Position numbers and translations under genes: made by a program. The notes beneath the pieces were generated by a model. It saw only the letters and a program-made list of their open reading frames with translations, did no database searches and was not told where the DNA came from. Positions 1 to 64,000 of a stretch of 64,000 bases of DNA are shown here, one piece after another. The first letter of the stretch is position 1. Each line of letters begins with the position of its first letter. The stretch is from a bacterium (lineage in GTDB: Bacteria; Vulcanimicrobiota; Vulcanimicrobiia; Vulcanimicrobiales; Vulcanimicrobiaceae). Where the stretch lies: the NCBI GenBank assembly GCA_021805775.1, contig JAJZED010000001.1, positions 84,250-148,249 of the forward strand, in the 5' to 3' direction.

Positions 1-257
1 CGAGCCCCGCGGCACTGATTCCCGGACCGGGGACGCTGCTCGTAACGCTTTCGGGCACCTCGTGGCTACGGGTCACCGTTGACGGGAATGTTAGCATGGT
101 GGGGACGTTTCCCGTCGGTACGCAGCGTGCTTTCCGAGGGAAGCACGTCACCGTGCGCGTCGGAAACGCGGCTGCCGTCACGCTCAACGCCGACGGTAAG
201 AACGTTGGGCCCTTAGGCGGAGCCGGCGTTGTCGTGGAACGGACTTTTACCCTGTAA
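1..257 (+). CDS. rodZ: C-terminal end of a RodZ-like protein (5' part outside window)
   Basis: An open frame runs from the left edge to a TAA at 255-257 and shows 84 residues. The visible part resembles the C-terminal beta domain of RodZ (DUF4115): SWLRVTVDG, then GTFPVGTQRAF, then VRVGNAAAVTLNADGK and a GPLGGAG turn before the end. In the family an N-terminal cytoplasmic helix-turn-helix, one membrane helix and this periplasmic domain link MreB to the cell-shape machinery. The first two parts would lie outside the window. The stop overlaps the next start (TAATG), so it is probably co-transcribed and translationally coupled with yajQ. The family call rests on this one domain. Confidence 0.75.
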   Translation, partial: SPAALIPGPGTLLVTLSGTSWLRVTVDGNVSMVGTFPVGTQRAFRGKHVTVRVGNAAAVTLNADGKNVGPLGGAGVVVERTFTL

Positions 258-748
258 TGGCGAGCGAAGCTTCATTCGATATCGTTTCGAAAATCGACCG
301 TCAAGAGCTCGACAACGCGCTCAACCAGACGCGCAAAGAGATCGAGACGCGCTTCGATTTTCGCAACAGTAAAACGAGCGTCGAGTCCGACGATAAGAGT
401 ATTACCATTCTCGCTGACGACGAATTGAAGATGCGCAACGTTATCGACATGTTGCAAGCGAGAGCGACAAAACGCGGCATCGATATAAAAGCATTTGAGA
501 TGGGCGCCAACGAGCCGGCAGCCAATTCGATGGTGCGTTGTAAGATAGTCCTGCGTAACGGCATTCCGAAAGACAAGAGCAAAGAATTGATGGAGCGCAT
601 CAAAGCGCTCAAGCTAAAAGTCAACGCGCAATATCAAGACGAACAAATCCGCGTCACCGGAAAAAATCGCGACGACCTACAAGCAGTCATCGCGGCGTTG
701 AAATCTTCGAATTTCGAACTGCCGTTGCAGTTCGTAAATTACCGCTAG
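257..748 (+). CDS. yajQ: YajQ family nucleotide-binding protein
   Basis: The product has 163 residues, the usual length for the YajQ/UPF0234 family. It starts with the family pattern SFDIVSKIDRQELDNALNQ and later has ETRFDFRNS and the C-terminal GKNRDDLQAVIAALK. YajQ proteins are small cytosolic proteins with two ferredoxin-like folds. Some members bind cyclic di-GMP and affect transcription; others have been linked to nucleic-acid binding, so the cellular role here is not settled. The ATG overlaps the stop of the RodZ-like gene, and rimO follows 11 bp later, suggesting one transcript. Confidence 0.93.
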   Translation: MASEASFDIVSKIDRQELDNALNQTRKEIETRFDFRNSKTSVESDDKSITILADDELKMRNVIDMLQARATKRGIDIKAFEMGANEPAANSMVRCKIVLRNGIPKDKSKELMERIKALKLKVNAQYQDEQIRVTGKNRDDLQAVIAALKSSNFELPLQFVNYR

Positions 749-759
749 GAGCAGTTGCG

Positions 760-2130
760 ATGCCGTCCGTTTCGTTCGTGAGTTTAGGCTGCGCGAAAAA
801 CCTCGTCGATACCGAAGTGATGATCGCCAAACTCGGCGCTGCCGGGTGGCAGTTGGAGAGCGATGCCGATGCTGCCGATACCGTCGTCATCAACACCTGT
901 GCGTTCATCGACCCGGCAAAAGCCGAATCGACCGAGGTGATTTTGGAGCGCGCGCAACGTAAACGGACCGGCCAGCAACTCGTCGTGGCGGGCTGCCTCG
1001 CCCAACGTTACGGCGAGCAATTGCAATCCCTGATCCCGGAGATCGACGGCGTCATCGGAACCGGTTCGTATGCGTCGATCGTCGAATTACTCGACGACGT
1101 TCAGGCGGGAAGCAAGCCCGTGCGCCTGGCCTTCGAGGCCGAACCCGAACACGATTTTCTTCCGCGTCTTATAACGACGCCGCAAGCAACCGCTTATCTC
1201 AAAATCGCCGAAGGCTGCGACCACCCGTGCACGTTCTGTATCATTCCGCAGTTGCGTGGCGGCTTTCGCAGCCGAAGCGAAGAGTCGATACTCGCCGAAG
1301 CTCGCGCGCTCGCCGCTGCGGGGACTCGCGAACTCATCTTGATCGCGCAGGATACTTCCATGTGGGGGCGAGATCGGGGCTACCGTCGCGGAGGGCTCGC
1401 TGCGCTGCTGGAGCGCTTGCACGAAATCGACGGCCTAGAATGGATTCGACTGCTCTATCTTTACCCGGCGACCGTCGATAGCGAACTGATCGACGCGATG
1501 GCACGTTTGCCAAAGGTATGCAAATACATGGATATGCCGCTACAACACGCTCACCCCGAGGTTCTTCGAGCGATGCTTCGGCCGGGGAACGGTGAGCGTT
1601 ATCTCGAGATCGTTGAATCCTTTCGCGAACGCGTTCCGGGCATGACGATGCGATCTACCTTCATCGTCGGCTTCCCGGGCGAGCGCGAAGAACACGTCGC
1701 GTACTTGGAAGAATGGATCGCTCGCGCCGGGCTCGACCGGGTCGGTTTCTTCGAATATAGTGCGGAGGAAGGTACGCCGGCTTCCGCATTGGGCTCGCGC
1801 GTCCCCGTGCGCGAACGGCGAAAGCGCCTTCTGCGATTGCGTGAGGCGCAGCGAATCGCTTCTGAGAAAGCGCGGCTTACGCGCGTCGGATCGATCGAGC
1901 GCGTGCTAATCGAAGAGCGAAGAACGCTCCGTCGCGGAGACCCGCTGCGCGCGCATCTTCCCGCAACGGTGTGGTGCGGACGTTCGCAGGGTGAAGCGCC
2001 CGGAGTGGATGGCGGCGTCTTCGTTGCCGGAGATCTGACGCCGGGAACGTTCGTCGACGTCGAGCTTACCGCGGCGACCGCTTTTGATTTTGCCGCTACC
2101 ATTGCGACGAGAACTCTCGCTCGTGCCTGA
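760..2130 (+). CDS. rimO: Ribosomal protein S12 methylthiotransferase RimO
   Basis: A radical-SAM enzyme that adds a methylthio group to an aspartate of ribosomal protein uS12. The 456 residues show the whole architecture. The N-terminal MTTase domain has cysteines 12 (SLGCAKNLVD), 47 (INTCAF) and 79 (AGCLAQRYG) for the auxiliary Fe-S cluster. The radical-SAM motif is EGCDHPCTFC, cysteines 153, 157 and 160. A TRAM-like domain closes the protein. The SLGCAKNLVD start separates RimO from the tRNA enzyme MiaB. An AGGAG Shine-Dalgarno lies just before the ATG. The 3' end overlaps the next gene by a few bases, consistent with coupling. Confidence 0.95.
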   Translation: MPSVSFVSLGCAKNLVDTEVMIAKLGAAGWQLESDADAADTVVINTCAFIDPAKAESTEVILERAQRKRTGQQLVVAGCLAQRYGEQLQSLIPEIDGVIGTGSYASIVELLDDVQAGSKPVRLAFEAEPEHDFLPRLITTPQATAYLKIAEGCDHPCTFCIIPQLRGGFRSRSEESILAEARALAAAGTRELILIAQDTSMWGRDRGYRRGGLAALLERLHEIDGLEWIRLLYLYPATVDSELIDAMARLPKVCKYMDMPLQHAHPEVLRAMLRPGNGERYLEIVESFRERVPGMTMRSTFIVGFPGEREEHVAYLEEWIARAGLDRVGFFEYSAEEGTPASALGSRVPVRERRKRLLRLREAQRIASEKARLTRVGSIERVLIEERRTLRRGDPLRAHLPATVWCGRSQGEAPGVDGGVFVAGDLTPGTFVDVELTAATAFDFAATIATRTLARA

Positions 2131-3526
2131 CGAATTTATTCCGCGTCCGCGGCGCAGCGTTCCGCAGTCTTCCGAGCCGCCCGTCGGGCCGCCGAAGCAT
2201 CCTTCGCGCACCGCCCGCCGCGTCGGTATCGTGGCCGGGCTCGCGGTGCTCTTATTGCTCTCGACCGTGCTCGGATTTTCCATCTTCAAGCACGAGACGC
2301 CGCTGCAATTATTAGGGGACGCGCTAATACCATCTCCCCAGCAGGTATTCGGGCGCTCGCAATTGCGCGTGCTCGTCGTCGGTCTCGACTACGATTACAC
2401 CGACAACGATCTGCCTTTTTCCGCGCAAGCGCGTAGCGACGTCATTTGGGCGGTCAATCTCGATCTCACCAACAAGCGCATTTTTGAACTCTCCGTACCG
2501 CGCGACATGGTTGCCACGATGCCGGACGGAAGCCAAGCCAAGATCAATCAGGCGCAGGCCGACGGCGGCGTGCAAGAAGCCGAACAGGTGATTTCGCACT
2601 GGCTCGGCATTCCCGGGTTCGATCGGTACGTTATTTTACGCATTAATGCTACCCGTGAGTTGATCGACGATATCGGCGGCGTAACCGTCGATGTCGAGAA
2701 TAGCGATCCAAAAGATAAGAGCCCCATCAACTATGACGATAACTGGGGACACCTGCATATTCACCTAAAGACGGGCATACAGCATTTGACCGGCGCGCAG
2801 GCCGTCGGCTATATGCGCTATCGCCACGACTGGTGCGGCGATCCATGCCGCATTCGTCGGCAGCAGGAAGTGCTCCACGCGCTTGCGGCAAAATTGCAGC
2901 GCGACAAACTCAACACGCTGTTGCACGCCGGGCAGCTCGTAAGAACGATGCTCGCGAACGTTCAGACAAACTTTTCGAAAGCCGAACTTCTTTCGCTGGC
3001 ACACTATTACGTTGGAATCAAACCCTCGCAAATTATCGCGCACCAAGTTCCCTACGTAGCGAACGTCTATCTTCCCGGATATGGCGACGCGATCGTTCCG
3101 GACAAAAATGCGCGCCGCCGCCTCGTCGAATCGATGTTGATCGCCCCGCCGTCGCCCGCGCCGACCGCAGACCCCGCCGCGCTCGCCGCGATCGCACCGT
3201 CTTCGATTCGCGTCGATGTCGAGAACGGCAGCGGTATCGATGGAGCCGCAGCGGATCTCGCACGAGTGCTGAAGGCCGAAGGTTATCGCATCGGCAAGGT
3301 GGGTAACAGTGCCTCGTATCACGATAACAGCGTCGTTCGCGCTCATTCCGGCATCGCGTTTGCCGGAGATAAGGTCGCATCGGGGCTGCCGAAAGCGATG
3401 AAAAATGCGTTAATCGTGGAGTCGCCGGCGGAGGGTACGACGAGCGACGTTACCGTCGTGATCGGTCGGGACGATGGGCTCGCCGTACACGCACTACCGA
3501 GCCCCGGCGCTTCCCCGACGCCGTAG
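2123..3526 (+). CDS. LytR-CpsA-Psr (LCP) family cell-wall glycopolymer ligase
   Basis: LCP proteins transfer polyprenyl-phosphate-linked glycopolymers to peptidoglycan or other acceptors outside the membrane. From GTG 2123 the protein has 467 residues: a cytoplasmic proline/arginine-rich tail, one membrane helix (VAGLAVLLLLSTVLGFSIF), then the LCP domain with LVVGLD, SVPRD, DIGGVTVDV, GYMRYRH and RIRRQQ, whose arginines and aspartates bind the lipid phosphate. A C-terminal LytR_C domain (RVDVENGSGIDG onward) follows a proline/alanine linker. An upstream ATG at 2084 would overlap rimO by 47 bp. GTG 2123 overlaps by 8 bp and still leaves a cytoplasmic tail, so I prefer it, but the start is uncertain. 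Confidence 0.9.
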   Translation: MPDEFIPRPRRSVPQSSEPPVGPPKHPSRTARRVGIVAGLAVLLLLSTVLGFSIFKHETPLQLLGDALIPSPQQVFGRSQLRVLVVGLDYDYTDNDLPFSAQARSDVIWAVNLDLTNKRIFELSVPRDMVATMPDGSQAKINQAQADGGVQEAEQVISHWLGIPGFDRYVILRINATRELIDDIGGVTVDVENSDPKDKSPINYDDNWGHLHIHLKTGIQHLTGAQAVGYMRYRHDWCGDPCRIRRQQEVLHALAAKLQRDKLNTLLHAGQLVRTMLANVQTNFSKAELLSLAHYYVGIKPSQIIAHQVPYVANVYLPGYGDAIVPDKNARRRLVESMLIAPPSPAPTADPAALAAIAPSSIRVDVENGSGIDGAAADLARVLKAEGYRIGKVGNSASYHDNSVVRAHSGIAFAGDKVASGLPKAMKNALIVESPAEGTTSDVTVVIGRDDGLAVHALPSPGASPTP

Positions 3527-3536
3527 AGTAAGCATC

Positions 3537-4373
3537 GTGTGGCCGTACCTTCGCATCGCCGTAGCGGTGCTCGCAGCTCTTGTCGCCATCGAAAGCGTCC
3601 GCTGGTTTTTGCGTGTCTCGACACCGCACCCGACGCTTGTCGAACCGACGACGTCGCTTCATAGAGCGATCGGCAAAGGCCCTTTAGTGCGCATGGCGCG
3701 CGTCATCGAGAAACTTAAGCCCGCGCCGCGCAGTAGCGGCGAGCGTTTGATCGCGCTGACCTTCGATGACGGACCGTACCCCATCTACACGCCGATGTTG
3801 CTCGACGAACTCGAGCGCCTCCACGTGCGAGCGACGTTTTTTCTCATCGGCCGCGACGCGGCATTGTGGCCGCAGCTCGCGCGGCGCATAGCTGCCGATG
3901 GAAACGAGATCGGCGACCATACGCAGACGCACCCCGATCTCGACCACGAGACGTCGGCGCAGGTGCGTCGCGAACTCGTCGACGGGCGCAATACGCTCCT
4001 GCGCATTACCGGGGATCGCTCGGCCGCCGCGCTCTTTCGTCCACCACATGGCCGCTATACCGCCGCGACCCTTCGCGTCGCGCAGGAACTCGGAATGAAG
4101 ACGATTTTTTGGAGCGACGACCCGGGAGATTGGCGCGAACTTAGCGCGCGCGAGATCGAGGCACACATCGCTGCCCACGCAACCGAACCGGAGATCCTCT
4201 TGCTCCATAGCGGAAAGCGCACGACGGTGAAAGCGCTGGAAAAAATCGTTCCGGCCTTCCGACGTGCGGGCTACCGTTTCGTCACGGTCGGTGAGATGCT
4301 CGCGCTTCTCGGCGCCCGTCGCGTCGAAGCCGCGCGGCGGCTCTCGGTGCGCATCACGTATTCAAAGGAGTAA
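3537..4373 (+). CDS. Membrane-anchored polysaccharide deacetylase (NodB domain)
   Basis: A carbohydrate esterase 4 type deacetylase, likely acting on peptidoglycan or another N-acetylated glycan outside the membrane. From GTG 3537 the protein has 278 residues. A signal-anchor helix lies at about residues 3-20. The NodB domain has LTFDDGP (Asp77, Asp78) and GDHTQTHP (His128, His132), which supply the catalytic base and metal ligands, then RPPHGRYT, DPGDWRE and the late histidine in LLLHSG. A more upstream ATG at 3474 would overlap the LCP gene by 53 bp, so the GTG ten bases after that stop is preferred. Its position behind the LCP gene suggests a joint envelope role. Confidence 0.88.
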   Translation: MWPYLRIAVAVLAALVAIESVRWFLRVSTPHPTLVEPTTSLHRAIGKGPLVRMARVIEKLKPAPRSSGERLIALTFDDGPYPIYTPMLLDELERLHVRATFFLIGRDAALWPQLARRIAADGNEIGDHTQTHPDLDHETSAQVRRELVDGRNTLLRITGDRSAAALFRPPHGRYTAATLRVAQELGMKTIFWSDDPGDWRELSAREIEAHIAAHATEPEILLLHSGKRTTVKALEKIVPAFRRAGYRFVTVGEMLALLGARRVEAARRLSVRITYSKE

Positions 4374-4379
4374 CCTTCC

Positions 4380-4601
4380 GTGCCACGCCCCATCATCGAT
4401 ACCGAATCGAGTCGTCCGATTCATCGCCGCCGACTGCTCGTGCGCACGCTCGCAGTCGTGGCGATCGCCCTCATTGCCGTTTTTTTGACCCTCTGGGTGC
4501 TCCATCGTGCTCCTGGACCCCGGTCGAGCCAAGGAAAGATCGGGGCGGAGCGGAACCTGAACCAGCTCGCTCTCAAGGAGACTTCATGCTTCGTCGTTTA
4601 A
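4380..4601 (+). CDS. Small single-pass membrane protein, function unknown
   Basis: A 73-residue product with a GTG start preceded by a good AAGGAG Shine-Dalgarno about ten bases upstream. It has an arginine-rich cytoplasmic N-terminus (HRRRLLVRT), one hydrophobic helix at about residues 24-41 (LAVVAIALIAVFLTLWVL), and a short polar tail. The C-terminus overlaps the start of the next gene by 16 bp. I do not recognise a family. The size and one-helix layout recall TatA/SecE-like or linker proteins, but no defining motif is present, so no function is assigned. Confidence 0.65.
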   Translation: MPRPIIDTESSRPIHRRRLLVRTLAVVAIALIAVFLTLWVLHRAPGPRSSQGKIGAERNLNQLALKETSCFVV

Positions 4602-5710
4602 CCCTCGGACTCGCCGCCATCAGCGTCGCAGTCGCGGTCGCCGCGTGCAATTCCAGTACGTCGACCAACCTTAATATCGGCCCGAATTTTGCGACCTCGA
4701 CGCTCTACGCGACGAACAGCTCGCTCAACGCCGTTGCGATTTTCTCATCGACGACCGCATCGTTGACCGCGCCGAGCTTCCAGATCGGCGGCGCCTCGAC
4801 GACGCTGAATGCTCCTCAGTATCTCGATTTCGATTCGGCGGGAAATCTCTGGGTCGCAAATTACAACGCGAATACCGGCTCGTCGTCGATTCTCGAGTTT
4901 CAATCGCAGGCGACCGGAAACGTGCTTCCCTATGCGACCTACCTCGGTTATACGCTCGCCGCTCCGGAGCCGCGCGGCTTGACGATCGAGCGCGCGCAAA
5001 ACCTCATGGCGGTGACGACGTTGAATCCGGGTTCGACCGCCGCCCCGAGCCAGCTGCTCGTCTATTCGCTCGGTAGCGGCTCGCCCGCGCTGGAAGATGC
5101 GATCGGCGGCCCTTCGACGTTGCTGAATATTCCGACGGGAGCGGACTTTATTTCCGGCAATGCGGTGATCGTCGCGAATAGCGGCGACGCGACCGTCGCA
5201 ACCTACACGCTTCCGTCGCCCTCCCCGACGCCGGTGCCGACCGCAACGCCGGTGCCGACCGCGACCCCAGTCCCGACGCCGAGCCCATCCGCCTCGCCGA
5301 CCGCCTCGCCGTCGCCGACGCCGCTTCCGACTGCAACGCCGCTCGACCTTCCGCCGTCATCGGCGATCGTCGGTTCGTTGACCGATCTTGGTTCGCCGCG
5401 CGGCGTCACCGTTGCGAGTAACGGTGCGATCTACGTCGCCGATCCTTCGGCGGTGGGAATCGGCCCGGCGGTGCTGGTCTTCGCTGCGAACGCGAATGGT
5501 AACGTCGCCCCGACGGCGATTATCGCGGGTTCGTCGACCGGCCTTATCGCCCCGAGCGACGTCAAGGTCGATGCGAGCGGCAATATCTATGTCGCCGATA
5601 GCGGCGCGAACAAAATCTTCGTGTTCGCGCCGGGTGCGACGGGCAACGTTGCACCGAAGGCGTCGCTCTCGGTCGGAGGAACGGTCGTCGGCATCGCGCT
5701 GAGTCCGTAG
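4586..5710 (+). CDS. Lipoprotein with NHL-type beta-propeller repeats and Pro/Thr linker
   Basis: The 374-residue protein starts with a lipoprotein signal peptide whose lipobox ends in VAACN, so it is probably anchored by a lipidated cysteine at about residue 21. NHL/SMP-30-like repeats follow: APQYLDFDSAGNLWVANYN, GVTVASNGAIYVADPS and DVKVDASGNIYVADSG. Between the early and late repeats lies a low-complexity linker of PTPVPTATPVPT type at about residues 209-255. Such propellers bind proteins or small ligands outside the cell, and no catalytic residues are evident. AAGGAGA lies just upstream of the ATG. The histidine kinase gene follows 12 bp later, which may mean a functional link. Confidence 0.8.
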   Translation: MLRRLTLGLAAISVAVAVAACNSSTSTNLNIGPNFATSTLYATNSSLNAVAIFSSTTASLTAPSFQIGGASTTLNAPQYLDFDSAGNLWVANYNANTGSSSILEFQSQATGNVLPYATYLGYTLAAPEPRGLTIERAQNLMAVTTLNPGSTAAPSQLLVYSLGSGSPALEDAIGGPSTLLNIPTGADFISGNAVIVANSGDATVATYTLPSPSPTPVPTATPVPTATPVPTPSPSASPTASPSPTPLPTATPLDLPPSSAIVGSLTDLGSPRGVTVASNGAIYVADPSAVGIGPAVLVFAANANGNVAPTAIIAGSSTGLIAPSDVKVDASGNIYVADSGANKIFVFAPGATGNVAPKASLSVGGTVVGIALSP

Positions 5711-5722
5711 CGTGCAGAGACG

Positions 5723-8374
5723 ATGAGCCAAGGCGATTCGCAGGGGCTCTATTCAGCGCTTGCGGCGCTCATCGCCGCAAGCGACCCTCAAGACCGCGCG
5801 AATATTCTTGCGCGCGGCGCTGCCGAAATCGCGCATTCGCGGTTTTCCTCGGCTCTACTTTTCATCGACGATGCACTCGTCGTGGCTACCGCGCCGGACG
5901 GAGCGGTCGGCTTCCGTTTGCGCGACGGTTCCCATGAATTACGGCGCCTCTTTCTTCACGCACTCGCACGATTCGAACGCAACGGCGTCTGTTTCGTGCC
6001 GCGCGACAAACAGCGCGTGCTGGCAGGCGTGAGCCCGTCGGCACTCGACTGCGACCTGCTCTTTGTCCCGCTAATCGCCTCGCAGAAAACGATAGGGGTC
6101 GTGGCGGTCGGCCTCGACCTCGGCCTTGACGAACGCATGCAGGGCGATCTCGCGGCTTTTTGCAGCGTCGCGACGCACGTGCTCGACACTTCACGCGCGC
6201 TGGCGGCCGCGCATCGGCTATCGCGCGATAGCCAACTTTTGGCGATGGTGAACGAACGGTTGCATAAGTCGCTCGATCGGAAAGACGTTCTCGGCGGAAT
6301 CGTCAGCGGCGTTCGTTCGGCGTTCAATGCCGACACCTGTACGATTTTCGAACGTTCCGGGAACGCGCGCATCGTTCCGGTTGCTTCGAGCGCGCCATTC
6401 GTCGATGCTCCAACCACGGCTATCGAGTTGGAGAGCGAGTTGCGGAAGGTGTTTTCCGGTTTGGCGGCTCGTCGCGACGATTACGATACCGGTCACGACG
6501 CGGCTAAAGGTGGAGCGCGCAGCGCCATCGGCGTGCCTTTTATCGTTGACGGGAAAATCGAAAACGCATTAGTTCTCGAGTCGGCCCAGCCGCACGCCTT
6601 CGATGACGCCGATATTAGCGCATTGCGTTCGCTGGCTTTCCATGTCGGCCTTGCGTTATCGAACGCGCGCCTCTACGAGCGCGAGCGAGCGCGTAGAACG
6701 CAAGCCGAATCGCTGGAACGCGTCGTACGCATTCTTCGCGACACGCAATACGTTGACGAAGTGCTTTTGGTGTTTGTCGTCACGACTTCACACGAATTGC
6801 CGATCGATTGCTTTGCCTACGTTCTCGACGGCGACGTGCTGGTGCGGCGCGCGATGCGATCGCGCGATAGCTCGCGTGGGTTTGCGCCGCTCGATCGCGT
6901 CGAACGGGCGGACATGGAGCCTTTTCTCGTTGTCGACGATCCTTCCGATTCGGCGTTGCTCCCGCGCGCCGCGCGAGAAGCGCTTTTCGGAGATGGATCC
7001 GGCGTCGTCGTGCCGTTGCGCATCGACGGCAATTTGTGGGGCCTTATCGCCATGCGGAGCGTCGACGGCGGCTTTACCTGGCCGCAAGACGAACGTGCGA
7101 TGTTCGTTCGTACGCTGGCATCGCACCTCGAAATCGCTTTGGCCAACGCGCATGCTTACGAACGCGAACGGCGCCGCGCGCAGGAACGCGAGACGCTCGC
7201 CGAGGCAGCGCGCACGATCCTCGGGCAGGTCGATCTTCCGACGCTCGCGGAGGTCATGTCGCGCTTGGCGGCATCGCTCGTGGACGCCGAACGGGCATGC
7301 GTCTTACGCTGGATGGGCGATCGTTACGGGATCGTCGGCTCTTATGGAGGGGCAGCTGAGGAACTTATCGCTCGGACGGGGCTCGCGCTCGATATGCGCG
7401 TTACGCAGGCTATGGGAATCGGCCCGGAGGAACGCCGAGTCCAGCGGCTTATCGAAGGCGCAGGCTTTGCCGTTGCGCCGCTCGTGCACGGAGCGGGCGA
7501 CGGGCCGAACGATGCGATCGACGCTTTTCTGCTCGTCGGTGCGAAAGACGATAGTCGCTTCGGTCGAGATCGATTGCGTTTGCTGCAAGAACTCGGTGCG
7601 CTCACGGCACTCGCGCTGCGCAATCTGGAACTCTACGCCGCGTCAACCGACGCAAACAAAGCGCTCCATGAATCGAACCAGTTTAAGGACGATCTTCTCG
7701 CCATGTTGGCGCACGATTTCCGCGGCCCCCTTACCGTGATCGAGGGCTATTGCGAACTTCTTATGGAGAACGCAAAAACGAATTCGGAAGAGATCGAAAC
7801 CATTTACGCGCAGGCGAAGCGACTCGTGCGCCTGGCCGAGGATGCCCTCGCGCTCGCGCATTCGCAGGGCGAGAGTTTTGCCTTGGAACAGACCCCAACG
7901 GATTTCGCAACGTACGTCGCCGAGAATCTCACCGAGATTGCGCCGAATAACCCGCGCGTGGTATTCGCCCCCGGGGAGAAAGGCATAATGGTAGAACTCG
8001 ATCGTTCGCGCTTCCGGCACGTGCTCGACAACCTCATTTCCAACGCCCTTAAATATTCGGGCGAAGAGATCGTCGTCAATGTGGCCCAAAAGGGCGGGCG
8101 TGCGGTTCTCGAAGTTACCGATCGCGGCATCGGCATTCCTCAAGCCGACCTGGCGACGGTCTTTTCCCGGTTCGGACGCGGCAGCAATGCTCGCAATCGA
8201 GGCATCGAAGGTTCCGGTATCGGCCTTTATGTCGCCAAAAAAATAGCCGAAGCGCATCGCGGAAGCATCCAGGTGCGTTCTAAAGAGAATGCCGGGAGTA
8301 CGTTCTCGGTGGACCTTCCGCTTTTACCGGCGCACGAACGTACTACAACATCTGACCTTTCTCGGAGTATATAG
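5723..8374 (+). CDS. Soluble multi-GAF sensor histidine kinase
   Basis: The 883-residue protein has no signal peptide or membrane helix, so it should sense in the cytoplasm. About four GAF-like modules can be seen at roughly residues 30-155, 170-315, 330-475 and 490-640, several ending in the helix pattern ALSNARLYERER or ALANAHAYERER. The HisKA segment is LLAMLAHDFRGPLTVIEGY with phospho-acceptor His664. The ATPase domain shows DNLISNALKYS (N box), DRGIGIP (G1), FSRFGRG and GSGIGLYVAKKIAEAHRG (G2). No response regulator gene is adjacent. The nearest are the receiver-only protein at 32419 and the OmpR-type regulator at 54874. The ligands of the GAF modules are unknown. Confidence 0.92.
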   Translation: MSQGDSQGLYSALAALIAASDPQDRANILARGAAEIAHSRFSSALLFIDDALVVATAPDGAVGFRLRDGSHELRRLFLHALARFERNGVCFVPRDKQRVLAGVSPSALDCDLLFVPLIASQKTIGVVAVGLDLGLDERMQGDLAAFCSVATHVLDTSRALAAAHRLSRDSQLLAMVNERLHKSLDRKDVLGGIVSGVRSAFNADTCTIFERSGNARIVPVASSAPFVDAPTTAIELESELRKVFSGLAARRDDYDTGHDAAKGGARSAIGVPFIVDGKIENALVLESAQPHAFDDADISALRSLAFHVGLALSNARLYERERARRTQAESLERVVRILRDTQYVDEVLLVFVVTTSHELPIDCFAYVLDGDVLVRRAMRSRDSSRGFAPLDRVERADMEPFLVVDDPSDSALLPRAAREALFGDGSGVVVPLRIDGNLWGLIAMRSVDGGFTWPQDERAMFVRTLASHLEIALANAHAYERERRRAQERETLAEAARTILGQVDLPTLAEVMSRLAASLVDAERACVLRWMGDRYGIVGSYGGAAEELIARTGLALDMRVTQAMGIGPEERRVQRLIEGAGFAVAPLVHGAGDGPNDAIDAFLLVGAKDDSRFGRDRLRLLQELGALTALALRNLELYAASTDANKALHESNQFKDDLLAMLAHDFRGPLTVIEGYCELLMENAKTNSEEIETIYAQAKRLVRLAEDALALAHSQGESFALEQTPTDFATYVAENLTEIAPNNPRVVFAPGEKGIMVELDRSRFRHVLDNLISNALKYSGEEIVVNVAQKGGRAVLEVTDRGIGIPQADLATVFSRFGRGSNARNRGIEGSGIGLYVAKKIAEAHRGSIQVRSKENAGSTFSVDLPLLPAHERTTTSDLSRSI

Positions 8375-8380
8375 CTCAGT

Positions 8381-11011
8381 ATGGCCTTCCTGAAAACTCT
8401 CTTCGACGCGAACGAACGCGATATCGCCCGCCTTCGCAAAACGGCGGTACAAGTCAATGGGTTCGAGGCGGAAATTGCGGCCCTCGACGACGAAGCGCTG
8501 CGCGGTAAAACGGCGGAGTTTCGTCAGCGTCTCGATCGCGGCGAGGAACTCGACCACCTGCTGCCCGAGGCATTCGCCGTTACGCGCGAGGCGGGGCGCC
8601 GCGTCTTGGGGATGCGCCATTTCGACGTCCAGATCATGGGCGGTCAGGTGCTCTACGAAGGGCGCATCGCCGAGATGCGGACCGGCGAGGGCAAGACGCT
8701 CGTTGCGACGTTGCCGGTCTACGCGCGTGCATTGGTCGGGCGAGGCGTTCACGTCGTTACGGTCAACGACTATCTTGCACGCCGCGACGCCGAATGGATG
8801 GGGCCGCTCTACCGTTCGCTCGGGCTCTCCGTCGGTATCGTGCAACACGGGCTCGAACCCGTCGAGCGCCGTGAAGTCTATGGCTGCGATATTACCTACG
8901 TTACGAATAACGAAGTCGGCTTCGATTACCTTCGCGATAATATGGCGTGGCAAAAAGAAGATCTCGTCCAACGCGATCTTTATTTTGCGCTCATCGACGA
9001 AGTCGATTCAATTCTCATCGACGAAGCGCGTACTCCTTTAATCATCAGCGGCCCATCGCAAGAGTCGACCGATCTCTATGGCAAATTCGCTCAGGTAATA
9101 CCTCGCCTGAAAAAAGGCGAAGATTATACGGTCGACGAGAAAGCTCATGCGGTGCCGGTCACAGAGTTGGGAGTCGCAAAAGTTGAAAAAATGCTCGGCA
9201 TTTCCAATTTGTACGATCAGCGGAATATCGAACTCGCCCATCAATTAAATGCCGGCTTAAAAGCGTGGAATCTCTTTCATCGCGACCAGCAATATATTCT
9301 TAAAGATGACGAAATCGTCATCGTCGACGAATTCACCGGGCGTCTCATGTACGGGCGTCGATATTCCGACGGTATCCATCAAGCAATTGAGGCAAAAGAA
9401 GGCATCAAAGTACGCGGCGAGGACCAAACGCTCGCCACGATTACCTTCCAGAATCTTTTCCGGCTCTACGGCCATCTCGCCGGCATGACCGGTACCGCGA
9501 AAACCGAAGAACGTGAGTTCCGCGAGATATACAAGCTCGATGTCGTCACGATTCCAACGAATATGCCGATGGTTCGTAGCGATTTCCCCGATATCGTTTT
9601 CAAGAGCGAAAAGGCGAAATTCGAGGCGGTAGTTAATGAAATCATCGCCGAACACGGCAAAGGGCGCCCGGTTCTGGTCGGTACGCGGTCGATCGAGAAA
9701 AGTGAATTGCTCGCTGGAAATTTGCGCCGAAAAGGCGTCGAGTGTAACGTTCTTAACGCGAAGTACCACGAGCAAGAAGCCGACATCATCAAAGATGCAG
9801 GCAGTTACGCGCAGGTGACGATCGCCACGAATATGGCCGGCCGCGGCACCGATATCAAACTCGGTGACGGCGTCGCCGAGATCGGCGGGCTGCATATCAT
9901 CGGCACGGAACGCCACGAATCGCGGCGAATCGACAACCAACTGCGCGGCCGTTCGGGGCGCCAAGGCGACCCGGGTTCGACGCGTTTCTATCTCTCGCTG
10001 GAAGACGAAGTCATGCGTCTCTTCGGCGGCGACCGCATGACGTCGATGATGGAGCGCGTGGGTTTCACCGATGAAGCCCCGATTGAATCGAAACTCGTCT
10101 CGCGCAGCATCGAGCACGCGCAAAAGCGAGTCGAGAACCATAACTACGAAATTCGTAAGCACGTTCTCGAATACGATGACGTGATGAACAAGCAGCGCGA
10201 AATTATCTATGCCGATCGGCGAGCTATCTTAGAAGGCACCTTCGATTCGCGTTCGTTCATGCTGCAAACGCTCTCCGCAAAAATAAACGAGTCGATCGAA
10301 AAGAATGTCGCGGAAAATGCGCACCCACGAGACTGGGATTTGCCCGAAGTTCTGAACGAACTCGATATCATTTTCCCCGTAAAACAGGGCGTGACGCTCG
10401 AAGAGCTTGGGCGCCACGATCGCGAGGGCATCCGCCGCTTGCTCGACGAGCGCGCGATCGCGGCATACGAAAAGAAAGAGGCCGAAGTCGGCCCCGATAT
10501 GATGCGGATCGTCGAACAACGGTTCTTGCTCTTGCCGATTATCGACCGCCAGTGGGTCGACCATCTCTACGTGATGGACCACCTCAAGAACGGCATCGGC
10601 CTGCGCGGCTACGGGCAGATCGATCCGCGCGTCGAGTACGAAAAAGAAGCGTTCGAGATCTTCGAAGATCTCAAGAATAATATCGCCGACGAAGCGATTA
10701 AGGCGCTCTTTCACGTGCAGATCGAATACGGCGAAGAGCAGCCCGGCGGAGCGCCGATATCGCTGCATGGTGGAGAGGGCGAGGCCGAGGGCGGCCACCT
10801 CTCGGAGCGCGATGTTGAGGCGTTGCTCGGACCGATGCCCGGAGGCCCGCGCCCGGAGCGCGAGCTGCGGACGAATTTGGCCGACGATGAACCGGCGAAG
10901 CCGAAGCATCGCGACCAACCGAAGGTCGGTCGCAACGATCTCTGCCCCTGCGGGAGCGGGAAAAAGTACAAGAAGTGCCACGGAGCCCCCGGAGCGGCCG
11001 CACTCAGCTAG
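8381..11011 (+). CDS. secA: Preprotein translocase ATPase SecA
   Basis: The motor that pushes unfolded preproteins through SecYEG. The 876-residue protein is full length: [14 protein letters not shown] (Walker A), [19 protein letters not shown] (Walker B and following), the preprotein cross-linking region, the second nucleotide domain with [14 protein letters not shown] and [17 protein letters not shown], and helical scaffold and wing domains. It ends in a SEC-C zinc-binding tail, [14 protein letters not shown], which binds SecB or ribosomes in other species. The ATG lies 6 bp after the kinase stop, with only a weak purine stretch (CGGAG) upstream. The convergent gene ends 8 bp beyond its stop, with no clear terminator between them. 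Confidence 0.98.
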
Positions 11012-11018
11012 ACCCGAT

Positions 11019-11924
11019 TCAGAGCCGCGTGTAGCGAACGCGCGGGTTGAGAATCGGCGGCGGCACCGGAATCGGTGCTCCGACCGGCTGCGGCGGGCTC
11101 TGCGTCGCGCCGTTAACGAGATCGCCGCCGAGATCGAGATTTCGCGCCGTGGCGCGTACGTCGACGCCCTGCCCATTCCGTGAAAACGTGGTCGCGATAT
11201 TCCCGCCGTTGCCGTCATCGACGTCGACCTGGAGCGATCCATCGGCGTTCCAGGTGATTTGCTCGCCGGGAAGCGAGAGGTTCTGGCCGCGAGCGAGCGG
11301 CGTCGTGCTCCCATTTTGCGAGATCGTTGCGCTGCCGTCGGCGCCGTAGGTGAGAACGCTGCTGCCGCCGTTGGTCGTGATACTCGCCGACGCGTTATAG
11401 GTGATGCCGCGAGCATCGGGGGCGCTCGGCGTTGTCGATATCGTGAATCCGCCGGGAACCGAATCGGAATCGAGAAGATCTCCGTGCCCCGACATCGAGT
11501 CCCAGGTGCCGCCGTAGTTTCCCGCGGCGCTCTGCCCCGAGAAGCTGAGATGGGGATCGCCCGTTGAGGAGCCGCCCGCGCTCGAGAAGTAGTTCTCGGG
11601 GGAGACGGGCACGTTTCCCCCTCCGCCCGGCATCCCGCCGCCCTCGAGCAAAGAGCCGAGCATGCCGATGAGCTGCATCAGCAGGTTTGAGATGCCCGCC
11701 AACGGGCCGGGCACCGTTGCGCTGCCGGTTCCGTTCTGCCCGGCGAGCGAGCCGAGGATGCCGCCGCCTTCGGAGAAGCCCGGGGGCAGAAAGCGGGCGA
11801 TGCCGTCATTCGATCCGGCGTTGCCGAAAGCGCCGGGATTCTCGATCGCTTGTAAGGGGTCGGCGAGCGAGGTGAGCCCGCCGAGAAAATTGGGCATCGT
11901 GGTGTGCGTGTTGAAATCGAGCAT
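11019..11924 (-). CDS. Hypothetical Gly-rich protein with GDPH (self-cleavage-type) domain
   Basis: The start at 11924 is chosen because a strong GGAGG lies about seven bases upstream of that ATG; a longer frame to 12032 would run into the prfB leader. The 301 residues form a Gly/Ser/Asn-rich protein without signal peptide or long hydrophobic helix. Residues 80-105 are hydrophobic then Gly-rich. GDPHLSFSG at 122-130 is followed by WDSMSGHGDLLDSDS and by beta-strand/turn segments rich in TNGGS and ADGS. GDPH is the cleavage site of metal-ion-inducible autocleavage domains (DUF1521, NopE1) and occurs in von Willebrand type D domains; membership here is inferred from motif and context. The function is unknown. 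Confidence 0.75.
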   Translation of the reverse strand: MLDFNTHTTMPNFLGGLTSLADPLQAIENPGAFGNAGSNDGIARFLPPGFSEGGGILGSLAGQNGTGSATVPGPLAGISNLLMQLIGMLGSLLEGGGMPGGGGNVPVSPENYFSSAGGSSTGDPHLSFSGQSAAGNYGGTWDSMSGHGDLLDSDSVPGGFTISTTPSAPDARGITYNASASITTNGGSSVLTYGADGSATISQNGSTTPLARGQNLSLPGEQITWNADGSLQVDVDDGNGGNIATTFSRNGQGVDVRATARNLDLGGDLVNGATQSPPQPVGAPIPVPPPILNPRVRYTRL

Positions 11925-12017
11925 GGTGCCTCCATCGAGTAGTGGTGCCTCTCGTTCACGCGTAAGCGGTACGTTGGAAAGGTGCCCGTGCAAAAATCGA
12001 GAAGCGACCGCGCCGCA

Positions 12018-13119
12018 ATGAGCCAAACGCAAAGAACCTCGATCTCCCTCTGCACCGCTCGTCTTGAGGGCCTCAAGGAGCGTCTTTGACTATGCGGGCA
12101 AGGCTCGCCGCGCTTCGGAACTCGACCAGCGGTCGCGCGAGGGAAGCTTCTGGGAGAACGCCGGCTCCGCTCAACGGACGATGAAAGATCTCGCCGATCT
12201 CCGCGAGGAGCTCGGCACGATGGATCGCATCGCCGCCGCGCTCGCCGATGCGCGCGAAATGCTCGACCTTTTCGGCGACGAAGATGACGCGCAGGCGGAG
12301 ATCGATCGGAGCGTCTCCCAGTGCGAGCGCGATCTCGACGAGTTGGAGATGGCGGCGAATTTCGACGGCGAGTTCGATAATCACGGCGCGATCGTCAGTA
12401 TTTTTGCCGGTGCGGGCGGCGTCGACGCCGCCGATTGGACGCAAATGCTTTTGCGGCTCTATCTGCGCTGGGCCGAGGGGCACGGCTTTCAAACGCAGCT
12501 CGTGGAAGAGTCGCCGGCGGAAGAAGCCGGCCTAAAATCGGTGACTTTTTTCGTGCGCGGGCGAAATGCATACGGAATGTTGGAAAGCGAGCGCGGCGTC
12601 CATCGCTTGGTCCGTCTCTCGCCTTTCGACCAAGCACATCGGCGCCATACCTCGTTTGCCGCCGTCGATGTGATTCCCGAGATCGCCGGCGAAGAGCATG
12701 GCGAAGTGATCGTTAAACCCGACGACGTGCGAATCGAAACCTTCAAATCCGGCGGCTCGGGCGGCCAGTACGTGAATAAAACCGAATCGGCGATTCGAAT
12801 TATCCACGAACCGACCGGCATCGTCGTGGCCTCGCAACAAGAGCGCTCGCAGGCACAGAACCGTGAGGTCGCCATGAATATATTGCGAGCGAAGTTGGTG
12901 CAGCGGGCGGCGCAAGAGCGCGACGAGCGCCTCTCTACACTGCGCGGCGAGCGGCAAGCCAATGAGTGGGGTTCGCAGATTCGTTCGTACGTGTTGCAGC
13001 CCTATCAGCTGGTAAAAGACCATCGTACCGATGTCGAAGTCGGCGACGCGCAACGCGTTCTCGACGGTGACATCGACGCGTTCATTTGGCCCTACCTGCA
13101 GACCAGAGGTTCGAAGTGA
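12018..13119 (+). CDS. prfB: Peptide chain release factor 2, made by +1 programmed frameshift
   Basis: Release factor 2 ends translation at UGA and UAA. The gene is split as in most bacteria: ATG 12018 opens a 23-codon zero frame ending at TGA 12087-12089, and the main frame continues from GAC at 12088. Joining 12018-12086 to 12088-13119 gives about 366 residues, the normal length. The main part has the stop-codon-reading SPF motif (RLSPFDQAHRR) and the catalytic GGQ loop (GGSGGQYVNKTESAIR). SPF rather than PxT identifies RF2, not RF1. If the shift is ignored, the frame can only be called from a TTG inside the leader, which gives a wrong N-terminus. Confidence 0.96.
12075..12090 (+). promoter_or_regulatory. 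RF2 autoregulatory +1 frameshift signal
   Basis: The sequence holds an internal Shine-Dalgarno-like AAGGAG at 12075-12080, three bases (CGT), then CTT TGA C at 12084-12090. This is the classic prfB arrangement. When RF2 is scarce the ribosome pauses at the in-frame UGA, the upstream anti-SD pairing tenses it, and the peptidyl-tRNA slips from CUU to UUU. RF2 thus represses its own synthesis. Confidence 0.95.
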
Positions 13120-14477
13120 GTCGCGAAAGCGGACGCGTCGATTGGTGGCCTTGGGCGGCGTCCGCCCTTTACGTCGCCATCTTTACCGCACTTGGAGTCT
13201 GGCGCTACGCGGCGCATGGAGATCTCGTCGACCAGGGTGTCTTTTCGCAGATCGCCGCCTCCGCGTTTGGATGCTTCTGCAGCCCGCTCTACGGCAGCCA
13301 ATGGGCGCATCATTTCTCGCCGATCCTTTACCTCGTCGGCGCGTTCATGCGCATATTCCCGGCCTCCATGACGCTTGTCGTCATCCAGGCAATTGCCGGA
13401 TCGCTCTTCCCGCCTGCCGTATATGCATTGGTCGCGCGGGCGACGGACCGAAAAACCGCACGCATGGCGACCGCAGTCGCGTTTCTGTATCCGCCGCTTG
13501 CCGGAGCGCTCTTTGGTGATTTTTACGAAAATGCGTTTGCGCCCGCGGCCGTCGCATGGTTGTTGTATGCCTTTGAATGCGGAAATGCGTGGGGAGTTGC
13601 CCTCCTAACGCTGGTCACGCTTTCGATCAAAGAGGATCAAGCCTTTTTCTTGGCTGCGGGTGGCGTACTTGGTTTCTTGCGCTACGCAAACGACCGGCGT
13701 CGTGCGACGATGGCCATTGCCGTGAGTATCGTCGCGATCGTCGTCGCGGCGACGTACCTGCTCGTCATTCAACCGCACGCGCCGGGCGGCGATCCGCATT
13801 GGAGACAACGCTTCTTTGCGTGGAATGCGACGAACTTTCGTGCGCTCTTCCCTGAAGGAATCGCAGCGCGGGCGGGCTTCATACTGCTCGCGTTCGCGCC
13901 GCTGCTCTTTCTGCCTTTTCGCACTCCGGTCGCGTTCGTTGCCGTTTTGCCGCTCGCCGAGTCGCTCGTCAGTACCTCGCCCGTTACGTATACGATCGGG
14001 CAACATTACGCGGAAGCGTGGATCGGTTATGTATTTTATGCATTCGCAGTGGAAGTACGTCGGCTATTTACGCAGGACGCCAAGCGCCTGCGACGCTTGC
14101 TCGTCGCATGCATCGGACTTTGTATACTAGAGGTTGCGATTGCCGATCCGCTGCATCCGGGAATGCTACACGTTCCTGCGGCTCGAGACGCGGCGCTCGA
14201 CCGCTTTCTTCGGTCGCTTCCGCCGAACATCGATGTCGCAACGCAGGAAGAGGCCTACACGCATCTTGCGGCGACCGACGCGCGTGCAACGCTGCTGCCC
14301 GAATCTCCGAGCCAGAGGGTTCATGCGTGCTACATTCTCATAGATCGTGATTTTCCCGCGTCGCCGCGCCTTCGGGAATATGGCGCTTCCGTGCGAGTCC
14401 TCGTAGCCCAACATACGTATCGGCTTCTACGCCGATCTGGAGGAATCGAGCTGTACCAACGCGTCGGCTGCCGCTGA
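13116..14477 (+). CDS. DUF2079 family polytopic membrane protein
   Basis: GTG 13116 overlaps the prfB stop (GTGA) and has AGAGG upstream, so it is preferred to an ATG inside prfB. The 453-residue protein has about eight to ten hydrophobic helices in its first 330 residues and a soluble C-terminal part. HGDLVDQGVFSQ near the start and GSQWAHHFSPILYLVGAF match the DUF2079 family (D-Q-G..., H-FSP), predicted membrane proteins related to GT-C glycosyltransferases. The conserved aspartate and histidines face the extracytoplasmic side in that fold. The substrate is unknown. Its last 51 bp overlap the convergent glycosyltransferase gene. Confidence 0.85.
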   Translation: MSRESGRVDWWPWAASALYVAIFTALGVWRYAAHGDLVDQGVFSQIAASAFGCFCSPLYGSQWAHHFSPILYLVGAFMRIFPASMTLVVIQAIAGSLFPPAVYALVARATDRKTARMATAVAFLYPPLAGALFGDFYENAFAPAAVAWLLYAFECGNAWGVALLTLVTLSIKEDQAFFLAAGGVLGFLRYANDRRRATMAIAVSIVAIVVAATYLLVIQPHAPGGDPHWRQRFFAWNATNFRALFPEGIAARAGFILLAFAPLLFLPFRTPVAFVAVLPLAESLVSTSPVTYTIGQHYAEAWIGYVFYAFAVEVRRLFTQDAKRLRRLLVACIGLCILEVAIADPLHPGMLHVPAARDAALDRFLRSLPPNIDVATQEEAYTHLAATDARATLLPESPSQRVHACYILIDRDFPASPRLREYGASVRVLVAQHTYRLLRRSGGIELYQRVGCR

Positions 14478-15410
14478 ACTCCACGCACCCGTGCCACGAA
14501 CGACCTCGCACGGCGCGGCCCACGGTCGCCAGCGGGCTTGCTGAAGCTCGAAATCGGGGCGAGTTTGGAAGACCGCGACGCACGGTGTGCCGAGCATGCC
14601 GGCGACGTGGATCGCTCCGGAATCGGGAGCGACGAGTACCTCGCTTTCGGCGATCGCGGCGATCCACGGCTGTAGCTCCGCGAACCATTCGATCCCACCG
14701 AGCCCCTCCGCGAGCGCCGATATCTGCTCGCGTTCGGCAAGCGGTGCGAATAGGCGGATCGCTTCGAAGCGCGCGTTCGCTCGATCGAGAAAGGTGCGTA
14801 CCTCGGTAACCGTCATTCCAAGCCGCTCCCATTTCGACGTGAGTTGCACGGCGATGCCGCGAGGCGGCGACGTTTCGCGAGTGAGAATGAGGTTGCGCAG
14901 TGCCGCCGCGTCATGCGTGGGTCGAGCCTCCGACGTAAGCAGCGATGCGCCCAGCGAGAAGAGCACCTCGCATTCGTGCGGCGCTCGTGGATCGAGCCCC
15001 GCGCTGCGGTAGATCGCCTGCGTGAGAAGCGAACGCACCCAGAGCGTTTTCAGCGGTTTTCCCCAACCGTTCTGGAAACCGATGCGATGCGGTGCGCGGA
15101 GCGCGGCGGCGAGGCGATAGCCGGCCGGGTCTTCGGTGGCGACGAGGACGTGGGAGTAGCGGTTCGGCTGCAGCTCCGAGGCGAATGCGGCGATCGCCGC
15201 CCGATTGGCGGCGCTCTCGTCCCGCTGGGCGAACGGAGCGACGAACGTGCGTCGGATGGCATCCGGCGCGAAGAGATCGCGAGCCGTCGGCGACAGGACG
15301 AGGTCGGTCGGAACGCCGGCTTCGCGCAGCGCAAGGAGCAACGGAGCGAGCGCCAGCGTATCGCCGAGGGCGTCGAGGCGGACGATGAGGGCCGATGAGG
15401 AATCAGTCAC
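14427..15410 (-). CDS. Glycosyltransferase family 9 (heptosyltransferase-like)
   Basis: A 327-residue GT-B enzyme of the ADP-heptose:LPS heptosyltransferase family. It begins with IVRLDALGDTLALAPLLLALRE, has RIGFQNGWGKPLKTLWV in the middle, and in the donor-binding half VAPDSGAIHVAGMLGTPCVAVF, the usual APDSG-x-H motif. This family builds LPS core or other surface glycans from activated heptose, so it supports a diderm envelope. The donor and acceptor cannot be read from the sequence. Convergent with the DUF2079 gene and divergent from the YbjQ-like gene. Confidence 0.88.
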   Translation of the reverse strand: MTDSSSALIVRLDALGDTLALAPLLLALREAGVPTDLVLSPTARDLFAPDAIRRTFVAPFAQRDESAANRAAIAAFASELQPNRYSHVLVATEDPAGYRLAAALRAPHRIGFQNGWGKPLKTLWVRSLLTQAIYRSAGLDPRAPHECEVLFSLGASLLTSEARPTHDAAALRNLILTRETSPPRGIAVQLTSKWERLGMTVTEVRTFLDRANARFEAIRLFAPLAEREQISALAEGLGGIEWFAELQPWIAAIAESEVLVAPDSGAIHVAGMLGTPCVAVFQTRPDFELQQARWRPWAAPCEVVRGTGAWSSAAADALVQLDSSRSA

Positions 15411-15418
15411 GCCGAGCT

Positions 15419-15760
15419 ATGCTTGCGCGCGAGAATCTCGTTACCTTCGCCGAGTTCCCCGGGCGGCGCGTCGCCCGGCGCTTTGGGTATGTCTCGGGGA
15501 AGGCCGAACAGCCGCAGAACCGACTACGCTCCACCTTCCGCAGCATCGGGATGCTCGTCGGGCTCGCCCCGGTGGAACTGGTAAGCGATGCGGAGCGCCT
15601 GCGCGCGGAGGCGCTCGAACACCTGCGCGAACGCGCGGAACGCGTCGGTGCAAATGCGGTTCTTGGCCTGCAATTTCACGTGAGCGAACGTCCCGACGGG
15701 TCCTGCGTCGTCATCGCATTCGGCGAGGCGGTGCGCGTGGTACGCGAGGAGAGAACGTGA
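15419..15760 (+). CDS. YbjQ/UPF0145-like protein
   Basis: A small cytosolic protein of 113 residues from ATG 15419. The family usually starts with a strand, a Gly-rich turn and a long helix. Here this reads as LVTFAEFPGRRVARRFGYVSG, then a helix with RLRAEALEHLRERAERVGANAVLGLQF. That last phrase matches the family signature A...GANAVvgl. UPF0145 proteins form pentamers and have been called heavy-metal-binding without firm proof. A second start at 15395 would overlap the divergent gene's start. The stop overlaps the following GTG (GTGA), so it is coupled to the DNA glycosylase. Confidence 0.75.
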   Translation: MLARENLVTFAEFPGRRVARRFGYVSGKAEQPQNRLRSTFRSIGMLVGLAPVELVSDAERLRAEALEHLRERAERVGANAVLGLQFHVSERPDGSCVVIAFGEAVRVVREERT

Positions 15761-16440
15761 GCTTGGAGGAGCGCGCGCGCCGCGAACGAGCGTTGCAACT
15801 TGCCGCCGCACGCGCGAGTGCTTGCCGTGCCTGTGCCATCGGTGCGCAACGGCGCAACAACGTCTATGGCGAAGGCGATCCGCTCGCCGATCTCATGCTC
15901 GTCGGCGAGGGCCCCGGCGATACCGAGGACCGGCTGGGTCGCCCCTTTGTCGGGCGTGCGGGCGAGTTGTTGGAGAAGATGCTCGCGGCGATCGCGCTCG
16001 CGCGCGAAGACGTCTACATCGCCAACACGGTGAAGTGCCGCCCGACCTCTCAGGGCGAGCGCGGCCTCAAAAACCGCGCGCCCGATCCGGCGGAGATGGC
16101 GAATTGCCGCCCGTTCCTCGACGAGCAGATCGAGATCATTCGGCCGCGCGTCCTGCTTGCGCTCGGCGCCCCGGCGGCAAAATCGTTCCTCGGGGCGAGC
16201 TATGCGATCACCAAACAGCGAGGACGTTGGGAGCGTGGGCCGCTCGATATTCCGTTGCTCGTGACGTTCCATCCCGCCTACGTTCTGCGCCAGACCGGCG
16301 GGGAACTCACTGCGGTGAAGCGGCTGGTCTGGGACGATCTCAAGGCGGTTCGGACGCGGATCGACGAACTCGCGGCGCAGAACCAAGCGGTGGCTGCGCG
16401 CCAGGTAGGGCTCTTCGAGGCCGACCGCGTGGTAGAGTGA
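15757..16440 (+). CDS. Family 4 uracil-DNA glycosylase (4Fe-4S)
   Basis: Removes uracil from DNA after cytosine deamination or dUTP misincorporation. From GTG 15757 (overlapping the previous stop) it has 227 residues. Cysteines 23, 26, 94 and 117 (CRACAIG, VKCRPT, NCRPF) match the four cluster ligands. Motif 1 is GEGPGDTED (50-58), where family 4 normally has GEAPG-x-x-E, followed by GRPFVGRAGELL. The minor-groove loop is FHPAYVLR with His172. All features are intact. The frame is open upstream to 15205, but only the GTG fits the family N-terminus. Confidence 0.93.
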   Translation: MSLEERARRERALQLAAARASACRACAIGAQRRNNVYGEGDPLADLMLVGEGPGDTEDRLGRPFVGRAGELLEKMLAAIALAREDVYIANTVKCRPTSQGERGLKNRAPDPAEMANCRPFLDEQIEIIRPRVLLALGAPAAKSFLGASYAITKQRGRWERGPLDIPLLVTFHPAYVLRQTGGELTAVKRLVWDDLKAVRTRIDELAAQNQAVAARQVGLFEADRVVE

Positions 16441-16445
16441 GAGCC

Positions 16446-17537
16446 ATGTATCGCGATCCGAAAGCGATCTGGCTGCGCGAGGTCGTCGGGCGCGCCGGAT
16501 TTGCAACCCCCGAAGAGTTCATCTCGACCTTCGAACTCAAGCCCTACCGCATCGAGCAACTCTATCGGGCGGCGATGCGCGAATTGCTCGGCGGTGTTGA
16601 CGAAGTGACCACGCTGCCGCTCGATTTACGCGCGCGCTTAAGCGAACGCGGCCTCCGATTCTCCAGCGTCGAACCGGTCGTCGTACAGCGCTCGCAGGAT
16701 CGCCAGACGAGTAAAGCGCTGCTCGGGCTACGCGACGGAAAGCAAGTCGAAGCGGTGCTGATGGAGCATCGCGAGGGGCGAACGACGGTCTGCATCTCCT
16801 CGCAGGCGGGCTGTGCTTTTGCCTGTGCCTTCTGTTCGACCGGGCAGGCCGGCTTTTCGCGGCATCTCACGGCAACCGAGATCGTCGATCAAGCCCGTTT
16901 CTTTGCGCGCGAACTCCGAGAGCGCGGCAGGAAAATCACCAACATCGTGTTCATGGGCATGGGCGAACCGTTTCATAATTACGATGCGGTGATGGAGGCC
17001 GTTGCGCTGTTGCACGATCCCAACGGAATGGGAATCGGCCATCGGCACATCACGATATCAACCGTGGGATGGGTCGATCGAATCGAAGATTTCACCAACG
17101 AGCACCTCCAGGTCAACCTCGCGATCTCCCTGCACGCCCCCGACGACGCGACGCGCGGATCGATCATGCCGGTCAATCGGCGGCACGATATCGGGGAATT
17201 AATGGCGGCGTGCGAACGCTACGTCGCGGCGACGAAACGCAAGGTGTTCTTCGAATACGTGATGCTCGCCGGAACCAACGACAGCGACCAGCATGCGCGA
17301 GCGCTCGCCGCGTTGATGCGCGGGCACCTCTATCACGTGAATTTGATTCCCTACAATGCGACGCCCGATGCGCCGTTCCAAGGCAGCAGCGACGAACGCA
17401 TCTGGAGCTTCGCGAAGATTCTCGAAGATGCCGGCGTCCCATCGACGGTCCGGCATAATATGGGAACCGACATCGCGGCGGCCTGCGGGCAACTACGCGC
17501 GGAGACGCAACCGAAAGCGCATGCTGCGATAATATGA
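16446..17537 (+). CDS. rlmN: Dual-specificity 23S rRNA/tRNA adenine C2-methyltransferase RlmN
   Basis: A radical-SAM methylsynthase that puts a C2 methyl on A2503 of 23S rRNA and A37 of some tRNAs. The 363 residues begin with an N-terminal helical domain. The radical-SAM cysteines are 123, 127 and 130 (GCAFACAFC), followed by GQAGFSRHLTATEIVDQ. MGMGEPFHNYD and ISTVGW, the usual nucleotide-binding stretches, come next, then LAISLHAPDD. The mechanistic cysteine is Cys347 in AAACGQLR. The ATG follows the glycosylase stop by 5 bp, so it belongs to the same operon as 15419-16440. Confidence 0.95.
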   Translation: MYRDPKAIWLREVVGRAGFATPEEFISTFELKPYRIEQLYRAAMRELLGGVDEVTTLPLDLRARLSERGLRFSSVEPVVVQRSQDRQTSKALLGLRDGKQVEAVLMEHREGRTTVCISSQAGCAFACAFCSTGQAGFSRHLTATEIVDQARFFARELRERGRKITNIVFMGMGEPFHNYDAVMEAVALLHDPNGMGIGHRHITISTVGWVDRIEDFTNEHLQVNLAISLHAPDDATRGSIMPVNRRHDIGELMAACERYVAATKRKVFFEYVMLAGTNDSDQHARALAALMRGHLYHVNLIPYNATPDAPFQGSSDERIWSFAKILEDAGVPSTVRHNMGTDIAAACGQLRAETQPKAHAAII

Positions 17538-17554
17538 GAGACTAGGAAGCCAAC

Positions 17555-18535
17555 GTGCCGCTGATTCTGACGCAACATTATCTGCGGGATTTCAATCGCT
17601 ACCTCGATCGCGAGGGCGTGATCTATCACTTCCCGAAAATTTATCTCCCGCTCGTGCGGCGTCTCATCGATGAGTTCAGCGATCGTCGCTTTCTCTATCA
17701 GCGCCCGGTCAAAGGGGCTCCATCCGGGCAGGCCGGCACCTATTTTGGATATGGATACCTCGGCGATCCCACTCCCGACCCACAAAGCGCCGGGCACCGG
17801 TTCGTAGAAATTCACGATTATAAGCCGATGCGCCCGGTACCATTTCGCGATTCGAACGGCATCTGCTATGAAACCGGAAGCGCGCGTTTGGGAAACCTAC
17901 AAGGGCGTTCGATCCGCTCGATCGAGCCGATGCGGTACTTCGCAATTCTCTCTGCGGGCCAGGCGTACTCGGTCGCCCCGAATACCATAATGCCGGAGCG
18001 CGATTCGTTACAGGATCGCGGTCTCTTCGCTCCGGGGCCGATTCCCAAAGATCCCTTTCGTGAAATGCTCGTCGTCCCGCCCGGCGTCGGCTACGTTCCG
18101 CACGGGAACGCGCCGCCGGATCCCCACGAAGCTGCCTCGTTGCACGAGCGCGCTCGCGGGGACCATCAACGGACGCTCGATATACTGCTGAAACGCTTCC
18201 AAGCGATGGGGGGAAGCGGGCTCTACAACAATCACGTCGATCTCTTCGCGCGTTTGGGGGAGCGGCGTTTTTTGATCGAGGCGAAGAGCCTCCCGCGCCC
18301 CTCGGTTGCGCTCGACCGAATGCGTTACGGCGTCGGTCAACTCATGGATTATCGCGTTCGCTACGAAGCGGAGTTGATGGGAGCCGAACCGATTCTCGCC
18401 TTCGGTGCCCCGGTGGAGCGAGAGCAGTCGTTTATCCCAACGATCCTCGAAAAGAACGGAATCGCTTTGGTGGAGGTCGTCGGCGACCGCGCCCAACCGG
18501 GGAACGATCTCGCCCGCTCCCTACCGCTGTTCTGA
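17555..18535 (+). CDS. Orphan PD-(D/E)XK nuclease-like protein with putative DNA-reader N-domain
   Basis: A 326-residue soluble protein starting with GTG. Residues 20-100 (YHFPKIYLPLVRRLI, TYFGYGYLGDP, EIHDYKPMRPVPFR) resemble the domain found in front of some HNH restriction nucleases, which I recall as a PUA/EVE-like base-reading module. The C-terminal half has a PD-(D/E)XK pattern: Asp229 (NNHVDLFARL), then FLIEAKS with Glu242 and Lys244, then YGVGQLMDYRVRY with Gln262 where the motif IV helix belongs. Known members of this fold cut or bind modified DNA. The substrate here is inferred only. No methyltransferase or phosphorothioation gene is nearby. It sits between rlmN and the glycyl-tRNA synthetase gene. 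Confidence 0.7.
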   Translation: MPLILTQHYLRDFNRYLDREGVIYHFPKIYLPLVRRLIDEFSDRRFLYQRPVKGAPSGQAGTYFGYGYLGDPTPDPQSAGHRFVEIHDYKPMRPVPFRDSNGICYETGSARLGNLQGRSIRSIEPMRYFAILSAGQAYSVAPNTIMPERDSLQDRGLFAPGPIPKDPFREMLVVPPGVGYVPHGNAPPDPHEAASLHERARGDHQRTLDILLKRFQAMGGSGLYNNHVDLFARLGERRFLIEAKSLPRPSVALDRMRYGVGQLMDYRVRYEAELMGAEPILAFGAPVEREQSFIPTILEKNGIALVEVVGDRAQPGNDLARSLPLF

Positions 18536-18646
18536 GGCGAGGAGGGCTCCGCGCGCCCGTCGCCCCGGCGCTTGAAGGGGTGGCCTTGCTCGAAAGCCTG
18601 AGGAGTGAGGGTTTTCTCGCACCCGCTGAGAAACGTAGTCGCCCCT

Positions 18647-19999
18647 ATGGATAGCAGCACCGGCGTCCGCGTGACGATGGACGAAATTACCGCGCTTGCC
18701 AAGCGGCGCGGCTTCATGTTCCAAAGTAGCGAAATATACGGAGGCATCAACGGCTTCTGGGATTACGGCCCGCTCGGCGCGGTTCTCAAACGCAACGTGA
18801 AGAACGCGTGGTGGCGCGATACGGTGGAACTGCGCGACGATGTCGTCGGTTTCGATTCGTCGATCATCATGCATCCGCTCACATGGAAAGCCTCCGGCCA
18901 CGTCGATGCATTTCACGATAAGCTCGTCGACTGTAAAATTTGCAAACACCGTTTTCGTTTCGATCACCTGAAGGACCCGAATCAGTGCCCCGATTGCGGC
19001 AGCAAAGCGAGCTTTACCGATCCGCGAAACTTCAATTTGATGATGCGCACGCAGATCGGACCGATGGAAGATAGTGCCTCGGTTGCCTATCTCCGCCCGG
19101 AGACGGCGCAAGGCATCTTCGTCAATTTTAAAAATGTCTTTCAGAGCGCGCGGAAAAAACCGCCATTCGGTATCGCGCAGATCGGCAAGTCGTTTCGCAA
19201 CGAAATCACGCCGGGGAATTTCACCTTTCGCGTTCGTGAATTCGAGCAGGCGGAACTGGAGTATTTCGTTCCCGACGACGGCCGCGACATGGATATCTTC
19301 CAAGAATGGGTCGCCCGTCGTAAGGCGTGGTATGCAAGCTACGGCATCGCCGAAGAACGGCTTCGATTCTACGAACTCACTCCGCAGGAACGCCCGCATT
19401 ACGCAAAGGCGGGCGTCGACGTCGAGTATCTCTTCCCGTGGGGATGGGGCGAACTCGAATCGATCGCCCATCGCGGCACCTACGATCTCGACGCGCACAT
19501 GACGCTCTCCGGAAAAGACCTGCGATTCTTCGATGAAGCATCGAAACAACATTACACGCCGCTGCTCGTCGAGAGCTCGGCCGGCATGGATCGCACGACG
19601 CTTACCTTCCTCGTCGATGCCTACGAAAAGCAGAACGTGACCGGTGCCGATGGTAAGAGCAGCGAGCGCATCGTCCTGCATTTCCATCCCCACATCGCGC
19701 CGGTACAGGTCGCCGTTTTTTCGCTCGCCCGAAACAAACCCGAACTCGTCGACGGGGCAAAGCGCATCGAAGCCGCATTGCGCCCGCACTTTCGGACGCA
19801 GTACGACGAAGGGAATATCGGCCAACTCTATCGCCGTCAGGATGAGATCGGTACGCCCTACTGTCTTGTCTTCGATTACGATTCGTTGGAAGATGGGAAA
19901 GTAACGGTGCGCGATCGCGACGCGATGACGCAAGAGCGCGTTGCGGTCGATCGGCTGCACGGCTATCTTCACGACGCGATATTTGGAGCCCGTTTGTAG
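18647..19999 (+). CDS. glyS: Glycyl-tRNA synthetase, homodimeric type
   Basis: Charges tRNA-Gly. The class II enzyme has 450 residues from ATG 18647. It shows AKRRGFMFQSSEIYGG, a zinc-binding insertion with CKIC and CPDCG at about residues 96-125, motif 2 at GIAQIGKSFRNEITPG, VREFEQAELEYFV, motif 3 around ESSAGMDRTTL, and an anticodon-binding domain beginning near HFHPHIAPVQVAVF. This is the alpha2 form (Thermus, archaeal and eukaryotic style), not the alpha/beta form of Escherichia coli. A GTG at 18605 would add 14 unusual residues, so the ATG is preferred. ppdK begins 1 bp after the stop. Confidence 0.94.
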   Translation: MDSSTGVRVTMDEITALAKRRGFMFQSSEIYGGINGFWDYGPLGAVLKRNVKNAWWRDTVELRDDVVGFDSSIIMHPLTWKASGHVDAFHDKLVDCKICKHRFRFDHLKDPNQCPDCGSKASFTDPRNFNLMMRTQIGPMEDSASVAYLRPETAQGIFVNFKNVFQSARKKPPFGIAQIGKSFRNEITPGNFTFRVREFEQAELEYFVPDDGRDMDIFQEWVARRKAWYASYGIAEERLRFYELTPQERPHYAKAGVDVEYLFPWGWGELESIAHRGTYDLDAHMTLSGKDLRFFDEASKQHYTPLLVESSAGMDRTTLTFLVDAYEKQNVTGADGKSSERIVLHFHPHIAPVQVAVFSLARNKPELVDGAKRIEAALRPHFRTQYDEGNIGQLYRRQDEIGTPYCLVFDYDSLEDGKVTVRDRDAMTQERVAVDRLHGYLHDAIFGARL

Positions 20000-20000
20000 A

Positions 20001-22649
20001 ATGGGCTACATATTTACCTTCGAACAAGGTGATGCGTCGATGCGCGAGCTTCTCGGAGGGAAAGGCGCCGGTCTCGCCGAGATGACGCGCGCCGGCCTCC
20101 CCGTGCCCCCGGGGTTTACGATCGCCACCACCGCCTGCGTCGAATATTTCGCCGCCGGGAATCGCTTCCCCGATGGGCTCGACGCCGAGATCGAAGCCGC
20201 GATGGCGTCGCTGCAACAGCGTATCGGGAAAAATTTCGGCGATGCCGGCGACCCGCTCTTGGTTTCGGTGCGTTCGGGAGCGCGCGCCTCGATGCCCGGC
20301 ATGATGGACACGATTCTTAACCTCGGTCTCAACGATGAAACGGTGCGTGGGCTCGCCGCGCTTACCAAGAACGATCGTTTTGCTTGGGATGCCTACCGCC
20401 GGTTCATTGCGATGTTCTCCGGCGTCGTTCTCGATATCGAAAAGCACCATTTTGAAGAGGCGATCGATCGAGCAAAGCTCGCACGCGGCGTCAAGACCGA
20501 CCCGCAACTCGATGCCGATACTTGGCGCGAACTCGTCGCGGAATTTAAAGAAATTGTTGCGCGTGAGGCCGGGCGAGCCTTTCCGCAGGACGTTCGCGAA
20601 CAATTGCGCCTCGCTATCGCGGCGGTCTTCGCTTCGTGGAACTCACGCCGCGCCATCGATTACCGTCGCTACAACCGCATTCCCGATGATTGGGGAACCG
20701 CCGTGAACGTCATGGCGATGGTCTTCGGCAACATGGGGGACGATTCGGGAACCGGGGTGGCGTTTACGCGCGATCCCAATACCGGCGAGGACGTGCTTTT
20801 CGGCGAGTACCTTCGCAACGCGCAGGGCGAAGATGTCGTCGCCGGCATTCGGACGCCCGAGCGCATTACCGACCTCAAAGAGCGCCAGCCCGAAGTGTAC
20901 GATCAGTTTGTGGAGATCGCGCATCGGCTCGAACGCCACTACAAAGACGTACAGGATCTCGAGTTTACGGTCGAACGCGGGAAACTCTATATGTTGCAAA
21001 CCCGCAACGCTAAACGCAGTGCGGAGGCGGCGGTGAAAATTGCGCTCGCGCTGGTGGATGAGGGGCTCATCGACGAGCCGACCGCCGTTAGTCGCGTCGA
21101 TGCTCGTTCGCTCGATGCGCTCTTTCACGCCCGTATCGACCCCGGCGCTGCGCTCGTGCCGACCGCGCACGGTCTCAATGCCTCTCCGGGGGCGGCGAGC
21201 GGCCAGGTCGTCTTCGATGCCGACGAAGCCGTTGCATGGCGCGAACGCGGGAAGTCGACGATCCTCGTGCGCGTCGAAACGACGCCCGACGATATGCACG
21301 GCATCATCGCCGCCGAAGGCATTCTTACTGCCAAGGGCGGCGCGACCTCGCACGCGGCGGTCGTCGCGCGAGGCATGGGGAAACCGTGCGTCGCCGGTTG
21401 CGAAGCACTGCAGATCGATCGTCGTGCCGGGAGCGCCGTTCTTGCAGGGGTGGCGATTCACGAAGGGGACTGGCTCACCATCGACGGGAGCACCGGCGCG
21501 GTAATCCTCGGAGAAGCGCCGCTGCTCGCTCCGCCGAGCACGTTGCCGCAATGGTTGGCAACGTTTCTTTCGTGGGCAGATCGCGCGCGCACGATGCAGG
21601 TCTGGGCGAATGCCGATACGCCGGAGGACGCGCGGAAAGCGCGCGAACTCGGCGCGCAGGGGATTGGGCTCTGCCGTACCGAGCATATGTTTATGGCACG
21701 GGAACGCTTACCCGTCGTGCAAGAGATGATTCTCGCCGCCGATGCGAAGACGCGCGCGAGCGCGCTCGAGCGCTTACTGCCGTTTCAACGCGAGGATTTC
21801 GTCGGAATCCTCGAAGCGATGGCGGGCCTACCGGTGACGATTCGCTTGCTCGATCCCCCGCTCCATGAATTTCTCCCCTCGCTCGAATCGCTGCTCGTCG
21901 AAACTACGGAGATGCGCCTGCGCGACGGGACGGAATCGTCGCAGTACAAAGAGCGTGAGGCGCTCTTACGCCGCGTCGAACAATTGCACGAACAAAACCC
22001 TATGCTCGGCCTTCGCGTCTGTCGGCTCGGCATTCTCTATCCCGAGATCTATGCAATGCAGGTGCGGGCAATTTTCGAGGCGGCCTGCGCGCTCAAGGCG
22101 CGCGGCGTCGACGCCCGGCCCGAGGTGATGATTCCCGGCGTCGGGACTCCTGAAGAGATGCGCTTTACCTACGATGCCGCAAAAGCAGTCGCCGATGCGG
22201 TGCTCGCCGAGCGCGGCGTCGCTCTGGACTACCATATCGGAACGATGATCGAACTGCCGCGTGCCTGTGTTGTCGCCGATGAAATTGCGCAGCGAGCGGA
22301 GTTCTTTTCGTTCGGCACCAACGATCTCACGCAGACGACCTACGGGTATTCTCGCGACGATGCCGAGGCATCGTTTATCCCGCACTACCTCGAAAAGCGC
22401 ATTCTCAAAGACGATCCGTTTCAGGTGCTCGACCAGCGCGGCGTCGGCACGCTCATGCGTCAGGCCGTCGAACTCGGGCGCGGCGCACGCCCGGGGCTGA
22501 AGATCGGTATCTGCGGCGAGCACGGCGGCGAGCCAAGCAGCGTGGCGTTCTGCCACACGCTCGGGCTCGATTACGTCTCGTGCTCGCCCTATCGCGTCCC
22601 CATCGCCCGCCTCGCGGCGGCGCAGGCGGCGTTAAGCTCGCGGACATAA
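20001..22649 (+). CDS. ppdK: Pyruvate phosphate dikinase
   Basis: Interconverts pyruvate + ATP + Pi and phosphoenolpyruvate + AMP + PPi. The 882-residue protein has the three expected parts: an ATP-grasp domain starting with GGKGAGLAEMTRAGLPVPPG and containing SVRSGARASMPGMMDTILN; the phosphohistidine domain with GGATSHAAVVARGMG (His451); and the C-terminal barrel with FGTNDLTQTTYG, the acid/base region GEHGGEPSSVAF and the catalytic cysteine in YVSCSPYRVPIARLAAAQ. Length and motifs are complete. Together with the malic enzyme at 53391 it could supply PEP for gluconeogenesis. Confidence 0.97.
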   Translation: MGYIFTFEQGDASMRELLGGKGAGLAEMTRAGLPVPPGFTIATTACVEYFAAGNRFPDGLDAEIEAAMASLQQRIGKNFGDAGDPLLVSVRSGARASMPGMMDTILNLGLNDETVRGLAALTKNDRFAWDAYRRFIAMFSGVVLDIEKHHFEEAIDRAKLARGVKTDPQLDADTWRELVAEFKEIVAREAGRAFPQDVREQLRLAIAAVFASWNSRRAIDYRRYNRIPDDWGTAVNVMAMVFGNMGDDSGTGVAFTRDPNTGEDVLFGEYLRNAQGEDVVAGIRTPERITDLKERQPEVYDQFVEIAHRLERHYKDVQDLEFTVERGKLYMLQTRNAKRSAEAAVKIALALVDEGLIDEPTAVSRVDARSLDALFHARIDPGAALVPTAHGLNASPGAASGQVVFDADEAVAWRERGKSTILVRVETTPDDMHGIIAAEGILTAKGGATSHAAVVARGMGKPCVAGCEALQIDRRAGSAVLAGVAIHEGDWLTIDGSTGAVILGEAPLLAPPSTLPQWLATFLSWADRARTMQVWANADTPEDARKARELGAQGIGLCRTEHMFMARERLPVVQEMILAADAKTRASALERLLPFQREDFVGILEAMAGLPVTIRLLDPPLHEFLPSLESLLVETTEMRLRDGTESSQYKEREALLRRVEQLHEQNPMLGLRVCRLGILYPEIYAMQVRAIFEAACALKARGVDARPEVMIPGVGTPEEMRFTYDAAKAVADAVLAERGVALDYHIGTMIELPRACVVADEIAQRAEFFSFGTNDLTQTTYGYSRDDAEASFIPHYLEKRILKDDPFQVLDQRGVGTLMRQAVELGRGARPGLKIGICGEHGGEPSSVAFCHTLGLDYVSCSPYRVPIARLAAAQAALSSRT

Positions 22650-22721
22650 TCGGGTAACCCTCCAGTTATCGCCGTGCGGTAGGCTTGCTATCTGAATATT
22701 GTTCTGGAGAGGACCGATACC

Positions 22722-23180
22722 ATGAGTAGCATGATCGACACGCTGGCGATCTCCAAGCGGCTTCAAAAGGCCGGCGACACCCCCGAGCACGCCGATGCCG
22801 TCGCCGAGGTTTTTGGAATGGTTCTGCAAGAGAATGTCGTTACCAAAACCGACCTCCGCGAAGCGTGTGACAAGCTCGATAGGAAGATCGAGAGCGTCGC
22901 CGCATCGCTCGATAAGAAGATCGAGAGCGTCGCCGCATCGCTCGATAAGAAGATCGACAGCGTCGTCGCACGGCTCGATGGGAAGATCGACAGCGTCGTC
23001 GCACGGCTCGATGGGAAGATCGTTGGTCTCGATGGAAGGATGCTGACCTTGGAGCAACGCGGCGAAGCGCTTGCCGCGCGTTACGATAGCCGGCTCTCTC
23101 GCGCGCTCCTGACCCTTTTCGTCGGCCTAACCGGGGTGATTACGGTGGCGACCTCCCTGTTGATGACGCATATAAAATAA
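22722..23180 (+). CDS. Coiled-coil protein with C-terminal membrane anchor (DUF1640-like)
   Basis: A 152-residue protein. The first 45 residues (AISKRLQKAGDTPEHADAV) resemble bacterial DUF1640/CCDC90-like proteins, in which a short helical head is followed by a coiled coil and a tail anchor. Here the coil is built of nearly identical 11-residue units of DKKIESVAASL type at about residues 52-103. The tail LLTLFVGLTGVITVATSLLM is the membrane segment. GGAGAGG lies upstream of the ATG. Function is unknown in bacteria; the eukaryotic relatives MCUR1/CCDC90B are coiled-coil mitochondrial proteins. It stands alone on its strand between ppdK and the HD hydrolase. Confidence 0.75.
   Translation: MSSMIDTLAISKRLQKAGDTPEHADAVAEVFGMVLQENVVTKTDLREACDKLDRKIESVAASLDKKIESVAASLDKKIDSVVARLDGKIDSVVARLDGKIVGLDGRMLTLEQRGEALAARYDSRLSRALLTLFVGLTGVITVATSLLMTHIK
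22875..23030 (+). repeat. In-gene tandem 33-bp repeats (about 4.7 units)
   Basis: Units begin with CTCGAT at 22875, 22908, 22941, 22974 and 23007. Units 1-2 share the ending GTCGCCGCATCG and units 3-4 share GTCGTCGCACGG, as if pairs were duplicated. Each encodes 11 residues, so copy-number changes would keep frame and coiled-coil register. Confidence 0.9.
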
Positions 23181-23211
23181 GAACGCGCGGTGCGCTGCGG
23201 CAGCGGCGACT

Positions 23212-24429
23212 TTAGCGTCGAGCGGCGACAAGCGTCTCCCGGCAGATCGCGCGCGCTTCCTCGATGCTTCCGTGCGAGCGGGCAACGAAGAGCTTACGCC
23301 AATAGACGCGCCCCGAAAGCTTTCCGATCAGATCGGAGGCTTCGCGTGCATCGACAACCCCTGCCGCACCGGTAACCCACACGGTTCGCGCATTGACGTC
23401 ATCGAGACCCAGCGGCAACCGGTGGAGGAGTTGCGACTGCGAATCGGCCCATACCGCCGTATCGCCGAAGCGAGCGCGCAAGGCGCCTTCGCAGGCTTCG
23501 AACGCTCGAAGATCGTGCTCGGCATTATACTCTGCGGCGAGGCCGTAGAGCCGCGTGCGTTCGCGCAATGCAGTCGCTGCGACGCTGTTCCGTTCGTTGA
23601 GTTCGTTGAGTACGCGGAAGTCATCCCAACGTAAAAACTCGTCGATCGGATCGAGCGCGCGCGGGTCGGGCCATAACTCGTGCAACACATCTTGGAGGAT
23701 TCGTTCGAAAAGTCGCGTCGTATGGTGAAAATAGACCGACGCGAACATCATGTAGCGCGCCAAGACGAACGATTCCAGTGCGACCACGCCGCGCCCGTCG
23801 ATTCCGAGAACGAGTTCGCCGTTGCGATCGATCAGGCGGAGCGATGCCAGGAGCTGCTCGGCGTCGTAGCGCCCGTTTACCACGCCGGTAAAATAGGAGT
23901 CGCGTTGTAAGTAATCCATACGATCGGCGTCGAGATTCGGGCCGCTGACGAGTTCGCGCAGCGCCGGGTAGCGCGCGTTGCCCGATCCGAGGATGAGGCC
24001 GAGCACCTCGTCGGGGTCGACCTCGAGCCCCTCGATGCGCGCGCGCATCGAGGGTTGCGCGAGCAACGCTGCGGTCCGGGCTTCGTGTCGCATCTCGAGC
24101 ACCGATTCGCAGGCGTGGCTGAACGGACCATGTCCGATATCGTGCAAGAGGAGCGCGACGCGCAAAAGCCGCCGTTGCGCGGCGATCTCGCGATCGTTGG
24201 GGAAGAGCGCGCGGTCGTGTTCGACGATAGCGTCGAAAGCACGCGTTCCGATCGCCATCGCGCCCAGGGCATGGGTGAAACGCGAATGCTCGGCGGAAGG
24301 GAAGGCTAGGTATGCAAGGCCGAGTTGTCGCAACCGGCGCATGCGCTGCATGACGGGGAGATCGAGCAAGGCCGCCTCTCCGGGGGCGAGCTCGATGAAG
24401 CGATGGATCGGGTCGAAAATGCGCTTCAC
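23212..24429 (-). CDS. HD-domain metal-dependent phosphohydrolase (dNTPase-like)
   Basis: A 405-residue cytosolic protein. GTG 24429 is chosen because KRIFDPIHRFIEL is the usual start of this family (SAMHD1/YwfO-like HD proteins); the frame stays open further upstream into antisense dnaG without similarity. Metal-site residues are His53 (FTHALGAM), His96-Asp97 (LLLHDIGHGPFSH) and the later aspartate in NLDADRMDYLQRDSYFTGV, a family hallmark. Members hydrolyse dNTPs or related nucleotides. A role next to primase and sigma factor genes could be dNTP control, but this is inference. Only 45 bp separate its start from that of divergent dnaG. Confidence 0.88.
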   Translation of the reverse strand: MKRIFDPIHRFIELAPGEAALLDLPVMQRMRRLRQLGLAYLAFPSAEHSRFTHALGAMAIGTRAFDAIVEHDRALFPNDREIAAQRRLLRVALLLHDIGHGPFSHACESVLEMRHEARTAALLAQPSMRARIEGLEVDPDEVLGLILGSGNARYPALRELVSGPNLDADRMDYLQRDSYFTGVVNGRYDAEQLLASLRLIDRNGELVLGIDGRGVVALESFVLARYMMFASVYFHHTTRLFERILQDVLHELWPDPRALDPIDEFLRWDDFRVLNELNERNSVAATALRERTRLYGLAAEYNAEHDLRAFEACEGALRARFGDTAVWADSQSQLLHRLPLGLDDVNARTVWVTGAAGVVDAREASDLIGKLSGRVYWRKLFVARSHGSIEEARAICRETLVAARR

Positions 24430-24474
24430 TCGGCGTAGGCTTCGCTCCCTTGCGAACGGAAACCCCGTTGGGCA

Positions 24475-26265
24475 GTGGCTTTCGACCGTTCTTCGCTGCG
24501 CGAGGTACTCGCGCGTACCGATCTCGTTGCCTTTATCGGCCAGTACGTTCCCTTGAAAAAACGTGGGAACGACTTTGTCGGTCTTTGCCCGTTTCACGGG
24601 GAAAAAACACCGTCGTTTCACGTCCACCCCGATCGCGGCTTCTATAAATGCTTCGGCTGTGGGAAGGGCGGCGATGCGATCTCGTTCCTCATGGAGCGGG
24701 AGAATCTCCCCTTCCCCGAAGCCGCGCGCATGCTGGCGGTGCGCGTCGGGATCGAGCTGGAACCCGAGCGCCCCGATCAGGCCCGCGCGCGAAGTGAGAA
24801 AGAGCGGATCTACGAAATCAATGCGGTCGCGGCGGCATTCTTCCAACGCACGCTCGCGTCGCCCGGGGGCGCGCGCGGAAGCGAGTACGCGCGAGGGCGC
24901 GGGCTGGACGATGCCACGATCGAGCGCTTCGCAATCGGCTACGCTCCCGACCGCTGGGATGGCCTCGTTGCCGAATTAACCAGTCGCGGGCTCGATCTTC
25001 CACTCGCCGAACGGGCAGGGCTCGTACGAACGGGGCAGCGCGGATATTACGATTTTTATCGCGACCGTTTGATGGTTCCGACGCGCAACACGACTGGCGA
25101 AATCGTCGCGTTCGGCGGGCGCAGCGTTGGGGAGGGCGAACCGAAATACCTCAACACCACCACGACGCCGGTCTACACCAAAGGGCAGGGACTGTTCGCG
25201 TTGGAGATCGCTCGCCGCGCGGCGAAAGAGAGCGGAACGCTGGTTGTCGTCGAGGGTTACCTCGATTGCATCGCGCTTCACCAAGCCGGAATCGCCAATG
25301 CGGTTGCATCTCTGGGCACGGCCTTCACCGCCGAGCAGGCCGACGAACTACGCAAGTATGCCGATCGCATCATTCTCTGTTACGACGGCGATGCTGCCGG
25401 GAATGCCGCGGCGCTACGTGCTATCGATATCGCAGCAACGAAGATCGAAAGCGCGGGTGCGAGCCTGCGCATCTGCGTCTTGCCGGCCGGCGAAGACCCC
25501 GATAGTTTCGTGCGCGTTCGCGGGCGCGCCGCCTTCGAAGGACTTCTTGTCGAGGCCGTTCCTGCAGTGCAATTTAAGCTCGATCCACGAATCGCGCGGC
25601 TGGAAACCGGCTTTGATAATCCCGCGGCGATCGCACGCGAAGCGGAGGAGATCGTGCGTCGGCTCGTTCCGCGCGAAGAATGGGATCGCTGGCGCACCTA
25701 TGTCGCAATGCGGCTCGGGCTCTCGGTCGACGATCTGCGGGCCGCGGCACGCGTCGATGCAATTTCGGGTCTCGGGCGGCAAGGCGATCCGGGGCTTGGG
25801 GGCACCCGTCACAGCGGCACGAAAATCGGCGTTCCGTCGAACGAACGCGAACTTTTGGCGATTTTCATAGAACATCCCGAGCTTATTGTGAAATTTGCCG
25901 ATAAGATCGCTCCCGATGAATTTCGCGACGAACGCTACCGCCGCATCCTTCTCGCGCTCTTCGAACGCGGAAGGGGCGCTAAAAGCTCGGGCGAGATTTT
26001 CTCGCTTTTCATCGACGACGCCGAACTTTTGGCGATCGTTGCGGCGCTAGGTCAGGCGGACCGCAGTTCGACGCCCCGATATCGGGGTGTCGACGAGGCC
26101 AAAGCGCATGTAGATCGGATACTGGAGCACTTCCAACGCAAGCGAGAACGAAGGCGGCTCGACGAGCTTAACCGGGAGGTCGATGCCCTCCTGGAGGCGG
26201 GGAATCCGATTCCCATTACGCTCCGAGAAGAGTTGGCGGCGCTAACACGACGCTTGCAAGCGTAA
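24475..26265 (+). CDS. dnaG: DNA primase
   Basis: Synthesises RNA primers at the replication fork. The 596-residue product starts with GTG. The zinc-binding domain has Cys38, His41, Cys59 and Cys62 (GLCPFHGEKTPSF and YKCFGCG). RNA polymerase domain motifs include YARGRGLDDATIERFAIGYAP and FGGRSVGEGEPKYLN. The TOPRIM fold has VVEGYLDCIALHQ and CYDGDAAGNAAA. The C-terminal helical region that binds DnaB is present but divergent. rpoD follows after 67 bp, the conserved dnaG-rpoD order of the macromolecular-synthesis operon; rpsU is not present in front. Confidence 0.96.
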   Translation: MAFDRSSLREVLARTDLVAFIGQYVPLKKRGNDFVGLCPFHGEKTPSFHVHPDRGFYKCFGCGKGGDAISFLMERENLPFPEAARMLAVRVGIELEPERPDQARARSEKERIYEINAVAAAFFQRTLASPGGARGSEYARGRGLDDATIERFAIGYAPDRWDGLVAELTSRGLDLPLAERAGLVRTGQRGYYDFYRDRLMVPTRNTTGEIVAFGGRSVGEGEPKYLNTTTTPVYTKGQGLFALEIARRAAKESGTLVVVEGYLDCIALHQAGIANAVASLGTAFTAEQADELRKYADRIILCYDGDAAGNAAALRAIDIAATKIESAGASLRICVLPAGEDPDSFVRVRGRAAFEGLLVEAVPAVQFKLDPRIARLETGFDNPAAIAREAEEIVRRLVPREEWDRWRTYVAMRLGLSVDDLRAAARVDAISGLGRQGDPGLGGTRHSGTKIGVPSNERELLAIFIEHPELIVKFADKIAPDEFRDERYRRILLALFERGRGAKSSGEIFSLFIDDAELLAIVAALGQADRSSTPRYRGVDEAKAHVDRILEHFQRKRERRRLDELNREVDALLEAGNPIPITLREELAALTRRLQA

Positions 26266-26332
26266 CCTTTCGGCAACGACAAAGGGTCTTGACAACGGTT
26301 GGCTCGAATGAACCGGGCCGACGCACGTATCT

Positions 26333-27517
26333 ATGGCAAAAAAGAAAACAGCAACAGCGACGATGACCGCTCCCGCGCCCACGCCCTCCGGCGTGACGGC
26401 GCCGCCCGTCATTTCTCTCTCGGAGATTCGCGATCGGCTCGTCGCCCTTGGGAAGACGCGCGGCTCTCTCACCTACACCGAAATTAATACTGCCGTCGAA
26501 GTCATCGAGGATGTCACTCCCGAGGATCTCGAGCAGCTTCTCGACGATGTTGCCGCCGCGGGCGTCGAAATCGTCGACGAACAAAAAGAGAGCAAGGCCG
26601 ATGTCGCCGAAGCGGTTATCGCCGACACGCTCTCGCTCGACGATCCCGTCCGCATGTATCTCAAAGAGATCGGCCGGGTGCCATTGTTGACGATGGAAGA
26701 AGAACGCTCGTTAGCGATGCGTATTGAGGCCGGAATACTTGCCGAAAAAGCCAACGGGCGCGTTCGCCGCACGCTGACCCCCGACGCGACGCTGGCAGAG
26801 CGTCAACTGACCGAGGCGAATCTCCGGCTCGTCGTCTCGATCGCCAAGAAATACGTCGGCCGCGGCATGCTCTTCCTCGATCTCATTCAGGAAGGCAACA
26901 TGGGCCTGATCCGAGCGGTTGAGAAATTCGATTATCGCAAAGGCTATAAGTTCTCGACCTATGCGACGTGGTGGATCCGGCAGGCGATTACCCGTGCGCT
27001 CGCCGATCAGGCGCGCACGATTCGTATCCCCGTGCACATGGTCGAAACGATTAACCGCTTGGTCAAAGTTTCGCGCCAGCTCCTTCAGGTACTGGGGCGC
27101 GAGCCGACCGTCGAAGAGATCGGGCGCGAGATGGGTTTAAGCGCCGAAAAAGTGCGCGAGGTCATGAAGATCAGCCAAGATCCGATCTCACTGGAGACCC
27201 CGATCGGGGAAGAAGAAGATTCGCATCTCGGCGATTTTATCGAAGACCAAGAAGCGATTGCGCCGGCCGAAGCCGCCTCGGTCATGCTGCTCAAGGAGAA
27301 GATGGCCGACGTTCTCCAGCACCTGACCGATCGCGAACGAAAGGTGTTGGTCCTTCGCTTCGGCCTCGAGGACGGGCATCAGCGGACGTTGGAAGAGGTC
27401 GGCCAAGAGTTCGGCGTTACCCGCGAACGCATCCGCCAAATCGAGGCGAAGGCGTTGCGCAAGCTCCGCCATCCCTCGCGCGGAAAAGTTCTAAAGGACT
27501 ACTGGCAGGGCGACTAA
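26333..27517 (+). CDS. rpoD: Primary RNA polymerase sigma factor (RpoD/SigA)
   Basis: The housekeeping sigma factor, 394 residues. A short region 1.1-like part ([19 protein letters not shown]) is followed by region 1.2 ([17 protein letters not shown]), region 2 with [34 protein letters not shown] and [14 protein letters not shown], region 3 ([17 protein letters not shown]), and region 4 with LRFGLEDG and the helix-turn-helix [20 protein letters not shown]. Length and layout fit SigA of many non-proteobacteria, without the long non-conserved insertion of E. coli sigma70. It lies downstream of dnaG and ends 6 bp before a convergent gene. Confidence 0.97.
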
Positions 27518-27523
27518 GCGCCG

Positions 27524-28183
27524 CTACATTCCACCCATGCCGGCGTTCTTCGTCGGATGCACGAGCGGATTTTTCTCGGCGAACGCTCCATTGGGATTGG
27601 GAGTAATCCAGACGATGAGGTCCCAGATCGAGGGATATTCGAAGAGGTGTTTCACGCTCTTTGCGCTGCGAACTTTTCCCATCTTCACCAACGTTGATGC
27701 CGACGGAAAGAGTGGGTCCCCGCCCGCATCCACAAATGCTTTGAGCGAGGTCGCGTGATAGGAGTCTTTGCCCATCGCGCCGCGCACAACCCAATGAAAG
27801 TGCGCCGGAATGTGAATCCAACGCGCCGGATTTACTCCCCACAGCATTGGAGCGTGCGGCGAATCTCCGACCGGAACGGAGAAATCCGCGCCGAGGAGAT
27901 GTCCGTGAACGTCGTACCAGAGCTGGCTCGGGTGCGACGGCCCGGTGCTGAGCCAATGAAGGTTGGCGTAGCTAATAGCCCCGGTGTTATCCTCGTTGGT
28001 ATAGCGGAAATACCCCGCACGGCGGGCGTCGGCAATCGTAGCGAAACGTTGAGTGAGATCCGCTTGAATGCGGTGGACGAAAGCGATCTCGCTTCCTTGC
28101 GGCTTCGGGGAGAGCGGCGCCGCTCCGATGAGGCTGATACTGAATGCAAGCGAAACGCAGGCGAGCGCGAGGCGTCGGAACAT
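27524..28183 (-). CDS. Secreted protein of unknown function
   Basis: A 219-residue product with a signal peptide (LALACVSLAFSISLIGAAP). The mature part has FVHRIQADLTQRFATIADARRAGYFRYTNEDNTGAISYANLHW and a His/Trp-rich stretch, PARWIHIPAHFHWVVRG, that could bind a metal or ligand. I recognise no family. AAAGGGA lies a few bases upstream of the ATG. Its stop faces rpoD closely. It is 13 bp downstream of the next gene on the same strand, so the three minus-strand genes 27524-29292 may be co-transcribed. Confidence 0.7.
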   Translation of the reverse strand: MFRRLALACVSLAFSISLIGAAPLSPKPQGSEIAFVHRIQADLTQRFATIADARRAGYFRYTNEDNTGAISYANLHWLSTGPSHPSQLWYDVHGHLLGADFSVPVGDSPHAPMLWGVNPARWIHIPAHFHWVVRGAMGKDSYHATSLKAFVDAGGDPLFPSASTLVKMGKVRSAKSVKHLFEYPSIWDLIVWITPNPNGAFAEKNPLVHPTKNAGMGGM

Positions 28184-28196
28184 GGGGTTCCCTTTC

Positions 28197-29069
28197 TTAA
28201 GCGGACGAGGAAGTTGGCATTGGGGTCGGCGATGCCGTCGGTCGCGGCGCGGGGCGCGCTCCTTGGACGTGCGGATGCGCCGGAGTCATCAAGGGGATCG
28301 GTGTGAATGCCGCCGCGGGAGTCGCGGAGAGAACCGGAAGCGGGGGCGGTGTCGCAATGAACGCTTTGCCGTCGGCAACGGTCACAAGTGCGCCGACCCG
28401 AGCGCGCACCTGCGTTCCTTTCGCAAGTTCGATGTTGCGGCCGCGCCGGAATACTTGGTAGAGCACGTGCGGCGGAAAGAGAATATTTGCGACGGTGTCT
28501 TCGACGCCGACCGTCGATTCATGGCCGATCGTCGTGTGGACGGTGAGCCGCGAAGAGGGAGCGACCAACGGCAGCTCGCTACCGTCGGCGAGTTTGAATG
28601 GCTCGAAGAAAATATCGACGTAGCCATAAACGTCGCCGCTCGCTGCCGCGCGCACGTTGAGTACTTTAATGAGCTCCGGAGTTCCGGCGGGAGCGAGCGT
28701 TACGCCGCCGACGCGCAGCGGATAGGTAAGTTGCGCGCGCACGATCTCGCCGCGCTGCGAAGTTACCGATGAGAGCGGGTCGTCGAGAGTAAAAAAAAGC
28801 GAGGTCGACGACGCATGGGGATATCCGAGAGCCGCAGCGAGCGGCTGCCCCGGCGGAGGGGTTGCGATGACGATCGCGCGCAGCGACGGCGCGGGGAAAA
28901 GCGTTGCGGCGGCGATCGCTATGACTGCAAGCGATATGCCGAGCGCACGCAGGCTAGCTCGCGCGCTCCTCTTCCTCGGCGACGATTGCTGCGCGCTTAC
29001 CCTGTTCGATAAGCTCTTTGACGCGTTGGCCGCCTTTTTGTCCGATGCGTTCGTAGAAATCCGCTCCAT
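28197..29069 (-). CDS. Membrane-anchored protein of unknown function, Pro/Thr-rich tail
   Basis: The protein has a basic N-terminal stretch, one membrane helix (LGISLAVIAIAAATLF) and an outer domain with beta-strand character (GEIVRAQLTYPLRVGGVTLAPAG, GYVDIFFEPFKLADGSELPL). It ends in a proline/threonine/serine-rich tail. The start is unclear. Methionine at 29069 and a GTG at 29105 both lie inside the KGG gene, which ends at 28954, and no ATG, GTG or TTG occurs between that stop and the helix. Either the genes overlap by more than 100 bp in different frames or a CTG near the helix is used. No family recognised. Confidence 0.6.
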   Translation of the reverse strand: MERISTNASDKKAANASKSLSNRVSAQQSSPRKRSARASLRALGISLAVIAIAAATLFPAPSLRAIVIATPPPGQPLAAALGYPHASSTSLFFTLDDPLSSVTSQRGEIVRAQLTYPLRVGGVTLAPAGTPELIKVLNVRAAASGDVYGYVDIFFEPFKLADGSELPLVAPSSRLTVHTTIGHESTVGVEDTVANILFPPHVLYQVFRRGRNIELAKGTQVRARVGALVTVADGKAFIATPPPLPVLSATPAAAFTPIPLMTPAHPHVQGARPAPRPTASPTPMPTSSSA

Positions 29070-29292
29070 ATCGATCTCGGGTCGCTTCGCCGCCTTTCTT
29101 GCCACCCTTCTTCCCTATCTCTTCGTAAAACGCATGACCGTGCGATTTCTTCGTCGCCAATCCACCTTTTCGGCCGATTGCCTCGTAGAATTCCGGACCG
29201 TACTTGGCTTTGACGGTTTGGCCGCCTTTTTTGCCGGCCTCACGGACCGACATGCCGGGGGCTTTGGGCTGAGGTTCGCGCTCGTCGGACAT
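28954..29292 (-). CDS. KGG-motif general stress protein
   Basis: A 112-residue, highly charged soluble protein with four copies of the stress-induced KGG motif: REAGKKGGQTVKAKYGPEFY, AIGRKGGLATKKSHGHAFY, EIGKKGGKKGGEATRDRYG and RIGQKGGQRVKELIEQ. Plasmid and stress proteins with such repeats (GsiB/ConA-like, PF10685) are induced by starvation or desiccation and behave as hydrophilins. AAGGGAG lies upstream of the ATG. It overlaps the next minus-strand gene and is divergent from the HEAT-cyclophilin gene across 149 bp that may hold both promoters. Confidence 0.9.
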   Translation of the reverse strand: MSDEREPQPKAPGMSVREAGKKGGQTVKAKYGPEFYEAIGRKGGLATKKSHGHAFYEEIGKKGGKKGGEATRDRYGADFYERIGQKGGQRVKELIEQGKRAAIVAEEEERAS

Positions 29293-29441
29293 TGCTCGTT
29301 GCTCCCTTATGCCCCCATCGGGAGCATGGTATGTGGTCAGAGGTCGGCAGGACGCCGCGCTCTGTATCCGTTAAGAACGCCTTGCAAGCGCATTTGGTTG
29401 GGCTAGAGGCCCGAATTTCGTTAAAATAATGGAGAACGAAC

Positions 29442-30941
29442 GTGAGAAGCTCGGGAGTCCGAACGATCGCCCTCGCCGCCGCCGCGGCGCTCGCCCTACC
29501 CGGCCTGCCGGGGGCGGCCGCAACGACGATGCCTCCGGCCTTACAAATACTGATTCTCGAGCAGAAACGATCGCTGGGGCACGGGCGGCTCGCACATTTG
29601 CTCGATACCGGGGATACGCTCGTGGCGGTCCGGGCCGCGCTTGCGCTGGGGCGAACCAAACAACCAGCCGCCGCCCCGGTGCTGCTCAATCACGTCGCCG
29701 ACTCGCGCCCGGCCGTGCGCGCGCTCTCGCTCTTCGCGCTCGGGCTCCTCGCCGACGGGCGCGGGATACCGGCGATGCTACGCGGCCTGCACGACCGAAA
29801 CGGCGCGGTCCGCGTCGGCGCCATCGATGCGCTCGATCGCGAGGTGGTGGCGGCGCAGGTTCCGGCGGCGCTCGTGCCTCGCGTCGCTCGTGCCGAGATG
29901 CGGACGGCCCTGCACGACGCCAGCCCGATCGTGCGCTCGATCGCCGCGATCGATCTCGTCGGGCTGGCAACCGGCCCCGAGGCGGACTCGGCCTCCACCG
30001 TGCTGCTCGAACTCTTCAAACGCGACCCCTCGCTGGAAGTGCGCCGAGCCGCGATGTGGGCGATCTTCCGTGGCTACGCCGCAAAAGCGCCGCGAAAAAC
30101 CCTGCTGCAAGCGCTCGTCGATAGCGACAGCGTCATTCGCATCGAAGCGGTGCGAGCGATCGGTGGCAGCAAGGATCCGGCGCTGCTCGCGGCGCTCGAG
30201 CCGATGTTGCACGACCGATCCTGGCGCGTTGCCGAGCAGGCCGGCGAGGCGATTCTTGCCCTGGAAGGGCGCCCGGCGACGCAGCACTGGAAGAAGATTC
30301 CGGCCTGGCTCCATCTCCCGCCGATCCGCCGGAGCCCGCTCGACCTGCTGCCGGCGCTTCCCCGTCCCGCCCAACCGCGAGTCCCGGCGCCGCCGAATCC
30401 GTCCTCTGTCTCGCCGAGGCTCTCGCTCGATCCCACAACGGCGGCGGAGATGATCGGCCCCGCCCCGGGCCCGCACCCGCGCGTTCGCATCGTGACGACG
30501 CAGGGAAATATCTACCTCGAACTCTTCCCCGAGTGGGCCCCGCTGACGGTCGAGAACTTCCTCAACGTCGCCGCTCGCGGATATTACGATAACGAACCGT
30601 GGTTTCGCATCGTGCCCGATTTCGTCGTGCAGACCGGCGACCCGTCGGCGAATGCACCGGGGCTCGGCTATACCATCGGTGCCGAAGAGAACCCGATGCT
30701 GCAAGGGAGCGATATTCTCTCGATGGGGCTCGATTATCCCAAGGGAAAACCGGCGCGCGATTCGGCCTCGACCGAATACTACATCACGCTCTCGCCGCAA
30801 TATCATCTCGACCGTGATTTCACGGTCTTTGGGAAAGTTATCGCCGGCTCGGCCGTGCTCGCGCATCTCACCGAAGCGGATCGGGTGATTCGCATCGATC
30901 GCATCGCCGATGTCGAGGTGAAGGCGCCGATGCCTCGATGA
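29442..30941 (+). CDS. Secreted HEAT-repeat protein with C-terminal cyclophilin domain
   Basis: A 499-residue fusion. It has a signal peptide (TIALAAAAALALPGLPGAAA), then HEAT-like repeats at about residues 55-285 (LVAVRAALALGRTKQPAAAP, AVRALSLFALGLLADGRGIP, VIRIEAVRAIGGSKDPALL), a proline-rich linker, and a peptidyl-prolyl isomerase domain at about 345-495. The cyclophilin part shows VTTQGNIYLELFPEWAPLTV, NFLNVAARGYYDNEPWFRIV, FVVQTGDPSA and a late FTVFGKVIAG. The repeats could present unfolded clients to the isomerase in the periplasm. A start upstream of GTG 29442 is not supported; GGAG lies 8 bases before it. Confidence 0.88.
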   Translation: MRSSGVRTIALAAAAALALPGLPGAAATTMPPALQILILEQKRSLGHGRLAHLLDTGDTLVAVRAALALGRTKQPAAAPVLLNHVADSRPAVRALSLFALGLLADGRGIPAMLRGLHDRNGAVRVGAIDALDREVVAAQVPAALVPRVARAEMRTALHDASPIVRSIAAIDLVGLATGPEADSASTVLLELFKRDPSLEVRRAAMWAIFRGYAAKAPRKTLLQALVDSDSVIRIEAVRAIGGSKDPALLAALEPMLHDRSWRVAEQAGEAILALEGRPATQHWKKIPAWLHLPPIRRSPLDLLPALPRPAQPRVPAPPNPSSVSPRLSLDPTTAAEMIGPAPGPHPRVRIVTTQGNIYLELFPEWAPLTVENFLNVAARGYYDNEPWFRIVPDFVVQTGDPSANAPGLGYTIGAEENPMLQGSDILSMGLDYPKGKPARDSASTEYYITLSPQYHLDRDFTVFGKVIAGSAVLAHLTEADRVIRIDRIADVEVKAPMPR

Positions 30942-30953
30942 CGACGCCCGGCC

Positions 30954-31403
30954 TCAGAAGAGACGCCGCGAATCGAGCAAAATCGTCACCGGGCCGTCGT
31001 TCACCGACGCTACGGCCATCGTCGCTCCGAACCGACCGTAGGCGACGCGCAGGGAGCCGCGCTCGAGCAGAGCGCCGAGGCATTCGTAGAGATTGCGCGC
31101 CCGCTCTCCGGGTGCGGCGGCGACGAAGGATGGGCGCTTGCCACTGCGCGCATCGCCGAGCAAAGTAAATTGCGAGATCAGCAAAACGGCGCCCCCGCTC
31201 TGGTGAATATCGCGGTTCATCTTTCCGTGTTCGTCGTTCCAGATCCGTAAGCCGAGAATTTTTTCGGCGATCACGCGAGCATCGTTCTCGTCGTCATCGC
31301 GGGCGACGCCCAACAGCACGAGCAGCCCCGCTCCGATAGCGCCGACGAGTTCGTCGTCGACGCGAACGCTTGCCTCGGTGACGCGCATCAGAACGGCGCG
31401 CAC
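30954..31403 (-). CDS. dtd: D-aminoacyl-tRNA deacylase
   Basis: Hydrolyses D-aminoacyl-tRNAs (and glycyl-tRNA-Ala) to protect translation. The start is GTG 31403, placing RAVLMRVTEASV at the N-terminus as in the family and giving 149 residues, the normal size. The two catalytic-pocket motifs are present: LISQFTLLGDARSGKRPSF and, near the end, NDGPVTILLDSR. The Gly-cisPro rejection motif corresponds to the GPVT stretch. It begins 5 bp after the proline dehydrogenase stop on the same strand, so the two are probably co-transcribed. Confidence 0.95.
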   Translation of the reverse strand: MRAVLMRVTEASVRVDDELVGAIGAGLLVLLGVARDDDENDARVIAEKILGLRIWNDEHGKMNRDIHQSGGAVLLISQFTLLGDARSGKRPSFVAAAPGERARNLYECLGALLERGSLRVAYGRFGATMAVASVNDGPVTILLDSRRLF

Positions 31404-31408
31404 CGAAG

Positions 31409-32302
31409 CTACTTGCTGAAGATCGAGGAGAGCGCGAAGAGCGCGTTCTCTCGCCGCTCCATGACGCGACGGAAAAAATATCCCGCCCAATGCGTACCGA
31501 ACGGGACGTAGATGCGTACCCGGTGTCCGCGCGCAACGAGGTCGCGCTGTAAGCCGGGGCGGCAGCCGTAAAGCATTTGGAATTCGTAGCGCTCCGGCGG
31601 TATGGAGCGTTCGGCGATAAAACGCTCGAGTTCGGCGACGAGGCCGACGTCATGAGTTGCGAGCGCGGGATAATTTCCTTCGAGAAGCAAGCGCTTGGCA
31701 TCGGCGAGATATTGCGTGCGAATCTCGGGCATCGTCTTTAGGGCGATCGTCGCGGGCTCGTTATAGGCCCCTTTGCAGATTCTTACGCGCTGATGTAGTG
31801 CGATGGCGTGACCGACATCGTCAGGAGTGCGCTTGAGATAGGCTTGCAGCACCGGGCCGACGTTCCCATGTTTGGCGAAGGCGCGATCGACGACGCGTAG
31901 CGTCGCGTCGGTTACCGCGCTCCCCTCCATATCGACGCGAACGAAAGGATCGGGGTTTGCCGAGGCTCGGCGGAGGACCGTCGAGAGGTTCTCCAACGCA
32001 AAATCTTCGCCGACGAGCAAGCCCATCGCGGAGAGCTTTACCGAGACGTTCGTCTTCAACCCCGAGAGACCGACGGCATCGAGCATCTCTACGTATGCAT
32101 CGCGCGTCGCTACTGCTGCGGTGGGATCGAGGACGTCCTCGCCGAGGAAGTCCAACGTCGCGGTCATCCCCTCGGCGTTGAGGTGGGCGACCGCCTCCAG
32201 GGCCGTTTTAATCGTCTCTCCGGCGACGAAACGCTTTGCAAGGAAGAAGAACTTCTTCTGAAATGCTGAATCCGGCGCGAAAAGCCGGTCGATGACTGCC
32301 AT
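31409..32302 (-). CDS. Proline dehydrogenase (FAD-dependent, monofunctional)
   Basis: Oxidises proline to pyrroline-5-carboxylate and feeds electrons to the respiratory chain. The 297-residue length is typical of the short monofunctional form (Thermus or Deinococcus style), lacking the aldehyde dehydrogenase half of PutA. Visible family motifs are KTNVSVKLSAMG, VRVDMEGSAVTDATL, RICKGAYNEPATIA (FAD and substrate lysine/arginine), YEFQMLYGCRPGLQRDL and YVPFGTHWAGYFFRRVMER. No P5C dehydrogenase gene is adjacent. Transcription would run into dtd. Confidence 0.94.
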   Translation of the reverse strand: MAVIDRLFAPDSAFQKKFFFLAKRFVAGETIKTALEAVAHLNAEGMTATLDFLGEDVLDPTAAVATRDAYVEMLDAVGLSGLKTNVSVKLSAMGLLVGEDFALENLSTVLRRASANPDPFVRVDMEGSAVTDATLRVVDRAFAKHGNVGPVLQAYLKRTPDDVGHAIALHQRVRICKGAYNEPATIALKTMPEIRTQYLADAKRLLLEGNYPALATHDVGLVAELERFIAERSIPPERYEFQMLYGCRPGLQRDLVARGHRVRIYVPFGTHWAGYFFRRVMERRENALFALSSIFSK

Positions 32303-32418
32303 GCGCCCCTCTTCGACGCAGGCGAGGCCGAGCGCTGCTAGAAAGAGCTAGTTCGTCGTGCCGAAATTTTACGCACCGTTGACCGAATCGGCGAGGCTGG
32401 GATTGCCCCGGAGTGCTA

Positions 32419-32853
32419 ATGTCTGAAGATATGCCGCAGCGCAACTGGCGAGTTCTTATCGCCGACGACGACCCCGCGATCTGCACGCTGGTCGATACCG
32501 TCCTGCGCAAAGGTCCCTTCCAGATGATCGTCTGTAACGATGCGGAGAGTGCGCTGGTGGCGATCGATCGCGAAGACCCCTTCGATATCATCATCTGCGA
32601 CTTTATGTTGCCGGGTATCTCGGGGCTCGATTTGATCGAACGGTTGCGCTCGAACGAACGGACGCGCGGAGTGCCGATCCTCATGATTAGCGGTCACACC
32701 AACTATGCGATGGATGGGCGTGCGAAAAACGCCGGCGCGAACCTCTTTCTCAACAAACCGTTTACAATCTCGCAATTGCGAGCTGCGGTCAATCAACTGC
32801 TCGCGACCTCGCGCCCCAGTTTCGGCGGTTCGGGCAATCCGGCAGCGCGGTAG
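32419..32853 (+). CDS. Single-domain response regulator (receiver only)
   Basis: A 144-residue CheY-like protein. ATG 32419 is preferred to GTG 32413 because GGAG lies 5 bases upstream. It has the acidic pair in VLIADDDPAICTLV, the phospho-acceptor aspartate in DIIICDFMLPGISGLDLIERL, the switch serine in ILMISGHTNYAMDG and the lysine in LFLNKPFTISQL. No output domain follows. It could receive phosphate from an orphan kinase such as the GAF kinase at 5723. It lies 15 bp ahead of mntP. Confidence 0.9.
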   Translation: MSEDMPQRNWRVLIADDDPAICTLVDTVLRKGPFQMIVCNDAESALVAIDREDPFDIIICDFMLPGISGLDLIERLRSNERTRGVPILMISGHTNYAMDGRAKNAGANLFLNKPFTISQLRAAVNQLLATSRPSFGGSGNPAAR

Positions 32854-32868
32854 GAACCCCCTACCGCT

Positions 32869-33426
32869 TTGGCCTTCCTTAAAGTTCTCTTTGTCGCGAT
32901 CGCGCTCGCGCTCGACGTCTTTGCCGTGGCCATCGGCGTCGGCTTGCGCGGACTCGATCTCGGTTCTCGGGTGCGTATCGGTGCAAGTTTTGCCGTAGCC
33001 GAGATGGGAATGTCGCTGCTTGGGCTCGAGCTCGGCGGGCTCGCCGGGCGCGCGCTTGGGTTGCATGCCGGTTACCTCGGGTTTGCGGTGCTCGTTATTT
33101 TGGGTATCGCCATGATCGTTCAAGCGATTCGCGAGAGCGAACGCCCCCCACTCGATCTTTCGCGTGGCTGGGGCTTATTGCTCGCCGCGCTCTCGGTGAG
33201 CGTCGACTCTCTCGGCGTCGGTTTCTCGATCCACTATATCGGCGTCCCGATCCTCGTAACGCTCGTGACGATCGGCGTTGTTTCGGTGCTTGCGACGACG
33301 ATCGGTATCACGTTCGGGCGTCTCTTGGGACAACGCATTGAAGCATCGGCGGAGTTGCTCGCCGGAGTCGCGCTGGTGATCGCCGGAGTGGGTTTCGCAC
33401 TGCTCCAGGCGCTCGGCATAGCGTAG
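32869..33426 (+). CDS. mntP: MntP-type manganese efflux protein
   Basis: A six-helix membrane protein of 185 residues, the usual MntP (DUF204) size. The two homologous halves each carry the aspartate-containing helix: FVAIALALDVFAVAIGVG and LLAALSVSVDSLGVGFSI. These aspartates are required for Mn(II) export in characterised members. A middle segment is LVILGIAMIVQAIRE. The start appears to be TTG 32869. No yybP-ykoY manganese riboswitch fits in the 15 bp upstream. Manganese specificity is inferred from the family. Confidence 0.85.
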   Translation: MAFLKVLFVAIALALDVFAVAIGVGLRGLDLGSRVRIGASFAVAEMGMSLLGLELGGLAGRALGLHAGYLGFAVLVILGIAMIVQAIRESERPPLDLSRGWGLLLAALSVSVDSLGVGFSIHYIGVPILVTLVTIGVVSVLATTIGITFGRLLGQRIEASAELLAGVALVIAGVGFALLQALGIA

Positions 33427-33440
33427 CGAAAAGCTCGCCC

Positions 33441-34328
33441 ATGGAGGTTGCCGATCTGCTGCTCGATCGTGCGCTCGCAATCGGTGCGCGCAGTATCGCC
33501 GTCGTCGGAACCGGCAAAAACGTCGGCAAGACGGTCGTGATGCGGGCGATCTATCGCGCCGCACTCGCGCGCGGCAGTACCGTCGGGCTCACCTCGATCG
33601 GCCGCGACGGTGAAGCGAACGATTTCGTCGATGCCGTGGCCAAACCGCGCCTCCGCCTCGCCGTCGGCACGCTCGTCGCCGGCGCGCTCGGTGCGTTGCC
33701 GCGCTCTCCGGCGCTGCAATGGTGCGAATGCACCGACGTACAGAGTGCGAGCGGTCCGCTCGCGATCGTCCGGGTGCGTTCGGAGAGCGAGGTGGAAGTG
33801 GTCGGCGCTCCAACCGCATCGGGGCTCCGCAGTTGCGTCACCTCGCTCTTCGCCCACGGTGCCGAGATCGTAGCCATCGATGGCGCGATCGATCGAATCG
33901 CTGCGTTGCGTGAAGAAGATGCGGTAATCGTCTGTTGCGGTGCCGCATCTTCGAACAGCGTAGAAACGATCGCCGCCGAGGTCGGCGCGCTCGTCGCGCT
34001 CTTGGGGTTGCCGCGGTACGATGGGGCGGGCGACGCATTGCGCATCGATGGTGCCTTTACGCCGACGCATGCCGCAGCGCTTATCGCTGCCGGAGAGCGA
34101 GGCGCCGTCGTCGTTCGCGACGCTACGCGCGTCACATTGCGCGGACGCGCTTTACTCGGCGTGCTCGCGCGGCTGAAGATTCGCGTCGAGCGCCCACTCC
34201 GTCCGGTCGCCGTCACGGTGAACTCCGTCGGGCGCGCGGGGAGCGTGGAGCCGCAAGCGCTCCTTCGGGCGGTGCGTGCGGCGGTGGCGTTGCCGACCTT
34301 CGATCTCTTCGCGGCGAGTGCGGCGTGA
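33441..34328 (+). CDS. kamB: KamB-like P-loop protein (lysine 5,6-aminomutase reactivase subunit)
   Basis: A 295-residue soluble protein with an N-terminal P-loop, VVGTGKNVGKT (residues 21-31), and a downstream acidic strand, GAEIVAIDGAIDRIAAL. In amino-acid-fermenting bacteria a similar P-loop protein and a MutS-like ATPase sit beside the B12-dependent lysine 5,6-aminomutase genes and are named KamB/KamC. That assignment is recalled knowledge and is supported here by the next gene (MutS-like, GTGA overlap) and by kce. The mutase itself is not in the window. Starts 14 bp after mntP. An alternative is a generic P-loop enzyme. Confidence 0.65.
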   Translation: MEVADLLLDRALAIGARSIAVVGTGKNVGKTVVMRAIYRAALARGSTVGLTSIGRDGEANDFVDAVAKPRLRLAVGTLVAGALGALPRSPALQWCECTDVQSASGPLAIVRVRSESEVEVVGAPTASGLRSCVTSLFAHGAEIVAIDGAIDRIAALREEDAVIVCCGAASSNSVETIAAEVGALVALLGLPRYDGAGDALRIDGAFTPTHAAALIAAGERGAVVVRDATRVTLRGRALLGVLARLKIRVERPLRPVAVTVNSVGRAGSVEPQALLRAVRAAVALPTFDLFAASAA

Positions 34329-35941
34329 GCGTCGGCGAATTTATCGACCGCACGAGCGCGAATGCGATCGGCGAGGAGTGGCTGACGGCGGCGATCGAAC
34401 CGCGCAGTCCCTACGGTGCGCGCGAGAATGCGAATCGGCGTCGTTATCGTTCCGGCGAAGAACGCGAGGCGATGACGAGCGCGGTTCGTATCGCGCGGAT
34501 CGCCGACTCACTCGACATCGACCTCATGGAACGAGCGTTGGCGAGGCTCGCGCAACTGCCCGACATCTCGGCCGCGCTCGCTCGCGTCGCCGTTGGCGAC
34601 TCGCTCGACGACGCGGAGGCACTTGCGTTCTTGCGCTTCGCCGACGGGGCGTTGGAGTTGCAGCGCACGCTCGAAACATGCGAAGAATTGCCGAATTGCG
34701 GCGGCGAGGCCGTCGAAGCGTTGCGTCTGCTTTTCGAGCGCGGCCGCGTAGGAAGCCATGCATTTTATCTACACGATTCGTTCGACGATGCATTGCGCTC
34801 CAAACGCGAAGGTTTCGAAGAAGCTCGCGCTCGCTTCGAGGGTGCGCGCGGTCGCCTCGAACGCAAAGTAGCCGAAGCGCTCGGGCGTAGCGCGCGTTTC
34901 GATGAAGAGTTTATCGTGTTGCGCGAAGATCTCGCGAAACCGCTCCCTAGCGGCGTCCGCATCGTGCGCGAAGCCCCGACCTACGTGCTTTGCGAAATCG
35001 ATCTCGACGAGGAGAGCCGCGCGCAGCTCGAAAGGCGCGAAGAGGCGGCACGCAGAGTAGCGCTCGCCGAGGAACGCGTACGCGCCACGCTCGCCCGCGC
35101 GGTCTTCGCGATGGGCGAGGGACTCGCGCGCGCGACATTCGCACTCGGGGAGATCGATCTCGCTCTCGCCGCCGCTTCGTGGGCGCGGCGCTTCGCATGT
35201 CGGCCGGCGGAGCTCGATGCAGCGAGTGAAATTCAGATCGTCGAGGGGCGTTGGCTACCGTTGCAAGAGCGTTTGGAGAGCGCGGGAGGAGCGTTCGTCC
35301 CATCGAGTATCTCGTGGAGCGGCGCGGCGATCGTCACCGGCCCGAACATGGGAGGGAAATCGGTAGCGTTGCGCACGGTCGGTTTTGTCGCTCTCTGCGC
35401 ATCGCTCGGATTACCGGTTCCCGCGCAGCGCGCTCGGCTCGCGCTCCCGCCGATGATCCGTTGGCTTGGTATCGGCCCCGATGACGAGACGCGCGGTGCG
35501 CTGCTTTCCTCGTTTGCAGAAGAAGCGGTGCGGTTGCGCGACGCTTTTCGAGCGCTCGCACCGCGGAGTCTCCTTCTGGTCGATGAATTTGCGCGGACGA
35601 CGACCCCGCGGGAAGGGTTCGCGATATTAGTCGCATCGCTGCAGAGCGCGCGCGAACGGGGTGCCGATATTATCGCGGCGACGCACCTTGCCGGGGTGGC
35701 CGCCGCCGCCGGGGCGCGCCACTTTGCCGTGCGCGGATTGCGCGGCATTCCGACGCCGACTCCCGGCGCCGATATCGACCGACTGCTCGCCGCGCTCGCC
35801 GATTGCATGGATTATCGCATTGAAGAACTTTCGGAGGATCGCCGCGAGAGCTCCGACGCCCTCGCGCTCGCGAGCTTGCTCGGGGTCGACGAAGGAATCG
35901 TACTGCGAGCGCGAGGGATACTGAAAACCATTGCGGAGTAG
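34325..35941 (+). CDS. kamC: KamC-like MutS-family ATPase (lysine 5,6-aminomutase reactivase)
   Basis: GTG 34325 overlaps the previous stop and gives 538 residues. The N-terminal 300 residues are helical and charged. The C-terminal ATPase is MutS-like: Walker A VTGPNMGGKSVALRT at about 335-349, a switch region RWLGIGPDDETRGALLSSFAEE, Walker B SLLLVDEFARTTTPREG, and IIAATHLAG. It lacks the mismatch-recognition domain and is much shorter than MutS (about 850), so it is not a repair protein. It resembles the MutS-related proteins of lysine and ornithine aminomutase clusters, which restore the enzyme after cofactor inactivation. Confidence 0.75.
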   Translation: MSVGEFIDRTSANAIGEEWLTAAIEPRSPYGARENANRRRYRSGEEREAMTSAVRIARIADSLDIDLMERALARLAQLPDISAALARVAVGDSLDDAEALAFLRFADGALELQRTLETCEELPNCGGEAVEALRLLFERGRVGSHAFYLHDSFDDALRSKREGFEEARARFEGARGRLERKVAEALGRSARFDEEFIVLREDLAKPLPSGVRIVREAPTYVLCEIDLDEESRAQLERREEAARRVALAEERVRATLARAVFAMGEGLARATFALGEIDLALAAASWARRFACRPAELDAASEIQIVEGRWLPLQERLESAGGAFVPSSISWSGAAIVTGPNMGGKSVALRTVGFVALCASLGLPVPAQRARLALPPMIRWLGIGPDDETRGALLSSFAEEAVRLRDAFRALAPRSLLLVDEFARTTTPREGFAILVASLQSARERGADIIAATHLAGVAAAAGARHFAVRGLRGIPTPTPGADIDRLLAALADCMDYRIEELSEDRRESSDALALASLLGVDEGIVLRARGILKTIAE

Positions 35942-35971
35942 CGCGGGCCGCGTGCGTCGAAAGCTGCGTGC

Positions 35972-36817
35972 ATGCAGCCGCTCATCATCGCGTGTGCGCC
36001 GGTCGGCGCCGAGCTCACCCCCGAACAGACGCCGTACCTCGCGGTAACGCCGAAACAACTCGGTGCGGTAGCCGCCGAGGTCCTGCAAGCGGGTGCGTCG
36101 CTCATTCACGTGCATTGTCGAAACGACGACGGCACCAACACGCACGACGTGGCGCGTTTCGGTGCAGCCTACGAAGCGATTCGCGCGAACGGCGACCTTA
36201 TCGTTCAGTTTTCGACCGGCGGAGCGATCGGGATGACGCCGCAGGAGCGCGCTGCGGTGCTGCAATTGCGTCCGGAGATGGCGACGCTTACCTGCGGAAG
36301 CGTGAATTTCGGTGATGAGATCTTCGAAAACAGTTTTCCCATCATGCGCGCCATCGCCGGTGCGATGAAAAAATACGGAGTGCGCCCCGAACTCGAGATC
36401 TTCGATAAAGGGCACCTCGCCAACGCGCGTCGCCTCGCCGCAGAGGGCGTGCTGGAGTTGCCGCAGCACGTCGATTTCGTCCTCGGCGTTCCCGGAGCGC
36501 TCGATGCGAGCGTTCCGAATCTCTGCGATCTCGTCGACGATCTTCCCGAAGGGTGCACCTGGTCGGTCGCCGGTATCGGACGGCATCAGTTACCGTTGGC
36601 GATGGCTGCAATAGCGATGGGCGGGCACGTGCGGGTCGGTCTGGAGGATAATATTTACTATAGCAAAGGGCGGCTTGCGACAAACGGCGAGCTCGTCGCT
36701 CGCATCGTCCGAATCGCCGGCGAGGCCGGCCGCCCGGTTGCGACTCCGGCGCAGGCTCGCGAGATTCTTTCGCTCCCGCCCCTCGCCGGGGCAGGCATCG
36801 GCCGCGTCGTCTCCTAA
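35972..36817 (+). CDS. kce: 3-keto-5-aminohexanoate cleavage enzyme (BKACE family)
   Basis: Condenses a beta-keto acid with acetyl-CoA to give acetoacetate and a new CoA ester; Kce does this with 3-keto-5-aminohexanoate in lysine fermentation. The 281-residue TIM barrel shows the N-terminal strand ACAPVGAELTPEQTPYLAVTP, the zinc ligands His46 and His48 in LIHVHCRNDDG, FSTGGAIGMTPQERAAVL, and near the end VRVGLEDNIYYSKG with the metal-binding glutamate. The BKACE family includes several substrate types; the KamB/KamC-like neighbours argue for the lysine pathway. No kdd (dehydrogenase) or kal gene is seen. Confidence 0.8.
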   Translation: MQPLIIACAPVGAELTPEQTPYLAVTPKQLGAVAAEVLQAGASLIHVHCRNDDGTNTHDVARFGAAYEAIRANGDLIVQFSTGGAIGMTPQERAAVLQLRPEMATLTCGSVNFGDEIFENSFPIMRAIAGAMKKYGVRPELEIFDKGHLANARRLAAEGVLELPQHVDFVLGVPGALDASVPNLCDLVDDLPEGCTWSVAGIGRHQLPLAMAAIAMGGHVRVGLEDNIYYSKGRLATNGELVARIVRIAGEAGRPVATPAQAREILSLPPLAGAGIGRVVS

Positions 36818-36829
36818 TCAGGGCGGGCT

Positions 36830-37807
36830 TTGCTGACCTACATCGTGCGGCGAACGCTGCAAGCGATTCCGCTCCTTCTGCTCATCTCGGTGGTGCTCTT
36901 TCTCGTCGCGATGAAGAGCTCTCCGGCTGGGCCGCTGACGCCCTATCTAACGAACCCACATATCACTGCAGCCGATATCGCGCGCCTACGCCACAATTTC
37001 GGCCTCGACAAACCGATCTGGGTGCAATACTACTTTTGGTTGAACCGAACGCTGCACGGCGATCTCGGATATTCGACCAGTAATGCCGAAGCGGTAACGA
37101 CTGCGATCATGCAGCGCCTCCCCGCAACGCTCGAACTGATGGGCGCGTCGCTTCTCATCGCGATTACCGCAGGCATATCGCTGGGAATCTTTTCGGCGGT
37201 ACGCCCGTATTCGACCGCCGACTATATCATCACGACGCTCGCCTTTTTCGGGCAGTCGATGCCGGTCTTCTGGTTTGCGCTGATGATGCAACTGCTGTTC
37301 GCCGTCCACGGGATTCCGTTGCCGTTCGGATATGAAATTCAGTTACCGTCGGCGGGGATGAGCAGCGGCGGAGGTTTTAATCTTGGGGATCGAATCGATC
37401 ATCTCATTCTGCCGGCGTTCGTCCTTTCGTTACTACAGCTCGCTCTCTTCAGTCGCTTCATGCGTTCTTCGATGCTCGAGGTGATGAAAGCCGACTACAT
37501 GCGCACGGCGGCGGCGAAAGGCTTGCCGTTCCACACGATCCTCTTTCGACATGGCCTCAAAAATGCGCTGATTCCGGTCGTTACCGTGATCGCGCTCTCG
37601 ATGCCGAGTTTGATCGGCGGCGCGATCGTCACCGAGACGATCTTCGCTTGGCCGGGTATGGGGCGACTCTTTATCAATGCGTTGCAACAATCGGATATCC
37701 CGCTGCTGATGGGTTACCTCAATCTCACTGCAATTTTGGTTGTATTTTTCAACCTCGTTGCCGACGTAACATACGCGTGGCTCGATCCTCGCGTGAAATT
37801 CGATTAG
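36830..37807 (+). CDS. ABC transporter permease, DppB/OppB type
   Basis: A 325-residue inner-membrane permease of the dipeptide/oligopeptide/nickel family. It begins LLTYIVRRTLQAIPLLLLIS after a TTG start, has the usual GDLGYSTSN loop, and the EAA-loop region DYMRTAAAKGLPFHTILFRHGLKNALIP that contacts the ATPase. It ends with a TYAWLDPRVKFD tail typical of DppB. Six membrane helices are visible. It starts 12 bp after kce and is followed by the partner permease. No binding protein or ATPase gene (DppA, DppD, DppF) is in the cluster, so those must be encoded elsewhere. Confidence 0.92.
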   Translation: MLTYIVRRTLQAIPLLLLISVVLFLVAMKSSPAGPLTPYLTNPHITAADIARLRHNFGLDKPIWVQYYFWLNRTLHGDLGYSTSNAEAVTTAIMQRLPATLELMGASLLIAITAGISLGIFSAVRPYSTADYIITTLAFFGQSMPVFWFALMMQLLFAVHGIPLPFGYEIQLPSAGMSSGGGFNLGDRIDHLILPAFVLSLLQLALFSRFMRSSMLEVMKADYMRTAAAKGLPFHTILFRHGLKNALIPVVTVIALSMPSLIGGAIVTETIFAWPGMGRLFINALQQSDIPLLMGYLNLTAILVVFFNLVADVTYAWLDPRVKFD

Positions 37808-37821
37808 GACGAGGGTAAAGT

Positions 37822-38766
37822 ATGTCGACCGGGCAATCAATTCAAGAAGTCAAGGCATTTTCATACGACGAAGACGTCGCGTTCACGAAGGTGACGCTCT
37901 GGAAACGTTTTCGGCGCCATCGGTTAGCAATGGCGGGGCTCGTCGTGCTCTGTTGCATCGTTCTAGCGGCGGTTTTCGCGCCCGTTTTCGCGCCATTTCC
38001 GCCGAACCATATCGATAACGTCCATTGGCAGGGAACGCCGTTGCCGCCGTGCTTTGAGAATGCGGCGGCCTGCGGCGGGCATCCGCTCGGAACCGACGAG
38101 GTCGGGCGCGACGAGCTCTCGCGCTTGCTCTTCGGTGCGCGCGCTTCGCTTCAGGTCGGGCTTTTCGCCGTGATTATCGAAATCGTAATCGGCTCGATCG
38201 TCGGTGCGATCTCCGGCTACTACGGCGGATGGATCGACTACCTATTAATGCGTATCACCGATGTCTTTCTTTCGATACCGATTCTGCCGCTGCTGCTGGT
38301 ACTCACCGCGATCGTCGTCGCGACCTCCAGCCGCGCAAGTTTGAGTTTCGGAGTCATCGTGCTGGTGATCGGCGTTCTCTCGTGGCCGAACCCCGCTCGT
38401 TTGGTGCGCGCTTCGTTCTTGAGCCTGCGCAACCGCGAGTTCACCGAGGCCGCGCGGGCGGTCGGCAACGGCGACCTGCGAATTATTTTCCGGCACCTGC
38501 TCCCCAACGCGGTCGCGCCGATCATCGTGCAGGCGACCCTCGACGTCGCCAACGTCATCGTGCTCGAATCAACGCTCTCGTTCCTCGGCATGGGCATTCA
38601 GCCTCCGACCGCCTCGTGGGGCAACATGCTCACCGGGGCGCAGGTCAACGTCGAGAACGCCTGGTGGGCGGCGGTCTTTCCGGGCATCGGCATCCTGCTG
38701 ACGGTGCTCTCGATCAATTTTATCGGCGACGGTCTGCGCGATGCCCTTGACCCGGGTATGCACTAG
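37822..38766 (+). CDS. ABC transporter permease, DppC/OppC type
   Basis: The partner permease, 314 residues. It has the OppC_N region (KRFRRHRLAMAGLVVLC), the periplasmic HPLGTDEVGRDELSRLLFGAR loop that is nearly universal in DppC, the EAA loop EFTEAARAVGNGDLRIIFRHL, and the end INFIGDGLRDALDPGMH. AGGACGAGGGTAAAG upstream of the ATG gives a reasonable ribosome site. Its last 20 bp carry the -35 element of the tRNA-Leu gene promoter. Substrate unknown; peptides or amines are plausible beside amino-acid fermentation genes. Confidence 0.93.
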   Translation: MSTGQSIQEVKAFSYDEDVAFTKVTLWKRFRRHRLAMAGLVVLCCIVLAAVFAPVFAPFPPNHIDNVHWQGTPLPPCFENAAACGGHPLGTDEVGRDELSRLLFGARASLQVGLFAVIIEIVIGSIVGAISGYYGGWIDYLLMRITDVFLSIPILPLLLVLTAIVVATSSRASLSFGVIVLVIGVLSWPNPARLVRASFLSLRNREFTEAARAVGNGDLRIIFRHLLPNAVAPIIVQATLDVANVIVLESTLSFLGMGIQPPTASWGNMLTGAQVNVENAWWAAVFPGIGILLTVLSINFIGDGLRDALDPGMH

Positions 38767-38776
38767 GCCGTATAGT
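38747..38776 (+). promoter_or_regulatory. Promoter of tRNA-Leu, inside the 3' end of the DppC-type gene
   Basis: TTGACC at 38747-38752 and TATAGT at 38771-38776 are separated by 18 bp; both differ from the sigma70 consensus at one position. Transcription would start near 38783, about 8 bp before the mature tRNA. The -35 element lies in coding sequence. Confidence 0.75.
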
Positions 38777-38790
38777 CGCGAAGCCCTCGT

Positions 38791-38877
38791 GCGCAAGTGG
38801 CGGAATTGGTAGACGCACTAGCTTGAGGGGCTAGCGGGAGCAATCTCGTGCTGGTTCGAGTCCAGTCTTGCGCACCA
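38791..38877 (+). tRNA. tRNA-Leu (anticodon GAG)
   Basis: An 87-nt type II tRNA. The acceptor stem is GCGCAAG/CTTGCGC with A73 and an encoded CCA. The D arm has GGCGGAATTGGTAGACGC. The anticodon stem CTAGC/GCTAG encloses loop TTGAGGG, so the anticodon is GAG (reads CUC and CUU). The long variable arm (CGGGAGCAATCTCGT) is typical for leucine. The T arm is CTGG-TTCGAGT-CCAG. All stems pair. Confidence 0.98.
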
Positions 38878-38886
38878 AGAGAAGAA

Positions 38887-38909
38887 AAGGCCCGAATGGG
38901 GCCTTTTTT
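38887..38909 (+). terminator. Intrinsic terminator of tRNA-Leu
   Basis: AAGGCCC at 38887-38893, loop GAATG, GGGCCTT at 38899-38905, then a run of T to 38909. A perfect 7-bp stem with a uridine tract ten bases after the tRNA end. Confidence 0.93.
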
Positions 38910-38973
38910 ACTTTGATTCGAGATGCCCCGAACCGGCGCGAGATCGCCGCTCCCCACGCGCCTTCGGCTCGTG

Positions 38974-38997
38974 AAGGAGTCCTTGCGGCTCCTTTTT
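38974..38997 (+). terminator. Second intrinsic terminator
   Basis: AAGGAGTC at 38974-38981, loop CTTGC, GGCTCCTT at 38987-38994, with the T run reaching 38997. The 8-bp stem contains one G-T pair. It may back up the tRNA terminator or end a separate short transcript. Confidence 0.85.
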
Positions 38998-39013
38998 GTG
39001 TTAGGATCCCGAT

Positions 39014-39235
39014 ATGAGGGAGCATGTCGCGACGAGATGGTTCCGGGCGCTTTGGGAACGGCTGCGCATCGGGCCGGCTCGTCCGCCGCGAGTCACCGAC
39101 GACGGCGAAGACGATGGCTTGACCGGCTCGCGCGTTCCGCGCAAACCGATCGTGCCGAATCTCTCCGGGAGCGCTGCAGCTGCAATACCTGACGAACATT
39201 GCGTTGGAGCGACGGCGGTAGCGGATCGCCCGTAA
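39014..39235 (+). CDS. Possible small hypothetical protein
   Basis: A 73-residue frame with ATG 39014 preceded by AGGAT. It starts MREHVATRWFRALWERL, an amphipathic basic helix, followed by an acidic stretch (TDDGEDDG) and a low-complexity end. Codon third positions are G/C-rich as in neighbouring genes, but the opposite strand is also open here and no family is recognisable. It is the only coding candidate in the 386 bp between the tRNA terminator and cobB. The rest of that stretch (38910-39013 and 39236-39302) holds only the second terminator. Confidence 0.35.
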   Translation: MREHVATRWFRALWERLRIGPARPPRVTDDGEDDGLTGSRVPRKPIVPNLSGSAAAAIPDEHCVGATAVADRP

Positions 39236-39302
39236 CCCGAAGCGGCGGTTCTTTCGCGCGCTCGGAGGTGACGGCGTTCGCGCCGCATTATAGCCTTTGT
39301 CG

Positions 39303-40613
39303 ATGAACGCACGCGCGCTACTCCTCGCCGCTCCGGCATCCGGGAGCGGGAAAACGACGCTGACCCTGGGGCTCATTCGTGCGTTACGCGACCGCGGTTT
39401 GCGCGTCGGCTCGGCGAAGGTCGGCCCGGATTTTATCGACCCGGCCTTTCATGCCGTCGCGAGCGGGCAGCGATCGGCGACGCTCGATCTCTGGGGAATG
39501 CGCGAACGCACGCTGCGAGCAGAGCTCGCTGCGGTCGCCGCCGAGAGCGATATCGTCTTGATCGAAGGGGTGATGGGGCTCTTCGACGGCGCCCGCGACG
39601 GAGTTGGCTCGAGCGCGCATCTCGCGAAATCTCTCGATCTGCCGATCGTGTTGGTGCTCGATGTTGCCGCGCAGGCAACGACCGCGGCGGCGGTCGCGTT
39701 CGGACTCGCTCGCTACGATCCGGCACTGCGCGTTTGCGGAGCGATTCTCAATCGCGTCGGTTCGCCCGGACATGCCGCGACGATCGTGCCCTCGCTGGAA
39801 GCGATCGGTATTCGCAGCCTCGGGTTCCTCGCTAGAAATTCCGCGCTCGCCCTCCCCGAACGCCATCTCGGCCTCGTTCAAGCGCGCGAACATCGCGAAC
39901 TCGAGCGATTCCTTGCATCGGCTGCCGCCGCATGCGCCTCGCAACTCGATCTCGATGCATTGCTCGCACTCGCCGCGCCGCTCCCCGCGTTCGTATCGTC
40001 CGGCGAAAGCCCGCTTCCGCCGATCGGTTCGCACGTTGCGATTGCCGACGATCTCGCCTTCGCGTTTTCGTACGCGCATATCACGGAGGGCTGGCGGCGC
40101 GACGGAGCCCAGCTCTCGTTTTTCTCGCCGCTTGCTAATGAAGGCCCCAGCCGCGACGCCGACGCGGTCTATCTTCCCGGCGGCTATCCCGAACTTCATG
40201 CCGACAGGCTCGCCGCCGCTACCCATTTCCGTGCCGAAATGGAGGCGGCGCGGGCGCGTGGGGCGGCGATCTATGGTGAGTGCGGTGGGTACATGGTGCT
40301 TGGAGAATCGCTCGCCGATCGCGATGCGGTCGAGCATGCGATGCTCGGCTTTCTGCCGCTGCGGTTTTCGTACGCGCGCCCCCGCCTGCATCTCGGCTAT
40401 CGCGAGGTGCATGCGCTCGTCGACACGCCGTTTGCGCGTGCCGGTGCGGCATTTCGCGGGCACGAGTTTCATTTTGCAAGCGTCGAGTGCGAACCGGCGG
40501 CCGAGGCACTCTTCGAAGCAAGCAGTGATGCCGACGCTCCGACACGGATAGGGATGCATCGTGGGAACGTGCAGGGTTCCTTCTTGCATCTTCTCGACCG
40601 CGTCGAGGCGTAA
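39303..40613 (+). CDS. cobB: Cobyrinate a,c-diamide synthase
   Basis: Amidates the a and c side chains of (hydrogeno)cobyrinate in cobalamin synthesis using glutamine and ATP. The protein has 436 residues. The dethiobiotin-synthetase-like N-terminal domain has LLAAPASGSGKTTLTLGL (P-loop at residues 9-18), SAKVGPDFIDPAFH and VLIEGVMGLFDG. The C-terminal class I glutaminase has VYLPGGYPELHAD, the nucleophile Cys327 in IYGECGGYMVLGE and the histidine in GMHRGNVQGSFLH. CobB and CbiA (anaerobic route) cannot be told apart by sequence alone. No cobalamin riboswitch or other cob gene is seen nearby. B12 would serve a KamDE mutase. Confidence 0.93.
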   Translation: MNARALLLAAPASGSGKTTLTLGLIRALRDRGLRVGSAKVGPDFIDPAFHAVASGQRSATLDLWGMRERTLRAELAAVAAESDIVLIEGVMGLFDGARDGVGSSAHLAKSLDLPIVLVLDVAAQATTAAAVAFGLARYDPALRVCGAILNRVGSPGHAATIVPSLEAIGIRSLGFLARNSALALPERHLGLVQAREHRELERFLASAAAACASQLDLDALLALAAPLPAFVSSGESPLPPIGSHVAIADDLAFAFSYAHITEGWRRDGAQLSFFSPLANEGPSRDADAVYLPGGYPELHADRLAAATHFRAEMEAARARGAAIYGECGGYMVLGESLADRDAVEHAMLGFLPLRFSYARPRLHLGYREVHALVDTPFARAGAAFRGHEFHFASVECEPAAEALFEASSDADAPTRIGMHRGNVQGSFLHLLDRVEA

Positions 40614-40644
40614 CAAAGCCCGTCGTTTGCAGTAGTAGGGCAGC

Positions 40645-41028
40645 GTGGAGCATTTCGTCCCAATCGTCGGCATCGTGCTGCTATGGCTGTTTTTCGGCGG
40701 CAAGAAACGCGGCAATGCTTCGTGCGGAGCGAGGCGCTCGTCGTGGCGCAATGCTTGGCGCGCTCGGTCGAGTGCATTCGCAGCCTCGCAGAACCCTGCG
40801 GAAGAGGATGGCGAGGATGGCGACGATGCATCGGAGAGCGCTCCGGTCGCCGTAGCGACGAACTATTCCCAGCCCACCCCTCAGAGTAGGCGCTCCGCGC
40901 GCTCGCCCTTCGCCGGTGCCGCCGCACCGCTCGCTCCGCTCGCTCCCCTCGCTCCGCGCAGCGCATCCGGCGCGCGCGCGGCGCTTCCTCCGCTACCACC
41001 AATCGCCCGTAAAGGACAATCCACCTAA
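40645..41028 (+). CDS. Small membrane protein with Pro/Ala-rich tail, SPFH cluster
   Basis: The GTG start gives 127 residues. One hydrophobic segment lies at the N-terminus (VPIVGIVLLWLFFGG), followed by KKRG and a long polar, low-complexity tail that includes PLAPLAPLAP, coded by a 9-bp tandem repeat at 40927-40953. No family is recognised. The main evidence that it is real is the TAATG overlap with the SPFH gene and the start 31 bp after cobB. It could anchor the SPFH protein to the membrane, which is inference. Confidence 0.55.
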   Translation: MEHFVPIVGIVLLWLFFGGKKRGNASCGARRSSWRNAWRARSSAFAASQNPAEEDGEDGDDASESAPVAVATNYSQPTPQSRRSARSPFAGAAAPLAPLAPLAPRSASGARAALPPLPPIARKGQST

Positions 41029-41861
41029 TGCCGATCATGAGCGTTATCTCCACCCTCGACAACAACGGCCAAGAGGTGATGGGCCCCGAGGTCCTCATCT
41101 ATCATTATCCGTCGGCGAGTATCGTGAGCGGTTCGTTGCTCACCGTCGAGAGCAATCACTTTTGCGTGTTGAAATCGCGTGGTGCGATCCTCAACGTTTA
41201 CGAAACCGGGCAATATCCGATCACGACCGGAGATAAACCGCTCGTCGGATCATTCGTGCAGGGCTTCTTCGGCGGGCAGAGCCCGTGGCAATACGAAGCA
41301 ATCTATATCAATCGTGCGAAACTCGTCGTTCGCTCGTCGGGCATAGCGCTCTCGGCCGAGATGGCCGAGATGAGCTACGACGTCGATTATTACATTCACG
41401 TACCGACCAAAGACGGTGCGCTCAAACTCGTCCAACACATGCCGTATCGTGGCCACGCATTGCTGACCGACCAGATCAACGATTACGCCGGCCCGGTGGT
41501 CGAACAAGCGATCAACCAACTCATTCAAGTAACGCCGCTGGAAAAAGTCAATGAAAAAATTCACGATCTCACCGATCTCGTGCGCACGCACCTGAGCGAA
41601 TTTCTCGACGGGTACGGCATCGCGCTCGACACCGTCAAGGTGCTCGTGCGCCCGAACGACGAACGGATGCGGGCGCTCATCTCGCTCAAGGCATTCGGGC
41701 TCACCGAGATGGAAGCGGTGCGATATTACGCAGCGATCCTGATGGCCGAGCGCGGCGTATCGAGCGCGCCGAATATGGCGATCGGGCAGCCGTTCACGAT
41801 CGGCGCGACGCCGGTTCTTCCGGTCGGCAACGCGGACGCCGGAACGGCGACGGAGAAATGA
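41028..41861 (+). CDS. SPFH-domain protein
   Basis: A 277-residue protein of the stomatin/prohibitin/flotillin superfamily, closest in style to the YdjI-type members annotated as virion core protein in bacteria. The N-terminal half is the SPFH beta domain (VLIYHYPSASIVSGSLLTVE, GAILNVYETGQYPITTGDKP, QYEAIYINRAKLVVRSSG). A helical part follows (QAINQLIQVTPLEKVNEKIHDL, LDGYGIALDTVKVLVRPND). No membrane helix is present, so it needs a partner to reach the membrane. Such proteins form rings or scaffolds. Overlaps both neighbours (TAATG before, ATGA after). Confidence 0.85.
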   Translation: MPIMSVISTLDNNGQEVMGPEVLIYHYPSASIVSGSLLTVESNHFCVLKSRGAILNVYETGQYPITTGDKPLVGSFVQGFFGGQSPWQYEAIYINRAKLVVRSSGIALSAEMAEMSYDVDYYIHVPTKDGALKLVQHMPYRGHALLTDQINDYAGPVVEQAINQLIQVTPLEKVNEKIHDLTDLVRTHLSEFLDGYGIALDTVKVLVRPNDERMRALISLKAFGLTEMEAVRYYAAILMAERGVSSAPNMAIGQPFTIGATPVLPVGNADAGTATEK

Positions 41862-42472
41862 ACCCGGCGATACCGTCGGAGGATATCGTGCGGGCGCTGC
41901 TCGATCCGTCGCAGCCCTCGCACGATCCGTCGGTCGCCATCGTGCAGGTCGCCCTCAGCGGCTTCGGCTTTAATTTCTACGACGCGCGCAACCAAGCTCG
42001 GGCGAACGATTTGCTCGTGCGCGAGCGCGTCTCGAATTTACTCGCCGACGCCGCAGCGCGCGTTCGTAAGCTCGAGGCGCGCTATCGCGAGCGGTTTATT
42101 CCCGCGGCGACGCGCGAAGAGCCGTTCCCACCCCCCAACGCATTGCGGAGAGCGAAGGCGCTCCACGAGCTCACCGCACGGCTCGATGCGGCGTGCTCGG
42201 AGATCCTCACGCTCGAGGTGCCTGGCGCCGACCCGATCTGGTCGCGGCTTCGCGATGAATTGCCGACGCTCCATCGCTTGGTTGCCTTCGACGTCGGGCT
42301 TGCGACCGCAGCGACCGCGCTCTTCGAACGGGCGAACGCTCTTACCCCGGAGGAGGTGGAGAGCGACGGAGCATTCGAAGCCTTTGAGGGCGATTTTTCG
42401 GTTCTGCAAAAGGCTTTACGCGAACGGCGCGCCCTGCTCTTCGGATCGGGCCCGGCACTCCCGCAGAGCTGA
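41858..42472 (+). CDS. Unknown helical protein coupled to the SPFH gene
   Basis: A 204-residue soluble protein. Its ATG overlaps the SPFH stop (ATGA). It is mostly alpha-helical and rich in Arg, Glu, Ala and Leu: QARANDLLVRERVSNLLADA, ARVRKLEARYRERF, LHELTARLDAACSEILTLE, FEGDFSVLQKALRERRALLF. I see no catalytic motif and no known family. The tight coupling suggests a dedicated partner of the SPFH ring. A stem-loop follows 5 bp after the stop. Confidence 0.65.
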   Translation: MNPAIPSEDIVRALLDPSQPSHDPSVAIVQVALSGFGFNFYDARNQARANDLLVRERVSNLLADAAARVRKLEARYRERFIPAATREEPFPPPNALRRAKALHELTARLDAACSEILTLEVPGADPIWSRLRDELPTLHRLVAFDVGLATAATALFERANALTPEEVESDGAFEAFEGDFSVLQKALRERRALLFGSGPALPQS

Positions 42473-42477
42473 AACTC

Positions 42478-42494
42478 CGCCGGTGATTCCGGCG
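42478..42494. other. Perfect 6-bp inverted repeat between SPFH cluster and RND gene
   Basis: CGCCGG, loop TGATT, CCGGCG. It has no T run, so it is at best a factor-dependent or attenuating structure. It lies 5 bp after the stop of the 41858 gene and 53 bp before the RND start. Confidence 0.5.
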
Positions 42495-42547
42495 TAGTAC
42501 GCAGCGAGGCGCTTGGGCGCGTCCTCTCAAGCAAGGAGTGAAGGCGT

Positions 42548-45500
42548 ATGTGGTTGACCCGATTTGCGATATCCCGACCGATGGTCACCGCCGCGATCTT
42601 CATCGCGCTCGCCATCGCCGGCTTCGTCGCCTTCCTGCAGATCGGACGTAGCGCGAATCCGCCGGGCACCGATTTTCCGCTGGTGATCGTCGCCGCGGGA
42701 TATCCCGGGGCATCACCGCAGACGATGGAAAAATTGGTCGTCAAACCGATCGAAGACCAACTCGTCGGTACGCAAAATATGGATCAGGTGACGGCGACGA
42801 CGCAGGAAGGGAGCGCCGTCGTCTTAGTGCGCTTCAAGCTGGGAACCAACCTCGACATCGCCGCAATCGACGTCCAGCGCCGCGTCGATACCGCGCGTAT
42901 CTATATGCCCGCCGATATGGATCCGCCATCGGTGGAGCGGAACGGCGCCTCGCAACCGTTGCTCGACCTCGCGTTGAGTTCGTCGACGCTCTCGCCGATG
43001 CAACTCGCCGATCTAACCACGAATCAAATCGAGCCGATGCTGCAAGAGATTCCGAACGTCCAGACCGTCGACGTCTACGGCCTCGCAACGCGGCAGTTCA
43101 ACGTACGGCCGAACCCGGCCGCGCTCGACGGCCTGGGCGCCACGCTCGGCGACGTGTTTAATGCCGTCGCCGGAAATAATGCGAATCTTCCCGGCGGTCT
43201 TCTGGAACAGCCCACGCGCGAAGCGACCGTTTCGATCCGTTCGGGAATCGACCATGCAAGCGATATCGCGGGCATTCCGCTCGTTATTCCCGGCGCGAGC
43301 GGCAAGAATCTTCGCGTCGGCGACGTCGCAAGGGTCGACGACGGCCATATTGAAATGCGATCGATTTCGCATTACAACGGGCAACCGCGCCTCTATGTAA
43401 GTTTAGGGCGCGCCATCGGCGCCGATGAAATTACCACCACGCAGGTCGCGCGCGAACATATCAAAGAGATCGAGAAGCAATTTCCGCAGGTGACCTTCCA
43501 CGAAATCGACGCGCCGGCCGATTTCACGCAAAAGTCGCTCATCGGCGTTTGGCAGTCTCTTTTCGAAGGAGTCGTGCTGACGGCGATCGTGATGATGCTC
43601 TTCCTCCACGCGTGGCGCAACGCAGCCGTCGTGATGATCTCGATCCCGACTTCCATCTTGTCGACCTTCGTGTTGATGAAAGCGTTTGGTTTTCATATCG
43701 ATAGTATGTCGATGATGGGGCTGGCGCTTATTATCGGAATTCTCGTCGACGATTCTATCGTCGTTCTGGAAAATATCACGCGCCATCGGGAGATGGGGAA
43801 AGATTCGCACGCCGCTGCCGTCGACGGACGAACGGAGATCGGCGGGGCGGCGGTCGCGATCACCATGGTCGACGTCGTCGTTTTTCTGCCGATTGCGTTT
43901 TTGCCCGGCATCGTTGGGGCGTATCTTAAAGAATACGCGGCGGTCGTCGTCATCGCGACGCTCTTTTCGTTGTTGGTCTCCTTCACTTTGACGCCGATGT
44001 TGGCAGCGTTTTGGAGCGTCAAGAAAATCGAAAAAGAACCGCCGCGCTGGCTCGCCGCCCTCGATACCCGGCGCGCGCACTTTTCGGTGTTTATCGCGGC
44101 CGTCGTTCTCTTTGCCTCGGGAGCACTATTTCACGCCACCATTCTCAACGTATTCGGCGTGTTTGCACTCGCGCTCTTGTTGCTCAATCTTTTCGTGCAT
44201 CGTTATGGTGCGGTGCTCGATCTCTACCGTACGCGGTTGCTCCCGGCCGCGCTGCGGCACGGAAGCTTCGTGGCATTTGTATGTGCGGTGTTGCTGGTGA
44301 ATGCGCTCGCTTTGGTGGGGAACGGCAGAAATGCGATCGGCATCGATGCCGTCATCGTTATCGGCACCTTGCTGACCTACGGTTACGCCGCCTTCCTCCG
44401 AGGGCGCACGCGCGTACGGCCGTGGCTACGAGGGATAGCGTCGCTCGGCTCGCATCGTTCGACGGCTCTGGCAACGCTGATTCTGCCGCCGGTGCTTGCG
44501 GTGGCGATGACGGCGCTCGGCGGTATCAACTTCGATGTCCTTCCCGCCGAACAGACCGGACATATCCGCATGACGCTGGCGTACACCCCCGGCACCCCGA
44601 TCGGCGTGACGGCGAAGGGTGTCGACGCTATCGAACAGGCGATTATGAAACTTCCGGGGGTGAAGTCGGTGAGCTCGACTGTGGGGAGGATGCCCTCGGG
44701 CTGGGGCTCGCTCACCGGCGGCAATTACGCGCAACTCGATGCGAACATGCACGCCGTCGATCGTGGCGCAACGAATGCGACGATTGCAAAGATTCGCGCC
44801 TTCGCCGCACTCGCGCCGGGCGGAGATTTCCAGGTCGCCGGTGACACGGGGAGCGGCAGCGGTCAGCCGATCTTTTACGCCGTGCAAGGACCCGACAACG
44901 AAATCGACGCCGCCGCCGAAAAGGTCGCCAACGTATTGCGACAGACGAAGGGTTCGGTCAACGTGCAGACATCCGCCGAGGTCGCCGCGCCGGAACTACG
45001 AGTCGCGATAGAACGCGGGAAAGCGATTTTGCTCGGCGTCTCGCCGGCGGCCGCCGCCGAAGCCGCGCGCATCGCGATTGCCGGGGCGGTAGCGACGCGC
45101 GTGCGAACGCCGAACGGCCTTATCGACGTCTACGTACAATTTCCAAAAGCCGACCGCAGCACGCTCGCGCAATTGCAGAACGTGAAAGTTCGCGCCTCGG
45201 ACGGGACGCTGATCCCTCTGGGCGACTTGGCGCGTTTCCGCTGGGAAAAAGCGCCGACGAAGATCGAACGTTACGATCGCCAACGCGTCGTCAACGTGCT
45301 CGGCGACGTCCTGCCCGGCTACGCCCTCGGCGCCGTCGTCGCTCCGCTCGAAAAGAAATTGAGCGAGCCCGGCTTCCTGCCCGCCGGCGTCCACCTAAAG
45401 GCGCAGGGAGACACGCAGTTTCTCTCCGAAACGCTCGCGAACATGGGAATCGCTCTGCTGACTTCGTTCGGGCTCGTCTATTTGCTGATGGTGATTCTCT

Positions 45501-46006
45501 ACGGGAATCTGCTCGAGCCGCTCATCGTGATGTTCTCGGTTCCGGTTGCAATCGTCGGTGCGCTGATGCTGCTGGCGTTTATGGGGCATCTTCCCGGCGA
45601 ACTCGGCCAGTCGCTCAATATTATCTCGATGTTGGGAATCGTGATGCTCTTCGGGTTGGTCGCGAAAAACGGTATCTTGTTGGTCGATTACTCGAATACG
45701 CTCTGCAAGCGCGGAATGCGCGTGCGCGATGCCGTGCTCGAAGCCGCTGCCACGCGATTCCGCCCGATTCTTATGACGACGGCGGCGATGATCTTCGGAA
45801 TGTTGCCGCTCGCGCTTGGTTTCGCCGAGGGAGCGGAGTGGCGCCAAGCGATGGGCACCGTGATCATCGGCGGCCTGCTCTCTTCGCTGGTGCTCACACT
45901 CTTTCTCGTTCCGATGATCTACAACACGTGGATGGGTGCGCTCGAGCGACGGGCGGATCGGCGCGCGGTTCGCGCCGAGCTCTCGCCGGTGGGTGCGACG
46001 CATTAA
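42548..46006 (+). CDS. RND family transporter with enlarged central membrane region
   Basis: A proton-driven efflux pump of the HAE-1/AcrB type. It has 1152 residues, while the family is usually near 1030-1050. It shows the N-terminal FAISRPMVTAAIFIALAIAG, porter-domain stretches (QEGSAVVLVRFKLGTNLDIA, PRLYVSLGRA), the proton-relay aspartates in LIIGILVDDSIVVLENI and the partner lysine in LFGLVAKNGILLVDYSN. The extra length lies at about residues 505-635, between the sixth and seventh standard helices, and contains about four more hydrophobic segments. AAGGAG precedes the ATG. No membrane-fusion protein or TolC-like gene is adjacent. Confidence 0.93.
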   Translation: MWLTRFAISRPMVTAAIFIALAIAGFVAFLQIGRSANPPGTDFPLVIVAAGYPGASPQTMEKLVVKPIEDQLVGTQNMDQVTATTQEGSAVVLVRFKLGTNLDIAAIDVQRRVDTARIYMPADMDPPSVERNGASQPLLDLALSSSTLSPMQLADLTTNQIEPMLQEIPNVQTVDVYGLATRQFNVRPNPAALDGLGATLGDVFNAVAGNNANLPGGLLEQPTREATVSIRSGIDHASDIAGIPLVIPGASGKNLRVGDVARVDDGHIEMRSISHYNGQPRLYVSLGRAIGADEITTTQVAREHIKEIEKQFPQVTFHEIDAPADFTQKSLIGVWQSLFEGVVLTAIVMMLFLHAWRNAAVVMISIPTSILSTFVLMKAFGFHIDSMSMMGLALIIGILVDDSIVVLENITRHREMGKDSHAAAVDGRTEIGGAAVAITMVDVVVFLPIAFLPGIVGAYLKEYAAVVVIATLFSLLVSFTLTPMLAAFWSVKKIEKEPPRWLAALDTRRAHFSVFIAAVVLFASGALFHATILNVFGVFALALLLLNLFVHRYGAVLDLYRTRLLPAALRHGSFVAFVCAVLLVNALALVGNGRNAIGIDAVIVIGTLLTYGYAAFLRGRTRVRPWLRGIASLGSHRSTALATLILPPVLAVAMTALGGINFDVLPAEQTGHIRMTLAYTPGTPIGVTAKGVDAIEQAIMKLPGVKSVSSTVGRMPSGWGSLTGGNYAQLDANMHAVDRGATNATIAKIRAFAALAPGGDFQVAGDTGSGSGQPIFYAVQGPDNEIDAAAEKVANVLRQTKGSVNVQTSAEVAAPELRVAIERGKAILLGVSPAAAAEAARIAIAGAVATRVRTPNGLIDVYVQFPKADRSTLAQLQNVKVRASDGTLIPLGDLARFRWEKAPTKIERYDRQRVVNVLGDVLPGYALGAVVAPLEKKLSEPGFLPAGVHLKAQGDTQFLSETLANMGIALLTSFGLVYLLMVILYGNLLEPLIVMFSVPVAIVGALMLLAFMGHLPGELGQSLNIISMLGIVMLFGLVAKNGILLVDYSNTLCKRGMRVRDAVLEAAATRFRPILMTTAAMIFGMLPLALGFAEGAEWRQAMGTVIIGGLLSSLVLTLFLVPMIYNTWMGALERRADRRAVRAELSPVGATH

Positions 46007-46760
46007 CGGTCGTTCGGTATTGGTGACCGGAGCGGCCTCGGGGCTCGCTTCCGGAATTGCAGCGGGGCTCGCGCGCGATGGATTCGCTCGCGTTGCGATA
46101 ACGTGGCGCGAGAGCTCCCCGGAGGAGACCCTCGCTCGCATTCGTGCCGCCGGGGCAACGGCAAGCGCGACGCAAATCGACTTTCTCGCCGAGCAACACG
46201 AGATCGAGCGCGCGCTCGAGCTGTGCGTGAGCGAGCATGGCCCATTCGACACGCTCGTTCATGCCGTCGGTCCGTTGCGTTTCGCGCCGTTAGAACGCGC
46301 GGAGGGCGACGCGTTTCGCGCGATGTTCGACGGTAACGTTCGCAGCGCGTTGCTTGCCGCGAGGGCCGTCCTCCCCGCAATGCGCGCCGCAGGCTTCGGA
46401 AGGATCGTCGCCTTCGGCATGAACGGATCCGCGCAGGCCGGCGCGGCGCCGGGGCTTGGCCTCCATGCAGCGGCGAAGAGCGCGCTCGTATCCTTGCTGC
46501 GCACGCTCGCCGTCGAAGTGGCGGGGAGCGGCATTACCGTAAACGCCGTCGAGCCCGGCGATATCCGCGAAAAGACGCTCGAACGTGCCGAGGCGCGCAA
46601 GCGACCGGCAGCTAATCCGGTCGGCCGCGCCGGCTCCTACGAGGATGTGCTCGACGCGGTGCGTTTCTTCGTCGCGCCCGAGCGCGATTTTATCACCGGC
46701 GTCGTTCTTCCGGTAACCGGGGGGCTCCAGGGGCCGCACGAGCGAAATATACCGGGATGA
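45993..46760 (+). CDS. Short-chain dehydrogenase/reductase-like protein lacking the catalytic Tyr
   Basis: A Rossmann-fold SDR of 255 residues from GTG 45993, overlapping the RND gene by 14 bp. The cofactor loop is VLVTGAASGLASGIAAGLA, where the last Gly of TGxxxGxG is Ala. VHAVGP stands where NNAG is usual. The active-site helix reads GLGLHAAAKSALVSLLRTLA: Lys162 of YxxxK is kept but Tyr is replaced by His158. TVNAVEPGDI and FITGVVLPVTGG follow as in typical SDRs. It may be a reductase with altered chemistry or a non-catalytic binder. The substrate is unknown. Its stop overlaps the next ATG. Confidence 0.82.
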   Translation: MRRINGRSVLVTGAASGLASGIAAGLARDGFARVAITWRESSPEETLARIRAAGATASATQIDFLAEQHEIERALELCVSEHGPFDTLVHAVGPLRFAPLERAEGDAFRAMFDGNVRSALLAARAVLPAMRAAGFGRIVAFGMNGSAQAGAAPGLGLHAAAKSALVSLLRTLAVEVAGSGITVNAVEPGDIREKTLERAEARKRPAANPVGRAGSYEDVLDAVRFFVAPERDFITGVVLPVTGGLQGPHERNIPG

Positions 46761-49321
46761 CTTTTGCTCAGCGTATCGACGACGCCCACCGTGCCTTTGC
46801 TTTGCCGGGAGCGCGAGATCGGTACGGTCCCGATAAAACGGTCGAAGTCGAAGAGATCCTGCTTACGCTCGAGCCGCGCCTGGCAGAAGCGGTGCTCGAC
46901 GGCGTTTGCACCACGCGTATACGAGCCCTCGACGAACCCGTCGATCGGCTGGCATTCGACGCCGTCGATCTCGCGGTCAGTTCGGTAACCAGAGACGGCC
47001 AACCGCAACAGTATCGCGCGCGCGACGGTCGGTTGGAGATTCAGTTCGATCCGGTGCTTGCAGCAGGCGAACGCTGCGAGGTGAGCGTCGTCTACCGCGT
47101 GACGCGTCCGCGGGCCGGACTTTTTTTTATTGCCTCGAGCTCGGCGTATCCTCAAAAGGTCGCCCATTGCTGGACGCAGAGCCAGGACGAAAACGCTCGC
47201 TACTGGTTTCCCTGTCTCGATTATCCGCACTCCAAACAACCGACCGAGACGACGGTCGTCGTCGACGCAGGTTTATTCGCTCTAGCGAACGGCGAGTTGG
47301 TCGAACGCCGCGATGAAGCGGGCAAGAGCCTCTTTCGCTACCGACAAGCGGTAAAACATAGCACCTATCTCATGACGATGGTTGCCGGGCCGTTCGAAGA
47401 GATCGATCTCGGCACTGCGGGGGCGGCGAAAATTCCGGTGCTTCTCTATGCGTTGCCGGGGCGCGCCGATGACGCGCGTCGCGCGTTCGGCAAAACGCCT
47501 GCGATGATCGACTTGTTCGAAGAACGAATCGGCACGCAATACCCGTTCGCGCGATATTCGCAGATCGCCGTGAGCGATTTTATTTTCGGCGGAATGGAAA
47601 ATACGTCGGCGACGACGCAGACGGATCGGGTGCTTCACGACGAACGCGCGGCGCTCGATTACTCCGCCGATTTTCTTGCGGCGCACGAACTCGCGCATCA
47701 ATGGTTCGGCGATTTGCTCACCTGCCGAGACTGGGCGCACGCTTGGCTCAACGAAGGCTTTGCAACGTTTTTTGAGGGCGTCTGGTTCGAGCGCGATCTC
47801 GGATACGACGAATATCTCTACCACCACTTCGGCTGCCTTTCGAGATATCTCGACGAAGATGCGACGCGCTATCGGCGCCCGATCGTCTGCAATCGTTTTC
47901 GCGATCCGATTGAGTTGTTCGACCGTCATCTCTACGAAAAAGGTGCGTCGGTGCTGCACATTTTGCGCCGCGACCTCGGCGAGGCGCGATTCTGGCGATC
48001 TATTCGCCACTATGTCGCACAGAACGCACAGCGGAACGTTGAGACGATCGATCTCGTGCGCGCGATCGAAGAGAGCACGGGGCGCAACATGCGCGGGTTC
48101 TTCGATCGATGGGTGATGAAGGCCGGGCATCCCGAGTTGAAGATCGCGGCGACGTGGGACGCGAAACGTTCGGCATTAACGATTGCCGTCGACCAAGAAC
48201 AGGCGATCGATGAGGAGCATCCGCCGTTCCCGTTCGATCTGCCGGTCGGCCTTTTCGACGAACGCCCGCAATCGTTGCGACGCGATGCGGGATGCGAGCC
48301 GATCGTCGGCGAGCAGCGTCTGGTTTTGCGGGTGGAGCGGCAAAACGAGCGTTTCGTCATTCCTCGCACGCGCGAGCCGCAATTGATTCGCATCGATCCC
48401 GGAGCCGGGATTCTCGGAAAGGTGCGCTTTGCGCTCGGTGCGAGCGCCGCGGCAAACGTTCTCGTCGTCGATCCCGACCCGATAGCGCGAATTCGTGCCG
48501 CCGACGAACTCGTACGTGACGAAGGAAGCGCGGCGCGTTCCGCGCTTTCCGAAGCTTTCCGCAGCGAGCCGTTTTGGGGCGTACTCGCCGAAACGGCGCG
48601 GATGCTCGGCGCGAGCCGAGCTCCATGGGCGCGAGATATTCTCCTCCAAGCGCTCGAACACGAGCACCCGAAAGTGCGTCGCGCCGTCGCCGAGGCATTG
48701 GGAAACTGGCGCGAATCGGCGGTCGCCGACGCACTCGTCGTTCGAGCACGCGAGGATGCATCGTATCTCGTCTGCGCGGCGGCGGCACACGCGCTTGGAA
48801 AGACGCGCGACCATCGCGCGCTCGATCTCTTAACCGCGCTCTCGGATCAGCAGAGTTGGAATGGAACGATCGAAGCCGGTGCGGTCCGCGGCTTAGCCGA
48901 GCTCGCCGACGAGCGGGCCCTTCCGGCAATACTCTCCGCTTCGGCTCTCGGGCGCGATGAAGGACTACGGCGCGCCGCGGTTGCAGCGCTCGGACGTTTC
49001 GGAGAACTCGTCGAAGCGAAGCGCGGTGCGGCGATCGACGCGACGATCGGCTTGCTCGACGACCAAGCGTTTTTAGTGCAACTCGCCGCCATCTCTGCAC
49101 TCGAAGGACTCGGCGATGCGCGCGCACTCGGCGCGCTCGACCGATTGGCGCGAAGCGCGCACGATGGGCGCGCGCGCCGCGATGCCGCCGAGGCGGCGAT
49201 GACGATCCGAGAAGGGTTACGCGTTCCCGCTCAGGTGATGCATTTACGCGAAGATATCGACCGGTTGCGTGAAGAGCAAAAGAAGATCGCCGAGCGAATC
49301 GCGTCTCTCGAGACTCCGTAA
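46757..49321 (+). CDS. M1 family aminopeptidase with C-terminal HEAT repeats
   Basis: A zinc aminopeptidase of 854 residues. The catalytic domain has the substrate-binding FGGMENTSATT (about 277-287), the zinc site HELAHQWFG (His310, Glu311, His314) and NEGFATFFE with Glu333. The transition-state tyrosine is likely in LYEKGASVLHILRRDLG. Instead of the usual ERAP/PepN C-terminal domain, residues of about 600-825 form HEAT-like repeats (VRRAVAEALGNWRESAVADA, LRRAAVAALGRFGEL), and the end is a coiled coil (REDIDRLREEQKKIAERIAS). No signal peptide is present. The layout resembles Gly-rich M1 proteins of deep-branching bacteria. Confidence 0.93.
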   Translation: MTFAQRIDDAHRAFALPGARDRYGPDKTVEVEEILLTLEPRLAEAVLDGVCTTRIRALDEPVDRLAFDAVDLAVSSVTRDGQPQQYRARDGRLEIQFDPVLAAGERCEVSVVYRVTRPRAGLFFIASSSAYPQKVAHCWTQSQDENARYWFPCLDYPHSKQPTETTVVVDAGLFALANGELVERRDEAGKSLFRYRQAVKHSTYLMTMVAGPFEEIDLGTAGAAKIPVLLYALPGRADDARRAFGKTPAMIDLFEERIGTQYPFARYSQIAVSDFIFGGMENTSATTQTDRVLHDERAALDYSADFLAAHELAHQWFGDLLTCRDWAHAWLNEGFATFFEGVWFERDLGYDEYLYHHFGCLSRYLDEDATRYRRPIVCNRFRDPIELFDRHLYEKGASVLHILRRDLGEARFWRSIRHYVAQNAQRNVETIDLVRAIEESTGRNMRGFFDRWVMKAGHPELKIAATWDAKRSALTIAVDQEQAIDEEHPPFPFDLPVGLFDERPQSLRRDAGCEPIVGEQRLVLRVERQNERFVIPRTREPQLIRIDPGAGILGKVRFALGASAAANVLVVDPDPIARIRAADELVRDEGSAARSALSEAFRSEPFWGVLAETARMLGASRAPWARDILLQALEHEHPKVRRAVAEALGNWRESAVADALVVRAREDASYLVCAAAAHALGKTRDHRALDLLTALSDQQSWNGTIEAGAVRGLAELADERALPAILSASALGRDEGLRRAAVAALGRFGELVEAKRGAAIDATIGLLDDQAFLVQLAAISALEGLGDARALGALDRLARSAHDGRARRDAAEAAMTIREGLRVPAQVMHLREDIDRLREEQKKIAERIASLETP

Positions 49322-50618
49322 GCGCATAGCGATCGTCGCGACGCTGCTCTTTGCGGCGTACGCGTTGGTCGTTATCGTTTTTGCGGCACATCGAAGGCCC
49401 GAAGCACCCGCCGCGGCAGCGCTTAGCTTTGCGCGGGCGACGCCGATACCCGTGCGCCCACCGGAACGCTACGTACCGTGGAACGGCGAGGCGCGTGCTG
49501 CGATCGCTCGAAAGATCGCTCGCCTTTTCGCACCCTCGTTGCGGGGTGCGCGCCGATACAGTCTCCTCGTCGTCGACGAACGCGGTCATACGCTTTTTGC
49601 CGATCGCGCCGCGAGCACGGCCGCCCCGGCATCGGCACAAAAGATTATCGTCGCCGAGACGGCGCTACGCGTGCTCGGCCCCAACTTTCGTTTCCCCACG
49701 TTACTCGTTGCGCGAGCGCCGTATCGAAGCACGTCGCGGATCGGGACATTGTGGGCGGTCGGTTCGGGCGACCCAAGCCTGCTCGCAAGCGACCTTCGGA
49801 ATGCGGCCCGCGCACTGCGCGCGGCCGGCGTAAAAAGCGTCGCGCGCATCGCCGTCGATCCAAGCGCAAGTCTCGGTGCGGAGATCAATCCGCATTGGAA
49901 CCCGGAAGACGACGGCGCTCCGTATCAAGCGCCGACCTCCGCGCTCTCCGTCGACGGGAATCTCGACGGCTCGGTTCCCGTCACCGATCCCAATCGCTAC
50001 GCCGCCGAAAGTTTAAGAAAGGCGCTCGTGCGTGTCGGCATCGTAGTCGGAACGCGCACGCTCGTAAGCCCCGCACCGCTAACCGCGTCGATTTGGTGGA
50101 ACCATCGCTCCGCGCCGTTGCGCGACCTCGAGCGGCACATGTTGGTGCAATCCGATAATCATTACGCCGAGCAATTACTTCGTGCGGTCGCGTTGCGCGC
50201 GTACGGCCGCGCGAGCGTCGCAGACGGCATCCGCGCCGAACGCAAGATGTTGCGACGCATGCACGTACCGACGCCGGGAATAAAGCTGCTCGACGGCTCG
50301 GGGCTCAGTCACGGAAATCGCGTTGCCGCCCTGACGCTGGCGACCTTACTTTTGCGTACGCGCGGAACCGGCGTCTACGACATGCATCCGCTTTTGGCGC
50401 GAGCCGACCTCGATGGGACCTTACAAGGCATCGATTTCGGCCCGGCGGATGGGCGCGTACGTGCAAAAACCGGACATCTCGACGATGCATCCTCGCTTGA
50501 AGGATACGTACGCACGCGTCGGCACGGAGAGGTCATTTTTGCGTTCTTGGTTAACGGCTCGCCGGGTGACCCCGATAGATCGATGCGCCGCAGCGTTGAA
50601 GCCCTCTCGTTGATGTAA
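49269..50618 (+). CDS. dacB: D-alanyl-D-alanine carboxypeptidase, PBP4/S13 family
   Basis: A periplasmic penicillin-binding protein that trims or cleaves peptidoglycan cross-links. GTG 49269 is the only start before the membrane helix (IAIVATLLFAAYALVVIVF), so the gene overlaps the aminopeptidase by 53 bp. The 449 residues contain all three motifs: SxxK as SAQK in PASAQKIIVAETALRV, SDN in LVQSDNHYAEQLLRAV, and KTG in RAKTGHLDDASSLEGYV. PHWNPEDDGAPYQAPTSALSVDGN is the S13 tyrosine/Asp-rich region between motifs 1 and 2. The helix may act as an uncleaved anchor. Confidence 0.92.
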   Translation: MKSKRRSPSESRLSRLRKRIAIVATLLFAAYALVVIVFAAHRRPEAPAAAALSFARATPIPVRPPERYVPWNGEARAAIARKIARLFAPSLRGARRYSLLVVDERGHTLFADRAASTAAPASAQKIIVAETALRVLGPNFRFPTLLVARAPYRSTSRIGTLWAVGSGDPSLLASDLRNAARALRAAGVKSVARIAVDPSASLGAEINPHWNPEDDGAPYQAPTSALSVDGNLDGSVPVTDPNRYAAESLRKALVRVGIVVGTRTLVSPAPLTASIWWNHRSAPLRDLERHMLVQSDNHYAEQLLRAVALRAYGRASVADGIRAERKMLRRMHVPTPGIKLLDGSGLSHGNRVAALTLATLLLRTRGTGVYDMHPLLARADLDGTLQGIDFGPADGRVRAKTGHLDDASSLEGYVRTRRHGEVIFAFLVNGSPGDPDRSMRRSVEALSLM

Positions 50619-50628
50619 GAAGATCGCG

Positions 50629-52041
50629 ATGGACGAACCTTTTACCGCGCAGAGCGCACAACGTATTCTCGATCGCGCGTTGCGCGACGGCGGTCTTTTC
50701 GCCGATATTTTTTGCGAACGCCGTTCGAGCGTTCGTATGAGTTTGCAAGAAGGCGCAATTCACGAGGCCGCGCTTTCGCAGAATTATGGAGCCGGAGTTC
50801 GCGTCGTCGTCGGTGAATCGGCCGGATACGCCTACAGCGAAGATATCTCCGAAGAGCGTTTGTTGGAGGCGGCGGCGCGAGCCGCGGCGATCGCGCGGCT
50901 GACCGCCGAAGGCGGCTCCCGTTCGGCGCACCTGGGAACGCTCGAACGCTCGAACGACGGACTCTACGACCGCAATCGCTCCGAAAACGCCGCTCCGCGA
51001 ATTTTAGCCGCCCTTTTAGAGCGTACCGAAAGTGCGGCGCGAGATAGCGACGCAAAAATCGTCGGCGTCAACGCGCATGTGGTCGATGAGTTGCAAGAGA
51101 TCTGGATCGCACGCAGCGACGGATCGTTCCGTTCCGACCGTCGGCCGATGGTGACGTTGGGCGTTCAATGCATCGCGCGCCTCGGAAACGAACGCGGCAC
51201 CGGCTATTGTGCCGACGGCGGGCGAACGTCGGTCGCCTTCTTCGAATCGATGACGCCGGAGCAGATCGCGCGTGAATCGGCGCGAATCGCCCTCGTGAAT
51301 CTCGATGCGCGGCCGGCCCCCGCCGGTGAGTTCGAGACGTTGCTCGGTGCGGGCGGCGGCGGCGTATTGTTGCATGAGGCCGTAGGACACGGATTGGAAG
51401 GCGATTTTAACCGTCAAGGCGTCTCGCTCTATAGCGGCAGAATCGGCGAACGGGTTGCGAGCGAACTCGTCACGATTTACGATGACGGCGATATTCCCGA
51501 GGAGCGCGGCAGCACGTCGTTCGACGACGAGGGAACTCCCTGCGGGCACACGGTGTTGGTCGAAGGCGGGATATTGCGCGGCTATTTGCACGACGAACTT
51601 AATGCACGGTTAATGGGGATGAACTCGACCGGAAACGGCAGGCGACAATCGTTTCGGCATTTGCCGCAACCGCGGATGTGCAACACCTATATGCCCCCCG
51701 GCGATGCGCACCTCGAGGAGATGATTGCGTCGATCGAAAACGGGATCTATGCGAAGTCGTTTGCCGGCGGACAAGTAAATATCGGGAAAGGCGACTTCGT
51801 TTTTATGATCGCCGAAGGGTATCGCATCGAACGCGGGCGTCTCGGCGCGGCGGTGAAAAACGCAACGATCGTCGGTAACGGTCCCGATGCGATGACGAAG
51901 GTCACCGCCGTTGGTAACGATGCGCGCCTCGCACGACGGCATTATACCTGCGGTAAGGGAGGGCAGAGCGTGCCCGTCGGAGTCGGCATGCCGACGCTGA
52001 AGATTTCGGCGATGAGTCTCGGAGGCACAGAAGGTGCGTGA
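50629..52041 (+). CDS. tldD: Metalloprotease TldD
   Basis: The catalytic subunit of the TldD/TldE heterodimer, which degrades unfolded peptides and matures some RiPP precursors. The 470-residue protein has the zinc motif LLHEAVGHGLEGDF (HExxxH), GAGGGGVLLHE, STSFDDEGTPCGHTVLVEGG, YLHDELNARLMG and the final cysteine region HYTCGKGGQSVPVG. The ATG follows the carboxypeptidase stop by 10 bp with AAGAAG upstream. The partner gene tldE overlaps its end. No RiPP precursor or other modification enzyme was noticed in the window. Confidence 0.96.
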   Translation: MDEPFTAQSAQRILDRALRDGGLFADIFCERRSSVRMSLQEGAIHEAALSQNYGAGVRVVVGESAGYAYSEDISEERLLEAAARAAAIARLTAEGGSRSAHLGTLERSNDGLYDRNRSENAAPRILAALLERTESAARDSDAKIVGVNAHVVDELQEIWIARSDGSFRSDRRPMVTLGVQCIARLGNERGTGYCADGGRTSVAFFESMTPEQIARESARIALVNLDARPAPAGEFETLLGAGGGGVLLHEAVGHGLEGDFNRQGVSLYSGRIGERVASELVTIYDDGDIPEERGSTSFDDEGTPCGHTVLVEGGILRGYLHDELNARLMGMNSTGNGRRQSFRHLPQPRMCNTYMPPGDAHLEEMIASIENGIYAKSFAGGQVNIGKGDFVFMIAEGYRIERGRLGAAVKNATIVGNGPDAMTKVTAVGNDARLARRHYTCGKGGQSVPVGVGMPTLKISAMSLGGTEGA

Positions 52042-53377
52042 AGAGGAAGCGCGCGAACGCGCGCAACGCGCCGTCGAGATCGCAATGGCGCTCGGAGCGA
52101 GCGACGCCGAAGCACGCATCGTTCTCGCGCGTCGGTTTAGCACTGCGGCGCGAGCCGAGCGAATCACGAAGCTCGATCTCTCGGAGGGGCGGAACCTCTC
52201 CATGCGACTCTTTCTCGACGGCAGGAAGGCGACGCTCGTTGGAACGCATTGGAGCGACGACGAAATTCGTTCCGGCGTCGCGACGGCGTTGGAGCAAGCG
52301 CGTTACGTCGGGGTCGACGCCTTTGCGGGCCTTCCCGAGGCTCGCGAGATAACCGACGTCGACCTCGATCTCTACGATCGCGAGATCGAAGAGCGTCGCG
52401 ACGAGGATCGCCTCGACGACGTCCGACAGGTCGAACGCGCGATACGCGAGACTGACCCCCGCATCGACAATAGTAACGGCTCCTATTATAACGACGCATG
52501 CGTAACTATGGCGCTTGCCAATTCTCGCGGCGTGCTTGGAAGTTATCGTGGAACGCAAGTCGCCATCTCGGCATCGCCGGTGGCAAGCGAAGGTGCCTAC
52601 AAGCGCACCGCGCATTATGGGAGCGCGGCACGCTATCTCTCGCGAATCGATACGCCTGCGGAGATCGCGCGCGAAGCGGTGAGGCGAACGGTTGTTTTTT
52701 ACGGTGCGAGGAAACCGAAAACTGCGGCGACGGCGATCCTGTTCGATCGCGAGGTTGCCGCAGCGGTACTCGAAGACATTTTCGCCGCATGTAGTGCGGC
52801 AAATGTCGCAATCGGCAACTCGTGGCTTGCCGGTCGGAGCGGCGAGCGAATCGGCAGCGAACTCGTCGATATCGTCGACGACGGTACGATTCCCGGCGCG
52901 TTAGGCTCTTCGCCCTTCGACGCCGAAGGTACGCCGTCGCAGCGCACGCCCGTCTTCGAGCGCGGGATATTACGATCGTTTCTCTTCGACGCCTATTACG
53001 CAAGGCGCTTAGGAGCGCGAAGCACCGGCAATGCCGTTGCCGGAGGAATCGGGCCGAATACCTTTTTTCTGGCGCCTGGGAGAGCGAACCTCGAGGATGT
53101 TATCGCATCGACGAAGCAGGGTATCCTGGTTTTGGAAACGATCGGTTTCGCCACCGAACATGCGTCGGGGCTCTATAGCCGGGGCGCACGCGGAATTGCG
53201 ATACGCAATGGTGAATTAGCCGAACCGGTTGAAGAATTCACGATAGCAGCCCCGTTCCCCGAGATACTGGCAGGCATAGACGCCGTCGCAAACGATCTCA
53301 AATTCGACGGCTCGATCGCCTCTCCGAGTTTCCGGGTAGCCGAGATGCAAGTAAGCGGATCGTCATCCGCACCTTAG
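52034..53377 (+). CDS. tldE: TldE/PmbA, non-metal partner of TldD
   Basis: A 447-residue homologue of TldD without the HExxxH motif, as expected. It shows LRSFLFDAYYARRLGARSTGNA and AGGIGPNTFFLAPGRANLEDV, then GLYSRGARGIAIRNGELAEPVEEFTIAAPFPEI, the last part resembling the PmbA signature G..iengk...PV.... In the dimer TldE completes the substrate channel. GTG 52034 overlaps the tldD stop, so the two are translationally coupled. A strong AGGAGG for the malic enzyme follows directly after its stop. Confidence 0.95.
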   Translation: MREEEARERAQRAVEIAMALGASDAEARIVLARRFSTAARAERITKLDLSEGRNLSMRLFLDGRKATLVGTHWSDDEIRSGVATALEQARYVGVDAFAGLPEAREITDVDLDLYDREIEERRDEDRLDDVRQVERAIRETDPRIDNSNGSYYNDACVTMALANSRGVLGSYRGTQVAISASPVASEGAYKRTAHYGSAARYLSRIDTPAEIAREAVRRTVVFYGARKPKTAATAILFDREVAAAVLEDIFAACSAANVAIGNSWLAGRSGERIGSELVDIVDDGTIPGALGSSPFDAEGTPSQRTPVFERGILRSFLFDAYYARRLGARSTGNAVAGGIGPNTFFLAPGRANLEDVIASTKQGILVLETIGFATEHASGLYSRGARGIAIRNGELAEPVEEFTIAAPFPEILAGIDAVANDLKFDGSIASPSFRVAEMQVSGSSSAP

Positions 53378-53390
53378 GAGGATCGTAGCA

Positions 53391-54833
53391 ATGGCGCAGG
53401 TTGCAATAAGTTTCACGCTCATCATGCGCGTCGAGATGCCGAATGAAACCGGTGCCTTCGGCGTTCTCGCAACGGCGATCGGCGATGCCGGTGGTGTTAT
53501 CGCAGCGGTAGATATGCGGTCGGTCAACCGGTCGCGCGTCATCCGCGATGTCACGGTAAATGTAAGTTCCGAACAGATCGGCAACGACGTGCGCCGGTGC
53601 GTGGAAGCGATCGAAGACGCGCGCATCATCAGCATCTCCGATTCGACGTTCCTCGCTCACATCGGTGGTAAAATTCGCGTCGAACCGAAGATCCCGGTGA
53701 AGACTCGCCAAGATCTTTCTACGGTCTACACGCCGGGCGTGGCACGCGTTTCGATGGCCATTGCAGCCGATCCGAGCAAGGCCTTTGCGCTAACGATAAA
53801 GCGCAATTCCGTAGCCGTGGTCTCCGACGGCACCGCCGTACTGGGACTCGGCGATATCGGTCCGCTCGGGGCGTTGCCGGTGATGGAAGGCAAGGCGATG
53901 CTCTTCAAGCAATTTGCGGATATCGACGCTTTCCCCATCTGTCTCGATACCAAAGACGTCGACGAAATCGTCGAGACGGTCGTACGCATCGCGCCGGTCT
54001 TCGGCGGTATCAATCTCGAAGATATCTCGGCACCGCGTTGCTTTGAGGTCGAACAAAAACTCATCGAACGGCTCGATATACCGGTGATGCACGACGATCA
54101 ACACGGCACCGCGGTCGTCATTCTCGCGGCGCTGATGAACGCAGCGAAGGTCGTCGGCAAGGAGTTCTCCAGCCTGCAGGTCGTCGTATCGGGAAGCGGC
54201 GCCGCCGGTACCGCGACGATTAAAATGCTCCTCGGCGCCGGGGTGCGGGATGTCATTCCCGTCGATCGCGTCGGAGCGCTCAACCGAAGCGACCGGTACG
54301 ATAATCCCCACTGGCGCTGGCTTGCCGAGAACACCAACCGCGAAAACCGCCGCGGTACGCTCGCCGAGGTCTTGAAGGGAGCCGATGTCTTTATCGGCGT
54401 CTCGGCTCCGGGGGTGTTGCAGCCGGAAGATATTGCGACGATGGGTCGCGACCCGATTGTTTTTGCGATGGCGAACCCCACCCCGGAGATCATGCCCGAT
54501 GCCGCGGCCCCGGTCGCCACGGTGATCGCCACCGGGCGCTCCGACTTTCCGAATCAAGTCAACAATCTGCTGGCCTTTCCGGGGATCTTTCGCGGTGCCC
54601 TCGACGTTCGCGCCAGTCGCATTACCGAATCGATGAAACTCGCGGCGGCACGGGCGATCGCCGAGATGGTCAGCGATGAGGAGCGGAACGCCGAATATGT
54701 CATCCCCAGCGTCTTCGACCAGCGCGTTGTCGGGGCGGTCGCGAAGGCCGTTGGCGAGGCGGCCATCGAGGAAGGCGTCGCACGGCGTGCTCTCGTAATG
54801 AATGAAGAAGAGAGCGCTCAGACGCTGGTCTAA
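53391..54833 (+). CDS. NAD(P)-dependent malic enzyme with N-terminal ACT domain
   Basis: Oxidatively decarboxylates malate to pyruvate. The 480-residue protein begins with an ACT-like domain (residues 1-85: RVEMPNETGAFGVLATAIGDAGG), which in other enzymes binds amino acids as allosteric effectors. Malic enzyme sequences follow: TVYTPGVARVSMAIA, AVVSDGTAVLGLGDIGPLGA with the catalytic region, PVMEGKAMLFKQFADIDAFP, MHDDQHGTAVVILAALMNA, the Rossmann loop VVVSGSGAAGTATIKMLLGA, and SDFPNQVNNLLAFPGIFRGA. AGGAGG lies upstream of the ATG. The product could feed pyruvate to PpdK. Confidence 0.94.
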   Translation: MAQVAISFTLIMRVEMPNETGAFGVLATAIGDAGGVIAAVDMRSVNRSRVIRDVTVNVSSEQIGNDVRRCVEAIEDARIISISDSTFLAHIGGKIRVEPKIPVKTRQDLSTVYTPGVARVSMAIAADPSKAFALTIKRNSVAVVSDGTAVLGLGDIGPLGALPVMEGKAMLFKQFADIDAFPICLDTKDVDEIVETVVRIAPVFGGINLEDISAPRCFEVEQKLIERLDIPVMHDDQHGTAVVILAALMNAAKVVGKEFSSLQVVVSGSGAAGTATIKMLLGAGVRDVIPVDRVGALNRSDRYDNPHWRWLAENTNRENRRGTLAEVLKGADVFIGVSAPGVLQPEDIATMGRDPIVFAMANPTPEIMPDAAAPVATVIATGRSDFPNQVNNLLAFPGIFRGALDVRASRITESMKLAAARAIAEMVSDEERNAEYVIPSVFDQRVVGAVAKAVGEAAIEEGVARRALVMNEEESAQTLV

Positions 54834-54873
54834 TCGCTCGTAACCGTTTCCCGAACTTGAAGTCGGAGGAACC

Positions 54874-55566
54874 ATGCCGCAGGGACGCATTCTCGTCATA
54901 GAAGATGATGACGATGTCGCAGCTCTCGAACGGAGCGTTCTCGAACGCGCCGGATACGAGGTACGGGTAACCGGGTCGGGAGTTGAGGGGCTCGAGATCG
55001 CAGCCGATCAACGCCCCGATGTCGTCGTTCTCGATGTCGGCCTCCCCGATATCTCCGGGCTCGACGTCTGCACCTCGCTCTGCAACACGCAGAATTGCTA
55101 TATCCTCATGGTGAGCGGGCATACCCGCGAACAGGATATTCTTTTGGGACTCGGGCTCGGCGCGGACGACTACATCACCAAGCCATTCTCCGGTAACGAG
55201 CTCGTCGCTCGCGTCTCTTCGTTTTTGCGCCGCCGCGATCGCTCGGTCGCGATGCGCGAACTCGACTCGCAATTACGCGTTGGGGAAGCGATTCTCGACC
55301 GCGATCAACATGCGTTGGTACACGGAACGACGACGGCGACCCTCACGGCCTTAGAGTTTCGGCTCCTCTGGTTTTTAGCCGAGGCCGAGGGACGGCTTCT
55401 TACCCGGGCGCAGATTCTCCAACATGTCTGGAACGACACCTCGGGCGTGCCGACGCGCGTCGTGGATGTCCACATCGCCGCTCTCCGGAAGAAGATCGGT
55501 GAGATCGCTGCGCCCTTGGAGATCGCCAGCGTCCGGGGCATCGGCTACCGCCTCGATAAGCCGTAG
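54874..55566 (+). CDS. OmpR/PhoB-type response regulator
   Basis: A two-domain transcription factor of 230 residues. The receiver has the acidic cluster EDDDDVAALE, the phosphorylated aspartate in DVVVLDVGLPDISGLDV, the switch in ILMVSGHTREQ and the lysine in DYITKPFSGNELVARVSSF. The winged helix has LTALEFRLLWFLAEAEGRLL, RAQILQHVWND, TRVVDVHIAALRKKIG and a final VRGIGYRLD. AGTCGGAGGA precedes the ATG. No histidine kinase is adjacent. The large overlapping operon starts 78 bp downstream and could be its target, which is inference. Confidence 0.95.
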   Translation: MPQGRILVIEDDDDVAALERSVLERAGYEVRVTGSGVEGLEIAADQRPDVVVLDVGLPDISGLDVCTSLCNTQNCYILMVSGHTREQDILLGLGLGADDYITKPFSGNELVARVSSFLRRRDRSVAMRELDSQLRVGEAILDRDQHALVHGTTTATLTALEFRLLWFLAEAEGRLLTRAQILQHVWNDTSGVPTRVVDVHIAALRKKIGEIAAPLEIASVRGIGYRLDKP

Positions 55567-55609
55567 GGCAGGAATCGCTCGCCGAGCGCGCCGATAACCG
55601 GAAAAAGGG

Positions 55610-55642
55610 AGGGCATCGCCGCCCTTCGTCCGTAGCCTACGG
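55610..55642. other. Two small stem-loops upstream of the 55645 gene
   Basis: AGGGC-ATCGCC-GCCCT (55610-55625) and CCGTA-GCC-TACGG (55630-55642), the second ending three bases before the GTG start. Neither has a T tract. They might affect translation of the first operon gene or be chance. Confidence 0.3.
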
Positions 55643-55644
55643 GG

Positions 55645-57774
55645 GTGCAACTCCGTTCTCTCATCGCGGCGGCATTGGCCGCCGTTTTGCTGGGCGCCGC
55701 GCCCGCTACCACCCGCCTCTACAGCGCCCCCGCCGGGAATCGCCCGGCGGGCATTCCGCATCCCAATCTGCCCTTCGTTGCGATTTTACCGAGCGGACGG
55801 ATCGTCGCTCCGGTCGGGAAGAGCGTCGCGATCGGTGCAAACGTCACCGCCCTCGCGCTGATTCCCGGAGGGCGCTTCGCAGTCGTCGGCGGGCGCGCGG
55901 CGAGCGGTGAAATACTTCTGCGAACGATCGATACGCAGACGATGCAGGTCGTCGCCCGAGTAACGAACCCGCGTTCCCGGAGTGAAGCTATCGGCGGATT
56001 GATCGCGCTGCCCGACCCGGCGATGCCCGGGCGTACGCTGCTTGCGGCTTCGGAGGCGCACGCCGGAAAGGTCGCGCTCTTCTCCGTCGGCGCAGATGGT
56101 GGGCTCGTGCAACTCCACCCCGGTATCTCGCTCCCGGGAAACAACCCCGAACCGATGCGTCTCGCCCTTGCGGAGTCGGGGCATCTGCTTTTGGTTGCCG
56201 ACGATCGCAACGGGCGGCTCGATACGATCGATATTGCGACGCGCCGGCCGATCGCATCGATGAGCGTCGGCGCGCTCCCGACCGGTATTGCGGCGTTCGG
56301 ACCGCGCATTTTCGTTGCCGGCGCCACGGCAGCCGCACCATCGCTTGCGGTGCGTTCGTTGGATTCTTCGACCGCCGCTTCCGAGAATATCCCGCTCGAC
56401 GCGCCGCTCGACGGTGCCACGACGATCGGCGGTGTCGATCCCGAGTCGGTCGCAATCGAACCCGGAGGGCGATTCGCGTACATTACGCTCGCCGGTGTCG
56501 ACCGCGTCGTCGCCGTAACCCTCGATGCATCGCCACGCGTCGTCGACGGCATCGATCTGCGTCTCTTTGCGAACGCGCCGTACGGAACGATGCCGACGGC
56601 GATGGTGCCCTCGACCACCGGTCGGGAGCTTTTTGTCACGCTCTCGGGGCTCAATGCCGTCGCCGTACTCGACGCGAGCACTCCGGGGGTCCTTCACCGC
56701 CTCGGGCTCATCCCGACCGGGGCGCGCCCGGTTGCGCTCTCGCTCGCTCCCAACGATAAGGTTCTCTTCGTGGCAAATGCCGAAGGGAACGGCGTGAGCG
56801 CGACGCTCGAACGGATTCAGCTGACGAAAATTCCGCTCGAACGGACGACGCTTTCCGCGCTTCGATACTCGCGCGTCTCACATTTGGTGCGTGGCAACGC
56901 ACTCGTCCCGCCGCTGCGCTCGGGGCGAAAGAGCGATGCGATCGAACACGTCGTCGATATATCGCTCGGGCCAACGTACTTCAACTCGACGCCGAATTTG
57001 CGCGCGCTCGCCAATGAATTTGCCGTTGTCGGTGAATATTATGCCGATGCTCCCAACGGCGAACTTGGCTCGCAGCTCGCCTATTCGGGAACGATATCGC
57101 CGCTTGCATTGCTTCTCGATATTTTTCGCGGGCGCCCCGCCGTCGATGCGATGCCGCCCGACATCTATCCGCGCAGCGGCTATATCGTCAACGCGTTAGC
57201 GCGTGCGGGAATGAGCTATCGCGTGTATGGTGCGATGGTGCCGCAGGGACCGTCGGCAATCGGTATTCCGCTCCTACAGGTTCTCCATGGAGCGGTCGGA
57301 TACGCACCGAAACCGGGCGCCCGGGCGAGCGATCGTGCGCTTGCGGCGGCGTTCGTCAAAGAGTACGCGCGCGAAGTCGCGCGCGGAAATGTGCCGAGCT
57401 ACGAAGCGATCGAACTCACTTCGAATAATCCGCTCGTTCAGGATCGGGCGCTCGGAGAGATCGTCGATGCAATCGCAAAAAGCGACGCCTGGAGCTCGAC
57501 GGCGATATTTATTTCGCCCCGTCAGGCGATCGGCGCAACCGTTTCCGACCCGAAACATAGCTTTGCAGTCATCGTTTCGCCGTATGCAAAGCGCGGTTTC
57601 CTCGGTCATGCGCACGCAAGCACGGCGAGCGTGCTAAAAACCGAAGAAGAGATCCTTGGGCTCCCTGCTGTCTCGCTGGGCGACCTTTTGGCCTCCGATC
57701 TCGCGAATTATTTTACGCCGGATCCGGATCTCTCGATTCCGGCGATCGGCACGAACGAAAGGATGCAACGATGA
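55645..57774 (+). CDS. Secreted beta-propeller plus degenerate alkaline-phosphatase-superfamily domain
   Basis: A 709-residue exported protein (signal peptide SLIAAALAAVLLGAAPA). Residues 45-400 are YncE-like propeller repeats (EPMRLALAESGHLLLVADDR, DPESVAIEPGGRFAYITLAG, RPVALSLAPNDKVLFVANAE). The C-terminal part aligns by eye with phosphoesterases fused to YncE propellers, but metal-binding residues appear lost. The usual ENRT motif after IEHVV reads SLGPTYFNSTPNL. The usual acidic pair and HRS read SPRQAI and PKHS before VIVSPYAKRGFLGHAH. It is therefore probably a non-catalytic binder. It is the first gene of an overlapping operon with 57771-60830. Confidence 0.8.
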   Translation: MQLRSLIAAALAAVLLGAAPATTRLYSAPAGNRPAGIPHPNLPFVAILPSGRIVAPVGKSVAIGANVTALALIPGGRFAVVGGRAASGEILLRTIDTQTMQVVARVTNPRSRSEAIGGLIALPDPAMPGRTLLAASEAHAGKVALFSVGADGGLVQLHPGISLPGNNPEPMRLALAESGHLLLVADDRNGRLDTIDIATRRPIASMSVGALPTGIAAFGPRIFVAGATAAAPSLAVRSLDSSTAASENIPLDAPLDGATTIGGVDPESVAIEPGGRFAYITLAGVDRVVAVTLDASPRVVDGIDLRLFANAPYGTMPTAMVPSTTGRELFVTLSGLNAVAVLDASTPGVLHRLGLIPTGARPVALSLAPNDKVLFVANAEGNGVSATLERIQLTKIPLERTTLSALRYSRVSHLVRGNALVPPLRSGRKSDAIEHVVDISLGPTYFNSTPNLRALANEFAVVGEYYADAPNGELGSQLAYSGTISPLALLLDIFRGRPAVDAMPPDIYPRSGYIVNALARAGMSYRVYGAMVPQGPSAIGIPLLQVLHGAVGYAPKPGARASDRALAAAFVKEYAREVARGNVPSYEAIELTSNNPLVQDRALGEIVDAIAKSDAWSSTAIFISPRQAIGATVSDPKHSFAVIVSPYAKRGFLGHAHASTASVLKTEEEILGLPAVSLGDLLASDLANYFTPDPDLSIPAIGTNERMQR

Positions 57775-58607
57775 GCGGTAACGTTCAACTCGGTTACGGC
57801 CCCCGCTTGATCGGCTCTCCGACGGGAATGTTACGTCGTGTCGCGTTGGTGCGCCCGAGCGCCGCAATAGAACGCGCGCTTCCGTTGCCGTCGGAGCCCT
57901 CGGCGATCTACGCACGGGCGCTCGAACAGCATGACAATTTGCGCAAGTTGCTCCTTTCATTCGGCGTCGAAATTATCGAAATTGCCGGGTCGGCACTCGA
58001 TCCACTGGAGAGCGCCGTCGCGCAGAGCGCCCTTTGCCTCGAGGACGGCGTAGCGATCATGCGCCCCAGTGTGATGGAGCGTCGCGCCGCCGTCGATCGC
58101 ACCCGAGCCGCCTTCGCCCGTGCCGAGATTCCCATTGCCGGGCATATCGCCGCACCGGCTTTTTTTAGTGGAGACGACGTGATGCTGCTCGGCGCCCGCG
58201 CGTACATCGGCGTCGGCGCGCTCAGCAACGAACTCGGGCGCCGCGGCATGACCTCGCTGCTCACGGCGCACGGCTATCATTGTACGCAGGTGGCGATCGC
58301 GCCGAAGAGCTTCTCGCTACGTTCCGTCATCGCGCCGATCGCTCCCGATACGGTCGCATTTGTCGACGATGCCGTCGATGCGGCGGCCTTTGCGGATCTT
58401 CATCGCATCGTTTTGCCGCGCGGCGAAGAGTGCGCCGCCGGGCTGATGCTTCTCAACGAGCGTCACGCTCTGGTCGATCTGCGTTATCGCGAATCGCTAC
58501 GAATTCTTAGCCGAGCGGGCGTGAGCATCGAAGCCTTCGACTGTTACGAATTCACGAAGGTCGGCATGACCCCCGCATCGTTGGTACTCGCGGTAGCACG
58601 ATCGTGA
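57771..58607 (+). CDS. DDAH-like (arginine-deiminase fold) protein without catalytic residues
   Basis: A 278-residue protein with the pentein fold of dimethylarginine dimethylaminohydrolase, visible in RVALVRPSAAIERALPLP, ALCLEDGVAIMRPSVMERR, FFSGDDVMLLGARAYIGVGALSNELG and the end EFTKVGMTPASLVLAV. Against DDAH, the catalytic Glu position (EAGD) is Ser133, the His of HLK is Ser182, and the C-terminal Cys is Pro268. All three catalytic residues appear substituted, so it is probably not a hydrolase. No signal peptide. ATG overlaps the stop of the propeller gene (ATGA). Confidence 0.7.
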   Translation: MSGNVQLGYGPRLIGSPTGMLRRVALVRPSAAIERALPLPSEPSAIYARALEQHDNLRKLLLSFGVEIIEIAGSALDPLESAVAQSALCLEDGVAIMRPSVMERRAAVDRTRAAFARAEIPIAGHIAAPAFFSGDDVMLLGARAYIGVGALSNELGRRGMTSLLTAHGYHCTQVAIAPKSFSLRSVIAPIAPDTVAFVDDAVDAAAFADLHRIVLPRGEECAAGLMLLNERHALVDLRYRESLRILSRAGVSIEAFDCYEFTKVGMTPASLVLAVARS

Positions 58608-59341
58608 TCGAGGGCATGCGAGTAGCGATTTTTTCCGATATCCACGGAAACCTCGTCGCGCTTGATGCCTGTCTTGCCGACCTCGCATCTCAAGGGGGCG
58701 CAGACGCGATCGTCGCCGCCGGCGATCTGTGCGCAGACGGACCGCGGCCGCGAAAAGTTCTTCAGCGTCTCTCGGAGATCGGCGCGCAATGCGTGCGTGG
58801 CAATACCGACCGCTACCTCGCGATGCCTGGTGAGGAGCGCTTCGAGGGCGAGGAAGCACGTCTCGCGTGGACTCGCCGCGAACTCGGCGAAAAGTGGCTC
58901 TCCTGGCTGCGCGAACTGCCATTTGCGCTGCGCATCGCGGAGCCACCCGACGAACTGCTCGTCGTCCATGCCAACCCCGCTAACGATGACGAGCACCTTT
59001 GGCCCGATGCCGACGATGTAACGCTGGAACGGATGCTTGGCTCGGAGGCTGCCTCTGCGATTGCTTTCGGGCACCTCCATTTACCATACGTGCGCTTGTG
59101 GCGCGGCAAACTTCTGATAAACGTTGCGTCGGTCGGGCTGCCCAAAGACGGCGATCCGCGAGCGTGCTACGTCATTCTTACCTTGCGGTCGGGCGGCTGG
59201 CAGGTAAAGCATCGTCGCGTTGAATTCGACATCAAGCGCGTTGCGACGCAACTAGCTGAGTGTGGTATTCCGGGGAGCATGCGATTGATCGCTACCTTGC
59301 GTCGACACCGCTATAAGCGCCTCACGAGCATTATCCCGTGA
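58604..59341 (+). CDS. YfcE/MJ0936-like metallophosphoesterase
   Basis: A 245-residue calcineurin-like phosphoesterase with all metal motifs: VAIFSDIHGNLVALDACL (Asp, His), VAAGDLCADGPRPRKVL (Asp), CVRGNTDRYLA (Asn), VVHANP (His) and AFGHLHLPYVR (GHxH). Such proteins hydrolyse phosphodiesters or phosphomonoesters, often nucleotides; the substrate is not predictable. GTG 58604 overlaps the previous stop. ATG 58616 is an alternative. Its stop overlaps the start of the ABC ATPase gene. Confidence 0.9.
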   Translation: MIEGMRVAIFSDIHGNLVALDACLADLASQGGADAIVAAGDLCADGPRPRKVLQRLSEIGAQCVRGNTDRYLAMPGEERFEGEEARLAWTRRELGEKWLSWLRELPFALRIAEPPDELLVVHANPANDDEHLWPDADDVTLERMLGSEAASAIAFGHLHLPYVRLWRGKLLINVASVGLPKDGDPRACYVILTLRSGGWQVKHRRVEFDIKRVATQLAECGIPGSMRLIATLRRHRYKRLTSIIP

Positions 59342-60054
59342 GCGAATTTGCATTACAGATCGAGGGCCTCGTCAAACGCTACGGCGATTTTGTCGCCGTC
59401 GACGGCATCTCGATGAATGTGCCTCACGGTGCTTTCTTCGGTTTTCTCGGCCCCAACGGCGCCGGGAAAACGACGACGATCGGTGCGTGTGTAGGCCTCG
59501 TGCGCCCTACTGCAGGGAGCATTCGGATATTCGGGTACGATACCGAACGGCAGTGGCGAGAAGCGCGCCGTCACATCGGCCTCTGCCCGCAGGAGATCAA
59601 TCTCGATCGCTATCTTTCGATTCGCGATATTTTGATCTATCAGGCAGGCTACTTCGGCCTTCGTGGAGCGAAGGTGCGCGCCCGGGCGGACGATCTGCTC
59701 GAGCGGTTCTCGCTTTCGGATAAAGCAAACGGCGAATATACGAAGCTCTCGGGCGGCATGAAACGCCGTCTTATGATCGCGCGATCGCTCATTCACGATC
59801 CGAAACTGCTCGTACTCGACGAACCGACTGCGGGCGTCGATGTCGAGTTGCGTCTCGAACTCTGGGATTTGCTCCGACGACTGAATGCCGAAGGGACGAC
59901 CATCGTCTTGACGACCCATTATTTAGAAGAGGCGGAGGCGCTCTGCAAGCGGATCGCCATCGTGCGTGCGGGGAAAATTGTTACCGAACAAGATACGAGC
60001 GATCTCGTTCGCGATCGCGATCTGCAAGACGTGTTTTTGGAGCTAACGCGATGA
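59338..60054 (+). CDS. ABC-2 type transporter ATP-binding subunit
   Basis: A 238-residue ATPase with Walker A GPNGAGKTTTIGACVG, Q-loop ICPQEIN region (GLCPQEINLDRYL), signature TKLSGGMKRRLMIARSLIHDP, Walker B LLVLDEPTAGVDVELR and the switch His in TTHYLEEAEALCKRI. It belongs to the DrrA/NodI/CcmA-like export class. GTG overlaps the metallophosphoesterase stop and its own stop overlaps the permease ATG. Exported substrates of this class range from lipids and glycans to antibiotics, so the cargo is unknown. Confidence 0.94.
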   Translation: MSEFALQIEGLVKRYGDFVAVDGISMNVPHGAFFGFLGPNGAGKTTTIGACVGLVRPTAGSIRIFGYDTERQWREARRHIGLCPQEINLDRYLSIRDILIYQAGYFGLRGAKVRARADDLLERFSLSDKANGEYTKLSGGMKRRLMIARSLIHDPKLLVLDEPTAGVDVELRLELWDLLRRLNAEGTTIVLTTHYLEEAEALCKRIAIVRAGKIVTEQDTSDLVRDRDLQDVFLELTR

Positions 60055-60830
60055 GTGCCGTCAACGTCGTGAACTGGGTAGGGCTCTTGACCGTCGCCAA
60101 GCGCGAGATCGTGCGCTCGTTGAAGGTGATCAACCAGGTTGTTTGGCCGCCGGTGATTACGACGGTACTCTACGTGTTTGTTTTTGGCCTCGCGATCGGC
60201 AGCCGCATTCAAAATGTCGGCGGGGTAAGCTACGCGCAATTCCTCATCCCGGGATTGATTATGTTGCAGACGATTTCGACGGCCTACGACGAGTGCGCGA
60301 GTTCGTTTTTTCAAGGGCGATTCATGAATTCGATTCAAGAATTGCTGGTAGCGCCGCTTGCGGCCGGAGAAATTCTCGTGGGCTTCCTCATGGGGAGCCT
60401 GGCGCGAGCTTTCTTAATTGCGTTGCTTATCGGCGGGCTCGGTGTCGTTCTCGTCCATGCCGTGCCGCAAAATTGGTGGCTCGCATTTTTGTGCATCGTT
60501 ATCGTAACGACGCTTTTTTCGTCACTCGGGCTCATTTTCGGCCTGATGGCCGAACGCTTCGATCACATTGCCGCTTTCGTAACGTTCGTGATCACCCCGC
60601 TGACCTTCGTTGGAGGCGTGTTTACCTCGGCGACGATGCTGCCGGAGAACCTCCGTTCGGTCGAACTCTTCAATCCGATCTTTTATATTATCGATGCATT
60701 TCGCTATAGCTATACCGGCAATGGCTATCTACCGCTTGGATACTCGCTCGGTGCTATTTCGGCCCTTGCCGTAATCGCCGTTGTCGTCGCGTTGCGCCTG
60801 ATCGCCATCGGTTACAAGCTGCGCGCTTAA
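60051..60830 (+). CDS. ABC-2 type transporter permease
   Basis: A 259-residue six-helix permease (NodJ/DrrB-like). It shows REIVRSLKVINQVVWPPVIT at the cytoplasmic start, SYAQFLIPGLIMLQTISTAY, the FQGRFMNSIQELLVAPL stretch containing the conserved ELLVAPL motif, and FVITPLTFVGGVFTSATMLP before the last helices. It forms the membrane half of the exporter with the previous gene. It ends 5 bp from a convergent gene. Confidence 0.93.
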   Translation: MSAVNVVNWVGLLTVAKREIVRSLKVINQVVWPPVITTVLYVFVFGLAIGSRIQNVGGVSYAQFLIPGLIMLQTISTAYDECASSFFQGRFMNSIQELLVAPLAAGEILVGFLMGSLARAFLIALLIGGLGVVLVHAVPQNWWLAFLCIVIVTTLFSSLGLIFGLMAERFDHIAAFVTFVITPLTFVGGVFTSATMLPENLRSVELFNPIFYIIDAFRYSYTGNGYLPLGYSLGAISALAVIAVVVALRLIAIGYKLRA

Positions 60831-60835
60831 CTGGG

Positions 60836-61573
60836 TTAATCGTTCGGTTTTTCGGCTCCGGCCGAAAGAGCCGGCGCGCCCGTGAGGAGCGTTTGCACGA
60901 GGTACGCGAGTAGCGGAATCGCCCAGATCCAATGTTCGTGGATAACGTTGGGAACGATCGCATATAAGACCGCGAGCACTGCGAAGGAAAGCATGAGGAG
61001 TTCCGAACGTAGACCTTCGCGCCAGTCCGCTTTCGGCGCGAGAGGATCGCTCGCAACCGGTACGAGGCGAGGGAAGAGCGCCGGAACCTGGAGCGCGTAA
61101 CGCTCGTACGCTGTGGGGAAACGATCTTTGAGAACTCCGCTTTCGTATTTCGCCAATGCGGCGAGAAACAGGATCGTTGCAACGAAGAGGATGGGAATTC
61201 CCAGCGGGGGTATGAACAACGCGATCCACGGCAGCAACAGCAAATTACCGAAGTAGAGCGGATTGCGTAGATAGCGAAACGGGCCGGCAATAATGAGGCG
61301 CGCCGCCGATGCATCGCGCGCCCAAACAACCGCCGCGCGGAGATAGGCGGCACCCCAACTGCGCATCAGGAACGCGGCGATTGGGAAAAGCGCGCCGATT
61401 GCAAAAAGCCAGCGAAAGCGTTCGAGGGAGTCACCCGCGGCGAGTTGCCATGCCGTCGGTAGCGTTGACTGGTGGAGCGCCATCGAAAGGCCGTACGCAA
61501 GGTAAAAGCTGAAAAACATGATGAGAAATATCAAGAGGCCGCGGATGCGATACCAAAGGGGCGATGGTTTCAC
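60836..61573 (-). CDS. Isoprenylcysteine methyltransferase-like membrane protein
   Basis: The start is GTG 61573, which overlaps the stop of the upstream metallo-beta-lactamase gene (GTGA), giving 245 residues. Several membrane helices are visible (RGLLIFLIMFFSFYLAYG, FAIGALFPIAAFLM, YFGNLLLLPWIALFIPPLG). The motif GPFRYLRNPLYFGN resembles the RHPxY stretch of ICMT/PEMT-type methyltransferases, with a later YERYALQVPALFPRL corresponding to the E-x-x-Y-x-x-Y/L-P pattern. It probably methylates a membrane-associated substrate using S-adenosylmethionine. The substrate is unknown. Confidence 0.82.
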   Translation of the reverse strand: MKPSPLWYRIRGLLIFLIMFFSFYLAYGLSMALHQSTLPTAWQLAAGDSLERFRWLFAIGALFPIAAFLMRSWGAAYLRAAVVWARDASAARLIIAGPFRYLRNPLYFGNLLLLPWIALFIPPLGIPILFVATILFLAALAKYESGVLKDRFPTAYERYALQVPALFPRLVPVASDPLAPKADWREGLRSELLMLSFAVLAVLYAIVPNVIHEHWIWAIPLLAYLVQTLLTGAPALSAGAEKPND

Positions 61574-62433
61574 GTTGAGGATTCCTCGTTGGAGAAGAAG
61601 GGGTTTTCTTGACGTTCCCAACCGATGCGCGTCGGTGGTCCGTGCCCGGGCAGTACTGCCGTCGCGTCTGGAAGCGTGAAGAGTTCGCGGCGAATGTTCG
61701 CAAGAAGATCGTCGTAGCCGAAGCGGTCGCCGAAGCAGCCGCCGACGCTCCCGGCAAAGAGCGTGTCGCCGGTGAAGAGCAGATCGCCGATGCGAAAACA
61801 CGAAGAGCCGTCGGTATGTCCCGGCGTTGGAATGAGTTCGATCGCGTTTCGCCCACCGAATGGGAGCCGATCCGCTTTCCGAATAGGAATCGCGTCGGCC
61901 GCGAGCGCCCCAATTGCGGGAGCATCGACTTCATGCATGACGATGCGGGCGTTGGGGTAGGCCGAAGCGACCGCTTCGGCGGCATCGCAATGGTCGTCGT
62001 GCTTGTGCGTGATGAGAATGTAGGAATATTCGAGCGGCCGCTCTCGCAATCGCGCGAGCAACACCGCAGGATCTCCCGCCGGATCGACGATGGCGGCAAA
62101 GGGCTCGTCGAGCGCGGCTCGTACGACGTAGCCATTGCTCGGATGCGGCAGTTGTGGGTGTTGGCGAACGAGCGGTGTGGCGACCTCGCCGGGGTACCAC
62201 GCACCTTTCGCGCGTCGCTGGAAACGCTGCGCGTCCATGCCGAGGCTCGCTGCCAGTCGCGTGGCCTCATTGGAATCGGGGGCCCCTCGGTCGGCGAGCC
62301 AAGCTTCTATCGAAGGCTCGGCGACATTGGTCGCTGCGGCGAGCGTTCGCACATCCAATCGAGAGCCGCGCATCGTCTTGCGCAAGACATCCCCGACCGT
62401 ATCCTCGAGGTCGAGCTTTGGCCACTGGTTCAT
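61570..62433 (-). CDS. HTH-domain metallo-beta-lactamase-fold hydrolase
   Basis: A 287-residue protein. Residues 12-75 look like an XRE-type helix-turn-helix (DVRTLAAATNVAEPSIEAWL, RLAASLGMDAQRF). Residues 95-280 are a metallo-beta-lactamase fold with THKHDDHCDAAEAV (His143, His145, Asp147, His148), PTPGHTDGSSCFRI, LFTGDTLFAGSVGG and LPGHGPPTRIGWER, close to glyoxalase II-like hydrolases. A DNA-binding-type domain on such a hydrolase is unusual. It may instead mediate dimerisation. It is divergent from trxB across 81 bp. Confidence 0.85.
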   Translation of the reverse strand: MNQWPKLDLEDTVGDVLRKTMRGSRLDVRTLAAATNVAEPSIEAWLADRGAPDSNEATRLAASLGMDAQRFQRRAKGAWYPGEVATPLVRQHPQLPHPSNGYVVRAALDEPFAAIVDPAGDPAVLLARLRERPLEYSYILITHKHDDHCDAAEAVASAYPNARIVMHEVDAPAIGALAADAIPIRKADRLPFGGRNAIELIPTPGHTDGSSCFRIGDLLFTGDTLFAGSVGGCFGDRFGYDDLLANIRRELFTLPDATAVLPGHGPPTRIGWERQENPFFSNEESST

Positions 62434-62514
62434 GCAACCGTCCTTCGACGCGATGAAGGCGCGTTGCTGCCCCGCGCAACCGGAGCGAGCGCCGATGCGG
62501 TCGAAGAGGGCGCT

Positions 62515-63450
62515 ATGGAACGTGTAACGATCATCGGCTCCGGCCCGGCCGGGCTCACTGCGGCGATCTATGCCGCGCGCGCGAATCTCGAGCCGCTCGT
62601 CCTCGCCGGCGGTCTCTACGGCGGGCAGCTAATGCTGACCACCGAGGTGGAGAACTTCCCCGGCTTCCCCGATGGGATTCTCGGCCCCGAATTGATGGAG
62701 CGCTTTCGTGCCCAAGCGGAGTCCTTCGGTGCTCGCATCCTCAACGAAGATGCGGTTGGTGTCGATTTCTCGCAACGACCGCTCGTGGTGCGAACCGCCG
62801 AGAAGAGTTATGAATCGCAGACGGTGATCGTGGCAACCGGCGCGAGCGCGCGCTGGCTCGATATTCCCGGCGAAGAGCGCCTCCGCGGACGCGGTGTTTC
62901 GACCTGTGCGACCTGCGACGGTGCCTTCTTTCGCGAAAAGGAGATCGTCGTCGTCGGCGGCGGCGATTCGGCGATGGAAGAAGCGATCTTTCTGACGCGC
63001 TTCGGTAGCCGCGTAACGGTGATCCATCGGCGCGACGCGCTTCGCGCGAGCAAAATCATGGCCGAGCGCGCGATGAATCATCCGAAGATCGAGTTCGTTT
63101 GGAATACGGCGGTTGAAGAAGTCCTCGGCGGCGAGATTATGACGGGGCTTCGTCTCCGCAATCTCCTCGACGGTAGCGAATCGGAGTTTCGTGCCGACGC
63201 ACTTTTCATCGCGGTCGGGCACACGCCGAATACATCGATTTTCGTCGACCAACTCGATCTCGATTCGCACGGATACATTCTTTCGCCGAACGGAACGTAC
63301 ACCAATATCGAGGGCGTATTCGTCGCGGGCGACGTAAACGATATTCGTTACAAGCAGGCGATCACGGCTGCCGGAGCCGGGTGTCGGGCGGCGATGGACG
63401 TCGAAAAATATCTCGAAGCGCATCATCTCGACGCGGCGGCGGTGTTGTAG
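62515..63450 (+). CDS. trxB: Thioredoxin reductase
   Basis: Transfers electrons from NADPH via FAD to thioredoxin. The 311 residues from ATG 62515 show the FAD-binding GSGPAGLTAAIYAARANL, GGLYGGQLMLTTEVENFPGF, the redox pair in STCATCDGAF (Cys131, Cys134), the NADPH loop VVVGGGDSAMEEAIFLTRFG, HRRD and the end VFVAGDVNDIRYKQAITAAG. AAGAGGG lies a few bases upstream of the ATG. The frame is open far upstream but antisense to the MBL gene. Repeats begin 10 bp after the stop. Confidence 0.96.
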   Translation: MERVTIIGSGPAGLTAAIYAARANLEPLVLAGGLYGGQLMLTTEVENFPGFPDGILGPELMERFRAQAESFGARILNEDAVGVDFSQRPLVVRTAEKSYESQTVIVATGASARWLDIPGEERLRGRGVSTCATCDGAFFREKEIVVVGGGDSAMEEAIFLTRFGSRVTVIHRRDALRASKIMAERAMNHPKIEFVWNTAVEEVLGGEIMTGLRLRNLLDGSESEFRADALFIAVGHTPNTSIFVDQLDLDSHGYILSPNGTYTNIEGVFVAGDVNDIRYKQAITAAGAGCRAAMDVEKYLEAHHLDAAAVL

Positions 63451-63459
63451 GCGCTTCTC

Positions 63460-63599
63460 TGTCACGCCGAGTAGCTGTACTGTCACGCCGAGTAGAGCGC
63501 GAAGCGCTCGTATCGAGGCGGCGCTTCCCTGTCACGCCGAGTAGCTGTACTGTCACGCCGAGTAGAGCGCGAAGCGCTCGTATCGAGGCGGCGCTTCCC
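63460..63599. repeat. Two tandem copies of a 70-bp unit (short element + full palindromic element)
   Basis: 63460-63529 and 63530-63599 read the same. Each has a 21-bp short form (TGTCACGCCGAGTAGCTGTA and one more base) followed by a 49-bp full element with hairpin GAGCGC-GAA-GCGCTC (63495-63509 in the first copy) between conserved flanks CACGCCGAGTA and GTATCGAGGCGGC. Confidence 0.93.
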
Positions 63600-63697
63600 T
63601 GTCACGCCGAGTAGCTGCCGAAGGCAGCGTATCGAGGCGGCGCTTCCCTGTCACGCCGAGTAGCTGCCGAAGGCAGCGTATCGAGGCGGCACTTCCG
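63600..63697. repeat. Two 49-bp palindromic elements, GCTGCC stem variant
   Basis: 63600-63648 and 63649-63697 have the same flanks, but the hairpin is GCTGCC-GAA-GGCAGC (63614-63628 in the first). Both stem halves differ from the GAGCGC variant in a matched way, with the GAA loop kept. Confidence 0.93.
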
Positions 63698-63751
63698 TGC
63701 GGCTGCGCGCGCCCTCCTCGCTAGACGCTCGCGGCTCGGACAAGCAATGTC
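63649..63751. repeat. 103-bp direct repeat, copy 1
   Basis: Copy 1 spans a 49-bp element and the following segment that ends GGACAAGCAATGTC. It is repeated without a difference at 63898-64000, 249 bp away. Copy 2 reaches the window edge, so the real repeat may be longer. Confidence 0.92.
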
Positions 63752-63848
63752 AGGGTCCTCGCCGCTCGCTTAAGCGCTCGTCGGGGCATCGCAGCCGCGC
63801 GTTCGCGCGCACGTTCGCGCGCATATTCGCGTCGCTGCGTCGCCGTGC
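63752..63848. other. Non-coding GC-rich spacer between repeat blocks
   Basis: No gene is seen. It has imperfect short repeats of CGTTCGCGCGCA type (about 63800-63832) and alternating GC runs. The whole stretch 63451-64000 lacks a credible gene and consists of repeats and this spacer. Confidence 0.7.
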
Positions 63849-63946
63849 TGTCACGCCGAGTAGAGCGCGAAGCGCTCGTATCGAGGCGGCGCTTCCCTGT
63901 CACGCCGAGTAGCTGCCGAAGGCAGCGTATCGAGGCGGCACTTCCG
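63849..63946. repeat. Two further 49-bp palindromic elements (one of each stem variant)
   Basis: 63849-63897 carries the GAGCGC-GAA-GCGCTC hairpin and 63898-63946 the GCTGCC-GAA-GGCAGC hairpin, in the same orientation as the earlier elements. Confidence 0.93.
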
Positions 63947-64000
63947 TGCGGCTGCGCGCGCCCTCCTCGCTAGACGCTCGCGGCTCGGACAAGCAATGTC
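63898..64000. repeat. 103-bp direct repeat, copy 2 (runs to window end)
   Basis: Matches 63649-63751 base for base as far as the window goes. The array probably continues outside the window. Confidence 0.9.

Follow-up and report, generated by a model that had tools for sequence, protein, structure and literature searches.

Proteins of the RND superfamily have 12 transmembrane (TM) helices, with 13 or 14 in some members (PMC8277102). For a gene in the 64,000-nucleotide stretch of DNA analyzed here (the window), the original prediction described the product as an RND pump with about 130 extra residues and four extra hydrophobic segments in mid-protein, a shape that was not recognized. The coordinates and the four segments quoted in that prediction are exact. 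The open reading frame at 42548-46006 on the + strand is uninterrupted and encodes 1152 residues. PF00873 of Pfam matches the protein with an E value of 1.2e-213 (712 bits) in two stretches that cover both halves (positions 2-497 and 530-1018), with the break at about residue 498. The NCBIfam RND models are interrupted near the same point; taken together, the matches stop at about residues 488-508 and resume past the insert. All of the NCBIfam models for named multidrug RND subfamilies (NF033617, NF000282, TIGR00915, and others) score under their curated cutoffs, with 649 bits against a cutoff of 1250 for NF033617. No such insert turned up in Pfam, NCBIfam, PDB, or plasmid RNDs, and the protein matches none of the RND subfamilies described in these libraries, in agreement with the unfamiliarity noted at the outset.

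A sequence comparison with solved structures ranks MdtB, AdeJ, and AcrD-like pumps highest, with alignments that are split around the linker. An AlphaFold2 model made from 29 sequences is of moderate confidence (overall pLDDT, 73.5; pTM, 0.61) and contains an AcrB-like fold with two periplasmic domains; in Foldseek it retrieves AcrD, AdeJ, and AcrB at E values of about 1e-57 and a TM-score of about 0.7 by query length, at an identity to solved RND members of only 22 to 25%. Instead of the 12 TM helices of the PF00873 family, 16 are predicted, and all 12 core helices are among them. The protein is best described as an enlarged variant of the PF00873/HAE family rather than a standard member.

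The first half of the protein (residues 1-489; 42548-44014, + strand) comprises TM1, the periplasmic PN domains, and TM2 to TM6, together repeat R1, as delimited by the first PF00873 stretch and the TM scan. The second half (44543-46006, + strand), delimited by the second PF00873 stretch and the alignment with AcrB, holds the PC domains and TM8 to TM12, which make up most of repeat R2. The proton relay, predicted to be retained, is intact in an alignment with Escherichia coli AcrB: D401 and D402 (43748-43753) correspond to AcrB D407 and D408 in TM4, K1040 (45665-45667) to K940 in TM10, and R1070 (45755-45757) and T1077 (45776-45778) to R971 and T978 in TM11. Because these residues are conserved, proton-coupled transport as in AcrB would be the natural expectation by analogy. 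At the periplasmic end of TM10, the site equivalent to D924 of AcrB carries asparagine (N1024; 45617-45619) in nearly all of these Eremiobacterota RNDs, with or without the hairpins described below.

Alignment with insert-free relatives (e.g., L049, L047, and L048) locates the additional residues. The region that begins at the end of TM6, takes in the conserved amphipathic linker helix I-alpha, and reaches TM7 has 153 residues in the window protein versus 59 in these relatives, and the stretch 488-670 has 183 residues versus 74. The extra length is about 110 to 115 residues in total, somewhat below the original estimate, and is split over two hairpins. Past canonical TM6 and ahead of the second periplasmic domain lie four extra predicted membrane helices, so the predicted count stands; the layout as a single insert does not, since by the alignment the two hairpins flank I-alpha/TM7.

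Hairpin 1 consists of two extra TM helices before I-alpha (residues about 507-550; 44066-44197), called by a delta-G scan, modeled by AlphaFold2 as separate helices at 508-528 and 531-551, and missing from insert-free orthologues. It is followed by I-alpha (HRYGAVLDLYRTRLLPAALRH; residues 551-571; 44198-44260; AlphaFold2 helix 553-570), which aligns with I-alpha of the insert-free orthologues and of AcrB. The next segment, SFVAFVCAVLLVNALALV (residues 572-590; 44261-44317; AlphaFold2 helix 572-588), is canonical TM7 by sequence, as positions 54-100 of the insert profile, covering I-alpha/TM7, match insert-free RNDs, and it contains N585 (44300-44302). Hairpin 2 has a first helix at residues 595-618 (44330-44401; AlphaFold2 helix 595-618) with D600 at 44345-44347, a basic cytoplasmic loop at residues 619-636 (44402-44455) that is very variable in length in the alignment of orthologues, and a second helix at residues 637-665 (44456-44542; AlphaFold2 helix 637-657) that leads to the second periplasmic domain, entered at FDVLPAEQ; both helices are also called by the delta-G scan, and all of these features are on the + strand. 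The third segment originally counted as extra, FVAFVCAVLLVNALALVG, therefore aligns with canonical TM7, and the true fourth extra helix is 641-665 (LATLILPPVLAVAMTALGG), presumably taken for TM7 in the earlier reading. Either 572-590 or 637-665 may occupy the structural TM7 site; the sequence favors 572-590.

Several lines of evidence suggest that the extra segments cross the membrane. The delta-G scan uses a biological-hydrophobicity (Hessa-type) scale, judged by its recovery of the canonical helices; it finds 16 TM helices in the window protein versus 12 in an insert-free orthologue, one weak periplasmic call common to both being left aside. AlphaFold2 places a helix over each segment of the extra region, at a pLDDT of about 70 to 85. 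Loop charges in 43 proteins obey the positive-inside rule on the predicted topology: lysine plus arginine averages 3.7, 3.3, and 7.2 per cytoplasmic loop, the highest value being that of the hairpin 2 loop, versus 0.19, 0.26, and 0.12 per periplasmic loop. Further, apart from two proteins with an odd number, the scan gives an even number of extra helices in the carriers (60 of 62), which is what a need to preserve topology would produce. Together with the positive-inside loops, these counts bear out the original argument that an even number of added segments, here four, would leave the remaining topology unchanged. In some scan windows, the scores are weak for the first hairpin 1 helix and for the last helix (1.3 and 0.75 kcal/mol), as they might be if the segments were re-entrant or lay on the cytoplasmic side. 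Most segments, however, have negative delta-G values, and the full-length AlphaFold2 helices, the loop charges, and the pairing of the extra helices also argue against a nonspanning arrangement, which we consider highly improbable.

The enlarged linker cannot be attributed to a frameshift, an assembly artifact, or chance, because many independent metagenome-assembled genomes share this open frame, with the insert conserved. Insert identity is 81 to 98% across the genus, in independent assemblies, and about 30 to 56% across the family. The insert region is matched in 76 of the 99 genomes of the window's GTDB family, as a rule in one copy each, with the weakest few of these matches covering I-alpha/TM7 only. 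Among 149 genomes of the phylum, only those of this family match the insert profile both strongly and over its full length. The other phyla were covered by a scan of 84,980 species genomes with patterns derived from the window insert, which matched 32 loci, and unrelated hairpins may occur at the same site elsewhere; those loci with informative titles all belong to Candidatus Eremiobacterota (or Eremiobacteria). The Eremiobacterota are little-known bacteria of soil and mine water. Our literature search found no paper on RND proteins in this phylum or on additional helices in the TM6-TM7 interval.

For the insert, Pfam yields scattered single-member matches only, at E values of 0.003 or weaker, a profile search of the PDB gives no match, and Foldseek with the insert alone finds nothing below an E value of 2.8; on these results, the fusion of a known domain was rejected. 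A stand-alone homologue in Eremiobacterota genomes was rejected as well, as the matches listed sit in long, RND-sized open frames or fragments thereof. Internal duplication of RND helices and derivation of hairpin 1 from hairpin 2 were rejected on hhalign probabilities of less than 5%. Plasmid-borne RNDs gave no match to the insert; among the plasmid matches listed, the 17 that cover both halves span about 2.9 to 3.0 kb, too short to contain it.

Relatives carry 0, 2, or 4 extra helices, corresponding to 12, 14, or 16 predicted TM helices. As classified by the delta-G scan, both hairpins (pre2post2) are present in 41 proteins, plus 2 with one further helix call; hairpin 2 only (pre0post2) in 12; two hairpins after TM7 (pre0post4) in 5; hairpin 1 only (pre2post0) in 2, a paralogue pair from another family; and no hairpin in 29, including paralogues and the three further RNDs of the window's genome. 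A quick tree built without the insert columns, which has some long branches and in which gain and loss are indistinguishable, needs 8 state changes when all types are counted, of which 5 concern hairpin 2 and 3 concern hairpin 1. Within the window's clade, 39 of 40 members have both hairpins, the exception being L045, which lacks hairpin 1. The gene order OppB/OppC, RND, SDR, M1 aminopeptidase, PBP4, and TldD/E is found, whole or in part, at insert-bearing loci and at the insert-free loci L047, L048, L049, and L050. Because it is common to both linker states, the syntenic RNDs with and without the insert are most likely the same gene.

Other arrangements occur among the relatives. L058:7287-10598 and L059:10321-13626, paralogues in another family of the same class, have a hairpin before I-alpha only, and the tree suggests that it arose separately from hairpin 1 of the window protein. 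L036, L156, L160, L162, and L159 have no hairpin before I-alpha but two following TM7, reaching 16 predicted helices in a different layout. L155 has a tandem pair of adjacent RND genes with hairpin 2 in both.

The presence of hairpin 2 goes together with a pair of polar residues. In the 60 proteins with hairpin 2, column 585 in TM7 holds Asn in 56, Asp in 3, and Ser in 1, and column 600 in hairpin 2 holds Asp or Asn in all 60; none of 31 proteins without hairpin 2 has Asn or Asp at column 585. In the group formed by G012, G032, and G121, the pair is swapped to D585/N600. On the tree, the association of N585 with hairpin 2 yields 4 independent contrasts that all agree, too few for significance (sign test, p = 0.125). 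The simplest reading of these columns is a polar interhelix contact that would hold hairpin 2 to TM7; a putative protonatable site is also possible. At the level of sequence, this group combines an RND core and its relay with two predicted hairpins, their recurrent gain or loss in even numbers, and a link between hairpin 2 and N585/D600.

Recurrent gain or loss on the tree would also be expected of near-neutral additions to a cytoplasmic R1-R2 junction that tolerates insertion with little change in transport. The very variable loop lengths and the lack of a recognizable hairpin homologue outside RNDs in searches of Eremiobacterota genomes, Pfam, PDB, and Foldseek are consistent with this, as is the finding that MexB tolerates a break in its chain at the R1-R2 junction, the same site (PMC4359379). 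We nevertheless consider such neutrality rather unlikely, as A542, N547, R618, P647, and L657 are conserved in at least 42 of 43 proteins of the 16-helix clade, only one of its sampled members lacks hairpin 1, and N585/D600 is retained in every carrier group.

No adaptor (HlyD-type/MFP) or OEP gene lies beside the permease (G000:C6:126797-130252), the nearest on the contig being more than 30 kb away, and none neighbors it in the conserved gene order of relatives; the gene thus lacks the adjacent adaptor that marks a tripartite HAE-1 efflux system. The window's own genome encodes four PF00873 permeases, with adaptor and outer-membrane channel genes elsewhere. Without such neighbors, the permease would borrow its adaptor and channel from elsewhere in the genome or work without them. 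Directly upstream, window positions 41028-42472 encode an SPFH/Band 7 protein followed by a 204-residue protein with no Pfam match, a pair seen only in the window's genus among the loci compared. At 46757-49321 is an M1 aminopeptidase in which HEAT repeats come after the catalytic domain, and beyond it lie a PBP4-type D-Ala-D-Ala carboxypeptidase and TldD/E; this peptide-handling neighborhood is conserved around the pump.

As an orphan without a nearby adaptor, the permease might use its hairpins mainly for folding, oligomer contact, or the recruitment of a partner such as an unlinked adaptor or a small membrane protein, rather than in transport itself. The conservation of N547 and W501, both outside the catalytic core, fits such a role. 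No consistent partner gene appears beyond the general neighbors, however, and the AcrB membrane domain makes its trimer contacts through TM1/TM8 rather than TM7 (PMC8277102), making this role distinctly doubtful.

Comparison with better-known pumps places the hairpins in context. The window protein resembles the HAE-1 permeases (AcrB, AcrD, AdeJ, MexB, and MdtB) in its whole fold, proton relay, I-alpha, and both periplasmic domains and differs from them in the four extra predicted helices flanking I-alpha/TM7 and in the lack of an adjacent adaptor gene. In NPC1, which has 13 TM helices, the extra helix is located elsewhere. Like the RND members with 13 or 14 helices (PMC8277102), the window group exceeds 12, but it reaches up to 16, with additions in mid-protein around I-alpha that vary among relatives at one locus. 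Such variation among 12, 14, and 16 helices is unusual for a well-studied family. A functional parallel is AcrZ, a small membrane helix that modulates AcrB allosterically with lipid (PMC7267776). AcrZ-bound AcrB likewise has additional helical material by the RND membrane domain that is proposed to tune activity (PMC7267776), whereas the window helices are in the permease chain itself and form two hairpins rather than one helix; the parallel drawn is one of position and proposed role.

We favor, at a probability of roughly 0.55, a proton-driven HAE-type RND of Candidatus Eremiobacterota in which the R1-R2 hinge is enlarged by hairpins that act as built-in accessory helices tuning coupling or lateral entry. 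Hairpin 2 would be fastened to TM7 by N585 and D600, and both hairpins would pack on the lipid-facing periphery, in the vicinity of I-alpha, TM7, and the TM7/TM8 groove, doing in cis much what AcrZ does in trans for AcrB. They may modulate how R1 and R2 move, how the pump contacts lipid, or how substrate enters laterally; their function is probably the tuning of coupling or of lateral substrate entry. TM7 lies at the periphery, and substrate channel 1 begins at the TM7/8 groove (PMC8277102), so hairpins would be tolerated there and would be well placed to influence repeat motion, lipid contact, or lateral entry. The great variation in hairpin loop lengths is a point against modulation and also fits weakly constrained filler. 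A bolder version, which we regard as a long shot, is that the group is a distinct RND class in which both hairpins, with N585/D600, create an extra lateral gate or ion site at TM7, opening a membrane substrate route that 12-helix pumps do not use, and that the gain or loss of hairpins switches this module on or off in different lineages.

The membrane domain of RND pumps is regarded as fixed at 12 helices, with 13 or 14 in some members. Close relatives with 12, 14, or 16 predicted helices, several of them at one locus and all with their additions at the R1-R2 hinge, amount to a natural experiment that can show where the transport cycle is open to change. They also illustrate concretely how a membrane protein may grow step by step without upsetting its topology, and N585/D600 gives a marker pair that can be tested by mutation.
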